46,409 bases of DNA from Patescibacteria group bacterium. Its GTDB lineage: Bacteria > Patescibacteriota > Minisyncoccia > UBA6257 > JAKLIH01. The notes below the pieces were generated by a model. The model was not told where the DNA came from. It saw only the letters and a list, made by a program, of their open reading frames with translations, and searched no databases. Position numbers and translations under genes: made by a program. The first letter of the stretch is position 1. Each line of letters opens with the position of its first letter. The stretch spans positions 1 through 46,409 of the forward strand of contig JAKLIH010000006.1 of NCBI GenBank assembly GCA_022709715.1, given 5' to 3'. Below, in pieces: positions 1 through 46,409 of this stretch.

Positions 1-1599
1 AACTGGTGTGGTTGCTTCAGCAGTTGAATCAAATTGATATGAGGTTGCCCCTGTGGTAGTTACTCATATGTCACCTGCGGCATATTTTTGAATATAAATA
101 TCACCACCATTAGCTTTAACGCTGAATTTAATTGTTGTATCAGCAATATCTTTGGCACCAGCTTGAACTGTCTTTGTAATGTTAGTTGAAACTAGAGCAA
201 TAGTTGGAGCTTTAGTAAATGCTGTTAAGGCCTTTGTGGCAACTGAACCAGTAGTAACTGTTGCTACATCATCATTTGAGTCTACGGCAACAATTTTTGC
301 AGCAGAAGCAGTTTGAGTAGCAAGAATGGATTTACCTTCTAAAACTGTAGATCCATCAATTGGTTTGATATCAGCTTTAAGTGTTAAGGTCTTGGTTGTA
401 TCTTTAGCAACCAAAATGCTTAAGCTAGAAAATGTAATTTCGCCATTAGCACCAGCAGCGCTGCCTACTAATGTTGAACCATCATATAACTTTATGCCAC
501 TAGCAATTGTGCCAGCGTCGGTCATTGTGGTATAAATAGTTTTAATAGTTACATCTCTATTTTCAGCTTTAATATCGAATGATCCCAAAACTACATCACT
601 TGTTGTAGCACTTGCATTACCAATAATATAGCTTAATTTTGGAGAATTTGCATTTAATGATACTGACAAATTTCCTTTTGAGGAAGCGGCAATAGCAACA
701 GAATTATTGAAGGTTGTAGCATTACCAGCATATTGGTCAATACCTTTACCATCAATACCTCTTATAGAGCTAGTTCCAAATTTGAATGCAGTAGTTTTTG
801 TATTTTCTGGGTTAGATAATACTGTGGCTTTGACAACAACATCTTTATAACCACCTTTGGCGATTAAAATTGATAAGTTATCAAATCTTAATGTATAATC
901 TTGACCAAAGGTATTTTCTATAAAATTATCTTTTATAGACGAAATACTTTTAACTAATGAACCATCGGCATATAAATCAAATGAAGAATATGTCTTTCAT
1001 GGTAAAATAGCATTGGTACTATCTCAGATTAAACTAAGATCAATTCTTTGAACATTAATATCTGAATTTTTAGCACCGAGTTTGGCAGCTTGAACAACCT
1101 TGCCAGCATCAGAATATTTAAGAGTAGATTCCTTAAATGTAGGTGAAGCTTCGGCTGTTAAAGTACCTTCGGTACCGCTAACAACTGTTGTAGGAGTTGT
1201 TGATGTTGGAGTGGTTGTAACTGGGGTTGTAACGCAATATTTAGCGTTTAATGAACCACGAGTTAAAGGTCCAACATAACCAGTGGTAGGAATACCATTG
1301 GCACCTTGATAAGTTTTAACAGCAGCTAATGTCAAAGGACCAAAATAACCGGTGTTTGTAACACCTAATTTTTCTTGGAGCAATTTAACATCGTTGCTTG
1401 TCATACCTTGTGAAAGGTCGGTTGAGAAACAAGTTGTAGTTGCAGCTGTAGTTGTTGTGGTTGTGCCAGATAGAGCAGCAATTTGTTGAAGTAATGTAGC
1501 TATTTGAGCTTGTAATTCTTCAATTGTAACTGCGCTAGCATTGAAGGCACCAACAAAAGCAAATGATGCAACTAAAACGATTGCGAGTAATTTTTTCAT
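1..1599 (-). CDS. Secreted peptidoglycan-binding surface protein, C-terminus cut by the window edge
   Basis: The start at 1599 opens with a lysine pair and a hydrophobic signal peptide ending near ASA (residues 1-23). A short coiled-coil/Thr-rich linker follows, then a PG_binding_1-like domain (about residues 60-120, with GYFGPLTLAAVKTYQ and a second GYVGPLT repeat). The rest is a long Ser/Thr/Ala/Val-rich beta-type extension. The frame crosses TGA codons at 1024-1026 and 64-66 (and one near 998), all readable as Trp, and runs off the left edge, so at least 533 residues. This resembles the large surface or S-layer-like proteins of CPR bacteria, anchored to the wall by the N-terminal domain. 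The leader has an AGAGGGGG motif about 20 bases before the ATG. The family is inferred; the secreted wall-binding role is well supported. Confidence 0.8.
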
Positions 1600-1619
1600 T
1601 ATAAGTTTAAATTTATTAA

Positions 1620-1634
1620 CCCCCTCTTTTAAAT
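1620..1634 (-). promoter_or_regulatory. AAAAGAGGGGG leader motif upstream of the surface protein
   Basis: The minus strand reads TTTAAAAGAGGGGG about 20 bases before the start at 1599. The same string occurs in leaders at 12153 (ECF sigma), 41840 (pilin) and 42649 (Hsp20). It could be an extended Shine-Dalgarno or a regulatory element shared by these genes. The 1635-1875 region otherwise holds a small hairpin (AGCCC/GGGCT near 1755-1771) and the hicA terminator. Confidence 0.4.
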
Positions 1635-1819
1635 CATGTTATTGATATAATTCGGGAGCAAAGTATTTATAAATGTTCACTCTTATGTGAACGCAAGCCA
1701 TTAGACGACCCCCTTCTCTTTATTTATACAGAAGAGTAACGGTCTAATTGTAAGCCCTTAATTACTGGGCTCAATTAGCAAAATTAATGAGAACTTTTCT
1801 ACTGGATTCTGAAGCTCGG

Positions 1820-1869
1820 TTTCTTTCGGCAAAAATTGTTAAGGTTTTAACAATTTTTGCCGAAAGAAA
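1820..1869 (-). terminator. Long hairpin after hicA copy 1
   Basis: A near-perfect inverted repeat with arms of about 23 bp (TTTCTTTCGGCAAAAATTGT and its complement) starts a few bases after the hicA stop. An almost identical hairpin follows hicA copy 2 at 2419-2468. The AT-rich ends would serve as terminator tracts in either direction. Confidence 0.6.
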
Positions 1870-1875
1870 TATTAT

Positions 1876-2094
1876 TTAATATTTAATGAACTTTTCTTTA
1901 GATAGTTTGGATTGTTTGATAATATCTTTGAATGTTCCTGGAGTTAATTCTTGGTTACCGCCATGAAATGGAACCACAACAATAAAACTATCCTTTGTAT
2001 GCTGCATAATATAATGACTACCTGTTTGCCTTATATATAGAAAATTATTATTTTCTAAAATTTTTATAATCATCTTAAATTTCAACGGTCGCAT
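1876..2094 (-). CDS. hicA: HicA-family toxin, copy 1
   Basis: A 72-residue protein with the HicA/YcfA fold pattern: an N-terminal helix (KMIIKILENNNFLYIRQTGSH), the GSH motif carrying the catalytic His, a VVPFHGG strand and the ELTPGTFKDIIKQ helix. HicA toxins are small double-stranded-RNA-binding-fold mRNA interferases neutralised by HicB. Here hicB precedes hicA by only 5 bases, so the two form an operon in antitoxin-first order. There is no UGA Trp in this copy; the stop is TAA. The last 15 or so codons are nearly identical in DNA to copy 2 at 2478, showing a recent duplication. Confidence 0.85.
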   Translation of the reverse strand: MRPLKFKMIIKILENNNFLYIRQTGSHYIMQHTKDSFIVVVPFHGGNQELTPGTFKDIIKQSKLSKEKFIKY

Positions 2095-2099
2095 AGTGC

Positions 2100-2378
2100 T
2101 TATTTAGGAGTATTGACAAAAGATACTTTCATTCGGCCAACATAGGTTTTAGGTGTTTTCTTTTCTATTGGTATTGGTTCGCCTAAATCTGATAAAGTTT
2201 CTAATCAAAGTTCTAATACATCCTGTGCCATTTCTTGGGCATGATCTAAATCATTGCCAAAAGTTACGCATCCTGGCAAAGCTGGGAAAGATACTGAATA
2301 TCTACCATCTTTTTCCCTTGTAAATACTGCGGTATATTCTAATATTTTTTTGCTTTGTTTTTTGATGATTTTTTTCAT
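2100..2378 (-). CDS. hicB: HicB-family antitoxin, copy 1 (one UGA read as Trp)
   Basis: Translation from ATG at 2378 gives 92 residues when the in-frame TGA is read as Trp. The sequence YSVSFPALPGCVTFG is the HicB partial RNase H-like core, followed by the helix EMAQDVLELWLETL, in which W is the UGA codon at a position commonly aromatic in HicB. The protein masks HicA and is expected to repress its own operon, although no separate helix-turn-helix domain is seen. A standard-code reading breaks this gene in two. The first 20 codons are DNA-identical to the second hicB at 2962. Confidence 0.85.
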
Positions 2379-2418
2379 AATTATGTATTTAATTATTCTA
2401 CTGGATTCTGAAGTTCGG

Positions 2419-2468
2419 TTTCTTTCGGCAAAAATTGTTAAGGTTTTAACAATTTTTGCCGGAAGAAA
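2419..2468 (-). terminator. Long hairpin after hicA copy 2
   Basis: The same inverted repeat as at 1820-1869, with one change in the right arm (CCGG for CCGA). It sits between hicB copy 1 and the end of hicA copy 2, so it separates the two toxin-antitoxin operons. Confidence 0.55.
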
Positions 2469-2477
2469 TATTATTTA

Positions 2478-2693
2478 TTATTTAATGAACTTTTCTTTAG
2501 ATAGTTTGGATTGTTTGATAATACTAGACAATGTTCCTTTGTAGATTGGATTATTTTTCCCATGAACTGGAACCGGTAAAGTGATATTGTTTTTGTGATC
2601 CTTAAAGATTCAATGACTACCGTTTTGCCTTATAAACACAAATCCATTTTCTTCTAATATTTTTATTAGTTGTTTTGCGATTAATTGCGGCAT
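2478..2693 (-). CDS. hicA: HicA-family toxin, copy 2 (one UGA read as Trp)
   Basis: ATG at 2693 to TAA at 2478 gives 71 residues. The HicA hallmarks are present: FIRQNGSHW with the catalytic His, followed by a PVPVHGK strand and the YKGTLSSIIKQ helix. The residue after the His is encoded by TGA and must be read through. The start overlaps the end of the upstream hicB by 13 bases, implying translational coupling. The C-terminal SKLSKEKFIK coding segment is shared with copy 1, while the middle has diverged, so this is an old tandem duplicate with conserved or converted ends. Confidence 0.83.
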
Positions 2694-2962
2694 GCTTGTC
2701 TGCAATTAATATCAACTTTTATAGTGGTAGCTATTCCTTCTCTCTGTTTTCTTGTGGCAGCAGTAGATTCATCTAGTAATACTTCTAATCATAGTTCTAG
2801 CACATCTTTAGCATATTTTTTGGCTTCTTTAAGATTCTTTCCAAATGTCACACAACCAGGCAAGCTTGGAAAAGACACATCGTATCCTCCCTCGGGAGCT
2901 TTTGTAAATACTGCGGTATATTCTAATATTTTTTTGCTTTGTTTTTTGATGATTTTTTTCAT
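2681..2962 (-). CDS. hicB: HicB-family antitoxin, copy 2 (one UGA read as Trp)
   Basis: This 93-residue antitoxin starts at ATG 2962 and ends at TAA 2681, inside the hicA start region. The conserved core is YDVSFPSLPGCVTFG, and the helix AKDVLELWLEVL has W encoded by TGA exactly as in copy 1. The C-terminus (TTIKVDINCRQ) differs from copy 1, so each antitoxin is probably specific for its own toxin. Confidence 0.83.
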
Positions 2963-3001
2963 AATAATTGTTATTTTGTTTAAATTATAATCCTAAAATA
3001 T

Positions 3002-3895
3002 TTATTTGCTTACTGGTTCGGTGGTAATTAAATCAGATGGATTAATAACAACATTAAGTTTATAACTTTCTACAATATCGAGTGAAGCTAAAGCGCCTAA
3101 ACAATCATTATTTGTGATTTTGTTTTTAGCGTCTTTGAGCAAACTAACAATTTCGGAATATTTGGTTGGATTAAAGACGGTCATATCGGGGTTAACAGTT
3201 AAAGCTGTAATTTTTTCTTCAACATATTTAGAACAATTATCAGATTTTTCTTCGGCGTTGAATATAACAGCTAAAATTTCACCGGTTGTTTGTTTTATAG
3301 TATCTTTAATATCAGACGGTAAAGTGTTGCCAGTTGTTACAGTTGGGCTTAAGTTGGTTTCATTACGTAGAGCAGTGGTATTGTCTTCTAAAGATTTGGA
3401 CATGGCCAAAACTTTTTTAGGATCTTTGATATTTTGAATGTCATTAGAAATTTGATTTAAATCTTGTTTGATTGACTCTGATATCTTGGCGATTTGTTCG
3501 TCAGAAACGTTGTCTTGTTTGATAGCGGCTAATTTATCATTGGCAATATCAAATTGTTTTTCAATCTTTTTATTTTCAGGAAGAATGGATAAACTAATTT
3601 TGTCAGCTCTTTCTCTTAAAGCATACATTGGGCTCAATGGCGAAATATTGGCGGCCATTTGAAAACCACCATAACCTAATAAGGTTACAGCCAAGAAAGC
3701 CATGACTGGTTTGAAAAAATTGATATATTTATTGAAAGATAAGAGAACTGGCTTCTTGGAGGTCATTTCATAGGAAGTTACTTTATTATAAACATCAGCT
3801 TTAACCGTTGATTGATTAAAACTAGAAACCCCTTCACTCTTTAAGGATTGAAGGATAGAAACAAGCTCTTCATTTGTAAAACCTTGTTTTTGCAT
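3002..3895 (-). CDS. Single-pass membrane protein, DUF5667-like
   Basis: The 297-residue protein has an N-terminal cytoplasmic segment (1-60) with a helix rich in EELVSILQSLK, one membrane segment (about 66-85, VMAFLAVTLLGYGGFQMAA), then SPLSPMYALRERADKI. That last motif resembles the start of DUF5667, found outside the membrane in proteins that often accompany ECF sigma factors in CPR and Actinobacteria. A coiled-coil stalk and a Cys pair (DNCSKY, NNDCLGAL) follow. It may be an anti-sigma-like sensor, but the only ECF sigma factor here is 8 kb away, so that role is inference. The upstream region holds an imperfect palindrome and no clear Shine-Dalgarno. Confidence 0.6.
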   Translation of the reverse strand: MQKQGFTNEELVSILQSLKSEGVSSFNQSTVKADVYNKVTSYEMTSKKPVLLSFNKYINFFKPVMAFLAVTLLGYGGFQMAANISPLSPMYALRERADKISLSILPENKKIEKQFDIANDKLAAIKQDNVSDEQIAKISESIKQDLNQISNDIQNIKDPKKVLAMSKSLEDNTTALRNETNLSPTVTTGNTLPSDIKDTIKQTTGEILAVIFNAEEKSDNCSKYVEEKITALTVNPDMTVFNPTKYSEIVSLLKDAKNKITNNDCLGALASLDIVESYKLNVVINPSDLITTEPVSK

Positions 3896-3910
3896 TGGTT
3901 TTTAACTTAG

Positions 3911-3942
3911 TTTTACGCTTATATTAATATAGACGTAAAAAG
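3911..3942. promoter_or_regulatory. Imperfect palindrome before the DUF5667-like gene
   Basis: TTTTACG and CGTAAAA arms flank the ATATTAATAT centre just upstream of the start at 3895. Position and shape match the perfect 28 bp palindrome before the ATPase gene at 5827, which also begins with ACGTCT. A shared operator or leader hairpin is possible. Confidence 0.35.
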
Positions 3943-3956
3943 AGATAATTTGTTAC

Positions 3957-4100
3957 ACCCCCACACACAGAAAGTTTAAGGTTAAAAATTCCATTTTTAA
4001 CCGGTAGACAATTGAACTTACTATGTAACACGTATTTTAATTAGAATGTTTAACTACAAAATATTACGTTTATCGCTCCAAAACTTTTCTGAGTGTGGGG
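3957..4100. repeat. MITE-like element, copy 1 (about 144 bp)
   Basis: The left end CCCCCACACACAGAAAGTTT and right end AAAACTTTTCTGAGTGTGGG are inverted repeats. The interior, reverse complemented, aligns along its whole length with 15004-15144 (shared GTTAAACATTCTA and the GGTTAAAAAT segment). There is no coding potential. A partial copy lies at 5871 and a truncated one at 14841. Confidence 0.75.
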
Positions 4101-4597
4101 ACTAGGCCCTAAAACAAATCAAATCTCAAAACTCAAAAATCAAAACCATATCTTAAAAATGTAAAAATAAAAATGGCAATTTAGATAATTCGAGTTGTTA
4201 GGTTGCCACCTGCCTGCCGATAGGCAGGGACTAGGCCCCCACTGCCCCAAGAATCCCGTCACAACCAACCAAAGGTTGGTGTGAGGGCTAGCCGAATCTA
4301 TCCGAATGATCCGAACATAATCAAAGTCATTAAAAAATAAAGATAGTGATTCTGATTGTTGAGATTATACAGTTTTTTCCTTTCGGATAGTTAGGATTGT
4401 TCGGGTTGTTGGAGTTATGCTATTTTTCCTCTTTCGGATAGTTAGGGTTGTTCGGGTTGTTAGGGTTATGGATATACAAATAAATGAAAAAAACAACCTG
4501 ATAAATCAAATTGTTTCTTTCAGTAGTTAAGCATTAGTTCAATAGTATTGCTACTAAAGTACTACTACTTAACTATCTATATATTAGCATATATTTG
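4101..4597. repeat. Intergenic repeat field without a gene
   Basis: About 500 bases with no supportable gene. It holds a CCTGCCTGCCGATAGGCAGG palindrome (4209-4228), a CCAACCAAAGGTTGG palindrome (about 4264-4280), and several degenerate runs of TTCGGATAGTTAGGATTGTT (4380-4470). The same units recur at 13.6, 15.0, 20.0, 41.7 and 46.0 kb. Confidence 0.6.
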
Positions 4598-4963
4598 TTA
4601 TTTGTCAAGAGATAGATTGTGTTTTAGAAATTCGTCAAAACTTACTGTTTTTGTTTCCATTTTTTCGGCAATTTTCTTAGGCACTGCTCTATTGGCAGCT
4701 ACTACGCGTATCATCTCAGAAACATCGAAATTTGTATTGTTAATGATAATGTCTTTTTTAAAAAACAACCTATGAGCTAATTTTTCTTTCATAACTAATA
4801 ATTCATGGGCAGCTGATCTCGAAATAAATTCAACATCAGAAAAATCTAATTCAAAGGTTTTGAATGGCATTTTTTTAACCATCTTCTCAAGCTTGTTTAT
4901 GGCGTCTCGCGAGGTTATAATTGGTGCCAATATTGTTTTGATATTTAGTTTATTATTTTTCAT
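4598..4963 (-). CDS. STAS-like (DUF4325-type) protein
   Basis: The protein has 121 residues. The central FELDFSDVEFISRSAAHELL matches the strand-helix signature of STAS-like/DUF4325 proteins, which resemble anti-sigma-factor antagonists. The gene begins 12 bases after a GHKL-type ATPase gene, and such ATPase/STAS-like pairs are a common two-gene module. By analogy to SpoIIAB/AA-type switches it may be a phosphorylatable partner of the ATPase; the Ser residues in FISRSA are candidates, but this is inference. The stop is TAA. Confidence 0.65.
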   Translation of the reverse strand: MKNNKLNIKTILAPIITSRDAINKLEKMVKKMPFKTFELDFSDVEFISRSAAHELLVMKEKLAHRLFFKKDIIINNTNFDVSEMIRVVAANRAVPKKIAEKMETKTVSFDEFLKHNLSLDK

Positions 4964-4975
4964 ATTATTTATATA

Positions 4976-5821
4976 TTACTCTACATAATTATAAATGTCA
5001 ATTGGATTTGTTGGAAATTTAATTCTATAACCAGCGATCACTCCTTGCCATGTAAAATTAGTTATCTCAGTAATGATACTGTTGTTACTGTTAATGTTTC
5101 AGGCAATATTATCAGAAATAAGTATAAAACTACCGTGTAGACCATCACAAATTATATTTTTTGACGAATATATGCCGTATCCCCTATCTTTGCCAGGAGT
5201 TGAAGATTCCATCTCTATTAATTTATGAAAAGCTTCTATATTATTATTAAATTTTAAATTTTTTTCATCTTCATAAGATTTTCTAATGCCCCTTCCGGTA
5301 TCAATGATGCAAACATCAACAAAATTTAAATTTGGATATAATTGAGCTAAAACTCAACCATATTTTTTGTTGCTATGTTCAAAAATATTAGTAATTAATT
5401 CTGAAATTGGAGTAAATATAATATTTTTATTACTCTTTATGTTCATTTTACTATATACCAATTCCTGGAATCAAGATTCTAATTTTTCTTTATTATTATC
5501 ATCTAGTTTTTGTAAAAATACTATTGGTATATAAGTTTGTTTTCTACAATTTTCAGGTATGCTTGTAATCCCAATTGGAAAATTTATTGTATTTAAATAA
5601 TGCAATGCTTGCTCATTTTCGGGTAAAATGTATTGGCTTTTGTTTTCGTAAATATAAGCACAAATTGGCAATATTAAAACCGGATAAATTCAATTTATCT
5701 CGGTTAGGTCAAAACATATATCTTCGGTATTATTAATTTGCGAAAAAGTATCAAATAAAACAATTAATTGCGCTTCAATTGAATTGTTAATAGGATTTAT
5801 AACTTTAACATTCTTAGCCAT
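4976..5821 (-). CDS. GHKL-type ATPase, histidine-kinase-like (UGA read as Trp)
   Basis: ATG 5821 to TAA 4976 gives 281 residues across several TGA codons (for example TEINWIYP, LESWFQE, KYGWVLAQ). The C-terminal half has the GHKL nucleotide-binding boxes: N-box ELITNIFEHS, G1 DTGRGI and G2 GYGIYSSKNI. There is no phospho-acceptor His domain, so it resembles anti-sigma-factor-type kinases or ATPases rather than a sensor kinase. The N-terminal 130 residues look like a further STAS-like domain. It is followed by the DUF4325-type gene in one operon and preceded by a perfect 28 bp palindrome that could be an operator. Confidence 0.7.
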
Positions 5822-5826
5822 ATTAA

Positions 5827-5854
5827 ACGTCTTATTCTATATAGAATAAGACGT
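5827..5854. promoter_or_regulatory. Perfect 28 bp palindrome just before the ATPase start
   Basis: The arms ACGTCTTATTCTAT and their exact complement meet at the centre, 5 bases from the ATG. It is either an operator for autoregulation or a hairpin at the ribosome entry site. Confidence 0.5.
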
Positions 5855-5870
5855 ATTTAATTTATATTTG

Positions 5871-5908
5871 TTACACCCCCACACTCAGAAAGTTTAAGGT
5901 TAAAAAAG
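5871..5908. repeat. Partial MITE-like element
   Basis: Only one terminus is present: GTTACACCCCCACACTCAGA followed by AAGTTTAAGGTTAAAAA, matching the left end of the element at 3957. The opposite end is missing, so this is a solo end or a deletion product. Confidence 0.6.
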
Positions 5909-5970
5909 ATAGCTGGAAAATAATAGTAAGACAGTAGTAAAGCTATTGTAAGACGATGGAAATACAAATA

Positions 5971-6040
5971 AATCCCAACGGTACCAGGTACCGTTGGGAT
6001 TGGAAGCTGGTGAACCGGCGGGCATAAAATGCCCGCCGGT
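5971..6040. repeat. Composite palindrome pair (copy A)
   Basis: A 31 bp odd palindrome (AATCCCAACGGTACC, one central base, then its complement) is followed 12 bases later by a second hairpin with ACCGGCGGGCAT/ATGCCCGCCGGT arms. The unit lies directly after the abiEii stop on the minus strand. Equivalent pairs follow the genes ending at 7633, 10032 and 10769, so it may act as a bidirectional terminator. Confidence 0.8.
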
Positions 6041-6047
6041 TTCCGGT

Positions 6048-6824
6048 TTAAAATTCGAATTCAGAAAGGTTTTCTTTAAAAACCAGCAATTTATTGAGAT
6101 CAGTTTTATCAAATATAAAATTGGATATATCGTTTTCTAGTTCAGACATATTAATATTTTTCAAAAATTCTTGCAATTTGTTTTTTAGCTCAGCACTATC
6201 ATTAATATTCATTTTTATTTTTAAATAATCATAATTGGGCTTGGTTTTGGCTATTAAAAAAATAATATCATAAATATCTCGACCAAGAACTCGATTGCGT
6301 TCAAATAAAGCTCTGATTTTTTGAGAAAGTATAATATTAATTGGAGTTACGTTTATTTTCGTAAGAACATCAAATTTTTGAATTAATTTTAAATCGGGCT
6401 GGTATGTAAAATTATGAGAAGCAGTATCTATTTGGATTAAAAGTTTTTCATCTTTATATACTGATAAGTCCAATTCTTTAAGCAAGTTTAAAAATTTAAT
6501 ATTGCCCCGAAAAGCACCTTTTTCTGATATATCGTATTCTATTTTATAGCCTTCTAGCTCTAATTTAGCAATTATTATAGCCATTAATTCTTTAAACTCT
6601 TCAACGGTAATACCAAAATTATCAAAATCCAAATCTTCGGAAAATCTTTGATTATTATATATAATTCTCAAAGCCGTGCCTCCTAAAAACGATAATTTTG
6701 ATATAAATTTTGAGTTAAAAATAATATTTAATATCTTGTATTGCAGATACTCTCTTAGAATGGCTCTGCTTTTATTAGCTAAATTACTTGGATATTCTTT
6801 TGCTATCTCTGAAAGATTGATCAT
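6048..6824 (-). CDS. abiEii: AbiEii-type nucleotidyltransferase toxin
   Basis: The 258-residue protein has the nucleotidyltransferase toxin signature FLGGTALRIIY followed by RFSEDLDFD (G-G-T-A-L and the Asp pair of the metal site, about residues 48-69). It also has the later KIRALFERNRVLGRDIYDI segment (K-x-R and R-D-x-Y-D) typical of AbiEii/MenT enzymes, which add nucleotides to target RNAs. The start overlaps the upstream antitoxin by about 40 bases. This is a type IV toxin-antitoxin and abortive infection module. The stop is TAA, followed at once by a palindrome pair. Confidence 0.9.
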   Translation of the reverse strand: MINLSEIAKEYPSNLANKSRAILREYLQYKILNIIFNSKFISKLSFLGGTALRIIYNNQRFSEDLDFDNFGITVEEFKELMAIIIAKLELEGYKIEYDISEKGAFRGNIKFLNLLKELDLSVYKDEKLLIQIDTASHNFTYQPDLKLIQKFDVLTKINVTPINIILSQKIRALFERNRVLGRDIYDIIFLIAKTKPNYDYLKIKMNINDSAELKNKLQEFLKNINMSELENDISNFIFDKTDLNKLLVFKENLSEFEF

Positions 6825-7437
6825 GGTAAATATAATTTAAAAAATTATTAATTATTTTTTTAAACGACATATTATTGTATTTCAATAAATAATCATTAAA
6901 TTTATTAAGATCTAGTGTATTTCGTATCTCTTCTATATTAAACCTTAACTCTTCAATATCTTTTTCAGTTTTAAAATGACGATGAAAGTATAAATAATCT
7001 AAAATGGCTTTTTCACGATCGGCAATTTTAAAAAATAAGTTTTTAAAATGGATTATTTCATAACCAAAAAATAAACTGGGAGTAATATTGTTGTAAACAA
7101 AATTATCTATTGGCGTCATGAATTTCTTAGTTTTACGGGTAGAGATAGAAGCAACGGTAAATGTTTGTTCAGGAATAAAATTATAATATCTTAAAGCTGA
7201 TTCCAAAGAGATATATGAAGGTTCATAAATTTTATTAGCTATAGCAAAAGAAGAAAATTCATTAATTTCTGAACTAGATAATATATAAAAACCACGGATA
7301 ACTTTCTTAATATACCCTTGTTTTTGTCATTCAACCAAACGATGGTTATAAAACTTAGGAAATTCCTTTTTTATATCGTATGATGATATAACAACATTAT
7401 TTTTAAATGTATTTGCAAAATCAATGATTGTATTCAT
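6784..7437 (-). CDS. abiEi: AbiEi-type antitoxin with winged helix (one UGA read as Trp)
   Basis: ATG 7437 to TAA 6784 gives 217 residues. The N-terminus is a winged-helix region (YDIKKEFPKFYNHRLVEWQKQGYIKKVIRGFYIL, shown in part) in which W is encoded by TGA. The rest matches the AbiEi C-terminal antitoxin domain (ESALRYYNFIPEQTFTVAS). It is expected to repress its own promoter and block the toxin encoded downstream, with which its end overlaps. A standard-code call would lose the DNA-binding domain. Confidence 0.85.
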
Positions 7438-7538
7438 GTTGTTTCTTTAAATTACTCTAAACAGTAATTATTGGAAATAATAGCAAATAAATTTGTTTTT
7501 GTCAAGACCTTTTTTAAAAAAGTTAATTTCCTTAATTT

Positions 7539-7618
7539 CCAATCCCAACGGTACCAGGTACCGTTGGGATTGGAAACTGAAGAACCGGTGAACCGGCGGG
7601 CATTTTATACCCGCCGGT
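7539..7618. repeat. Composite palindrome pair (copy B)
   Basis: A 35 bp palindrome (CCAATCCCAACGGTACC, A, complement) plus a GC-rich hairpin (ACCGGCGGG and CCCGCCGGT) follow the stop of the 709-residue gene. The central base is A here and T in copies at 9957 and 18635. The GC-rich hairpin has a one-base mismatch relative to copy A (ATAC for ATGC). Confidence 0.8.
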
Positions 7619-7632
7619 TTAAAATTCGAATT

Positions 7633-9762
7633 CTATTTGAATCAACCCTCAAAAAAACTAGATACTGAATCAAAAAAACTATTAATTATACCACCGATAT
7701 TAAACCCGGAATCGCTATCATCACCTGGCGCAGGTTCAGTCGGTTGAGGACCCGGCTCTGGCTCGGGGGATGGCTGAGGATCTGAGGTACTGATGCCTTC
7801 TTCAATATTGGGAAATGGCTGCTCTTCTGTTGGTCTATTATTGTTATAAAATGTAATTTGTGAAATTTTAGCTAGCGGTGACGAAAATGCCTCTCCACCG
7901 TCATTATAACGTATACCAAACACTAAACAAACAAAATTTTCAAATTCAATATTACTTTGTTGTAACTCATTGACAAACCTTTTTGTTGGTATAGATATAA
8001 TAAGATCTTTATCTGATTTTTGTGCTCGAACATAGCCTTTTGTGATTGCAACAACAAATTTATATTCAGCACTGTTATTACTTTTTGCAAGCATCTGATC
8101 AGAACAATTAATATCAATACTACTAACCGCAGAAAAATCAAAATTATCGCACGTTGTATGCATAGCGAATGGTATATACGGGTCGTCTAAATAAAATTTA
8201 GTTTTGTTGCTATTGTAGCTATTTAAGTTAAATACGCAAGGTTTGATTCTAAATTCTGACGACAATTGTTCATAATTATCCGCGTCGTCATTGACAATCA
8301 TGGACAAAAGACATTTGTCAATATCACCTTTCCGATAAAAAATATTTCTTAAATTTAATGAATCTACTCGATAGTCACCTGGTTTTATGTATTCCAACGA
8401 TGTTTTTCCATAATAAAAAGGGTTTTCATAACCTTGGATAGTGCCATCAAGTTCTTGACAAATAATTTTATATTCGATATCAATAGTAGTTGGTATTTGT
8501 TTGTCGTTTACACCGTTACAATAAACATTGATATCAATCGGAAGATAATAATCTTCTCCTTGAGTATAAATCTTGTTTTTTATTGGATATACAATATTAT
8601 AATTACAAGTGTTGGTCGAATCACCATCTTTGTTCAAATTGACAAACTCCTTGGTATACGAATCCTGTTTATAATAATTTGTTTTATGACTTTTGATATC
8701 GTCTAAACAGTCTGGATCAAAACTCAATTTTTGATGCCAATTTTCATCTGGTCGACATTGATATACATTAAAAATTACTTTAGTTTTGTCATCTACTATT
8801 TTAATGTCATCGGGAATTATAAATTTTTTATTAAAATAACCATCTCCGGAATCATCTCTAATAAACGACTCTTGGTGTTTATCTTTACTATCAGTATATT
8901 CCATCGAAAAATAAATTGGATATGATTCATTACATTTTGATAATTCGCTCATTAATGAAATTTGTTGCAATTTTTCCTCAAACTCAGCACCTTCGAATTT
9001 AACATCGCAATAATCAGTTAAGGGATTAAATACTAATGGGTTAATCTTTTGATCTGGTGATGTTGGCGCAATTGCAATATGAACAGAGTCTTCATTTACA
9101 ACCGAAGCTGGCTTTATAAATCCTAATCCTTCTAGGGCACTAGTTAATAAATTTTTTAGACCGCTTATAGCTAATGGCTTGGATGATGAAGATGTATCAA
9201 GAGTTGATGGTTTATCAAGATTAAGACCGAGAAACGATCAAGGTGTGGTTTCTTCAGTTTTTTGATTGGTAACGGATGATGAATTAAGATTAAAATCAAA
9301 ATTTGATCCATTTAAAACGTCTTGGGATACAGATGGTGCGGTTTGTGGAGTTTCACTTTCGACTCAAAAATCATTGATATTAAAACTTGAATTAGTTTGA
9401 TCACTAATTTGAAACTCGGATGATTTGGTTGGTTTTTCTATATCAGTATCAACTGATCAATTGGTTCAATTACTATTTAAAAAACTATCGGATAAAGTGT
9501 AAGCTGGTTTGGTATTATCAGCTTTGCATTCAGATTCGGTGGCATAGTCGTCATCGCTTTTATAATCCACCTGTTCGCATTTTTGAGTTTTGGTATTGTA
9601 AATTCATCTGTTATAATTATTTTGCATGAAACTGCCAATATCAAAAGACGTGGTAAAATTATTTAAACCACTAAAAGCACTTTCCGTGGCAGCTTTTGAA
9701 TTAGAAAAGCCAAAAGAAAAAATTAAAATAACAAACAATAATAAATAAAATACTTTTTTCAT
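7633..9762 (-). CDS. Large secreted protein of unknown function (many UGA-Trp)
   Basis: Reading TGA as Trp, ATG 9762 to TAG 7633 gives 709 residues. A classic signal peptide opens it (MKKVFYLLLFVILIFSFGFS, then NSKAA). A Ser/Asn/Thr-rich region of about 250 residues follows, with several UGA-coded Trp (NRWIYNTK, SNWTNWS, NDFWVES, TPWSFLG). Next is a Cys-containing beta-rich domain (250-640), a Pro/Glu/Asp linker (PSPEPEPGPQPTEP) and an amphipathic tail ending in FFEGWFK. I recognise no enzyme motif. It is probably an extracytoplasmic or surface protein. Standard-code calling leaves only the 442 C-terminal residues and loses the signal peptide. Confidence 0.75.
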
Positions 9763-9838
9763 AAAATTATTTTATATTTGATTATATCAAGAATAGCATA
9801 TTTTTAAATTGTAAACAACAAATCGAGTAGATTAAAAT

Positions 9839-9871
9839 TAATCATAACGGTACCTGGTACCGTTATGATTA
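9839..9871. repeat. AACGGTACC palindrome variant (ATCATAACGG arms)
   Basis: A 33 bp perfect palindrome whose outer arms read TAATCATAACGGTACC instead of CCAATCCCAACGGTACC. Both arms changed together, so pairing is preserved. A short triplicated AATGTTCGG (about 9919-9945) lies between this and copy C. Confidence 0.75.
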
Positions 9872-9956
9872 AAGTAAAGATTAAGCCATATCTTTTAAAG
9901 TCATTAAATATTAATATATGTTCGGAATGTTCGGAATGTTCGGAACATATTGATTT

Positions 9957-10028
9957 CCAATCCCAACGGTACCTGGTACCGTTGGGATTGGAAACTTGGA
10001 GACCGGCGGGCATTTTATGCCCGCCGGT
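9957..10028. repeat. Composite palindrome pair (copy C)
   Basis: CCAATCCCAACGGTACC, a central T and its complement, then the ACCGGCGGGCAT hairpin with an exact partner. It directly follows the hicA-like stop at 10032 on the minus strand and is followed by a T run there. Confidence 0.8.
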
Positions 10029-10031
10029 TTT

Positions 10032-10271
10032 TTAAAAATTATTTAGCTGTTCAATCTTTTTTTGAATTCCTGATTGCAGAATTATACCTTTGAATGTTCC
10101 GGGATGTATAGGTTTATTACCATGTCTAGGAATACAAACTTGTCTTTTAATGCCCGAAACAATGCCAACGTAGAAATAGTGACTACCGTGAATATGGGTA
10201 AGATAAAAGTTATGTTTTTTCAAAAACTCGCTGATTTCTAAAAACGTTCAATTATATAATCCGCGAGACAT
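10032..10271 (-). CDS. hicA: HicA-family toxin, divergent third copy (one UGA read as Trp)
   Basis: ATG 10271 to TAA 10032 gives 79 residues. The signature THIHGSHYFY has the catalytic His, followed by CIPRHGNKPIHPGTFKGIILQS, a good HicA C-terminal strand-helix. The N-terminal GLYNWTFLEI uses TGA for Trp. It is preceded by an antitoxin-like gene ending 11 bases upstream. It is only distantly similar to the two hicA copies at 2 kb. Confidence 0.78.
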
Positions 10272-10282
10272 AATGTAAAAAA

Positions 10283-10606
10283 TTAAACATTGGCCAATGC
10301 CTTTTTGCCGAACATATATACATTGGGCATTGAAGGTTTATGGTTATTTTTATTAATTTTATCTCAGATTATTTCATATTCTTTATTGGTTTTTTGATTT
10401 AACATAGAAATATCAACATTATTTTTAATGGCCGATTGAATATAACCAGTTATTGCTTCTAACAAATTAAATAAAACAATATTTGGATCTTTATCAATTT
10501 CAACAATATTAAATTCTAGAGCAACTCCACATCAGCTGCCTCCTTTTTTAAAAATTATAAATCTAACTTTTCCATTTTTAAGACTATTTTTTATATCTTT
10601 GGACAT
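10283..10606 (-). CDS. HicB-like antitoxin (two UGA read as Trp)
   Basis: ATG 10606 to TAA 10283 gives 107 residues. The segment KGGSWCGVALEFNIVEIDKD resembles the HicB core strands, and the following LFNLLEAITGYIQSAIKNN is the expected helix. Trp in GGSWCG and EIIWDK are both TGA. Position and spacing relative to the hicA-like toxin support the antitoxin role; sequence similarity to the other two HicB proteins is low. Confidence 0.65.
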
Positions 10607-10671
10607 AATTAAATTATTTAATATGTATTATAATTGTATCAATTTTAAATTAAAAAGTCAACGTTAAAAAT

Positions 10672-10761
10672 CCAATCCCAACGGTACCAGGTACCGTTGG
10701 GATTGGAAATTGGAGAGGAAATGGGAAACTGGGAAACCGGCGGGCATCAAATGCCCGCCGG
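10672..10761. repeat. Composite palindrome pair (copy D)
   Basis: The 35 bp CCAATCCCAACGG palindrome and the CCGGCGGGCAT hairpin are separated by about 30 bases instead of 12. The pair follows the TAA of the gene ending at 10769. Confidence 0.8.
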
Positions 10762-10768
10762 AAAATTA

Positions 10769-11509
10769 TTATTTTTGTTGGTCTTGGCTATCAAGATACA
10801 AATCAGCCAATTTGGTTAAAAAAATATCCTCAATTTCAACTAAATTCTGGTTTATAGTATCAATAAAACGTTTATGATTTTCTTTAGATTTGTCGTCACT
10901 TTGTGTTTCTGATTGTGATGTTTTATTGTTTTTGTTTAATTCTTCTATTATTTGTTCTTTGGGACTTTTAATTGGATCAATGTTTCTCACAACAGCTCAG
11001 ATTTTTTCAATAAATCTTTCAAAAAATTGTTTACCAATGGTAGTATTAGTTTTAATAATGTATTTGATAAGTGTTTTTTCGTCTATATTCTCTTCTTCTT
11101 TTTTAGGATATAGTCTTGAAGATTTAATGTCATCAAGACCTTTATCTATTTCGTCAAACGATTTTGCAAGATCCTTAGGATGAAATGTGGTGGTAAAAAA
11201 ATCGTTTATAATAGGCTCGAGAGCCTTTTTATCACGAATATGATTTAGTATATTATGTTTAAAAGATGAATAAACTTTTCAAAAAGGTTTTGTTTCTTCT
11301 TTTAATTTTTTTCTTTCTTCTTCTAATTGTTCTATTTCTTCTTTTAATGCATCTTCGTGCTGTAATCCTTGAACAAGACTGGCTAAATTGTTTTGATTCT
11401 GTGAATCTAATTTCGAAGGTATTGTTGAACTTTCAAAACCAGAAGATATGTTTTCAAACATCTTTTCAAGATCTTTATTACTGGGTCCTGTTGATTTTCG
11501 AAATCCCAT
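10769..11509 (-). CDS. Coiled-coil protein in the ECF sigma operon (two UGA read as Trp)
   Basis: ATG 11509 to TAA 10769 gives 246 residues through TGA codons at 11279-11281 (KPFWKVYS) and 10991-10993 (EKIWAVVR). The N-terminal 80 residues include a strong coiled coil (EEIEQLEEERKKLKEE). The middle is helical, and the C-terminus is charged and Gln/Asn-rich. There is no membrane segment. It starts 4 bases after the stop of the ECF sigma factor gene, so it is probably co-translated; it could be a cytoplasmic regulator of that sigma factor, but no anti-sigma motif is visible. Confidence 0.65.
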
Positions 11510-11513
11510 ACAT

Positions 11514-12041
11514 TTATTTTATGGTTTTTTTAAGAGATTCTAAAGCTCGATGGATAATCACACGAGTATTGGTTTCAGTGCGACCAATAATAATGGCAAT
11601 CTCTTTTGAATCTAAACCTTGAACATAATAATAAATTAAAACATCGGCATAAATTGGATTGAGTTTTTTGATACAATTCAAAACCATTTCTCTTTTTTCC
11701 GATTCAGCGTATTCGCGAACGATATTTTCATTAGACTCGATTTGAATTTCAACAATATTTTCATTTTCACTATCTTCGGTACTGGCTTCAATTGAAACCG
11801 TAATTTGCTTGCTATCTTTACGATAAAAATCAATTAAACAATTTCGAGCTAGACGATATAAAAATGCACGAGGATTTTTTAAATAATCTTCGGGTTTGTC
11901 ACAATTGGATTTTCAAAATTTAAAAAATGTTTCGGATGTTAAATCATTAGCAATATCACTAGAACTGGTTCTTAAGAACAAGAAGTTAAATATTTCTTTT
12001 GAAAATGTGTCATAGATGTTTGAAAATTTTTCTTTTGTCAT
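11514..12041 (-). CDS. ECF-type RNA polymerase sigma factor (one UGA read as Trp)
   Basis: ATG 12041 to TAA 11514 gives 175 residues. Region 2 includes DIANDLTSETFFKFWKSNC (Trp encoded by TGA) and PRAFLYRLARNCLIDFYRK, the typical core-binding and -10 recognition helices. Region 4 is LNPIYADVLIYYYVQGLDSK, then EIAIIIGRTETNTRVIIHRA, a helix-turn-helix for -35 recognition. ECF sigma factors redirect RNA polymerase to stress or envelope genes. The only companion gene is the coiled-coil protein downstream. Confidence 0.9.
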
Positions 12042-12152
12042 ATTTGTTTATCTACGGCAATATCTTTAATTTTGTGAATAAAAACAAATTAGCCGGATTT
12101 CAATCGGTATCTTTGTAGGGATATGTTATCAAAAAAAATAAGAAAATGCAAA

Positions 12153-12183
12153 CCCCCTCTTTTAAAAGTTGATTACAACTTTC
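12153..12183 (-). promoter_or_regulatory. AAAGTTGT hairpin plus AAAAGAGGGGG leader upstream of the ECF sigma gene
   Basis: The minus strand reads AAAGTTGTAATCAACTTTTAAAAGAGGGGG (given here as motif parts AAAGTTG/CAACTTT and AAAAGAGGGGG). The same combination occurs 30-70 bases before hsp20 at 42649-42683. A shared transcriptional or post-transcriptional control is possible. Confidence 0.4.
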
Positions 12184-12193
12184 TAAAATAATG

Positions 12194-12231
12194 AATAAAC
12201 CCCAGGATAAATTTTTATCCAGGGGTTTATT
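12194..12231. terminator. Terminator of the zinc-ribbon cassette
   Basis: AATAAACCCC...GGGGTTTATT arms enclose CAGGATAAATTTTTATCC. Transcription from the minus strand ends in AT-rich sequence 7 bases after the TAG at 12238. Confidence 0.75.
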
Positions 12232-12237
12232 TTTCTT

Positions 12238-12444
12238 CTAGATTTTTTTATGTATTAATTCACCTCCTTCCATAAAAGCAGTCAATCCGGCTCTGTTCTC
12301 GACAAGATTGCCAGTTTTAGGCCACAACAACACTCCACATTCAGGACATACTATAACTGGTGAATATAAACTACATCCGGTTTGGACTATAGTTGTTTTG
12401 GCCGTCTCTTCTTCAAAAGTTGTCTTACAATTTTTGCACTTCAT
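12238..12444 (-). CDS. Small zinc-ribbon protein (cassette class)
   Basis: The protein has 68 residues, with MKCKNCKTTF at the start and CPECG near residue 33, a two-pair CxxC zinc ribbon. The function is unknown. It has an AAAAAAGGAGAAAAA Shine-Dalgarno, its own promoter (12481-12509) and its own terminator. Trp is TGG, the stop is TAG, and the GC content is above that of the flanking core genes, as in the other small genes here. Confidence 0.7.
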   Translation of the reverse strand: MKCKNCKTTFEEETAKTTIVQTGCSLYSPVIVCPECGVLLWPKTGNLVENRAGLTAFMEGGELIHKKI

Positions 12445-12480
12445 TTTTTCTCCTTTTTTTTATTTGAAGCTTCTAATGGT

Positions 12481-12509
12481 ATACTACCACGCAAACACAC
12501 TTTTGTCAA
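12481..12509 (-). promoter_or_regulatory. Promoter TTGACA-17-TAGTAT with extended -10
   Basis: The minus strand gives TTGACA, 17 bases ending in TGG, then TAGTAT. The spacing is ideal and the TG extension is shared with most of the cassette promoters listed below. Confidence 0.8.
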
Positions 12510-12528
12510 ATTCACAAAACTCAACATC

Positions 12529-12557
12529 TTGCCTTTTAGAGATTGATATGATAGAAT
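12529..12557 (+). promoter_or_regulatory. Promoter TTGCCT-17-TAGAAT with TGA extension
   Basis: It drives the two-gene cassette at 12602 and diverges from the promoter at 12481. The spacer is 17 bases. The leader continues to the strong Shine-Dalgarno TTAGGAGGTT. Confidence 0.75.
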
Positions 12558-12601
12558 GTGAAAAGTAAATAGAAAAATAAACAATTAGGAGGTTTTAATC
12601 A

Positions 12602-12967
12602 ATGTCAAATCCAAAACGATTCGCAAGCTTTCAAGCCAGCATGGTGAATTACGAAAGACATCAAGACCATGTTATTGCTTCGTTCTCTCAATTTTTAGTA
12701 AGATATCCGCTGTTGCCTTTAAATGTTGGCAGCATCATATTGGGTTATCCGGAACCAGGTGTATTACCTAAGAAACCGAACAACTTAATTTCGATCTACA
12801 CTATTAATCCTGGCACTGTATCTGATATTGAAAGAAAGGTGGTTGAAAGTGTAATAACAAAAAAAGTTCTCGAACCATTCAAGAAAGAACTATTACAAGA
12901 AGGACCGTTCAAGGGTCGTCAAGACATCGTAGACGCAATTGTATTATCACAATGTGAAGAAAGGTGA
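12602..12967 (+). CDS. Hypothetical protein, 121 aa, TGA-terminated (cassette class)
   Basis: ATG 12602 follows a perfect AGGAGG at 9-base spacing. I recognise no family; the sequence is soluble with a KKVLEPFKKELLQE helix. The last codon, AGG, is followed by TGA (12965-12967) with the next gene starting 5 bases later. If TGA were Trp, as in the core genes, the frame would run about 45 codons further inside the next gene in a different frame. TGA must therefore stop translation here. It forms an operon with the gene at 12973. Confidence 0.7.
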   Translation: MSNPKRFASFQASMVNYERHQDHVIASFSQFLVRYPLLPLNVGSIILGYPEPGVLPKKPNNLISIYTINPGTVSDIERKVVESVITKKVLEPFKKELLQEGPFKGRQDIVDAIVLSQCEER

Positions 12968-12972
12968 TACAA

Positions 12973-13218
12973 ATGAGCAAGTATAGTATTGATCAAAAAA
13001 ATGCAACTCAAATGGCCAAAATTTTGTCAAGAAATATTTGGCCAAGTAAAGATGTGCTAAGCGTAACTCATAGCACACATCCAGAAACTGGTCAATCTCA
13101 TGTGATAATCGAATCTGATAAGCCACTAGAAAAAGTAGAACGAGAAATAAAAAAAATCCTGTTTTTGCATGGTAAAATAATTGAGCCATTACAATTAACC
13201 CCTATCGAAATCAAATAG
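12973..13218 (+). CDS. Hypothetical protein, 81 aa (cassette class)
   Basis: The ATG at 12973 is preferred over GTG 12964 because AAGGTGAT lies 6 bases upstream. The C-terminal half (residues 38-75) has two beta strands and a helix (SHVIIESDKPLEKVEREIKKI). The function is unknown. The stop is TAG, followed by two hairpins at 13229-13262 and 13271-13305. Confidence 0.65.
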   Translation: MSKYSIDQKNATQMAKILSRNIWPSKDVLSVTHSTHPETGQSHVIIESDKPLEKVEREIKKILFLHGKIIEPLQLTPIEIK

Positions 13219-13228
13219 GATGTATTAA

Positions 13229-13262
13229 TAAAAAGATGGGTCGATCTTGGCCCTCTTTTTTT
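13229..13262 (+). terminator. Hairpin with T8 tract after the two-gene cassette
   Basis: AAAAAGATGGG pairs imperfectly with CCCTCTTTTT, and the plus strand ends in eight T. A second hairpin (TCTCGAT/ATCGAGA followed by T6) at 13271-13305 reinforces termination. Confidence 0.7.
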
Positions 13263-13413
13263 TATATTTTAAAAACATCTCGATTGTTATATCGAGATTT
13301 TTTCTCTGTTTTCACAAAAAGAAAAACCATTTATTAGGTTTTTAAATTATATTTTATTATTTTATTATTTCATTTTTGATCTTTGACCCCGCTTCGCCTG
13401 CCTACCGGCAGGC

Positions 13414-13503
13414 TCCACACCAAGTTTGCACTAGTTATTTTGATATTAATATTAGGCAATACTAATCATTTAAAATACTAATTTATTAGCAAACTTGGTG
13501 TGG
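13414..13503. repeat. 90 bp inverted-repeat element near tRNA-Lys
   Basis: Perfect 15 bp terminal inverted repeats, CCACACCAAGTTTGC and GCAAACTTGGTGTGG, flank about 60 bases of AT-rich sequence. It lies 40 bases beyond the 3' end of tRNA-Lys. A related end (CCCCACATTAAGTTTGCTG) is at about 46358. A CCTGCCTACCGGCAGG palindrome abuts its left side. Confidence 0.7.
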
Positions 13504-13542
13504 GGGCATGTTTTTGAGATCAAAAAACTTTGTTTTTTGCTG

Positions 13543-13616
13543 TGCCCCCAGCAGGATTCGAACCTGCGACCATTTGCTTAAGAGGCAACTGCTCTACCAG
13601 ACTGAGCTATGGGGGC
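13543..13616 (-). tRNA. tRNA-Lys(CUU)
   Basis: The acceptor stem GCCCCCA pairs with TGGGGGC. The D arm is TAGCTCAGTCTGGTAGAGCA, the anticodon loop CTCTTAA gives CUU, and the T arm GCAGGTTCGAATCCTGC is intact. CCA is not encoded. The anticodon stem has a mismatch at its outer pair (G27-A43). Confidence 0.92.
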
Positions 13617-13644
13617 GGATAAAATAAAATTTCAAGTATCAATG

Positions 13645-13705
13645 TTCCCACCACGACTAACCGAAGGTTGATGTGGGCCTGCCTGCCGGTAGGCAGGGGC
13701 TAGCA
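13645..13705. repeat. GGTTG/CTGCCTGCCGGTAGGCAGG composite palindrome
   Basis: CCACGACTAACCGAAGGTTG is followed by GTGGG and the palindrome CCTGCCTGCCGGTAGGCAGG, then GGCTAGC. A nearly identical unit is at 45969-46028. Shorter relatives occur in recG and the pilin gene. Confidence 0.7.
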
Positions 13706-13784
13706 ATGTTCAAAAGGAAAGAGTAAGTAGTAAATGGTAATATAAAGAGTAATTGGTAAATAGTAATTAGTAATTATTTGCTCT

Positions 13785-13880
13785 TTACTATTGTCTTACT
13801 ATTGTCTTACTATTGTCTTACTATTGTCTTACTATTGTCTTACTATTGTCTTACTATTGTCTTACTATTGTCTTACTATT
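13785..13880. repeat. Tandem repeat, 11 bp unit TTACTATTGTC, eight copies
   Basis: Eight exact head-to-tail copies (13785-13872) are followed by a partial ninth. Degenerate forms of the same unit occur at about 42065-42150 and 45935-46150. Confidence 0.9.
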
Positions 13881-13920
13881 CTACTACATTTTTCTTCTTT
13901 TTTCAATAGTTAAAAAATAA

Positions 13921-13952
13921 AAAAAACCCCCTGGACAAAACTTTGTCCAGGG
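13921..13952 (-). terminator. Terminator of the 87 aa cassette gene
   Basis: CCCTGGACAAAG/CTTTGTCCAGGG hairpin followed on the minus strand by GGTTTTTTTT. It lies 9 bases after the TGA at 13962, so reading that TGA as sense would translate through the terminator. Confidence 0.85.
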
Positions 13953-13961
13953 ATGTTGTTT

Positions 13962-14225
13962 TCAAATGCGTTTATAATCACTTAACTTGAATGGACAACA
14001 GAATGTTGCTCCTTCGTCAAGCTCGAACTTGAACCAGAGCACTTTTGTAAATTCGGAACAATGTTCACAATCCGTATCTGGTCCTGGAACGCCTACTCCT
14101 AATACTACACCTTTTTCCCCTCTATAGCTGACCATATCACCTACATTGAAACCAAATTTATTGCAAGCTTCATTCGAATCATCTATAGTAATTTCGTCAC
14201 CAACAACTGTAGTTATCGTTTTCAT
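13962..14225 (-). CDS. SH3-like small protein, TGA-terminated (cassette class)
   Basis: The 87-residue protein has FNVGDMVSYRGEKGVVLGVG, an SH3/KOW-like strand-turn pattern, and two Cys pairs (CEHC, FCC). It is a paralogue in layout of the gene at 31472 (FNVGDRVVFDDGDEGTVIGYG). The role is unknown, perhaps nucleic acid or protein binding. AAAAAGGAG precedes the ATG. The stop TGA is followed at once by a strong terminator, making TGA=stop unavoidable here. Trp in VLWFKF is TGG. Confidence 0.72.
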   Translation of the reverse strand: MKTITTVVGDEITIDDSNEACNKFGFNVGDMVSYRGEKGVVLGVGVPGPDTDCEHCSEFTKVLWFKFELDEGATFCCPFKLSDYKRI

Positions 14226-14260
14226 TTTTTCTCCTTTTTAAATTAAAATCTACTATTAAT

Positions 14261-14289
14261 ATTCTACCACACAACTACAATTTGGTCAA
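14261..14289 (-). promoter_or_regulatory. Promoter TTGACC-17-TAGAAT
   Basis: The extended -10 (TGGTAGAAT) and 17-base spacer follow the cassette consensus. It lies 35 bases upstream of the ATG at 14225. Confidence 0.75.
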
Positions 14290-14306
14290 GTTTTTTCAAT
14301 AGCAAG

Positions 14307-14831
14307 TTATTTAAAGATAAAATTAGTTAACATAAAGCTAACATTGCAAAAAACTAAACCAACGATGACACCGAGAAAAACATCTAATGGTCAATGTAAG
14401 CCATTGTAGACGCGCGATCACATAATCAATGGGATGAGTGGTGTTAATAATATAAATCAAGGACTATATAGTATTAGAGTAAAAACGATAGCGACAACAG
14501 CGGTGGTATGGCCCGATGGTGAAGCACTATTTTGTTCTTTTTTGCCCAAAGGCAAAACATCGCCATCGACTAAATAGGGGCGCGGATGATAAGTTAATTT
14601 TTTGATAATACCATCGACGACGATTCGGATAAGTAATAAAATAAATCCGACGTTTAAAGCTAATTTGTAAAGTAAAACAATATCGTGACGAATTAATAAT
14701 CAAATGGTTGTTCAAAAACTAAAAAATAAAACTAGAAAAAGTTTATCACTGATTAATCAAGACATTGTGCTCAAAAAATAATTGCGATGATTGTAAATTT
14801 TTTCGAATCAATATTGATTCCAATTTTTCAT
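14307..14831 (-). CDS. PAP2-family membrane phosphatase (several UGA-Trp)
   Basis: ATG 14831 to TAA 14307 gives 174 residues with TGA as Trp (NQYWFEK, TMSWLIS, SFWTTIW, HWPLDV and others). All three PAP2 motifs are visible: KKLTYHPRP, SPSGHT and SRVYNGLHWPLDVFLG, with catalytic His in the last two. Hydrophobic stretches give about four to five membrane spans. The family dephosphorylates lipid phosphates such as undecaprenyl diphosphate or phosphatidic acid. Under the standard code the gene is shattered into pieces below 60 codons. Confidence 0.88.
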
Positions 14832-14840
14832 ATAAAATAA

Positions 14841-14952
14841 TTAAGTAATATTTTAAAGTCAAACATTCTATTCAAAATATACATCGTATAATAAAATTAA
14901 TCGTTTCCTGGTTAAAAATTTTATTTTTAATCTTAACCTTTCTGTGATGGGG
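14841..14952. repeat. MITE-like element, truncated copy
   Basis: AAGTAATATTTTAAAGTCAA through TCCTGGTTAAAAATTTTATT matches 15030-15130 closely. The distal terminal repeat is missing, and the near end reads CTTTCTGTGATGGGGG. Confidence 0.7.
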
Positions 14953-15003
14953 GCCAGCCCCGCTTCGCTCCACAACCAACCAAAGGTTGGTGTGGGGGCT
15001 AGC
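14953..15003. repeat. CCAACCAAAGGTTGG palindrome with GTGGGGGCTAGC
   Basis: It sits between two MITE-like copies. The sequence CTCCACAACCAACCAAAGGT belongs to the same family as units inside recG (20015) and the pilin gene (41731). Confidence 0.65.
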
Positions 15004-15144
15004 CCCCACACTCAGAAAAGTTTTTAAGCGTTAAGTAATATTTTAAAGTTAAACATTCTATTCAAAATGTACATCATACAATAAATTTAATTGTTTCCTG
15101 GTTAAAAATAGAATTTTTAACCTTAAACTTTCTGAGTGTGGGGG
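15004..15144. repeat. MITE-like element, complete copy abutting tRNA-Arg
   Basis: Ends CCCCACACTCAGAAAAGTTT and AAACTTTCTGAGTGTGGGGG are inverted repeats of about 20 bp. It is 141 bp long with no ORF, and its right end touches the base after the tRNA-Arg discriminator. It is the reverse-orientation homologue of 3957-4100. Confidence 0.8.
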
Positions 15145-15218
15145 TGCCTCCAGAGGGATTCGAACCCCCAACCTCGTGGTCCGAAGCCACGCACTCTATC
15201 CAGTTGAGCTATGAAGGC
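15145..15218 (-). tRNA. tRNA-Arg(UCG)
   Basis: Acceptor GCCTTCA pairs with TGGAGGC (one G-U). The D arm is TAGCTCAACTGGATAGAG, and the anticodon stem CGTGG/CCACG with loop CTTCGGA gives UCG. The T arm is GGGGGTTCGAATCCCTC. CCA is not encoded. Its promoter reads TTTACT-17-TAATAT with a TGC extension. The 5' half and promoter are duplicated at 15975-16030. Confidence 0.92.
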
Positions 15219-15484
15219 AAGATATTTAAAATATTAGCATAAAAACGATAATAAGTAAATAAATGATTTTGAAAATAAAACATGTTAACATGAATTCAGA
15301 ATATTGTTAATGACAGGATAAAAATATATCGTTCATGATTATTGCAAATGTTGACATTTCTTTTTTGGATCTCAATATAATTGAGACGATCGGTTAAAAA
15401 TTTTCCAAAACTATAAAATATTTTTAATTTTTTACACATCATAAAATATTATATTGAAAGATCAAAAATTTTTTGAAATAAATG
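15219..15484. other. Intergenic stretch without a gene
   Basis: About 270 AT-rich bases between tRNA-Arg and the terminator of the next cassette. A TTGACA at about 15351 with a TATAAT 19 bases on (plus strand) has nothing recognisable downstream. No ORF or hairpin of note. Confidence 0.4.
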
Positions 15485-15485
15485 A

Positions 15486-15533
15486 AAAACCCCATTGAAG
15501 TAAATAAAATTTATTTTACTCCTTTGGGGTTTT
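15486..15533 (-). terminator. Terminator of the 122 aa cassette gene
   Basis: AAAACCCC(A)A...TGGGGTTTT with an inner AGTAAAATAAATTTTATTTACT palindrome. It begins 8 bases after the TGA at 15542. Confidence 0.8.
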
Positions 15534-15541
15534 GGAAGAGA

Positions 15542-15910
15542 TCATTCATCTAGGAATAATGGCCAGTAGTTTGCTCGCAAATAACTAGCCGCTACATACG
15601 AGTCCTCAATCTTTGCCAGTCTTTCATCGTTAGTGTATAAAACACTAACTTCTTTGGGGTTGGCGGGTAGTAATTCGGTTTCATTAACACGAACCACTGC
15701 CACAAGGAATCCATCGGTCCATATCAATGGTTTACCGCCAATACCACCGACTGTTGGAAACTTGTCTTTTATTTCAGACAATTCTGATTTAAGCCTGTAG
15801 TTTTCTAAAGATGTCCAAACCGCCATCACTACCATGCAGATCATTGCCATTGATAGCACAACCCTCCGCATAGTATTTCTTCTACCTTCTTCGCGAACCT
15901 TTTCTTCCAT
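15542..15910 (-). CDS. Single-pass membrane protein, 122 aa, TGA-terminated (cassette class)
   Basis: The start is set at ATG 15910, 6 bases after GAAGGAGAT, rather than 24 codons upstream. A short basic N-terminus is followed by one membrane helix (RRVVLSMAMICMVVMAVWTS), then an extracytoplasmic part with a short coiled coil and KPLIWTDGFLVAVVRV. The function is unknown. Trp is TGG throughout and the stop is TGA before a terminator. Codon use (GCC, CTC, CGA) is GC-richer than in core genes. The unit lies between tRNA-Arg and a duplicated fragment of it. Confidence 0.68.
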   Translation of the reverse strand: MEEKVREEGRRNTMRRVVLSMAMICMVVMAVWTSLENYRLKSELSEIKDKFPTVGGIGGKPLIWTDGFLVAVVRVNETELLPANPKEVSVLYTNDERLAKIEDSYVAASYLRANYWPLFLDE

Positions 15911-15943
15911 CGTTAATCTCCTTCGATTTAAAAAGCTATTGGT

Positions 15944-15972
15944 ATTATAGCATAATATTGGTAATTGGTCAA
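15944..15972 (-). promoter_or_regulatory. Promoter TTGACC-17-TATAAT
   Basis: An extended -10 (TGCTATAAT) with a 17-base spacer. The -35 ends two bases from the tRNA-Arg fragment, marking the edge of the inserted cassette. Confidence 0.8.
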
Positions 15973-15974
15973 CA

Positions 15975-16030
15975 CCACGCATATCCAGTTGAGCTATGAA
16001 GGCAAGATATTTAAAATATTAGCATAAAAA
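15975..16030 (-). pseudogene. Partial copy of tRNA-Arg 5' half with its leader
   Basis: GCCTTCATAGCTCAACTGGA followed by TATGCGTGG matches the tRNA from its first base through the anticodon stem, lacking the three bases GAG. The upstream 27 bases, including the -10 TAATAT, are identical to the intact gene. A separate TTTACA -35 lies 17 bases further. The copy breaks off exactly at the anticodon loop. Confidence 0.8.
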
Positions 16031-16050
16031 AACTGATATGTAAATCAAAT

Positions 16051-16079
16051 TTGATTTTAAAAATTAATTATGCTAATCT
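16051..16079 (+). promoter_or_regulatory. Promoter TTGATT-17-TAATCT for the 59 aa gene
   Basis: TGC extension before TAATCT and 17-base spacing. It is back to back with the displaced tRNA-Arg promoter. Confidence 0.6.
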
Positions 16080-16119
16080 AATTTTAGAAAATTATAAATT
16101 AAATGAAAAGGAGATAAAT

Positions 16120-16299
16120 ATGCCAGGGATAAGATTGTCAACGTTCTTAGCAGCAATGAACCAAAAGTCCTCGCATGTAAATTCGAAAGTTAAGATCCGC
16201 GGACTAGATGGAAAACTGTATAATATAAAAGGAGTCCAATATGAACCTGAGGAGCCCGATGATGGATGCATCATTATTGAGATGGAGCCATTTGAATAA
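16120..16299 (+). CDS. Hypothetical protein, 59 aa (cassette class)
   Basis: ATG 16120 sits 7 bases after AAAAGGAGAT. The sequence contains VNSKVKIRGLDGKLYNIKGV and an acidic tail EPEEPDDG, suggesting a small beta barrel with an acidic end. No family is recognised. The stop is TAA. A second small gene with the same kind of start follows 56 bases later. Confidence 0.6.
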   Translation: MPGIRLSTFLAAMNQKSSHVNSKVKIRGLDGKLYNIKGVQYEPEEPDDGCIIIEMEPFE

Positions 16300-16355
16300 A
16301 ACAGTTTTTTGTTAACTTTAAAAAATAGTGATATATAAATAGAAAGGAGTAAAAA

Positions 16356-16517
16356 ATGAATATAACAGAGCTAATCGACCGCTTAGAACAACTCAAGAAT
16401 GAAAATCCAAATCTCCATGTTTATGTGCTTATTAACGGTAAGCGCGAAAACATAAGTGTAAATCACACCACAGACTCGGACTGTTATCCGGAAGATGTGA
16501 CAATATGTCCCATCTAA
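16356..16517 (+). CDS. Hypothetical protein, 53 aa (cassette class)
   Basis: ATG follows AGAAAGGAGT at 6-base spacing and the stop is TAA. The reading MNITELIDRLEQLKNENPNL begins with a helix, followed by HVYVLINGKREN. Like its neighbour, it is a small domain with an N-terminal helix and beta strands. It ends just before the terminator shared with the recombinase gene. Confidence 0.6.
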   Translation: MNITELIDRLEQLKNENPNLHVYVLINGKRENISVNHTTDSDCYPEDVTICPI

Positions 16518-16525
16518 TCCCTTTC

Positions 16526-16556
16526 AAACATCGCCAAGCAATATTGGCGATGTTTT
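16526..16556. terminator. Bidirectional terminator between cassette and xer gene
   Basis: ACATCGCCAA/TTGGCGATGT hairpin, with T runs on the plus side and A/T-rich sequence on the other. It separates convergent genes ending at 16517 (+) and 16556 (-). Confidence 0.8.
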
Positions 16557-17491
16557 TATTTATTTATTCCTTTGCCATGAAACTTTTGATAAGTTTCTTT
16601 TAGAGCTTTATTGGTTAAGTGTGTATAAATTTGAGTGGTAGCAACTGAAGAGTGGCCGAGCATGGATTGGACAGAACGCAAATCGGCTCCATTTTGAAGT
16701 AAGTCAGTAGCAAAACAATGACGTAATGTATGGGGTACAACTTTTTTAGTAATGCCAGCTTTGGTAGAATAATATTTTATAATGCGTTCAATAGATCGAG
16801 TGGTCAAGCGTGTATATTTTTTATTTTTGATATTAGGCAAACTAATAAACATTGGTTCGTCCACAATATCTTTTCGAGCTTTTAATCAGTCCATTAAATA
16901 TTTTTTAGCCCGATCGGACAAAAACACAACTCTAATTTTTCTTCCCTTACCTCTAACTGGAAATTCGCCAGTTTGAAAGTTTACACTATTGAGATTGAGT
17001 GAGCAAAGTTCGGACACACGAAGGCCGGTAGAAAAAAGTAATTCCAAAATGGCTTTATCTCGAATACCTCTAGTGTCAGAAATATCCGGAGCGTCTAATA
17101 ATCTCATTAGTTCGTCTTCAGAAATAATATTGATTTCGCGATCACCCGCTTTGGGTAAATCAATCTTATCCGGGGAAATAACATCAATGTCGCGACGAAT
17201 TAAATATTTTAAAAAATTACGTAGAGCAATAATATAATAACCTTGAGTGTTCTTTTTTCTTTGTTCACCCGAATCAACAATTTCACGATTTAAAAATAAA
17301 CGATATTCACGCAATGAATCGTAGGATATATCTTTAGGAATTAAAGTTTCGTAACTTTTACCAAGATAGCTAGAAAGCCATCTTAAAAAATGCAAAATAT
17401 ATCGCTCGTAATTATCGCGAGTGTTAATACTTCGATTTTTTTCTATCTCAATGAAGTTGAGATAATCTGTGAGAAGGGGTTTTAAAAGCAT
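16556..17491 (-). CDS. Xer-family tyrosine recombinase (one UGA read as Trp)
   Basis: ATG 17491 to TAA 16556 gives 311 residues; TGA at 16886-16888 (LMDWLKARKD) joins the two halves. The N-terminal SAM-like DNA-binding domain (5-100) is followed by the catalytic domain. The active-site set is complete: R158 in TGLRVSEL, a Lys in GKGRK, H254-x-x-R257 in PHTLRH, H280 in LGHSS and Tyr289 in TTQIYTH. It probably resolves chromosome dimers as a lone XerC/D; a role in mobilising the neighbouring cassettes is possible but unproven. There is no clear Shine-Dalgarno. Confidence 0.9.
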
Positions 17492-17625
17492 AGTAAAAAC
17501 TTAAAAGTTAAAAGTCAAATGTCAAAACTAAAAATCAAAAACTAAAATAAAAATATAAATTAGGCCATGTCGCAAAATATTATATCAAGGAGTTAAATAA
17601 AAATCAATGGGTTTTTATAAAAAGG

Positions 17626-17659
17626 AAAAAATCCTTGATCGTTAAGACCAAGGATTTTT
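17626..17659 (-). terminator. Terminator after the 114 aa cassette gene
   Basis: AAAAATCCTTGG/TCAAGGATTTTTT hairpin on the minus strand just after the stop region at 17667. Confidence 0.8.
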
Positions 17660-17666
17660 AAGAGAG

Positions 17667-18011
17667 TCATCTTACTCTTGACTCCCTTCCTTTCCGAACG
17701 AGTTCTTTAAACTCGCCCGTTTTCTTCAGATCTTTCAAAATCGTTGCTCTGGGATCGTCCCGGAACGAATAGTGATTCAAGATCTGCTGTTCAGATAAGC
17801 CATCTTTTGACATCATAAAAATGGCTGCTTTTATTTCTGCTACGGCGTTTACGCTGTCGTTTTTAACTACTGTATAAATGCCAAAAACTAATACTGCAGC
17901 TACTACTGCAACTAGCATCTTATGCAGAAATTTCTTAACCGGCGGTTTTTCGTAAACTACCATAGCTATAGCCATCACTATTGCAAAAAAACTAACTTTA
18001 TTTTTTTTCAT
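17667..18011 (-). CDS. Membrane protein, 114 aa, TGA-terminated (cassette class)
   Basis: The start is placed at ATG 18011, after TAAAGGAGAA, not 13 codons upstream. Two hydrophobic segments (SFFAIVMAIAMVV and MLVAVVAAVLVFGIYTVV) are followed by a charged tail containing DGLSEQQILNHYSFRDDPRA. The function is unknown. It ends in TGA with a TAA three codons on, so read-through would add only two residues. It probably forms an operon with the gene at 18139 or has a weaker promoter of its own. Confidence 0.62.
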   Translation of the reverse strand: MKKNKVSFFAIVMAIAMVVYEKPPVKKFLHKMLVAVVAAVLVFGIYTVVKNDSVNAVAEIKAAIFMMSKDGLSEQQILNHYSFRDDPRATILKDLKKTGEFKELVRKGRESRVR

Positions 18012-18090
18012 TGTATTATTCTCCTTTAAAGAACAAATCTGTTTCGCCATTTTATATTATGGCTCATCAGTATGAGTTTTACTCATAGAC

Positions 18091-18126
18091 AGATCCAAGT
18101 CTGGCTGGTAACCCAGCCAGACTTGG
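18091..18126. repeat. Strong hairpin between two membrane-protein genes
   Basis: CCAAGTCTGGCTGG and CCAGCCAGACTTGG pair perfectly around a short loop. There is no long T run on the minus strand, so it may be a terminator of low efficiency or an mRNA processing or stability hairpin for the gene ending at 18139. Confidence 0.6.
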
Positions 18127-18138
18127 CAACGGATCATT

Positions 18139-18471
18139 TTAACGCACGTCTATTTGGGTGTGCGTTTTATCCTTTGTGACTGTGACAATAACATTGTGTT
18201 CAATACCATCCGGGGTAGTTAATACCTTCTTGGAAAAGGTATAAAAATATCCTTTTCCAAGATCCATACAATCTTGTCCTCCCCATTTGGATCGAATGGC
18301 GTATGGCAAGTTTTCGCTAACCACTTGTGGCAATAACATACCGCTAAAACCCACGGAATGCGGTGGTTGGGTATATTTGCGATAAATACCATAGCCGAAA
18401 CCAGCTAAGATAAATGACAACAAACCACATAGCACCAACGAGCCAACATCGATCTTCATTTTCCTGGACAT
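18139..18471 (-). CDS. Single-pass membrane protein, 110 aa (cassette class)
   Basis: ATG 18471 follows AGGAGGGTTTTATT. One membrane helix (VGSLVLCGLLSFILAGFGYGI) precedes an extracytoplasmic domain with one Cys and the closing strand VIVTVTKDKTHTQIDV. The function is unknown. Trp (SKWGGQD) is TGG and the stop is TAA. It has a consensus promoter and an unusually long leader containing a 22 bp-arm hairpin. Confidence 0.62.
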   Translation of the reverse strand: MSRKMKIDVGSLVLCGLLSFILAGFGYGIYRKYTQPPHSVGFSGMLLPQVVSENLPYAIRSKWGGQDCMDLGKGYFYTFSKKVLTTPDGIEHNVIVTVTKDKTHTQIDVR

Positions 18472-18503
18472 AATAAAACCCTCCTTATGGTTTATGCTTG
18501 CTT

Positions 18504-18553
18504 TTCAGCAGCTAAAAGTATTTAAATTTTAAATACTTTTGGCTGCTGAAATT
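18504..18553 (-). promoter_or_regulatory. Hairpin in the 5' leader of the 110 aa gene
   Basis: TTTCAGCAGC...GCTGCTGAAA with inner AAAGTATTTAAA/TTTAAATACTTT arms, separated by at most a few bases. It lies between promoter and Shine-Dalgarno, so it could be an mRNA stabiliser or an attenuator. Confidence 0.6.
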
Positions 18554-18584
18554 ATGCATATTTAAAGAACAAATTGATATTTGT

Positions 18585-18613
18585 ATTATATCATACTATC
18601 CTTGATTTGTCAA
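18585..18613 (-). promoter_or_regulatory. Consensus promoter TTGACA-17-TATAAT
   Basis: Perfect -35 and -10 hexamers with 17-base spacing and a TGA extension, for the gene at 18471. Confidence 0.88.
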
Positions 18614-18634
18614 GAAATTTATTTTAAACCTTAT

Positions 18635-18667
18635 CAATCCCAACGGTACCTGGTACCGTTGGGATTG
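18635..18667. repeat. AACGGTACC palindrome (copy E) after recG
   Basis: CAATCCCAACGGTACC, central T, complement. It lies 20 bases beyond the recG stop without the second GC-rich hairpin, again in a terminator-like position. Confidence 0.8.
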
Positions 18668-18686
18668 AAATTTTGGATTTAATACT

Positions 18687-21359
18687 CTACTCCATATGAA
18701 GCTTACCAACAAATTCTTTATATTTTTGTAAAAACAATGGGTGTTTTTTAAAATCTGGATCGGTTGCAAAAAGAAGCTTGGCTTCATTTTGGATATTTTT
18801 AAGTAACTTTGAATCTTTTATGGCCGTCATGGCTAAATCCGGAAAACCCGATTGGTTTTTTCCGAACATTTCTCCGGGGCCTCGTAGTTTTAAATCAATT
18901 TCAGCTAATTTAAAACCATCATGGCAATCCACCATGGCTTCTAGTCGTTCTTTGGTAGTTCGGCTATTCGATTCAGTATATAGAAAACAATATGATTGAT
19001 AAACACCCCGGCCAACTCGTCCTCTAAACTGATGAAGCTGAGCCAGACCAAAACTTTCCGTGCCCATAATTAACATTACGGAAGCATTGGGCACATCCAC
19101 TCCCACTTCAATAACTGAAGTTGAAACTAAAATGTTAATATCGTTATTATAAAATTTTTTCATAATCAATTCCTTGTCTTTGGATTTCATTTTGCCATGA
19201 AGCATTTCAATTTTAAATTCTGGAAAAATTTTTTTCATCTTTTCTACTTCTTTTTTGACAGCTTTAACTTCGTAATTTAAAAGCTGATCAAAAGAAAATA
19301 GATTTTTTACTTTTTTGGTACCATCTTCATTGGCTTGAACGCTCTCTTCAATTCTCGGGCAAATTACAAAAACTTGGCGACCATTATTGATCTCCTTACG
19401 AATAAACTCAAACATTGGTTTTTCTTTAATTTTAGGAACAATTTTAGTAATAATAGTTTTGCGATTTTTTGGCATTTCATCTAAAATGGATAAATCTAAA
19501 TCACCATAGATTGAAAGAGCTAAGGTGCGAGGAATGGGTGTGGCGGTCATGGATAAAAAATGTGGAAGCAATACGCTATCCAAACAATCCGAACAATCCG
19601 AATGACCCGAATATTCGGAATTTAAAATTCTTTTTGGTTTTAAATATTTTTGTGTAAAATTGACTAACAATCCTAATTCTATGTTTTTTACTTTTAAATA
19701 TCTTAAAATTTGACTATAATCATTTTTCTCAATATATGGTTTTGTTTTTAATTCAACTATAATTTTATTTTCAATTATAAAATCAGCAAAATTTGATTTG
19801 ATGTTTGCTATTTCAATCGGCACTTCCCTTTGAAAATTAATATTATTTTCTTTTAATTTTTTGGCTAATAAATCACCATATTGCCTTTCACGACAAAATC
19901 TACCTATTTCATCGTGAATTTTAAATAATATGCCATTAATTTTATATGATAAATCTTTTTCTAAAATTTTATTTTTATTGTTATTGTTTGTTTTTTCTTC
20001 GGATAGTTCGGCTTGGCCCCCACCCCAACCTATGGTTGGTGTGGGGGATGAGTTCGGATTGTTGGGATCGTATAAATTATTAGATTTTTGTAACAATTCT
20101 TTGCGCTGCTTAATACCAAAACGATGTTGTTCATCGATGATGACTAGTCCTAAATTTTTAAAATCAATATTTTTTTGGATTAAAGCATGGGTACCAACCA
20201 CCAGTCACTCGGTACCATCGCCAATACTTTTTAATAAATATTCTTTGGTGACCTTGCCTTCAATAAAACCATCTTTAATTTGAACACCATCACCAGTCAT
20301 TAGGGCAATTTTTATTTTAAATGGTTCTAAATATTTTATAATACTTTGATAGTGTTGCTTGGCCAAAACTTCGGTGGGCGCCATAAAAGCCACTTGATAA
20401 CCTTGTTTTATACATAATAAAGCTACCGATACCGCCACAATAGTTTTACCTGAGCCCACGTCACCTTCTAACAACCGATTCATTGGAGAACCAGTTTCTA
20501 TATCTTTCATGACATCTCAAATAGCTTTCTTTTGAGAATTAGTTAAAATAAAAGGTAAAGTTGATAAAAATTCTTTGATTAAATTGATATCGGATTTAAT
20601 CTTTGGCGCTTTGTTTTTGGACATTTTATCTTTGATCCGAAGTAAGTGCAATTGAGTGAGTAACATTTCTTCAAACACAAATCGATTTTTGGCATCAATA
20701 GCTTCGTCATTATTTTTTGGAAAATGAATTTTATTTAAAGCGTCTTCTAGATTAAACAACTTGTTTCGTTTTTTAGTTTCTTCGGGCAAATAATCAATAA
20801 ATTGTTTTTGAAAACTATCCAGCAAACGTTTGATATAGGTGCGAAGCATTTTCGAACTAACACCACTAGTTTCGGGATAAACCGGGATCAATCGACCAGT
20901 GTGTTTAAGATTAGCAATATCAACTTCTTCATCATCTTTATTTTGAGATATAATTTCAAAAGCTGGACTTTGAAACACAAAATGTTTGCCTTTAGCTTTG
21001 GGTTTACCAGATACAGTAATAAGCGATCCATTTTTGATTTGGTTAGAAATGAAAGGTTGATTAAACCAAACTAAATCCGCTGAAGCAGTTTCATCAACAA
21101 TTTTGGCTTCAGTTAAAAGCATGCGTCTGCGATAGGTACGATAACTTCTAATTTTTTCAACATGACCGATAATTGTGGATGGAACATCAAGTTCTAATTC
21201 ATTGATAGGTTTGATATTAGTAAAATCTTGATAACGAAAAGGAAAATGCCATAATAAATCTTTAATGACAAAAATATTTAAGTTTTTTAATTTGTCTTGA
21301 TAATATTTACCAACACCATAAAGGTTTTCAATACTATCAGTGAGTCTAATATCTGACAT
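18687..21359 (-). CDS. recG: ATP-dependent DNA helicase RecG with inserted GxxExxY nuclease domain
   Basis: ATG 21359 to TAG 18687 is one frame of 890 residues; TGA at 20517-20519 (KAIWDVM) and 20205-20207 (TEWLVVGTH) are Trp. The N-terminal wedge/OB domain (1-270) precedes the helicase domains, with Walker A GDVGSGKT (299-306), DEQH (409-412), SMTATP (about 604), and C-terminal RGRVGRG. Family members are usually near 690 residues. The excess is about 170 residues between motif II and motif III, holding a repeat-derived peptide and a PDDEXK-like GxxExxY domain (E-x-x-Y, then NFADF and VELKTK). RecG regresses stalled forks and branch-migrates Holliday junctions. There is no clear Shine-Dalgarno. 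Confidence 0.93.
19565..20081 (-). mobile_element. In-frame insertion inside recG: palindrome plus GxxExxY domain
   Basis: The insert covers roughly residues 427-599 of the RecG product. It opens with a peptide encoded by the repeat at 20015-20047 (PTPTIGWGGGQAELSE), continues with the GxxExxY domain (about 19628-19958: GRFCRERQYGDLL, NFADFIIENK, IVELKTK), and ends in SGHSDCSDC encoded by CCGAACAATCCGAATGACCC-type units. GxxExxY proteins are normally free-standing genes. The frame is open on both sides, so the insertion is tolerated or removed after translation. Boundaries are estimated from RecG motif spacing. Confidence 0.75.
20015..20047. repeat. GGTTGGTGTGGGGG palindrome inside the recG coding sequence
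   Basis: CCCCCACCCCAACC-TAT-GGTTGGTGTGGGGG, in-frame in recG and flanked by TTCGGA units. The same unit lies in the pilin gene at 41731-41770 in the opposite orientation relative to the coding strand. Confidence 0.8.
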
Positions 21360-21443
21360 TTTATAATTTTATATATTTATTTTAGCAAATTTTAAAGTTA
21401 TTGTCATTAAATGAGTTGAATACCTACATATATAATATATAAC

Positions 21444-21478
21444 TTGACATAGCACGTTTTGTCGTTTTGTGATATAAT
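21444..21478 (+). promoter_or_regulatory. Possible promoter of the lysine-rich gene
   Basis: An extended -10 (TGTGATATAAT, 21473-21478) lies 33 bases before ATG 21511. The only TTGACA (21444) is 23 bases upstream of it, too far for normal spacing, so recognition probably relies on the extended -10. Confidence 0.45.
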
Positions 21479-21510
21479 ATATTTAATAAAAATTTATAAA
21501 CTAAACAAAT

Positions 21511-22593
21511 ATGTATAATGAAAAAAAGATCCATCAAAGAGTGGTGGAAAGAATGAAGCAAAAAGCTAGCGGTATAATAATCAAAGAAAAAATAGTAGAT
21601 AAACAAAATACAAAAATTGAAGAAACAAGGACAAAAGAAAAAAATCCAAATGTTCCAAAAATTAAAAAAACTATGGAACAAATGAAAAAGATAAAAAATG
21701 AAGTTGAAAAATTAGACGAGATTGATAACTATGGCTATCAGCACCGTGCAAAAAAAGATGGGCAAAAACAATTTCTAGCTTTGTTGTCAAAAGAAAAATT
21801 AACACGAGCAGATAAAGAGACACATGGAGAGCAAAAAATATATGATGCCACAGAACAATTAGAAAAAGGAGTTATATGAATTGATCGTGGAAATTGAGAA
21901 TCAGGCGAAATTAAAACCCCAAAAAATTATGTAACAGAAATGAAAAAAATAATTGAAAATTATAAAAAAACATTTGAAAATTTACCCGAAAAGGAAAAAC
22001 AGGAACGTCAAGGGATTTATGAACGTGTAATGGAAAATACTAAAGCGGCGTTAAAAGGTTTTGGATTAGAAGCTTTAAAGCATAATATGCCTGAAATTGC
22101 ACAAGATATATTAGAATATACTGGATTATTAAAAAATAGTCCTTTAATTGGCAAACAGTTGGAAAAGCGAATAAAAAGAAATGAAATCAAAAAAGAACAG
22201 GCTGCTAAAGAAAAAAGAAATGATGAATTAGAGCATGCGGGCTTATTAGGGCGTGGCGCTTATAGAATTTTGACTGGAAAAGAATCAAAAGAACAGGTTC
22301 CCTCATATATTTTAAGTACTTCAAAAGAAATTTTATATTATGGAAACGATTTATCATTTTCTAAAAATACACCGCCCGTAAAAACTCCAGAAAATTACGT
22401 GAATGCTATACAAACTGAAATCCAAGAAGGGAAAAAACGTTTAGAAACTGCTGCAAACAAAAAGTATGTTAATGAGATCATAGAAGAAGCGATAGGGTCA
22501 CTAAAAGAATTTGGATCAGAAGCAAAAAAATATGGAGATGAAAATATTTATAACTTAGTAAAAAAAGTATTAGAATCTGAAGGTTTAAATTAA
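21511..22593 (+). CDS. Lysine/glutamate-rich helical protein of unknown function (two UGA-Trp)
   Basis: ATG 21511 to TAA 22593 gives 360 residues through two TGA codons close together (GVIWIDRGNWESG). It is highly charged and almost entirely helical, with no membrane or signal segment. The two halves have a repeated phrase (TPKNYVTEMKKIIE and TPENYVNAIQTEIQ), suggesting an internal duplication. No family is recognised. The style resembles CPR cytoplasmic coiled-coil proteins. There is no Shine-Dalgarno. It is the only long core-type gene on the plus strand apart from the ATPase at 26514. Confidence 0.65.
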
Positions 22594-22804
22594 AAAAGCG
22601 GCAACTCACGCGCGTGAATTGCCGGCCAGGGATAGCCAACATTGCGCATCGTTAAAAGACGAAAGGTATGAAAATAAATATTGCCTTTAAACTTTGAACG
22701 ACGTTGAGCTATTTCAGCGATGTTCGCTCACCACTAATTATCACCAAAATTTCCTCTGTCTCATTGACTCCACTGTTAAAAAAACAACAGCTTTGTGCAT
22801 TATA
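22592..22804 (-). ncRNA. Candidate small RNA with its own promoter and terminator
   Basis: The minus strand has an extended -10 TGCTATAAT at 22799-22804, with a further TTGACT-16-TATAAT upstream at 22833-22860. A strong terminator, CGGCAATTCACGCG/CGCGTGAGTTGCCG with a T6 tract, lies at 22592-22620. The roughly 195-base transcript contains several short stems (AGCG/CGCT, GAGC/GCTC). It has no ORF over 11 codons; a 7-codon ATG and an 11-codon GTG frame with weak Shine-Dalgarno overlap as GTGA. No known RNA family is recognised. Confidence 0.45.
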
Positions 22805-23050
22805 GCACATATGTCTAAAGAGCATAAATATTATTATAACTTAAATTTTAAAAAAGTCAATAATTTAAACAAAAAAACAAGCGACTTTAAAAAAAGCCGC
22901 ATATCGATAAAGAACAAGAATGATAACAAAGAACAAATTCGCCCCCCTCCTTAGTATAATTGCGCAGAAGCAATTTATCTAGAGGGTTTTTCTAAAGAAT
23001 ATTATTAGAATATTGTTATGATAGCATATAAATTTAGAAAAATCAATTAA

Positions 23051-23082
23051 AAAAAGATCCATTGAAACGTAGGATCTTTTTT
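23051..23082 (-). terminator. Terminator of the second candidate small transcript
   Basis: AAAAAAGATCC...GGATCTTTTTTT hairpin with T runs on both strands. It ends a minus-strand transcript from the promoter at 23246-23274. Confidence 0.65.
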
Positions 23083-23245
23083 CATCTGTATATAATATAA
23101 AGAGCTAGTTTTTGAGCAGGAGAAGTGACCAACTTCCCCCGCTTGGGTGCTTTATATATTTAAATTAGGAGGTTAAATAATGACCAAAACTAAGTCATCC
23201 GAAGAAGAGAAGACAGCTTAGTTCTAGCCTGAAAGTCCCATTGTT
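23083..23245 (-). ncRNA. Candidate small RNA opposite a leader-like 13-codon ORF
   Basis: A minus-strand transcript of about 160-190 bases is implied by promoter 23246-23274 and terminator 23051-23082, with no ORF of useful length. The opposite strand carries a compact structured segment (ATATAAAG/CTTTATAT outer stem, GAAGT/ACTTC inner stem, 23096-23160) followed by a Shine-Dalgarno and a 13-codon ORF. Which strand is functional cannot be told from sequence alone. Confidence 0.35.
23180..23221 (+). CDS. Possible 13 aa peptide MTKTKSSEEEKTA
   Basis: ATG 23180 lies 8 bases after a perfect TTAGGAGG, the same leader (AAATTAGGAGGTTAAA) that precedes real cassette genes at 12602 and 25720; the stop is TAG. 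The hydrophilic peptide could be the remnant of a cassette gene truncated by a mutation, or a leader peptide. A TATAAT at 23090 may be its -10. Confidence 0.35.
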   Translation: MTKTKSSEEEKTA

Positions 23246-23274
23246 AAATTATCATAAAAACTACAATGTGTCAA
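23246..23274 (-). promoter_or_regulatory. Promoter TTGACA-17-TAATTT
   Basis: Perfect -35 and TGA-extended -10 with 17-base spacing, like the cassette promoters, but no ORF follows. Confidence 0.7.
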
Positions 23275-23302
23275 GCTGAATCGGGCGTTTTTTATTATGG
23301 AT

Positions 23303-23344
23303 AAAAAACCGAAACTCGCCCAAATTGGGCGAGTTTCGGTTTAA
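23303..23344 (-). terminator. hisS terminator
   Basis: AAACCGAAACTCGCCCAA pairs with its complement, followed on the minus strand by T6. It begins 14 bases after the hisS stop. Confidence 0.9.
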
Positions 23345-23357
23345 AAATATTTTGTTT

Positions 23358-24638
23358 TTAAAACTTTAAATTTTTAATCAGCTCTTCTCTTTTTATTTCA
23401 GTTTGATCTTTGGTCTCTAAGTTTTTTAAAGTGATTGTTCCCTTGGCTTTTTCATCAGGACCATAAATAATTAAATATTTACAATTTTTTGATAAAGCAT
23501 ATTTAATTTGATCGCCCAATTTATCAGCCGATAAATATATTTCGGCATTAATATTATTTTGAATTAATAAATTTAAAATATCCAAACAATCTTTTTTCAT
23601 CGATTCATCAAACAAAGCAATCAAAACCGACTGCTTCTCGTTTTTAATATCTTTTTCGTCAATTAATCCAAAAATGCGTTCAATACCAATCGATCCACCG
23701 CAAGCTGGAATTTTTTGATCATTAAAAATACTAGTTAAAGTATCGTAGCGTCCACCACCAGCAACGGTTGATTTCAAATCGTCACTATAAAACTCAAAAA
23801 CGATAGAAGTATAGTAATCAAAACCTCTAACTAAAGTTTTACAAAAATAGATTTTGGTATCACCTAAGAAGGGTTTGGCTAAATCAATAATTTCTTGAAT
23901 TTGATTTATAATATTTTGAATGGTTGTATTATCTTTACAATAATTTTCGAATTCTTTTTCGTTTTGTAATAAATCCAAAATAGTTTTAGAAATATTTTCA
24001 TCAAAACCTTTGACAATTAATTCTTGCAGGACACCATCAAAACCAATTTTATCTTGTTTATCAAGAATTGTCATAAACGATTTTAAATCTTGTATCTGAA
24101 AACTTTCTAAAAATTTTAAAAGAAAATCGCGAGAACTTACTTTTAAAGAAAGATTTTTAAAATTAAATAATTTTAAAGCTTCGTTTAAAGCTATAAAAGT
24201 TTCAACTTCAACTAAATTAGAAGAACTGCCGATGGTATCAATATCGCATTGATAAAATTCTTTGTATCTACCCTTTCCTGGTCTTTCCGCTCTTCAAGCT
24301 TTATCTATACAATAGCGTTTGAATATTTTTGGTAATTTAGCTTGATATTCAACGTAAAAACGAGCAAGAGGTACAGTAAGATCATAACGTAAACCTAAAT
24401 CACTTCCTTCGTCAGATTTATCACCACGTTTTTGAATTTGAAAAATTAATTTTTCATTTTCTTCTTGACTGCTAAATTTTCCATTTAAAACCTCGATCCG
24501 TTCTAGAGCGGGTGTATCAATTGGGTCATAATTAAACTTTTCAAAAATTTGTTTAATTTGATTTATAATTCTTTGTTTTTGTCTTAATTCATTTGGCAGA
24601 GCATCTCTCATGCCAGATGGTGGCTGTGAGTTTATCAT
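23358..24638 (-). CDS. hisS: Histidyl-tRNA synthetase (one UGA read as Trp)
   Basis: ATG 24638 to TAA 23358 gives 426 residues; TGA at 24294-24296 encodes the Trp of KAWRAERPGKGRYKEFYQCD, motif 2 of class II synthetases, where VWRAERP is common. Motif 1 region, LGLRYDLTVPLARF, the histidine-A loop LVRGFDYYTSIVFE, and motif 3 GGSIGIERIFG are intact, and the C-terminal anticodon-binding domain follows (330-426). The length is normal for HisRS. It charges tRNA-His. The promoter is at 24670-24698; no Shine-Dalgarno is visible. Confidence 0.95.
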
Positions 24639-24669
24639 ATTGTTAATTTAATGAATAAATTATAATGAA

Positions 24670-24698
24670 ATTATAACATAAAATATATTTAAAAGCAA
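24670..24698 (-). promoter_or_regulatory. hisS promoter TTGCTT-17-TATAAT
   Basis: Good -10 with TGT extension and 17-base spacer, 31 bases before the start codon. Core genes share the promoter type with the cassettes but not their Shine-Dalgarno. Confidence 0.65.
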
Positions 24699-24729
24699 AA
24701 CCACTCGGATTATTTTTATCGCGAGTGGT
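24692..24729 (-). terminator. Terminator of the 94 aa cassette gene
   Basis: CCACTCG/CGAGTGG hairpin followed by TTTTGCTTTT on the minus strand. It overlaps the hisS -35, packing the two units tightly. Confidence 0.7.
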
Positions 24730-24739
24730 AAAGGCAAAG

Positions 24740-25024
24740 TCATGAGGCGGATGAATCAGTGATTTCGTCGCCAAAAGATGGAAAGGAATCGAGCGATCCC
24801 GGATAATCTTTTGTGGTGTGTTGATCGTCCGGCAATGGGTCTAATCTACTGAGATTGATTTCATCAAAGTTGAAACACTTTGCAGGAAGTATTTGTATGG
24901 CAAGTTTAGCCATCCAATATTCCATACCATACTTGATGATTCTCACTAAGTTTGGGTCATCGGTTTCAAATGTGACCATAAACGGCTTATAGCCACGACT
25001 GTTTATTCGAAACTTTCTTTTCAT
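24740..25024 (-). CDS. Hypothetical protein, 94 aa, TGA-terminated (cassette class)
   Basis: The N-terminal half is a mixed alpha/beta segment (KPFMVTFETDDPNLVRIIKY), and the C-terminus is acidic and probably disordered. ATG follows GGAGGGGAATAAA. Trp in YWMAK is TGG. It ends in TGA 12 bases before the terminator hairpin; read-through would continue into that hairpin before meeting TAA. No family is recognised. Confidence 0.65.
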   Translation of the reverse strand: MKRKFRINSRGYKPFMVTFETDDPNLVRIIKYGMEYWMAKLAIQILPAKCFNFDEINLSRLDPLPDDQHTTKDYPGSLDSFPSFGDEITDSSAS

Positions 25025-25062
25025 TTTTATTCCCCTCCTAAAATATCAAAACTTCTACATTT

Positions 25063-25091
25063 ATGTTACCACAAATCTATTTGAATGTCAA
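25063..25091 (-). promoter_or_regulatory. Promoter TTGACA-17-TAACAT
   Basis: Perfect -35, TGG-extended -10 and 17-base spacer for the gene at 25024. It adjoins the terminator of the next unit with no spare sequence. Confidence 0.8.
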
Positions 25092-25098
25092 AAAAATG

Positions 25099-25134
25099 AA
25101 AAATCACTTGCAACTTTAGTTGCAAGTGATTTTC
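25099..25134 (-). terminator. Terminator of the two-gene cassette 25141-25571
   Basis: AAAATCACTTGCAACT/AGTTGCAAGTGATTTTT hairpin ending in T-rich sequence, 7 bases after the TGA at 25141. Confidence 0.88.
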
Positions 25135-25140
25135 GATTGT

Positions 25141-25386
25141 TCATGATGGTTGCTGACGTTGTAATAGAGTAATATCATCTTGTAAATCTCTAATCTTCTT
25201 TCGGGATTTAGCTTGATCTGTTAATAATTCGCCTTTTTCAATTTGCAGAATATTAATTTCTGTTACAAGGTTACCAAAGAGAGGTTCCAAAACAAAAAAC
25301 ACATAATCAGCGGTTAGAGCATCACCCTTTTTAATCTCTTCCTTTAGATGATCCATTTTGGTCTTAATCTCATCTAAATTAATCAC
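25141..25386 (-). CDS. Coiled-coil small protein, 81 aa, TGA-terminated, GTG start (cassette class)
   Basis: The start is set at GTG 25386, 7 bases after AAAGGAG and overlapping the TGA of the upstream gene as GTGA. An alternative ATG 8 codons upstream lies inside that gene without a Shine-Dalgarno. The product is helical with a C-terminal heptad region (DQAKSRKKIRDLQDDITLLQ). It is terminated by TGA directly before a strong hairpin, so TGA=Trp would read through the terminator. The function is unknown. Confidence 0.7.
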   Translation of the reverse strand: MINLDEIKTKMDHLKEEIKKGDALTADYVFFVLEPLFGNLVTEINILQIEKGELLTDQAKSRKKIRDLQDDITLLQRQQPS

Positions 25387-25571
25387 AATTTTACTCCTTT
25401 CTTGAACCAACTAGTTAAACGTTGGAATAAAGGTCGCTTTACTTCTTCAATTTGCAGAGCTTCGGTAGTGTTTTGCAAAACTGGACAGTCTAGGTTTGTG
25501 ACTTCACCAATGAACGTACAGGGTTCTTTGCATTTTGGATTGTTGCAAATAAACGTTGCCTTTTCAGACAT
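25383..25571 (-). CDS. Small zinc-finger-like protein, 62 aa, TGA-terminated (cassette class)
   Basis: The start has GGAGGGAAAG. N-terminal FICNNPKCKEPC and a later Cys suggest a small metal-binding site, followed by a basic amphipathic C-terminus (PLFQRLTSWFKKGVKL). Its TGA stop overlaps the GTG start of the downstream gene, the classic coupling geometry of standard-code operons. No family is recognised. Confidence 0.68.
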   Translation of the reverse strand: MSEKATFICNNPKCKEPCTFIGEVTNLDCPVLQNTTEALQIEEVKRPLFQRLTSWFKKGVKL

Positions 25572-25619
25572 CTTTCCCTCCTAATAATTAAATATTTCGA
25601 TTATCAATTTGCTGGATGA

Positions 25620-25648
25620 ATACTATCACAAAAACGTCAGTATGTCAA
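25620..25648 (-). promoter_or_regulatory. Promoter TTGACA-17-TAGTAT
   Basis: TGA-extended -10, 17-base spacer, perfect -35; it drives the operon starting at 25571. Confidence 0.85.
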
Positions 25649-25657
25649 AGCCAAAGC

Positions 25658-25686
25658 TTGAAAGTTTGCCTATCATATGATAAAAT
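25658..25686 (+). promoter_or_regulatory. Promoter TTGAAA-17-TAAAAT
   Basis: TGA-extended -10 and 17-base spacer, divergent from the promoter at 25620 with 9 bases between the -35 boxes. Confidence 0.75.
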
Positions 25687-25719
25687 GGAAAAAGTTGTTT
25701 TAAAAATTAGGAGGTTAAA

Positions 25720-25977
25720 ATGAGAATCATTGGCAGGAAGAAAAATGAACATGACGCGTTCATTAACAAGCAATTACAAAAATGGATAAAAAGCAATTTG
25801 AATGACGAAGGATTAATCCAAAATAGATTAGTCATTTATTTAACTGGTTTGTTTTATAGTGGCCAGAAACAATATGCCATATCAAAAATCGCAGAAATCA
25901 TTGAAAAGCTGAGTAAACACAATTGTGAAGAAGTCCAATACCAAGAGATATTAAAATTGCAAAAAGAATTCAAATAA
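25720..25977 (+). CDS. Hypothetical protein, 85 aa (cassette class)
   Basis: ATG follows AATTAGGAGGTTAAA. The product is basic and helical (EHDAFINKQLQKWIKSNLND, then a hydrophobic VIYLTGLFYSGQ and a lysine-rich end). It could be a small helical bundle; no family is recognised. The stop is TAA, and the terminator follows 5 bases later. Confidence 0.65.
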   Translation: MRIIGRKKNEHDAFINKQLQKWIKSNLNDEGLIQNRLVIYLTGLFYSGQKQYAISKIAEIIEKLSKHNCEEVQYQEILKLQKEFK

Positions 25978-25982
25978 TTTTT

Positions 25983-26017
25983 AAAAAAGCGTTTACAAAA
26001 GTGTAAACGCTTTTTTG
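25983..26017 (+). terminator. Terminator of the 85 aa gene
   Basis: AAAAAAGCGTTTACA/TGTAAACGCTTTTTT, a symmetrical hairpin with T6. Confidence 0.9.
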
Positions 26018-26082
26018 TTTTGTGAAAAATTTTAAAATAAAGATAAAAAGGATTTTTAGCGTTGATGCTTTGATTTATAATT

Positions 26083-26112
26083 AAAAAGAGGGAGAAACTT
26101 AATCCCTCTTTA
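26083..26112 (-). terminator. Terminator of the left 64 aa gene
   Basis: AAAGAGGGA/TCCCTCTTT hairpin shared with the right copy at 27703-27728. Confidence 0.75.
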
Positions 26113-26119
26113 AAAGAGA

Positions 26120-26314
26120 CTATACAAAAGACAATTTTCTGTAACGCTCTTGAACGTTTTGGGGCAGTCCACTACTGGTAATAATGGACGATAAAACTTC
26201 ATAAACATTACTTCCTGTATTGCGATTTTTACTTTTTACTATATTCACAAGATTCTCTAGGATTGCTTCTTTGCCTTCGTCAGTAATGTCTACGCCATCA
26301 AAAATACTTTTCAT
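26120..26314 (-). CDS. Small helical protein, 64 aa, left paralogue (cassette class)
   Basis: The sequence has DITDEGKEAILENLVNIVKS, then NTGSNVYEVLSSIITSSGLP. It matches the gene at 27735 position by position (NHTGSNVWGVLGILVDNSGL). AAGGAGGAAAAA precedes ATG; the stop is TAG. The function is unknown; all-helical with a conserved TGSNV turn. Confidence 0.68.
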   Translation of the reverse strand: MKSIFDGVDITDEGKEAILENLVNIVKSKNRNTGSNVYEVLSSIITSSGLPQNVQERYRKLSFV

Positions 26315-26357
26315 GTTTTTCCTCCTTTCTTACTTTCTTGATAAACCTGCTAATAAG

Positions 26358-26386
26358 ATACTATCACTCACACATGTGCTTGTCAA
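26358..26386 (-). promoter_or_regulatory. Promoter TTGACA-17-TAGTAT
   Basis: Nearly identical to the right copy's promoter at 27973, including the GTGTGAGTG spacer. Confidence 0.85.
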
Positions 26387-26402
26387 ATTTTAAAATAAAG
26401 AT

Positions 26403-26456
26403 AAAAAGGATTTATGTTTAGCTAAAAATCCTTTTTATCCGATAAAAAGGATTTTT
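26403..26456. repeat. AAAAAGGATTT inverted repeats
   Basis: Three alternating copies of ATAAAAAGGATTT and its complement just upstream of the ATPase gene, with another at 26044. They form alternative hairpins and may be a terminator or leader for the ATPase gene. Confidence 0.5.
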
Positions 26457-26513
26457 ATCATTGACAAAATACAAATTATCTGATAATATATATGAAAATA
26501 TTAACTTTTTATT

Positions 26514-27695
26514 ATGTTTATAAAACGCAGGATATATGATGATGTTTGAGATTATTTAAAAGTAGATGAAATAGCATTAATTACTGGCCCTAGACAAACC
26601 GGTAAAACAACTATGCTTTTCCATATGTATTCTAAATTAAAAAAAGAAGGAAAACGATGCTATTTTTTTAGTTTAGAAGACCCTACTCTGTTAGCTAAAT
26701 TAGATGAACATCCAGACAATTTAATAAATATTATAGAAGGAATAGATAAAGAAAAAAAATATATATTTATAGATGAAATACAATATTTAAAAAATCCTTC
26801 TAATTTTCTCAAATTTAATTATGATAAATACAAAGGGAAAATAAAATTAATTGTTACTGGATCTTCAGCTTTTTATATTGATAAAAAATTTAAAGATTCT
26901 TTAGCTGGAAGGAAAAGAATATTTTTCCTTAATGTGTTTTCTTTTGAAGAATTTTTATTAGCAAAAAAACTAAAAATTAAAGATTTAAAATTATCAGATA
27001 AAAAAGAATTGATGAACGAATATATTACTTATGGTGGTTATCCAAGGGTAATACTTTCAGAAGATAATGAAGAAAAGAAAATAATTTTACACGATATTGC
27101 TTATGCTTATACCAAAAGAGATATTGATGATGCTGGGATTCAGAAAGATGAAATATTTTATAAACTTTTTGTATTACTATCGGATCAAATAGGCAAAACA
27201 ATAAATATTAATGAATTAGCTAATACTTTAAATGTTTCTAAAACCATAATAAATAATTTTTTATATATTATGAGAAAATCTTTTCATATTTATTTAGTCA
27301 GTCCATATTTTAGAAATTTAAGAAAAGAACTTACAAAAATGAATAAAATATATTTTAATGATTTTGGTTTGCGTAATGTTTTTTTAAATAATTTTGATAA
27401 ATTAGAATATAGAGATGATAAAGGAGAAATTTTAGAAAATATGATTTATAAAAAATTATTAGAAACTAATGATGAAATAAATATAAATTATTGAAGTACA
27501 ATTGATAAAAATGAAGTGGATTTTGTGGTTGGAAATAAAATAGCTTATGAAAGTAAATTCAAAGTATCTAAAATAACTCCTAAAAATTATATTAAATTTA
27601 AAGAAACGTATCCTAAAATTAATTTAAAATATATTTATTATGATAAAGATATAGAAAGAGATAATGATGACTATATTAATTTCTTTGATTTATAA
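26514..27695 (+). CDS. AAA-type ATPase with DUF4143-like C-terminus (two UGA-Trp)
   Basis: ATG 26514 to TAA 27695 gives 393 residues; TGA codons encode Trp in DDVWDYLK and INYWSTID. Walker A GPRQTGKTT (25-33), Walker B YIFIDEIQYL and sensor LIVTGSSAF match the AAA_14 family, and the C-terminal part matches DUF4143 (winged helix, then a restriction-like fold with VDFVVGNKIAYESKF, compare V-D-F/Y-x-E-x-K). The biochemical role is unknown; many are mobile or defence-related. It is flanked by two paralogous small cassettes in direct repeats. Confidence 0.9.
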
Positions 27696-27702
27696 TTAAA
27701 AA

Positions 27703-27728
27703 AGAGGGAGAAGATTAATCCCTCTTTT
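27703..27728 (-). terminator. Terminator of the right 64 aa gene
   Basis: AAAGAGGGA/TCCCTCTTTTT. The TGA at 27735 lies 6 bases before it on the minus strand. Confidence 0.75.
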
Positions 27729-27734
27729 TGACCT

Positions 27735-27929
27735 TCATTTCAAAATTTGGTCATTGAGTGCTTTTCGAGTTTCGTCCGGCAAACCACTATTGTCCACGAG
27801 GATTCCCAACACTCCCCACACATTTGACCCCGTGTGGTTATCTTCTTTTAGTACCAAAGAAATAGTGTTTTTTAGGAGTTTTTGTTTGTCCTTTTCACTG
27901 ATATTGATACCAGCAAAAATATTTGCCAT
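27735..27929 (-). CDS. Small helical protein, 64 aa, right paralogue, TGA-terminated (cassette class)
   Basis: Paralogue of the gene at 26120, sharing ISEKDKQKLLKN-like helices and the TGSNV turn. It ends AAA TGA where the left paralogue ends TAG, with the terminator at once. Two paralogues of equal length therefore stop at the same alignment position, one with TAG and one with TGA. That is direct evidence that TGA is a stop in this gene class. Trp (SNVWGVL) is TGG. Confidence 0.75.
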   Translation of the reverse strand: MANIFAGINISEKDKQKLLKNTISLVLKEDNHTGSNVWGVLGILVDNSGLPDETRKALNDQILK

Positions 27930-27972
27930 GTTTTTCCTCCTTTCTTACTTTCTTGATAAACCTGCTAATAAG

Positions 27973-28001
27973 ATACTACCACTCACACACACGTTTGTCA
28001 A
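27973..28001 (-). promoter_or_regulatory. Promoter TTGACA-17-TAGTAT
   Basis: Perfect -35 with TGG-extended -10, matching the left copy. Confidence 0.85.
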
Positions 28002-28012
28002 ATTTTAAAATA

Positions 28013-28042
28013 AAATCAACCAAAACATTTCTGTTTTGGTTG
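28013..28042 (-). terminator. Terminator of the 102 aa coiled-coil gene
   Basis: AATCAACCAAAACA/TGTTTTGGTTGATT hairpin, T-rich on the minus strand. Confidence 0.8.
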
Positions 28043-28062
28043 ATTTTGTTTAAATATATTTA

Positions 28063-28371
28063 TTATTTTCTTTTAGATTCTAATTTTATAACTCGCATTT
28101 TTAAATCAATAAATTCGGTTTTAGAAACTTTGGTATCAATCTCATTTCTTGATTCTAAAACAGCTTGGGTTAGTGATTGAATATCGTTTTTCATTTCTTT
28201 TATATCTTGATGAACGAATTGAAATTTAGTATCAAAAGATTCAGCTAATAATTGAATTTGATGTATTACATTTTCATTGAGCGTACCCATTTGGTTAAGA
28301 ATATCTTTTTTATCTGTTTGGTCAAGATATTTGGGTTGTTTTTTTGATTTTGGTTTGACAGTTTTTACCAT
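28063..28371 (-). CDS. Coiled-coil protein, 102 aa
   Basis: A basic N-terminus (KPKSKKQPKY) is followed by a continuous helix with heptads through residue 100, including QDIKEMKNDIQSLTQAVLES. It resembles the small coiled-coil DUF-type proteins common in CPR genomes. There is no Trp, so the code class cannot be tested; the AT-rich codons and lack of Shine-Dalgarno place it with the core genes. The stop is TAA. Confidence 0.65.
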   Translation of the reverse strand: MVKTVKPKSKKQPKYLDQTDKKDILNQMGTLNENVIHQIQLLAESFDTKFQFVHQDIKEMKNDIQSLTQAVLESRNEIDTKVSKTEFIDLKMRVIKLESKRK

Positions 28372-28397
28372 ATTAAAATTTTGGTTTTATTGTTGCT

Positions 28398-28426
28398 ATT
28401 ATAGTAAAACTTGAAATAAAAGTCAA
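28398..28426 (-). promoter_or_regulatory. Promoter TTGACT-17-TATAAT
   Basis: Good hexamers at 17-base spacing, 26 bases before ATG 28371. Confidence 0.7.
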
Positions 28427-28436
28427 TAGGTCAAAA

Positions 28437-28464
28437 ATCAGCGGATTTTAATAATCCGCTGATT
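28437..28464. terminator. AGCGGATT/AATCCGCT hairpin
   Basis: ATCAGCGGATTTTAATAATC plus CGCTGAT form a hairpin between the coiled-coil gene promoter and the structured segment at 28497. It could terminate minus-strand transcription from ppdK. Confidence 0.6.
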
Positions 28465-28496
28465 TTATTTACAATAATTAATTTTTCTCTTTTTCA

Positions 28497-28607
28497 AATA
28501 ACCGTGCGGGAACACTAAAACTATAACTACAACTAAAATATAATTTTAAAAATAGTGTTCTACTTTCTATTATGGTCTTTTATTTGGCACTTTGTGCCAT
28601 GGTTATT
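28497..28607. ncRNA. Possible three-way-junction RNA downstream of ppdK
   Basis: An outer stem AATAACC (28497-28503)/GGTTATT (28601-28607) encloses an 8 bp stem GAACACTA (28510)/TAGTGTTC (28553) and a hairpin TGGCAC-TTT-GTGCCA (28585-28599). All three pair perfectly. No ORF occupies the 28372-28700 interval. The functional strand and class are unknown; it may also be a composite repeat or the ppdK 3' UTR. Confidence 0.35.
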
Positions 28608-28700
28608 CACCCACATAAAAGTGTCCAATTGAAATAAAGTTTTAGTGTAATTACAAATCCTTATATCTAAGGATATACTAACGTTGTCATTGAATAAAAA

Positions 28701-31382
28701 CTAGCGTTTTTCTTCAATGACTGCCTGGGCGGCGGCTAATTTAGCCACTGGCACACGATAAGGCGAGCAAGACACATAAGTTAAGCCAAGTTTATGACAA
28801 AACTTAACACTTTCAGGATCGCCACCATGTTCACCGCAAATACCAATCTTTAAATCTTTTTTCACTTTGCGACCAAGAGTTACACCCATGGCTACTAATT
28901 TACCTATACCATTTTGATCTAAAGTTTGAAATGGATCGTTTTCTAATATTTTTTTGGTCAAATAAATTTTAATAAATTTACCAGCATCATCTCGAGAAAA
29001 GCCCATACCCATTTGAGTTAAATCATTCGTGCCAAAGGAGAAAAAGTCAGCTTCTTTAGCAATTTCATCGGCAGTTAAAGCGGCCCGAGGCACTTCAATC
29101 ATGGTACCAATTTTATAGTCAAGCTTGATTTTAAATTCTTTTAATACTTCTTCGGCTATTTTGATAGTTAAAGTTTTTTGATCAATTAATTCTTTAACAT
29201 TACCAACCAGTGGAATCATGATTTCAGGAATAACTTTAATTTTTTCTTTTTTATATAATTCGCAAGCTGCCGACATAATGGCCCGAACTTGCATTTCTGT
29301 AATTTCAGAATAGGTTATGCCTAACCTGCAACCACGATGACCAAGCATTGGATTTTGTTCATGAAGCTCTTGAGATTTTTTCATAATTTTTTCTACTGGA
29401 ATATCAATAGTATTAGAAAGTTCTTTGGCAGCTTCATTGGTTTTTGGTAAAAATTCATGCAATGGTGGGTCAAGAGTTCGAATCGTTACTGGAAAGCCTT
29501 TCATGGTTTTGAAAAGTCCGTAAAAATCATCTTTTTGAAAAGGCAAAAGTTTATCTAAAGCCGATCTTCTTTCTTGCTCGGTATCCGCTAAAATCATTTC
29601 TTGCATATGAGGCAATCTCTGTGGATCAAAAAACATGTGCTCAGTTCGGCATAAACCAATACCTTCGGCGCCAAATTGATTGGCAACTTTGGCATCGCGA
29701 GGTATATCGGCATTAGCTCGAACTTTTAGCTTAGCAATATTATCAGCTCATTTCATAAAAGTTTTAAACTCACCTTCTATTTCGGGCATGATAGTATCGG
29801 CTTTACCTAAAATAACATTACCGGCATTGCCATCGATTGTAATATAGTCACCTTCTTTGATAGTATATTTATCATTACCATTATTAATAATGAATTGTTT
29901 TTTAGTCATATCAATTTTTATTTCTTCACAACCAACCACTGCACATTTACCCATACCTCTAGCTACCACAGCAGCATGAGAAGTCATGCCACCTCGAGCG
30001 GTTAAAACGCCTTGCGAAGCATTCATACCGTTGATATCGTCAGGTGAAGTTTCATCTCTTACTAAAATAACTTTTTCACCCGATTCGGTTCAAGCCACGG
30101 CTTCGTCTGGATCGAAAACAACTTTACCAGTAGCAGCCCCTGGTGAAGCGGGTAAACCTTTAGCAATAATTTCAATTTTGGCTTTGGGATCAACAACTGG
30201 ATGCAATAATTGATTAATTTGATTTGGATCAATGCGCATTAAAGCTTCATTAATAGTGATAAGTTTTTCGCTCACCATATCCACGGCAATTTTTATACCG
30301 GAACGAATACTTCTTTTACCACTACGAGTTTGAAGCATATATAAAATATCGTTTTCAATAGTAAATTCAAAATCTTGCATGTCTTTATAATGTTTTTCTA
30401 AATTGGTAGTAACTTCAACTAATTGTTTAAAAACTTTTGGCATGTCTTTTTTCAAATTAATAATTGGCTGTGGAGTTCTAACACCAGCTACCACATCTTC
30501 ACCTTGAGCATTAATTAAATATTCACCATAAAATTCTTTTTTACCAGTCGAAGGATTGCGAGTAAAACCAACACCCGTGGCACAATTATCACCCATGTTA
30601 CCAAACACCATGACTTGAACATTAACAGCCGTGCCGAGATTATCAGGAATTTTATTAATTTGTCGATAAGTAATAGCGCGAGGATTGTTTCAACTCTTAA
30701 AAACTGCATCTCGAGCCATTTCGAGTTGGACTAAAACGTCTTGAGGAAAATCTTTGCCAGTTTTGGCTTTTACTAATTTTTTATATTTATCAATTAAATC
30801 TTTTAAATCAATATAAGAAACTTCATAATCGTATTTTATTTTCTTGATTTCTTTTAATTTATGCAAATATTCTTCAAACTCGGATTTATCAATACCTAAA
30901 ACCACATCGGAAAACATCATAATAAATCGACGATATGAATCATAAGCAAAACGAGGATTGTTGGATTTGCTAGACAAAGCTTCAACGGTAATATCATTTA
31001 ATCCTAAATTTAAAATGGTATCCATCATACCGGGCATAGAAAATTTTGAACCAGACCGGACTGATACTAAAAGTGGATTTTTGCTATCACCAAATTTTTT
31101 ATTACTGGATTTTTCTAATTTCGAAATGGCTTGGTTAAATTCATTTTGAAAATCAGTTGGTAATTTTTTGTTATGATGATAATAATAATTACAAACTTGA
31201 GTTGTGATTGTAAAACCTGGTGGAACTGGAACGCCAATTTTTGTCATTTCAGCCAGACCAGCACCTTTACCACCTAATAAATCTTTCATACTACCATTGC
31301 CGTCGGCTTTACCATTTTGAAAACTATAAATATATTTTTCGGATTTTACTTTTTTAACTTTTTGCATTTTCTTTGTTGTCAT
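28701..31382 (-). CDS. ppdK: Pyruvate, phosphate dikinase (three UGA-Trp)
   Basis: ATG 31382 to TAG 28701 is one 893-residue frame joined across TGA at 30690 (FKSWNNPRAI), 30090 ([12 protein letters not shown]) and 29748 (FMKWADN); each is a Trp position in PPDK. In order: N-terminal ATP-grasp ([22 protein letters not shown]), the phosphohistidine domain [15 protein letters not shown] with catalytic His, and the C-terminal PEP-utilising barrel with CGEHGGDP. The enzyme interconverts PEP+AMP+PPi and pyruvate+ATP+Pi, a typical glycolytic step in CPR. The length is normal. No Shine-Dalgarno; promoter TTGATT-17-TATTAT at 31411-31439. Confidence 0.96.
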
Positions 31383-31410
31383 ATTTTCCGCTTAATTTTT
31401 ACGTACTAGT

Positions 31411-31439
31411 ATAATAACAAAGAACAAATAAAAAATCAA
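31411..31439 (-). promoter_or_regulatory. ppdK promoter TTGATT-17-TATTAT
   Basis: The only reasonable pair in the 65 bases upstream, with correct spacing and a TGT extension. Confidence 0.5.
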
Positions 31440-31447
31440 TGAATCAT

Positions 31448-31474
31448 AAAGGGAGGAATATAAATTCCTCCCTA
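31448..31474 (-). terminator. Terminator overlapping the stop of the 105 aa gene
   Basis: TAGGGAGGAAT/ATTCCTCCCTTTA hairpin on the minus strand; the TAG stop is part of the stem. Confidence 0.7.
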
Positions 31475-31789
31475 AACGTCTTCTTTTTTGTTTATTAGCT
31501 TTGGCTTACCATATCGACAGAAATGGCTTACTAGGCCATTGTGTTTGTCAAGCGCAATAAAAACAGCCATACAGCGGCCAAAACACAATGTATATTGACC
31601 ATTACTTGGTATACATCGTCTTTGTGCAGCAAATGATGGAATAGGTATCTCGCCATACCCAATTACAGTTCCTTCATCTCCATCGTCAAATACTACCCTA
31701 TCTCCAACATTAAATTCAGAGTTCATGTTGTTTACGATACTGAGTAATACTTTACCACCACCCACAAGTTCTTTTAATAAACCTTCCAT
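31472..31789 (-). CDS. SH3-like small protein, 105 aa (cassette class)
   Basis: ATG follows AGAAGGAGTAAATT. After an N-terminal helix, FNVGDRVVFDDGDEGTVIGYG is the same SH3-like motif as in the gene at 13962, and both have four Cys and a C-terminal lysine-rich end. The two are probably distant paralogues of one cassette family. The function is unknown. The stop is TAG. Confidence 0.66.
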   Translation of the reverse strand: MEGLLKELVGGGKVLLSIVNNMNSEFNVGDRVVFDDGDEGTVIGYGEIPIPSFAAQRRCIPSNGQYTLCFGRCMAVFIALDKHNGLVSHFCRYGKPKLINKKEDV

Positions 31790-31826
31790 AATTTACTCCT
31801 TCTTAGAAATATTGACTACTAAATTA

Positions 31827-31856
31827 AATCTAGCATAAAAAATAATGTTTTGTAAA
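31827..31856 (-). promoter_or_regulatory. Promoter TTTACA-18-TAGATT
   Basis: A weaker version of the cassette consensus, with TGC extension; 38 bases upstream of ATG 31789. Confidence 0.5.
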
Positions 31857-31928
31857 TTATCGCATCAAGCATGCTAAAATCTAAGTGAAATATTAACCAA
31901 AATATGTTAGCTTTGTGCAGAAAAATAT

Positions 31929-32066
31929 TAATCAGAACGGTACCTGGTACCGTTCTGATTAAATTTTAATATGATCGGAACCTGGTTCCGATCATATTAA
32001 AACGATGTTTTAAAAAAATGATTATTGCTCTTTTGTGACAACAATGCCTGGTACCGTTCTGCATTG
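31929..32066. repeat. Cluster of three AACGGTACC-type palindromes
   Basis: First, TAATCAGAACGGTACC-T-complement (31929-31961). Second, TAATATGATCGGAACC-T-complement (about 31966-32000), in which the core itself changed to GGAACC/GGTTCC with pairing kept. Third, a degenerate copy CAATGC...GCATTG with one arm of the core (32042-32066). No gene lies between 31790 and 32152. Confidence 0.75.
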
Positions 32067-32102
32067 CTCATCTCGATTTTTAAATTACTTGACATGTAAT
32101 TA

Positions 32103-32140
32103 AAAAGAGACTTGTCAATTTGTATTAACAAGTCTCTTTT
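32103..32140 (-). terminator. Terminator of the 57 aa gene
   Basis: AAAAGAGACTTGT/ACAAGTCTCTTTT hairpin, T-rich exit on the minus strand. Confidence 0.85.
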
Positions 32141-32152
32141 GGAGCATCGGCT

Positions 32153-32326
32153 TTAATATGTCGGTTGCCCAAATTCGTTGCACTCCTTGCATGGCGCGTC
32201 CAAGCCGCACTGACTACACGTACCCATCGCAAGTGGTTGTTTGCCATGGTCTTCCCACGTATGAGGATGAGGATCAGGCAGATCCTCTGGGAACATATCC
32301 CGATGGCATAACTCACATATAAGCAT
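32153..32326 (-). CDS. Small zinc-finger protein, 57 aa (cassette class)
   Basis: ATG 32326 follows AAAGGAGATAAT; the stop is TAA. Cys pairs CELC near the start and CSQC plus CKEC near the end give a likely two-zinc or rubredoxin-like knuckle arrangement, with a Pro/His/Asp-rich linker (PEDLPDPHPHTWEDHGK) between. Trp is TGG. A longer frame overlapping it on the same strand has no Shine-Dalgarno and no domain sense, so it was set aside. The function is unknown. Confidence 0.72.
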   Translation of the reverse strand: MLICELCHRDMFPEDLPDPHPHTWEDHGKQPLAMGTCSQCGLDAPCKECNEFGQPTY

Positions 32327-32360
32327 ATTATCTCCTTTCTAAATAAAAGTACTTATTATT

Positions 32361-32389
32361 ATTTTATCATATATTAACCAATTGATCAA
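32361..32389 (-). promoter_or_regulatory. Promoter TTGATC-17-TAAAAT
   Basis: TGA-extended -10 and 17-base spacer, 35 bases upstream of ATG 32326. Confidence 0.65.
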
Positions 32390-32400
32390 ATTGCTTTCGG

Positions 32401-32559
32401 TGAATCCAAACTCGAAATGCAACATTAGAGGGATTTTTAAAAAGCAAATCAGAATTAATTTTAGTTAAATATAGAACTAAAAATCAAGAATATGATATTG
32501 AAGTTGAAATTAACCTTAGCTTATTTGATGTACAACAATTAAAAAATGGACTACCCTAA
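32401..32559 (+). pseudogene. Possible 3' fragment of a core-type gene
   Basis: An open frame with TGA near its beginning reads WIQTRNATLEGFLKSKSELI, then a hydrophilic segment ending SLFDVQQLKNGLP before TAA (32557). There is no start codon or Shine-Dalgarno, and the left side is occupied by a cassette promoter. It looks like the tail of an AT-rich gene cut by cassette insertion, but it may be chance. Confidence 0.25.
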
Positions 32560-32578
32560 TAGGGTAATCCATTTTTAT
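32546..32578 (-). terminator. Terminator of the 260 aa gene
   Basis: AAAATGGATTACCCTA/TAGGGTAGTCCATTTTTT on the minus strand, with one G-U or mismatch. Confidence 0.8.
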
Positions 32579-32587
32579 TGCTACATA

Positions 32588-33370
32588 CTACGAACCACAC
32601 GCGAAATTGATATCTTTATGTTGAAATATTTTACAACGAGAATCAGAATTAGTATATGGTTTTTGTGTTTCTGGATCTATAATTGAACAAAACCAATCCT
32701 GTGTAATTGATGTTCCGTGATAAGTTTTATGCTCACAGTAATAACACTCGCGTTCTTCACCCCACTGTTTTTCCAAATACTCGTTGTGCATTTTTTGAAA
32801 AACGTCGTGTCCAATATCGTACATCTCAAAGAATTTTTCGAGATCTATTTCTTCAATTCTCGAAAAATTGAAGGGTTTATGGTCCAAACAATAGCATTCG
32901 CCAAGATTTAATTCTCTTGATTCTTTACAAGCCAGTTTGTAATGATAATAGCGACAATCATCGAATATAGCAACTCCCTCTGAATTTAGGTTTTCTCCCT
33001 TCCTATTAGTTACTACACTAATAGGAATATCTTTTACCTCTTTAAGTACATACTTTATGATGCCACTATCAACAGCCTGGTTTGCTCTTCTTACAATCTC
33101 CTTCAGACGAATTTCTTCTGTCATCATACCATAAAAAATCACTTTGCAAATCGGGTTTCTGGCTACGATATCAGCGTATGGTTTCGCCATACGCCGTTTC
33201 CATTCTGAGTCGCTGTTAACTGAACGAAGACCAGAGTCTAAAAATTCCTTCGCACGCATTATGGATGGTCCAGAAATTCCCTCAATCTTATCAGTAAAAG
33301 GCATAAACACTTTTACCTCTTTCCCAAAACGTAAAATCGGAACAGTAACCTTCCTAATCTCTTCTTCCAT
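32588..33370 (-). CDS. Cysteine-rich protein, 260 aa, largest of the cassette class
   Basis: ATG follows AAGGAGGAAAGA. The N-terminal part (1-130) is mixed alpha/beta with a basic stretch (SEWKRRMAKPYADIV). The C-terminal part carries Cys/His clusters (ACKESRELNLGECYCLDH and ECYYCEHKTYHG) likely to bind zinc. I recognise no family. All Trp are TGG, codon use is GC-richer, and the stop is TAG. It has its own promoter, a structured leader of about 165 bases and a terminator. Confidence 0.65.
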   Translation of the reverse strand: MEEEIRKVTVPILRFGKEVKVFMPFTDKIEGISGPSIMRAKEFLDSGLRSVNSDSEWKRRMAKPYADIVARNPICKVIFYGMMTEEIRLKEIVRRANQAVDSGIIKYVLKEVKDIPISVVTNRKGENLNSEGVAIFDDCRYYHYKLACKESRELNLGECYCLDHKPFNFSRIEEIDLEKFFEMYDIGHDVFQKMHNEYLEKQWGEERECYYCEHKTYHGTSITQDWFCSIIDPETQKPYTNSDSRCKIFQHKDINFACGS

Positions 33371-33379
33371 TCTTTCCTC

Positions 33380-33545
33380 CTTAGAGGTGAGTTATATACC
33401 GAATGTAAGCATATAACACTGGCTTTTAATCATTTAAGGGTTTTTCCCACACCATATTAAGTTAATTTATATTAACCCTTTTGCTAGGAGAGCCACGACT
33501 ACGTTCGCCGTTGTGGTAATTTTCTTTTGATAAATTACTGATCAT
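33380..33545 (-). promoter_or_regulatory. Structured 5' leader of the 260 aa gene
   Basis: The leader between promoter and Shine-Dalgarno is unusually long. Likely stems include CCACAACGGCGAACG...CGTGG, AAGGGTT/AACCCTT around a GTGGGAAAA segment, and GTTATATGC/GTATATAAC close to the Shine-Dalgarno. This could be a riboswitch-like or protein-binding leader; no known class is matched. Confidence 0.4.
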
Positions 33546-33574
33546 ATTATAAAACACAAACGATAAAATGTCAA
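33546..33574 (-). promoter_or_regulatory. Promoter TTGACA-17-TATAAT
   Basis: Perfect hexamers and spacing for the gene at 33370. Confidence 0.85.
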
Positions 33575-33634
33575 ATCAATGCACAGGATACTAATATACC
33601 ATGCAGGACTAGGAACATCATTGACACAAATTAA

Positions 33635-33661
33635 AAAGAACGGTGCCTGGCACCGTTCTTT
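33635..33661. repeat. Palindrome variant AAAGAACGGTGCC
   Basis: AAAGAACGGTGCC, T, GGCACCGTTCTTT. The core is GGTGCC/GGCACC instead of GGTACC/GGTACC, a compensated change. It is the only hairpin after the gene ending at 33740, at a distance of about 80 bases. Confidence 0.75.
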
Positions 33662-33739
33662 TGCGAATCGTTTAGATTGTAAATATAGTATTGTGATTCA
33701 ATCTTCTACCCCTACAAAATAGCACATACAAGCAAACAT

Positions 33740-34273
33740 TTATTCATCGCCCAATCTTGTTTTGCTTGATTTTACAATTCCGATAAACAATAACACTGTA
33801 ATTGCTTTTTGAGCTTGGCTACGTACAAAGTTATGAAAGAATATTGGGAAAGTATTACTATTTTTACCATTTGTTCTATAAGATACCAAGTATTTCATCG
33901 GAACTAGATAATCTGGGCATTTCATAAATCGATACGCTACTTGCGTATAATTGTCTTTCCTTATTAATTCTTTCGATTCATAAGGAATTCGAAGTTGCGA
34001 TATAATAATCTTCTTGCCTAAAGAATTGATTATTTTGGCATCAACTTCATGCGTCAAAAATACAATATCGCCATCTAATAAACTATTTAAATTTTCTAAG
34101 ATAACTATTTTTGTATTTTTATCTACCATTATATGCCAAGCATATTCTACGTTTTGTAATATCTGCTCAAAGATATGTTTTTTTCTTTCTTCGTCGGGCT
34201 CGTATATCCGGCCAGCAGAATCAATAATATTTTTGCCAATTTCTGGATCACGATTCAAATATAAATAAACCAT
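33740..34273 (-). CDS. Hypothetical protein, 177 aa, YLY family member 1 (cassette class)
   Basis: It begins MVYLYLNRD after AAGGAAGGAAAGA. The middle has GDIVFLTHEVDAKIINSLG followed by KKIIISQLRIPYESKE. The same order (start MIYLY, NDLVFILNPRDAGIIRKK, then LVITLFIPVESES) occurs in the gene at 38132, so the two are distant paralogues. A C-terminal hydrophobic helix is AQKAITVLLFIGIV. It could be a nucleotide- or nucleic-acid-binding alpha/beta protein; not assigned. The stop is TAA. Confidence 0.65.
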   Translation of the reverse strand: MVYLYLNRDPEIGKNIIDSAGRIYEPDEERKKHIFEQILQNVEYAWHIMVDKNTKIVILENLNSLLDGDIVFLTHEVDAKIINSLGKKIIISQLRIPYESKELIRKDNYTQVAYRFMKCPDYLVPMKYLVSYRTNGKNSNTFPIFFHNFVRSQAQKAITVLLFIGIVKSSKTRLGDE

Positions 34274-34310
34274 TCTTTCCTTCCTTTTTATAGTATAATT
34301 TTCTACTTGT

Positions 34311-34339
34311 ACTCTACCATAAAATCAATGACAATGCAA
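34311..34339 (-). promoter_or_regulatory. Promoter TTGCAT-17-TAGAGT
   Basis: TGG-extended -10 and 17-base spacer for the gene at 34273. Confidence 0.6.
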
Positions 34340-34354
34340 ATGAAAAATAAAATT

Positions 34355-34392
34355 TTAAAAGACCGTATGCGAATCGCAACGGTCTTTTAACT
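34355..34392 (-). terminator. smc terminator
   Basis: TTAAAAGACCGT/ACGGTCTTTTAA hairpin with a GCGAATCGC-type inner loop, T-rich on the minus strand, about 80 bases beyond the smc stop. Confidence 0.75.
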
Positions 34393-34472
34393 TGAATTTT
34401 TAATAAAATGTTGGCAGTTGTTATCCGGATCGTTTTGATAGGTTCGGGTGATTTGGGTCGCGTTACTGCGTT

Positions 34473-36770
34473 TTAATTCTTCATAAATTCTCGAGAATCT
34501 TCCAATTCAAGCGATAAAATTTGAGAGAACTTTTCTTTGCCGATGGTTACACCATAAATGACATTGGCACTCGACATGGTTAATCAATTGTGAGTAATGA
34601 CAACATATTGAGTTTGATCACTTAAATCTTTTAAAATATTTGAAAACTTTCTGGTATTTTCTTCATCGAGTGCGGCATCAACTTCATCTAAAACTAAAAG
34701 TGGTGGCTTGCTTTGAGAAACAATGGCAAAAAGTAAAGCAATGGAGACCAAACTTTTTTCTCCACCGGATAAAGCTTCTACTCCATCTAATTTGGTTTTT
34801 GGTAGTTTAACTTTAATTTCAACGCCCAATTTGTCGTTGGCTTCATCTTCAATTATTGGTAGTTCTGCTTCACTATCTTTTTCGTCAATTTTAGATGCTT
34901 TTTCTTTTATAGATATTATTTCTAAATTACCTTTACCGCCGCCAAATATAATTTCTAAATATTTATTAAAATCAGTGTTGATATTTTTAATGGCCATTTT
35001 AAAAGTGTCATTGATTTGGGTAGTTAATTCTTTAATTACTAGTTTAAGATCGCTAACGGCTTTTTCTAAATCCGACTTTTGGTTTTCTAAAAATTCAATG
35101 CGTTTTTGAGTATCGTTATATTCATCCACAATATTTTGATCCACAAAACCAAGCTCATTTAAAATGGCGCGTAATTTTTCAATTTTGTCATAAAAATTTT
35201 TCAGTTCAATATCGCTAAAAATTAAATTAACATCGCAATCCTTAACTAAAAATTCAAAATCAAGATTCATAGATGATACTTGATTTTTTAGGTTTTCAAT
35301 ATTAATATTATTTTTTTCAAATTCAACACTAAAATTTTGTTTAGCACTTTGCAGATTTATTAATTCACGTTGCTTGTGTTCAATTGTACTGAACATTTCT
35401 CGTTGCTTTTTTGATTCGTCTTCAATTTGGTTTTCAAGATTGTTAGATTCAATATCTTTACTGTTAATTTGTTTATCAAATTCATCGATTTTATTTTTCA
35501 AATCTAAAATACGGTTTTTAATTGATAAAATATTTTGATTTAACTCTTCGATGCGACTAGTGTTATCAACAATTTCCGGTTTAACATTTTCAGTGGGATT
35601 AACAGCTAAAATTTCATCTAAAGCTTGATCAAGAGAAACAATATTACTTTTAATTTCATGAATATCAGAACTATTTAAAATATTTTTAATTAGTTGTTTT
35701 AAATTATTAAATTTTAATTCTAGGGTAACAAAATTGATAAACTTGGGTTTGGTAGTGGTATTAACATTTGGAGTTGAAGTGGTTGGCTCGCGATTTAATT
35801 GGTTAAGCGATAAAGTTTTTTCTTCTATTTGACCTTCTAGTTTTGCCATTTCATAGACCAAAGATTGCTTTTGGATATTAAGTTCTTTAACAAAATTTTC
35901 TATTTCCCGCTGTTGTTGGTTGAGATGACTAATAATATTTTTATCAACGGTATCGCTCAAACCTAGCTTACCTTTTTCGGATTCGATTTGTTGCTCAATA
36001 GTTTTGATTTGATCATCATAATTTTTAAGTTGAGCTAAAATGGATTCATTATTTTTTTGAAAATTATAAAAACGAAAACCATAATACTTTTTGCATAATT
36101 CAATCAATTCATCTTTATACTCTTGTTGCTTATCAAAACGAGAAACATAACGCTTGAGAGATCTAAAATGCGGTAAGATTTCATTAATTAATGATGAAAC
36201 TTTATCTAGATTAATAATAGTAGCGTCTAATTTCTTTTGAGAAACATCTTTCTTAATTTCCAGTTGGCGTAATCCTAAAATTTCTTCAAACATCACTTTA
36301 CGTTCAACGGGTGAAACTTTTAAAATATTTTCAATACTGCCCTGGCTAATAATTGATAAACCTTTGGTGCCAAGCTGAAAAGATGCCAATAATTCTATCA
36401 AATCTTTTTGGCGAGCATCTTTTTTATTTAAAAAATATTCGGTTTTGCCATCTTTGTAAATAACTTTTTCAATTTCTAAAGTATTAACCTCGATGATATC
36501 GGGTCGATTAACTTCATCAAAAATTAATTTAACTTTAGCGCTTTGCCCAGCGGGACGAAATTCATTACCGCTAAAAATCAAATTGATGCTATTATCGGTT
36601 CTTAAATTTTTTGAACTTTGCTCGCCCAAAACTCATCTCAAGGCATCAACCACATTGGATTTACCCGAACCATTAGGACCAACAATGGCACTAATACCTT
36701 TCGGAAATTGTAAAACGGTTCTATCCGCAAATGATTTAAATCCTTTTATCTCGATTTCGCGTAAATACAT
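34473..36770 (-). CDS. smc: SMC-type chromosome segregation ATPase, short, hinge not evident (UGA-Trp)
   Basis: ATG 36770 to TAA 34473 gives 765 residues; TGA gives Trp in VVDALRWVLGEQSS, the most conserved Trp of SMC N-termini, and in THNWLTM. Walker A GPNGSGKS is at 31-38, Q-loop [10 protein letters not shown], signature [17 protein letters not shown] and Walker [17 protein letters not shown] near the end. Bacterial SMC is usually about 1150-1200 residues; here the coiled coils are short, and the middle (about 330-400) is a Pro/Thr/Asn stretch plus helices without the Gly-rich hinge motifs. It probably organises DNA but may dimerise differently. Confidence 0.92.
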
Positions 36771-36813
36771 ATTATATAAATCAAATCTCAAAAGTCAAAA
36801 ATCAAAATTAATT

Positions 36814-36868
36814 TAAAACTAATGGAGATATAATTAATTAACTAAAACAAAAATATAATAACAAATTT
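36814..36868. repeat. 55 bp direct repeat, left copy, flanking MNT/HEPN
   Basis: ATTTAAAACTAATGGAGATA and about 35 further bases match 37999-38053 with only one or two differences. Confidence 0.75.
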
Positions 36869-36891
36869 TAAAAATATAGTAAAGAGACAAT

Positions 36892-37311
36892 TTATAACAG
36901 ATGTTTTTGTTTAAAAATATATTCCTCGGCTGATTTTAATACCCCATCTACAAAGATTTGACATTCTTTAGACTCCTTAGATGTTATGTTTGTTGTTTCG
37001 CCATAAATATCTGAATTTCTCTTGCGTCTCATAAGATTGCCCATAACATCAATATCCTTATCATGTAATATTTCTGCTAAATTTTCAATAATCACAACAT
37101 GATGGCCATCTTTACTTTTGACTCGATAGTCTATAGTAGCCATTAAAGTAATGCCGATTTGAATTAAAGCTAAATAGGAAAAATGAAATTTAACTTCTGG
37201 TTGGTTAGAAGCGCTAGCAATACGCAAATTTGACTTGGCTTTGGTAAAATACTTTTTGATAGTAGCTCGATCAAAAACTTGTTTTTTAAAAAAAACATTA
37301 TTGATTCCCAT
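36892..37311 (-). CDS. HEPN-domain protein, probable toxin of an MNT/HEPN pair
   Basis: The start is placed at ATG 37311, just after and overlapping the partner's TAG. The 139-residue protein is all helical with FSYLALIQIGITLMATIDYR and the basic segment GNLMRRKRNSDIYG, compatible with the R-x4-6-H-type HEPN core, although the canonical His is replaced (RKRNSDIY). HEPN proteins next to minimal nucleotidyltransferases are RNase toxins held in check by AMPylation. The stop is TAA. Confidence 0.7.
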   Translation of the reverse strand: MGINNVFFKKQVFDRATIKKYFTKAKSNLRIASASNQPEVKFHFSYLALIQIGITLMATIDYRVKSKDGHHVVIIENLAEILHDKDIDVMGNLMRRKRNSDIYGETTNITSKESKECQIFVDGVLKSAEEYIFKQKHLL

Positions 37312-37312
37312 A

Positions 37313-37861
37313 CTAAATAATTTCAATTATTGGATTTTTTAAAATACTTGTTAAAAAATTGTCTTTGGATTTAATTTTATTATTATATTCTTTCATAGAA
37401 TACTCAATGGGATTAATTTCTAAACGTCATTCTTTTTGCAATTCGGCTAATATCTTAGCTAATTTCTTGATATCGTAATTGCCAACAACTAAAAGATCTA
37501 GATCACTATCAGAATTTAATTTATTCTTAGCATAAGATCCAAAAATAAAAGCTTTTTCAATACCACTAATACTAGATAATTTATCTTTTAAAATAGAATC
37601 CAAACCAAAAGTTTGATTAATAATCTTTTTGTATTCATTTAAAAAGCGATAGCTATTATTAATTGAAAAATAGCGCTGTTGACCTTGATATCCACTGTTA
37701 ATAATTCCCTCTTCCGTTAATTTTAATAATTGTCTATAAGTATTAGCTCTATCTTCATTTATCAGCTTAGATAGCTCGCTTATATAAAAAGAATCATTCT
37801 TATGAATAAACAAAAAGTTTAATATTTTTTGAGTGATTCTTGATCTCAAAGATATGTTCAT
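37313..37861 (-). CDS. Winged-helix MNT-type nucleotidyltransferase, antitoxin (one UGA read as Trp)
   Basis: ATG 37861 to TAG 37313 gives 182 residues; TGA encodes Trp in LQKEWRLEINP. The N-terminus is a winged helix (FYISELSKLINEDRANTYRQ). The C-terminal half is a minimal nucleotidyltransferase with FIFGSYAKNKLNSDSDLDLLVVG (G-S plus D-x-D metal site). In this family the enzyme modifies and silences the HEPN toxin. The palindrome at 37872-37891 directly upstream fits autoregulation by the winged helix. There is no Shine-Dalgarno. Confidence 0.85.
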
Positions 37862-37871
37862 GTTGTTGAGT

Positions 37872-37891
37872 TTGACAACAGTTGTTGTCAA
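37872..37891. promoter_or_regulatory. Operator-like palindrome TTGACAACA-N2-TGTTGTCAA
   Basis: Perfect 9 bp arms with a 2-base centre, 11 bases before ATG 37861; further GTTGTTG half-copies lie on both sides. The TTGACA inside it may be the -35 for the pair. Confidence 0.6.
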
Positions 37892-37998
37892 TATATACAA
37901 CAAGTATACTAAATCAATATATTTTTGTCAATAGGTATTTTATTTGAAACAATAAAGCGAAAGTACATTGATAAACATAATAAATAATAAAAGAAAAT

Positions 37999-38053
37999 GA
38001 ATTTAAAACTAATGAAGATATAATTAATTAACTAAAACAAAAATATAATAATA
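37999..38053. repeat. 55 bp direct repeat, right copy, flanking MNT/HEPN
   Basis: ATTTAAAACTAATGAAGATA onward, the counterpart of 36814-36868. The toxin-antitoxin pair lies exactly between the two copies. Confidence 0.75.
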
Positions 38054-38080
38054 AATATAAAAAATAAAAGCAATATCAAA

Positions 38081-38110
38081 AAAATACCGCTAATCTTAGC
38101 GGTATTTTTT
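38081..38110 (-). terminator. Terminator of the 191 aa gene
   Basis: AAAAATACCGCTAA/TTAGCGGTATTTTT hairpin with T-rich exit on both strands. Confidence 0.85.
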
Positions 38111-38131
38111 AAAAAACTTGTTTAAAGATTC

Positions 38132-38707
38132 TTAATCCGAATCTTCAAGATCAATGATAATGTCGTCATTTTCAATAGAATCCTCGGCGTCAAAGGCGTT
38201 AGCATTTGTCTCTTCTTTTATCTTGCCTTGATTTTTTGCAATGTAAAGAAGAAGGCGTATTCCTTTCTCAATCTGATTGTTTGCTAAATCAGAAAAATTC
38301 TTAAGATTTTTCTTTTTTGATATTGATCTGTATAAAGATTTTGGCCTGAGCGGTTCTGAAAATTTGAGAGCATATAGATCCAATTCCTTCCATTCTAAAC
38401 TTTCTGATTCAACCGGGATAAAAAGAGTTATCACTAAAGCGTTGATTTTTTTTCTAATTATTCCTGCATCTCGAGGATTTAAAATAAAAACTAAATCATT
38501 AGAATTAATTCGATTAATATCTTCTGTATAAACTATTTCTTTTCCCATACTCCAACAATCACAATTAATGCTGGATACAAGCCGTTCATAATTGTCCTTT
38601 AAAGCCCGTAATGTATGCCATAACAATGCATCCCATTTATATGGTCCGGATTGTCTTTCTCCCCTATTAACATGGCATACACAAAACGATGTATATAGAT
38701 AGATCAT
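38132..38707 (-). CDS. Hypothetical protein, 191 aa, YLY family member 2 (cassette class)
   Basis: The product shares the MxYLY start and the DLVFILNPRDAGIIRKK...ITLFIP core with the 177 aa protein at 33740. Additional features are five Cys in the first 55 residues and a strongly acidic C-terminal tail (EDSIENDDIIIDLEDSD). Trp are TGG and the stop is TAA. A modest Shine-Dalgarno (AGAGGTGG) precedes the ATG. The function is unknown. Confidence 0.64.
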   Translation of the reverse strand: MIYLYTSFCVCHVNRGERQSGPYKWDALLWHTLRALKDNYERLVSSINCDCWSMGKEIVYTEDINRINSNDLVFILNPRDAGIIRKKINALVITLFIPVESESLEWKELDLYALKFSEPLRPKSLYRSISKKKNLKNFSDLANNQIEKGIRLLLYIAKNQGKIKEETNANAFDAEDSIENDDIIIDLEDSD

Positions 38708-38744
38708 TAAGCCACCTCTATTAATTGTAAAATTTTCTGGTTAT

Positions 38745-38773
38745 ACTATATCATAATTTTTAATGTATTGCAA
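38745..38773 (-). promoter_or_regulatory. Promoter TTGCAA-17-TATAGT
   Basis: TGA-extended -10, 17-base spacer, 38 bases before ATG 38707. Confidence 0.65.
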
Positions 38774-38793
38774 ATTTAATAAAATTTAAAAAA

Positions 38794-39552
38794 CTATTTT
38801 CATTTTTCTTCTTGCAGAGCATTCTCGGCCGCTTTTTCTTCGGCATCTTTTTTGGATCAGCCTTCACCAATACCAAGTTCTTTATCATGGATAGTAACTG
38901 ATACGGTATAGAACACTTGATGGGCTGGGCCAACTGATTTTATAACTTTATAGCTTGGGGCTTTTTTGTATAATTCTTGCATTTTCTCTTGCAATAAGCT
39001 TTTGTGATCTTTTTGATTACTTTTTTCCGCCACTTCATCAATAAAATTTTTTAAAATATCGGTAATAACATTTTTTGTTACTTGAAAGCCTTGATCCAAA
39101 TAAATAGCTCCAAATAAGGCCTCAACGGCATCGGCTAAAACATAACATTTGACTTTGGATTCATCAATAGTTTTGGTTTTAAGCTGAGTTAAAAATTGTT
39201 CAACGCTCATGCGTTCGCCTTTGGATATAAATATATATTTATCTAGCGACAATGATAATGCGATTTTTGATAGCATAAGCGAATTAACTAAATTAGCTCG
39301 CAGTGGTGTTAAAACTCCTTCCGGTAAATCTGGGTATTTGGAAAAAATTAAGTCCGAGCTAGACAATTGTAATACCGCATCGCCTAAAAATTCTAAGCGT
39401 TCATTGTGTTTGTAGGGTCATTTTTTATTTTCATTTAAAAATGAGCTATGAGTAAGAGCTTCATAAAAAAATTCTTTTTTGCGAATTTTGATTTTAAAAC
39501 GATCTTCAAAATATTGAAGGGCTTCGTCTTTGCGATGTTCTCAACTATACAT
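38794..39552 (-). CDS. rnc: Ribonuclease III (four UGA-Trp)
   Basis: ATG 39552 to TAG 38794 gives 252 residues. TGA supplies Trp near the N-terminus (MYSWEHRK, NKKWPYKHNE), in GEGWSKKDAEEKAA and in the penultimate EEKWK. The RNase III signature NERLEFLGDAVLQL and the second acidic cluster (LADAVEALFGAIYLD) are complete. The C-terminal dsRNA-binding domain ends with SKKDAEEKAAENAL. It processes rRNA precursors and structured mRNAs. It lies 36 bases after nusB, forming an rpmF-nusB-rnc cluster. There is no Shine-Dalgarno. Confidence 0.95.
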
Positions 39553-39588
39553 AATAGATAATTTTATTTAATATTATTCTTTGGATAA

Positions 39589-40032
39589 TTATTCTTTATC
39601 ATCGGTTGGTTCAATTTCTAACATAGTTTTATAAACCGTGCCTAATACGCCGTTTACAAAACTAAAAGAATTTTGACCACCAAAATTTTTGGCTAGTTCT
39701 ACAGCCTCGTTGATTGCCACTTTGGGTGGCACATCACCGGATTTATCAAACAACAATTCATAAAGGCCAATACGTAAAACATTGCGATCAACAGTATTAA
39801 TTTGTGAAATTGGCCGCTCAACTGCTGATTTTTGGATAATATCATCGAGTTGCTCTTGATTTTTTAAAATATTATTAATTAAATTTTTTGGATATTCTTT
39901 ATCACTTAAATCGCTACCATAATTTTCAATATTACGTTCGATGATTTCATCAATATTTTTTTCATGATTTCAAATTTCTCATTCGTAGAGTGATTGAAGC
40001 ACAATCATGCGACTAAAATGTCGTGAAGCCAT
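39589..40032 (-). CDS. nusB: Transcription antitermination factor NusB (UGA-Trp)
   Basis: ATG 40032 to TAA 39589 gives 147 residues. The start [20 protein letters not shown] matches the NusB N-terminal helix, and the Trp are TGA. The family hallmarks continue with [15 protein letters not shown], then [20 protein letters not shown] and [14 protein letters not shown]. NusB binds boxA RNA with NusE during rRNA transcription. Under the standard code the first 25 codons are lost and the rest has no good start. It lies between rpmF and rnc. Confidence 0.93.
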
Positions 40033-40124
40033 AGTACTAAATTTTACTTCATAAAATTTAGAAACTCGAATAAACTAATATTCTAATATTCTAAATAATA
40101 CAAATATTTTATTAATTAACATTT

Positions 40125-40163
40125 TAATGGCGAAAAAAGTAATTTGCTTTTTTCGCCATTAAA
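40125..40163 (-). terminator. rpmF terminator
   Basis: TAATGGCGAAAAAAG/CTTTTTTCGCCATTA, immediately after the rpmF stop. Confidence 0.85.
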
Positions 40164-40165
40164 TA

Positions 40166-40426
40166 TTATTTGCTATCTTTGTCTTTGGTCTCTTTAGAAG
40201 AAGACTTTAATTCTTTTTGTTTTGCTTTCTTTTCTTTTTTATCAAGACCTTTTAATACATCAACTATCATTTTACCCTTGTATGTACCACAATTTGGACA
40301 AACACAATTAGCTAATACTTTTTCTTTGCATTTAGGACAAGAAACGAGATTAACTTTGGTAAGAGCATGATGAGATCGACGCTTGTTGGTTCTTGATTTC
40401 GAATGATGTCTAGCGGGTAAAGCCAT
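40166..40426 (-). CDS. rpmF: Large ribosomal subunit protein bL32
   Basis: The 86-residue protein begins MALPARHHSKSRTNKRRSHH, the standard bL32 basic start, and has the zinc ribbon CPKC...CPNCG. A lysine-rich tail (from about residue 60) extends beyond the usual 57-60 residues. Promoter TTGCAA-17-TATAAT at 40463-40491. There is no Shine-Dalgarno even for this highly expressed gene, in contrast with the cassettes. The stop is TAA. Confidence 0.95.
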   Translation of the reverse strand: MALPARHHSKSRTNKRRSHHALTKVNLVSCPKCKEKVLANCVCPNCGTYKGKMIVDVLKGLDKKEKKAKQKELKSSSKETKDKDSK

Positions 40427-40462
40427 GTTATAAATTTTAATAAAATATTGTTAATTATTAAG

Positions 40463-40491
40463 ATTATATCACAGTAAATGATATTTTGCAA
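40463..40491 (-). promoter_or_regulatory. rpmF promoter TTGCAA-17-TATAAT
   Basis: Consensus -10 with TGA extension and 17-base spacer, 36 bases before the start codon. Confidence 0.75.
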
Positions 40492-40499
40492 GAGTTAGA

Positions 40500-41828
40500 T
40501 TATTGATATTTTTCTTTTGTTTTGTTATATATTTCTGATATTTCATTAACGCTTAAAGCTCGATTATATATACGGATATCGTCAAGATAGCCTTTTATTC
40601 CGTATCCTCCAGCATTAAAATCTCCTAAATATTTTGCTCTTAAACTATCTGGAAATAACATAGTATTAGCAGTAGTAAAGGTATAAAGTAAAATTCCGTT
40701 TCTATAAGATTTTACAGTTTTATTATTATAATCTGCGACAACAGTTATTAATACTCATTGATTATTATAATTTAGAAAGATATCACCTATAGATGCATCT
40801 AAATTACTTGTGCCTGTAGCATAACGAAAATATAGACCATTGCTAGTATTTCTAAATAAAAATATATATCCTATAATAGATTGTGAATTATTATCTCCAA
40901 TGATTGTTTGTACAAAACTCTGGCTCGTACAATTCACCCAAGCAGATATGCTCAATACTCCAGTTTGATTAGATATAGAAAAGGCATTTGTAACTACACG
41001 ATCATCATCTCTATCGAAATAAAGATTTCTCTCATTGTAACTAGTAGTAGTTTGGGTTGCTCCATTTATAGTACCATTGTATCCATGTCCAGAATAATCA
41101 TAGGCAGTATTTCCTGATGTTTCATCAAATTTTCAATGACCAACTAAGTTAGTATCTCGGGACAATGGTGTAGATCAGGTTCGGTTAGGACTACCTACAG
41201 TAAAGGCTCCAGTGAGTGAATCATCATCATTGATGGAGTTAGTATTGGGATTCTTAAGTAGAGCTGTAACTTCATAGGATCCACCGGAATAGTAGGTATA
41301 GAAGTAAGTAGTATCATTCACTGGATCAATAGGAAGGATGGGTATATAGCTATTACCATTAGCAATTGAAAAATCAATAGGGATTCAACCATTGGAATCA
41401 GTTTTACGATAGTTATCTATTGTTTTACAACTATAGGTATAACCAGTGGGTAATACTGGAAGAGTGTAGGATGAACAGGTACTGCTTGTATCAGGGAGTG
41501 ATATATATACAGTTGTAGTTGATCCATAAGCTATACCATCGGTATTTCAGGTTTCAATGAAATTGATAGCTCTATTTATGGTATTAATATCACTTACTCT
41601 TCTAGTATCTCTGAAATTATCAAAAAGTCGAGCTGGATTTAATGCAAAAATTACAATAGCTGAAAGGATTGCAAGAATTGCGATGACTATCATGAGTTCA
41701 ACAAGCGTGAAGCTCTTTTTGCTATTACTACTAGCCCCCACACCAACCATAGGTTGGGGTGGGGGCCAAGCCGAATTATCCGAAGGAGTTTTAATACTAA
41801 ATTTATTTTTATAATTTGTATTTTGCAT
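40500..41828 (-). CDS. Type IV pilin-like protein with C-terminal LamG domain (UGA-Trp; palindrome in the leader)
   Basis: ATG 41828 to TAA 40500 gives 442 residues through TGA codons (IETWNTDG, NGWIPID, RTWSTPL, HWKFDE, NNQWVLI). The prepilin signal KKSFTLVELMIVIAILAILS is typical, but the residue before the cleavage site is Ser, not Gly. The leader peptide is stretched by about 16 residues encoded by the palindrome at 41731-41770 (AWPPPQPMVGVGAS). After the pilin helix and NPARLFDNFRDTRR, a concanavalin-like LamG domain spans about 230-440 (VGHWKFDETSGNTAYDYSG). It is probably a surface adhesin or minor pilin. Confidence 0.85.
41731..41770. repeat. GGTTGGGGTGGGGG palindrome inside the pilin leader
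   Basis: CTAGCCCCCACACCAACC-ATA-GGTTGGGGTGGGGGCC, in frame with the pilin gene and continued by AAGCCGAATTATCCGAAGG. It is the same unit as at 20015 in recG. Confidence 0.8.
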
Positions 41829-42282
41829 TTTATTGTTTTCCCCCTCTTTTAAGAACCATTTCTGATTTATAAAGTGGGATGTTTCTGTTAAAATATTTTT
41901 TGTAATTTTTAAGCTAAGTTTGATTATGCTAGTTGCGTCCTTCGGACGCCATGGTCTCTAAAAGAGGGGGCTGATCCCCTTCTTTAGAAATCGCTTTCTA
42001 TTAATATTTTTGCTTTGCAAAAATATTGCGATTTTAAAGGAGGGGGATTTTTAATTTTTAATTTTTTATTGGTATTTTATTGCTATTGTTTTACCATTGC
42101 ATTACTACTGCTTTACTATTGTCTTTCTATTGCTTTACCATTGTTTTTTTATTACTCTGTTAATTACTAATTACTTTTTACTAATTACTCTTTTTGTTGT
42201 TTTTGCATTGTATTGTTTTCCATCTTTGATTTTTGATTTATGGATTTGACTTTTGACATTTGAGATTTGAGATATTATTTTA
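41829..42282. other. Pilin leader and degenerate repeat region, no gene
   Basis: It holds the CCCCCTCTTTT motif at 41840, a GCGTCCTTCGGACGC hairpin (41935-41949), further AAAAGAGGGGG and AGGAGGGGG runs near 41958 and 42037, and a degenerate TTACTATTG tandem (42065-42150). The GC-rich hairpin and purine tracts may form the pilin 5' leader. Confidence 0.5.
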
Positions 42283-42615
42283 TTATTCTCCTTTTTTAGG
42301 AAAGCGTATAATCAAAATACCTTTATCATCAAAATTAGCAGTGGCATTGTCGGTGTCAATATTGGGCGGGAGCACACAGGTTTTGGAAAAATTGCCCCAA
42401 TAGCATTCGTGCTTAATATAATCATCGCTACCGACAATTTCTGGTTCTTTACGCTCACCGCGAATAGTCACCATGTCATTGTTAATGGAAATGTCTATTT
42501 CGCTTTGATCCACTCCAGCGATAACTGTACGCAAAACGATGTCTTCATCGGTTTCGTATAGGTCAACTGGCAATCGTCCTTCTTCAGGACATTCTGGCAA
42601 TTTTTTATCAGGCAT
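42283..42615 (-). CDS. Hsp20-family small heat-shock chaperone
   Basis: The 110-residue alpha-crystallin domain protein has LPVDLYETDEDIVLRTVIAG, DISINNDMVTIRGERK, the YWGNFSKTCVLPPNID loop and the closing GILIIRFPKK. It lacks a long N-terminal arm and the C-terminal I-x-I/V extension. It holds unfolding proteins. Trp (CYWGNF) is TGG, the stop is TAA. The leader carries the AAAAGAGGGGG motif with the AAAGTTGT hairpin also seen before the ECF sigma gene. Confidence 0.9.
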   Translation of the reverse strand: MPDKKLPECPEEGRLPVDLYETDEDIVLRTVIAGVDQSEIDISINNDMVTIRGERKEPEIVGSDDYIKHECYWGNFSKTCVLPPNIDTDNATANFDDKGILIIRFPKKGE

Positions 42616-42937
42616 ATTGTTTTTATTAAATTTTTATTAAATTGTTTTCCCCCTCTTTTAAAAGTTGTTAAGAGTACAACTTTTATATTGAAGGAATTTT
42701 TTTAATTATTTGTTACTCTCTCTTTACAAAGTTATTTGAGTTGCGATGTTAATTGCACAACTTTTTAAAAGCGGGGGTTAATTTTGCTACGCCATAGTAA
42801 AACATAGTAAAGCATTGTAAATCTGTCGCAAAGCAGTTGCTAAAAAACATCTTTTGATTATTTGCTATTTACTCTTTTCATTACTACTTACTACTTACTT
42901 TTTACTCTTCATATTACTATTTACTATTTACTACTTA
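42616..42937. other. Hsp20 leader and repeats, no gene
   Basis: Contains the shared leader motif and hairpin (42649-42683), a possible second AAAAGCGGGGG (42764-42775), and TTACTATTTACTACTTACT-type low-complexity repeats up to the PrsW-like stop. Confidence 0.45.
42649..42683 (-). promoter_or_regulatory. Shared leader motif before hsp20
   Basis: AAAGTTGT(A)CTCTTAACAACTTT hairpin followed by TAAAAGAGGGGGAAAACAA, paralleling 12153-12183. Confidence 0.45.
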
Positions 42938-43687
42938 CTATTTACTCTTTGTATTACTCTTCACCTTAACATTTAAACCCTCAACAACATCAAATAACCA
43001 TAATAATATCGAGGCACCGACAAACACACAGGTAAACATAAGAAGAACAGCAAATATCCCATAGGTAAATATCAGAGTGTTAAATAAAGCATGAAACAAA
43101 ATAGCTAAAACTAGTCCTGTACCAAGTAAATATTTGCGTTTACTAGCAATTTGCATGCTTCAGAAAAAACCAATCACGCCTGAGCAAATGATGTGAAGTA
43201 AATTAGCACCTAAAAATCGAGCTGTAAGAGTTTGAAATGGCACCACAAAGGTATGAAGTTGATCAAAAATTGAAAAATAATTCTCAATTGATGAAAAACC
43301 AATCGCACAAACAACCATATAAATCATTGGATCGATGGCTTCGTCTAAATACTTGCTACGATGTAATGTAAAATAAATCATTAAAAATTTGACTACTTCT
43401 TCAACAATTGCCACTCAAAGAAAAGCATTAAAATTATCATGAAAATGAATGAGATTATAAAAAATTGGTCAATAAGTATTTGAGAATGATTCAGCAAAAT
43501 TTTGTATAAACAACACAACTAGAGTAGAAGCTATACCCATTAGAAAAGCATGTAATAAAACAACTTTTGGTTCAGGATGTTTTCAATCGCGCAATAAAAA
43601 AAATATCAATCAAATAATCAATGGTATCATGCCAAAACTAAACGGCAAAAAATAAGTTTTAATGACTTCTAAAAAGTATAATCACAT
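42938..43687 (-). CDS. PrsW-like integral membrane protease (many UGA-Trp)
   Basis: ATG 43687 to TAG 42938 gives 249 residues with TGA as Trp (MWLYFLE, PLIIWLIFF, RDWKHPEP, TYWPIFY, AFLWVAIVEE, FFWSMQIA). About seven membrane spans. The family motifs are visible: VAIVEEVVKFLMIY (E-E-x-x-K), FSSIENYFSIF (x-E-N) and AILFHALFNTL (H-x-x-x-N). PrsW-type proteases belong to the CAAX-protease-like (ABI) superfamily, and in Bacillus cleave an anti-sigma factor. A link to the local ECF system is possible but only inferred. Confidence 0.85.
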
Positions 43688-43746
43688 TTACGTTGGTTTA
43701 AGATATGAATATATTGTATAGAAGAAAAACAAAAAAAACAAGCGTA

Positions 43747-45867
43747 CTACAACTTTTCAATCATTAAAAGATTTTTTCGGTTAGGCAGTAGGCTTCAAAT
43801 GTATTCAGTTACAAAAGGAATGAATGGATGAAGCATACGCAAATTATTCTCAAGAATTTTAAGTAAAGTCGCTTGGGCTTGATCTTTGTTTTTGTTGTCT
43901 TTAATGTCCTGTTTCAAATCTTCAATAATTTTATCAGCAAAAGTAAACCAAAAATATTTATATAGTAGAGTGCTAGCGCCGGTTAAGTTTAATTTATCGA
44001 AACATTTTTTATATTTAGCAACCAAATCGTTGTTATTTTCAATATATTTTTTATATTTTGACTCCAATTTAACTTCACTATCAAAATCAAAATCAGATAA
44101 ATTCATTAAAACAAATTTTGATGCGTTTCAAACTTTATTAACAAAATTACGAGCACCGATTACTTTATCATCAGAAAAAGCTAAATCATCGCCGATTTTT
44201 GTGCCATAGAGCATGGATCAACGTAAAACATCGGCACCGTATTGATCGCAAACCGTTATTGGGTCAATTGAATTACCTTTTGATTTTGACATTTTTTGAT
44301 GATGTTTATCGCGAACTAAGCCATGGAATAAAACTTTTTTAAAAGGAATTTTTTTAGTTTTATATAAACTCATCATAATCATACGAGCCACTCAGAAAAA
44401 TATAATATCATAAGCTGTTTCCATAACGCTAGTTGGAAAATAGGTTTCAAAATCTTTTTCTTTATTAGCTAGTAGTGTGGCAAATGGCCATTGGCTGGAA
44501 GAAAATCAAGTATCAAAAACATCATTGTCTTGTTTTCAGCCTTCCCCCGGACAATCCTTTTGAATTTTAATATCACCATCTTTAAATCAAGCCGGAATTG
44601 GAATGCCTCAGTATATTTGTCTTGAAATATTTCAATCTTTTAATTCTTTCATTCAATGAAAAAATATTTTTTCAAAACGCTTGGGGACAAATTGAACTTC
44701 TCCGGTTTTAACAGCATCCACAGCTAAATCTCTTAAAGATTTCTTAGTATTATTGATTGGTTTGGTCATAGCTACAAATCATTGAGGTATAATTAGTGGT
44801 TCAATTGGCGTATTGCATTTATAACAAACCGATACATTATGTTTATAAGGTTCCTGTTTAATAAAAGTTTTGTTTTCAGTCATAATTTTTATAGATTCTT
44901 CTCTGGCCATTTTGGGTTTAAGACCAGCGAGTGGCCCAGCATTTTCATTTAATTTACCATCCAGATCAATAATTGGTAAAAATCCTAAATCATGTTTCTT
45001 ACCAATTTCAAAATCAGTAGCATCATGATTAGGTGTTACTTTTAAAGCACCAGTTCCAAATTCAATATCAACACTATCATCCCCGATGACCGGAATTAAA
45101 CGTTTGGTAATTGGTTCAATGACTTTTTTACCAATCCAAGCTAAATATCTTTTGTCTTTTGGATTAACAGCCACGGCCAAATCGCCAGGAATGGTTTCGG
45201 GACGAGTGGTAGCCACAGTTAAAAAATCATCACTAGCAGAATCTTGATATTTAATATAATAAAGAAAACCATCTTCTTCTATATATTGGGTTTCTAAATC
45301 CGATAGAGCGGTTCGATGTTTAGGACAATAATTTACAATGCGACTGCCACGATAAATCAAACCATCGTCATACATTTTTTTAAAAGTATCATAAACAGTA
45401 TCAATAATTTTAGGATCAAGCGTAAAAGTTTCCCTGGATCAATCACATGAACCACCCAGACGTTTGACTTGTGCGTTCATATGCTTTTTGTTGGCTTGAG
45501 TAAAATTTCAAACTTCATTGTAAAAATCTTCACGTTCCATTTGAAAACGAGATTTGCCTTCTTTTTCTAATTTCTTTTCATAAACCACTTGGGTTTCAAA
45601 ACCAGCATGATCTGACCCCGGAAGTCATAGGGTTTTCTTACCTTGCATACGTTGATAACGAATAATGGCATCTTCAATTGACATAACTAAACCATGACCA
45701 AGATGCAAACTACCATTGGCATTGGTTGGTGGCATAATAATACAAAAAGGTTCCTTATAATCTTTTGGCAAATTGTCGGGATTAAAAAAACCTGACTTTT
45801 CTCAAGTTTCATAAATACTTCCTTCTACATTTTTGTGATCATAAGCTTTAGGTAAATCGTTTATCAT
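43747..45867 (-). CDS. valS: Valyl-tRNA synthetase (many UGA-Trp)
   Basis: ATG 45867 to TAG 43747 gives 706 residues. TGA encodes universally conserved Trp, including [20 protein letters not shown] and [14 protein letters not shown]. Class I signatures are NGSLHLGHG (HIGH) and [12 protein letters not shown] (KMSKS). The editing domain carries [17 protein letters not shown]. The C-terminal tRNA-binding coiled coil of larger ValRS is missing, as in many reduced genomes (usual length 860-950). This gene gives the clearest evidence for UGA=Trp. There is no Shine-Dalgarno. Confidence 0.96.
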
Positions 45868-46409
45868 ATGTATATGTTTATATATAGTAATATACCAAAA
45901 AAAGATATAAAAGTAAATAAAAGTTAAAGAGAAAAAACAATGGTAATACAATTGTAAAGCAATGGTAAGACCCACCACGACCAACCGGAGGTTGGTGTGG
46001 GCCTGCCTGCCGGTAGGCAGGGGCTAGCAGTAGCAAGACAATCGTAAAGAGAAAGGAAAAAATAGTAATTGGTAAGTAGTAAGTAGTAATATGAAGAGTA
46101 AAAAGTAATACAATGGAAAAACAATAGTAATACAGTGGTAAAACAATTGTAAAGAATAGTAAAGAGTAAATAAATAATTACCAATCGCTACTTGCCAATT
46201 ACTCTTTCTGTTTGAACATTGAAACTTGAAAAACCGCGTTAGCGGTTTAACATGGTCCAGCACCACTTTTAAAAGCGGCGATATACTCGTTTTTGTTACC
46301 AAAAGTTTTATTAAAAACTTTTGACAGAAATCTCGTAGCCCTAAGGAGAATCCACTAGTCCCCACATTAAGTTTGCTGTTAATGGGTTATGAGAAATTAA
46401 ACATTAATC
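45868..46409. repeat. Repeat-rich intergenic region at the right edge, no gene
   Basis: Degenerate ACAATGGTAA/TACAATTGTAAAG tandem units (45935-46150) surround a complete CCAACCGGAGGTTGG plus CCTGCCTGCCGGTAGGCAGG composite palindrome (45969-46028). Further right are AAACCGC/GCGGTTT (46233-46250) and AAAAGTTTT/AAAACTTTT hairpins, and one end of the 90 bp inverted-repeat family (about 46358). No supportable ORF. Confidence 0.6.

Follow-up and report, generated by a model that had tools for sequence, protein, structure and literature searches.

The window examined here is a 46,409-nucleotide stretch of contig JAKLIH010000006.1 from a Patescibacteria group bacterium, and it carries on its minus strand a recG gene, for the ATP-dependent DNA helicase RecG, with an in-frame insert (18687..21359). 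When read with TGA as Trp the gene is a single frame of 890 codons, in which the RecG N-terminal part (wedge/OB region, Walker A and motif II; 20076..21359, with DEQH at 20124..20135) and the RecG C-terminal part (helicase C and domain 3; 18687..19568, with motif III, SMTATP, at 19536..19553) lie on either side of the insert, all on the minus strand. RecG-family models among the Pfam and NCBIfam profiles matched either side of the insert, NF008168 and TIGR00643 scored 786 and 684 bits respectively, each above its cut-off, and the top PDB match of an AlphaFold2 model of the chimera was RecG itself (1gm5, E 8.9e-38).

The first-pass annotation had described both sides of RecG as remaining in frame. 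This is correct at these coordinates, but only if TGA encodes Trp, as translation with table 11 breaks the frame twice, at W281 (20517..20519, minus strand) and at W385 (20205..20207, minus strand). The same reading holds across the whole window, where several genes require it, including valS (43747..45984) with 15 TGA codons, and profile scoring found no release factor 2 above cut-off in G000 or in the sister species G002. By these two observations, TGA as Trp fits the window genome. Full-length release-factor genes numbered one in each of G000 and G002 compared to two in members of the order that use the standard code. A UGA-to-Trp change has already been published for the Patescibacteriota family JAKLIH01, order UBA6257 (PMC13092985), and the reassignment seen here is probably that one, the window genome being taken as a member of the same family.

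The insert lies between RecG helicase motifs II and III. There are 187 residues between DEQHRFG (residues 409-415) and SMTATP (603-608), close to the 190 originally estimated, whereas in sister genus G003, whose RecG is empty, about 20 lie there, with just VKQRKQLLTNDKLVPHLLSM at the insert position. By comparison with that empty protein the inserted element measures 507 bp, or 169 codons (19569..20075, minus strand), with ends accurate to a few codons. It consists of a left arm of CCGAAY-type repeats (GATCCCAACAATCCGAAC ... GCCGAACTATCCGAAG; 19995..20075, minus strand) that forms one half of a pair of inverted arms, a GxxExxY nuclease domain of the GRF subfamily (GRFCRERQYGD; 19626..19955, minus strand), and a right arm of inverted repeats of the CCGAAY-type set (TTCCGAATATTCGGGTCATTCGGATTGTTCGGATTGTTTGGATAG; 19569..19625, minus strand). 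The element and both its arms make up one frame without stop codons, and in a single-strand RNA fold (z -5.8) the arms pair together and place the nuclease ORF in the loop. The reading of the domain as a full GxxExxY domain with D...E-x-K residues was borne out by matches of residues 468-578 to PF13366 (82 bits, cut-off 22, 4.8e-23) and TIGR04256 (79 bits, cut-off 35, 2.7e-22), and by the presence of the PD-(D/E)XK residues D526 (19782..19784) and E536-L-K538 (19746..19754), also on the minus strand. This is the single GxxExxY copy in its own genome.

The AlphaFold2 model of the chimera is RecG-like and holds a confidently predicted nuclease domain (pLDDT 91-97) between two flanking linkers with pLDDT below 50; when the domain was modelled alone its pLDDT was 93.7. 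A sequence search against solved structures gave no match. Foldseek with the domain model returned SSO0001 (Cas4) as the best match, together with lambda exonuclease and a Hjc-type Holliday junction resolvase (E 4e-4 to 2e-2). These models assign the inserted domain to the PD-(D/E)XK nuclease fold and show it folding independently between disordered linkers.

Within the left arm is an interspersed palindrome, CCCCCACACCAACCATAGGTTGGGGTGGGGG (20017..20047, minus strand), from which it had been concluded that a repeat entered the gene. The palindrome itself is real, with 42 near-copies in the 0.9-Mb genome compared to 0 for the reversed control, and a longer unit of palindrome plus arm-like repeats recurs elsewhere. 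However, the palindrome is ruled out as the vehicle of entry, since the corresponding recG insert of sister species G002 (L131) lacks it, and it is therefore a later addition. The structural ends of the insert are the inverted arms of CCGAAY-type repeats, not the palindrome. Two other repeat sites in the window can be mentioned here. In a type II/IV pilin-like gene (40500..41828, minus strand), the palindrome and CCGAATTATCCGAA repeat also seen in the recG insert overlap the N-terminal coding region in frame (41743..41784). A second repeat, TCAATCCCAACGGTACCTGGTACCGTTGGGATTGA, is a near-perfect palindrome immediately downstream of recG (18636..18671), with a similar copy at about 7520.

One caveat is that every genome used is a draft MAG, and an assembly or binning artefact might be suspected for that reason. 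Almost no weight can be given to this explanation, as the architecture is common to independent MAGs of different families and habitats and both junctions are in frame inside single contigs. An independent MAG of the window's own genus (L131/L162) carries the same insert with a domain 85% identical, so the assembly error that had been named as one way to refute the insertion is very unlikely.

When the window was compared with G002 (dS ~1.2), dN/dS was 0.063 for the nuclease, 0.076 for the RecG N-terminal part, 0.051 for the C-terminal part and ~0.3 for the arms. The nuclease and RecG in the window genus are thus under the same purifying selection. Being common to the genus and selectively constrained in this way, the copy there is a stable resident rather than a fresh hit, and an old one since it is found in two species at this dS; the predicted nuclease is apparently functional. 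The nuclease is therefore retained, through either a need for it in homing or its use by the host. Host use would mean a stable functional fusion, in which the nuclease domain serves the host, for example as a helicase-nuclease for branched DNA, and is kept by host selection. Such a fusion would account for an insert present in each of the two species of the genus for which recG was recovered, for insert and host distances that match between G000 and G002, for the equal dN/dS of domain and host and for a predicted fold close to Holliday resolvases and exonucleases, and a benefit to the host would also agree with purifying selection on a copy passed down vertically. However, the same domain is found in proteins unconnected with DNA (LepA, the RseP protease, GatB, pilins, a Cu-ATPase), same-genus relatives of the other filled genomes manage without it, one site can be occupied by differing nuclease subfamilies, and the arms are both weakly constrained and shared with intergenic repeats. 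We therefore consider a host-serving fusion unlikely. Homing as the origin is favoured by the occurrence of the same domain in many unrelated proteins, and local domestication in the window genus may have taken place as well.

GxxExxY was present in 84 of the 244 genomes of the order, and a search for in-frame copies inside host genes found about 50 of the listed matches, order-wide, within frames of 230-935 aa. This search picked long in-frame hosts, so the bias towards in-frame copies is itself partly survivorship. Two genes dominate. The recG copies in the order comprise 16 at the motif II-III loop, the window counted, and 1 in the wedge/OB region; those in lepA comprise 12 at the hairpin preceding DTPGH and 1 elsewhere. 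Further hosts are rseP (3 copies, one shared place), gatB (2, differing places), a copper ATPase (2), the C-terminal part of a transketolase (2), glycosyltransferases, an NADH dehydrogenase-like protein, an O-antigen ligase-like protein and pilin-like N-termini, which brings the unrelated host genes to at least a dozen; names other than recG and lepA were assigned by reading the sequences. In a single glycosyltransferase gene (L117/L166, G069:C10:110800-118200) three elements lie in frame, one of GRF type, one of GLG type and one a mini-element without nuclease. Outside the order, three family f84 genera have the same lepA site occupied, and G450 the same recG site. A GTDB scan for the window's GRF subfamily gave 80 loci, nearly all in Patescibacteria, with 18 embedded or fused and 62 stand-alone, and embedding is therefore one lifestyle of this subfamily and not the sole one. 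One of the embedded copies lies in recG immediately behind Walker A (L164).

Some loci depart from the simple arrangement. At L183, L226, L165, L198 and similar loci the GxxExxY ORF runs on through the right arm and enters the following gene, so that it is fused to the N-termini of archease-like, RuvX-like and pilin-like proteins. The right arm of the lepA insert in G039 (L105) has grown as tandem SPQLSAS repeats, which suggests that arms can expand in frame by repeat slippage. The four-helix-bundle proteins of TIGR02436, the 23S IVS family, were considered as an equally embedded family and this was ruled out, as they are mostly stand-alone in the order; they are sometimes found in long frames (G043:C14:21712-22029, 1148 aa; G052:C4:227573-227893, 430 aa), which is possibly a parallel case.

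Comparison of recG and lepA between related genomes found filled and empty sites within the same genera; the window's own genus shares the recG insert. For recG, G094 is filled and G093 and G095 are empty; the same contrast was seen for G225 vs G029, G027 vs G192 and G193, G230 vs G229, and G195 and G196 vs G194, the recG frame of the last (genus g137) having the empty length. For lepA it was seen for G046 vs G024, G047, G048 and G049, and for G017 vs G148 and G149. Judged from frame length, recG is filled in about 17 of the 223 recG-bearing genomes of the order. Of the marks of a classical transposon or IS (terminal inverted repeats, target-site duplication, a known transposase), inverted arms are present, and comparison of filled and empty sites defined no exact ends and no target-site duplication; lepA and recG copies have junction palindromes instead.

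Sites are also reused. The recG loop (site A) hosts both nuclease subfamilies, GRF and GLG, and within genus g137 the recG sites of G195 and G196 carry different ones. At the lepA site, insert and host distances are uncorrelated (Mantel r -0.06); the inserts of G039 and G215 are 89% identical and their LepA hosts 60% identical. Insert and host distances at the recG site are partly correlated (r 0.45), so that some recG copies are vertically inherited and the site holds a mix of descent and transfer. The presence of empty sites in the same genera, of two subfamilies at the recG site and of unrelated insert and host trees at lepA shows, at the level of sequence comparison, that the elements are mobile and reuse sites, and supports horizontal, site-preferring movement. 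The earlier proposal that a mobile gene invaded a surface loop of an essential helicase, a protein-level parasite, is well supported by these empty sites, by the recurrent independent insertions at the same site and by the copies in many other genes.

The arms differ between the two subfamilies. GLG-clade arms have CGCRGA-type repeats (144 vs 6 in the reversed control), none of which were found in the GRF clade of the order, and GRF-clade arms have HCGAA/CGAA-type repeats (46 vs 7 in the reversed control, and 270 vs 31 at the GTDB loci). As judged from these counts, arm repeat type goes with nuclease subfamily. Nuclease-less mini-elements with the arms of full elements were found in frame in LepA, RecG, the copper ATPase and others. 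There were 18 such arm pairs compared to 0 in the reversed arrangement, and 11 of the 18 lie within an open frame, some of them overlapping or representing both strands of one site. The lepA mini-elements of G192 and G219 are at the exact sites of full elements in other genomes. Mini-elements that are this frequent and that share sites with full elements would be expected if the arm-type repeats spread in frame like Rickettsia palindromic elements, with nuclease genes as mere passengers inserted into the repeats and now decaying; the lepA inserts of family f84, in which the right arm is strongly reduced or lost, would also agree with this. However, the arm repeat type sorts with the nuclease subfamily, and the catalytic D..ExK is intact in 48 of 50 embedded copies, the exceptions being L112, which lacks the Asp, and L130, with a one-residue change in spacing. 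Together with the purifying selection in the window pair, this makes a hitch-hiking nuclease very improbable.

GLG-type copies show a further feature, junction palindromes with arms of 8-12 bp, on both sides in lepA (L093, L094, L096, L100, L111, L121, L123, L277) and on the left side in recG (L103, L107, L110, L125). In these the end of the element repeats the adjacent host codons in inverted form and covaries with them between genomes. No junction palindrome was found at empty sites or in copies of GRF type, among them the window insert, and the idea that every copy has such palindromes was ruled out, as they are strong solely in the GLG-type lepA and recG copies. Our guess is that they come from a repair or hairpin intermediate at insertion.

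Such junctions, together with the RNA fold that pairs both arms, could also be read as signs that the element is removed from the RNA or bypassed by the ribosome, the stem of the arms joining the host ends in the manner of 23S rRNA intervening sequences or of bypass elements. The layout of a terminal stem and a small ORF is alike in the 23S intervening sequences (PMC4990558). However, the frame is open through all embedded copies used, with nuclease and arms free of stops, and a Met near the domain is missing from more than half of the embedded copies, compared to its presence in 11 of 12 stand-alone genes. An mRNA cut by RNase III would also not be religated, and an Rfam intron search gave no match in the window recG or at five other loci. 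Removal or bypass at the RNA level is therefore quite improbable. Protein splicing fares no better: the HN[CST] motif was found in 0 of 48 embedded copies and no intein or Hint match was among the Pfam and NCBIfam hits reported. In the absence of a splice motif or an Rfam family match, both the intein and the group I/II intron readings were ruled out.

The explanation we favour, with a probability of about 0.68, is that the window insert is a resident copy of a mobile, homing-like family that undergoes no splicing and becomes a translated domain of its host protein; sequence comparisons show its mobility and its reuse of sites, and cleavage, homing and host effect would follow from the model below. 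The full element consists of a GxxExxY PD-(D/E)XK nuclease gene with an inverted arm of short repeats on each side. On landing in an exposed loop it would give a single chain of host N-terminal part, flexible linker, nuclease, flexible linker and host C-terminal part, and with splicing absent it would stay in the protein. The nuclease may recognise the arm repeats, the unoccupied site or both and then cut, after which the element would be copied in by repair of the break (homing), and mini-elements would be mobilised in trans. The frame would be preserved because arrivals persist only if they are in frame and in a loop that tolerates them. For inteins, conserved sites have been argued to be favoured since imprecise deletion would damage the host. 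By analogy, a preference for fixed loops in conserved genes may arise here because imprecise deletion would harm the host, which would protect the element.

If this is true, a whole nuclease gene sits permanently in frame in RecG, LepA and others and recurs at the same sites across Patescibacteria, a number of whose RecG and LepA proteins would be chimeras, and the insertions reveal protein loops that tolerate entire extra domains. To our knowledge, mobile elements of coding genes have been thought either to require splicing, like introns and inteins, or to be short and gene-less, like Rickettsia palindromic elements (RPEs). No description of GxxExxY insertions in protein genes was found in the literature searched, which was mostly open-access. 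We tentatively suggest, at somewhat under even odds, that these elements form a new selfish class: homing elements embedded in proteins and free of splicing, with arrays of recognition repeats as their ends and a frame open throughout, which multiply by hiding as a translated domain of conserved proteins and whose trans-mobilised mini-elements would explain the in-frame palindromic repeats of bacteria.

The element can be compared with several known systems. The window domain is a clear member of the GxxExxY family (TIGR04256/PF13366), whose members mostly carry annotations as separate proteins with no assigned role. Like homing endonuclease elements, the present elements have repeatedly and horizontally filled one and the same site, which is empty in close relatives. 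Inteins likewise are in-frame, nuclease-bearing inserts at fixed conserved sites in important genes that enter empty alleles horizontally; however, the present element has inverted repeat arms, has neither splicing domain nor splice-junction residues, and apparently stays in the protein. The rRNA insertion sequences of CPR bacteria, more than half of them group I intron-like, carry LAGLIDADG homing endonucleases in rRNA genes (PMC11270868). They are site-specific homing elements from this bacterial radiation that identical sites have gained independently, but the elements described here are in protein genes, have another nuclease fold and gave no Rfam intron match. The 23S rRNA intervening sequences have terminal inverted repeats around a small ORF, a sporadic distribution and horizontal spread, whereas their ORF is of the S23p/four-helix-bundle type rather than a nuclease and RNase III excises them from the rRNA (PMC4990558). 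RPEs are short palindromic repeats that lie in frame in unrelated protein genes and are translated (review PMC10969869). In-frame insertion into unrelated ORFs is seen here as well and the mini-elements behave alike, but RPEs have no gene and measure ~100-150 bp, compared to 507 bp encoding a nuclease in the window, so only the mini-elements fit. The present element is a candidate mover for in-frame palindromic elements, whose mobility could therefore be tested using a single small enzyme whose target sites are known, and we class it as a combination of the RPE lifestyle and a homing-type nuclease.
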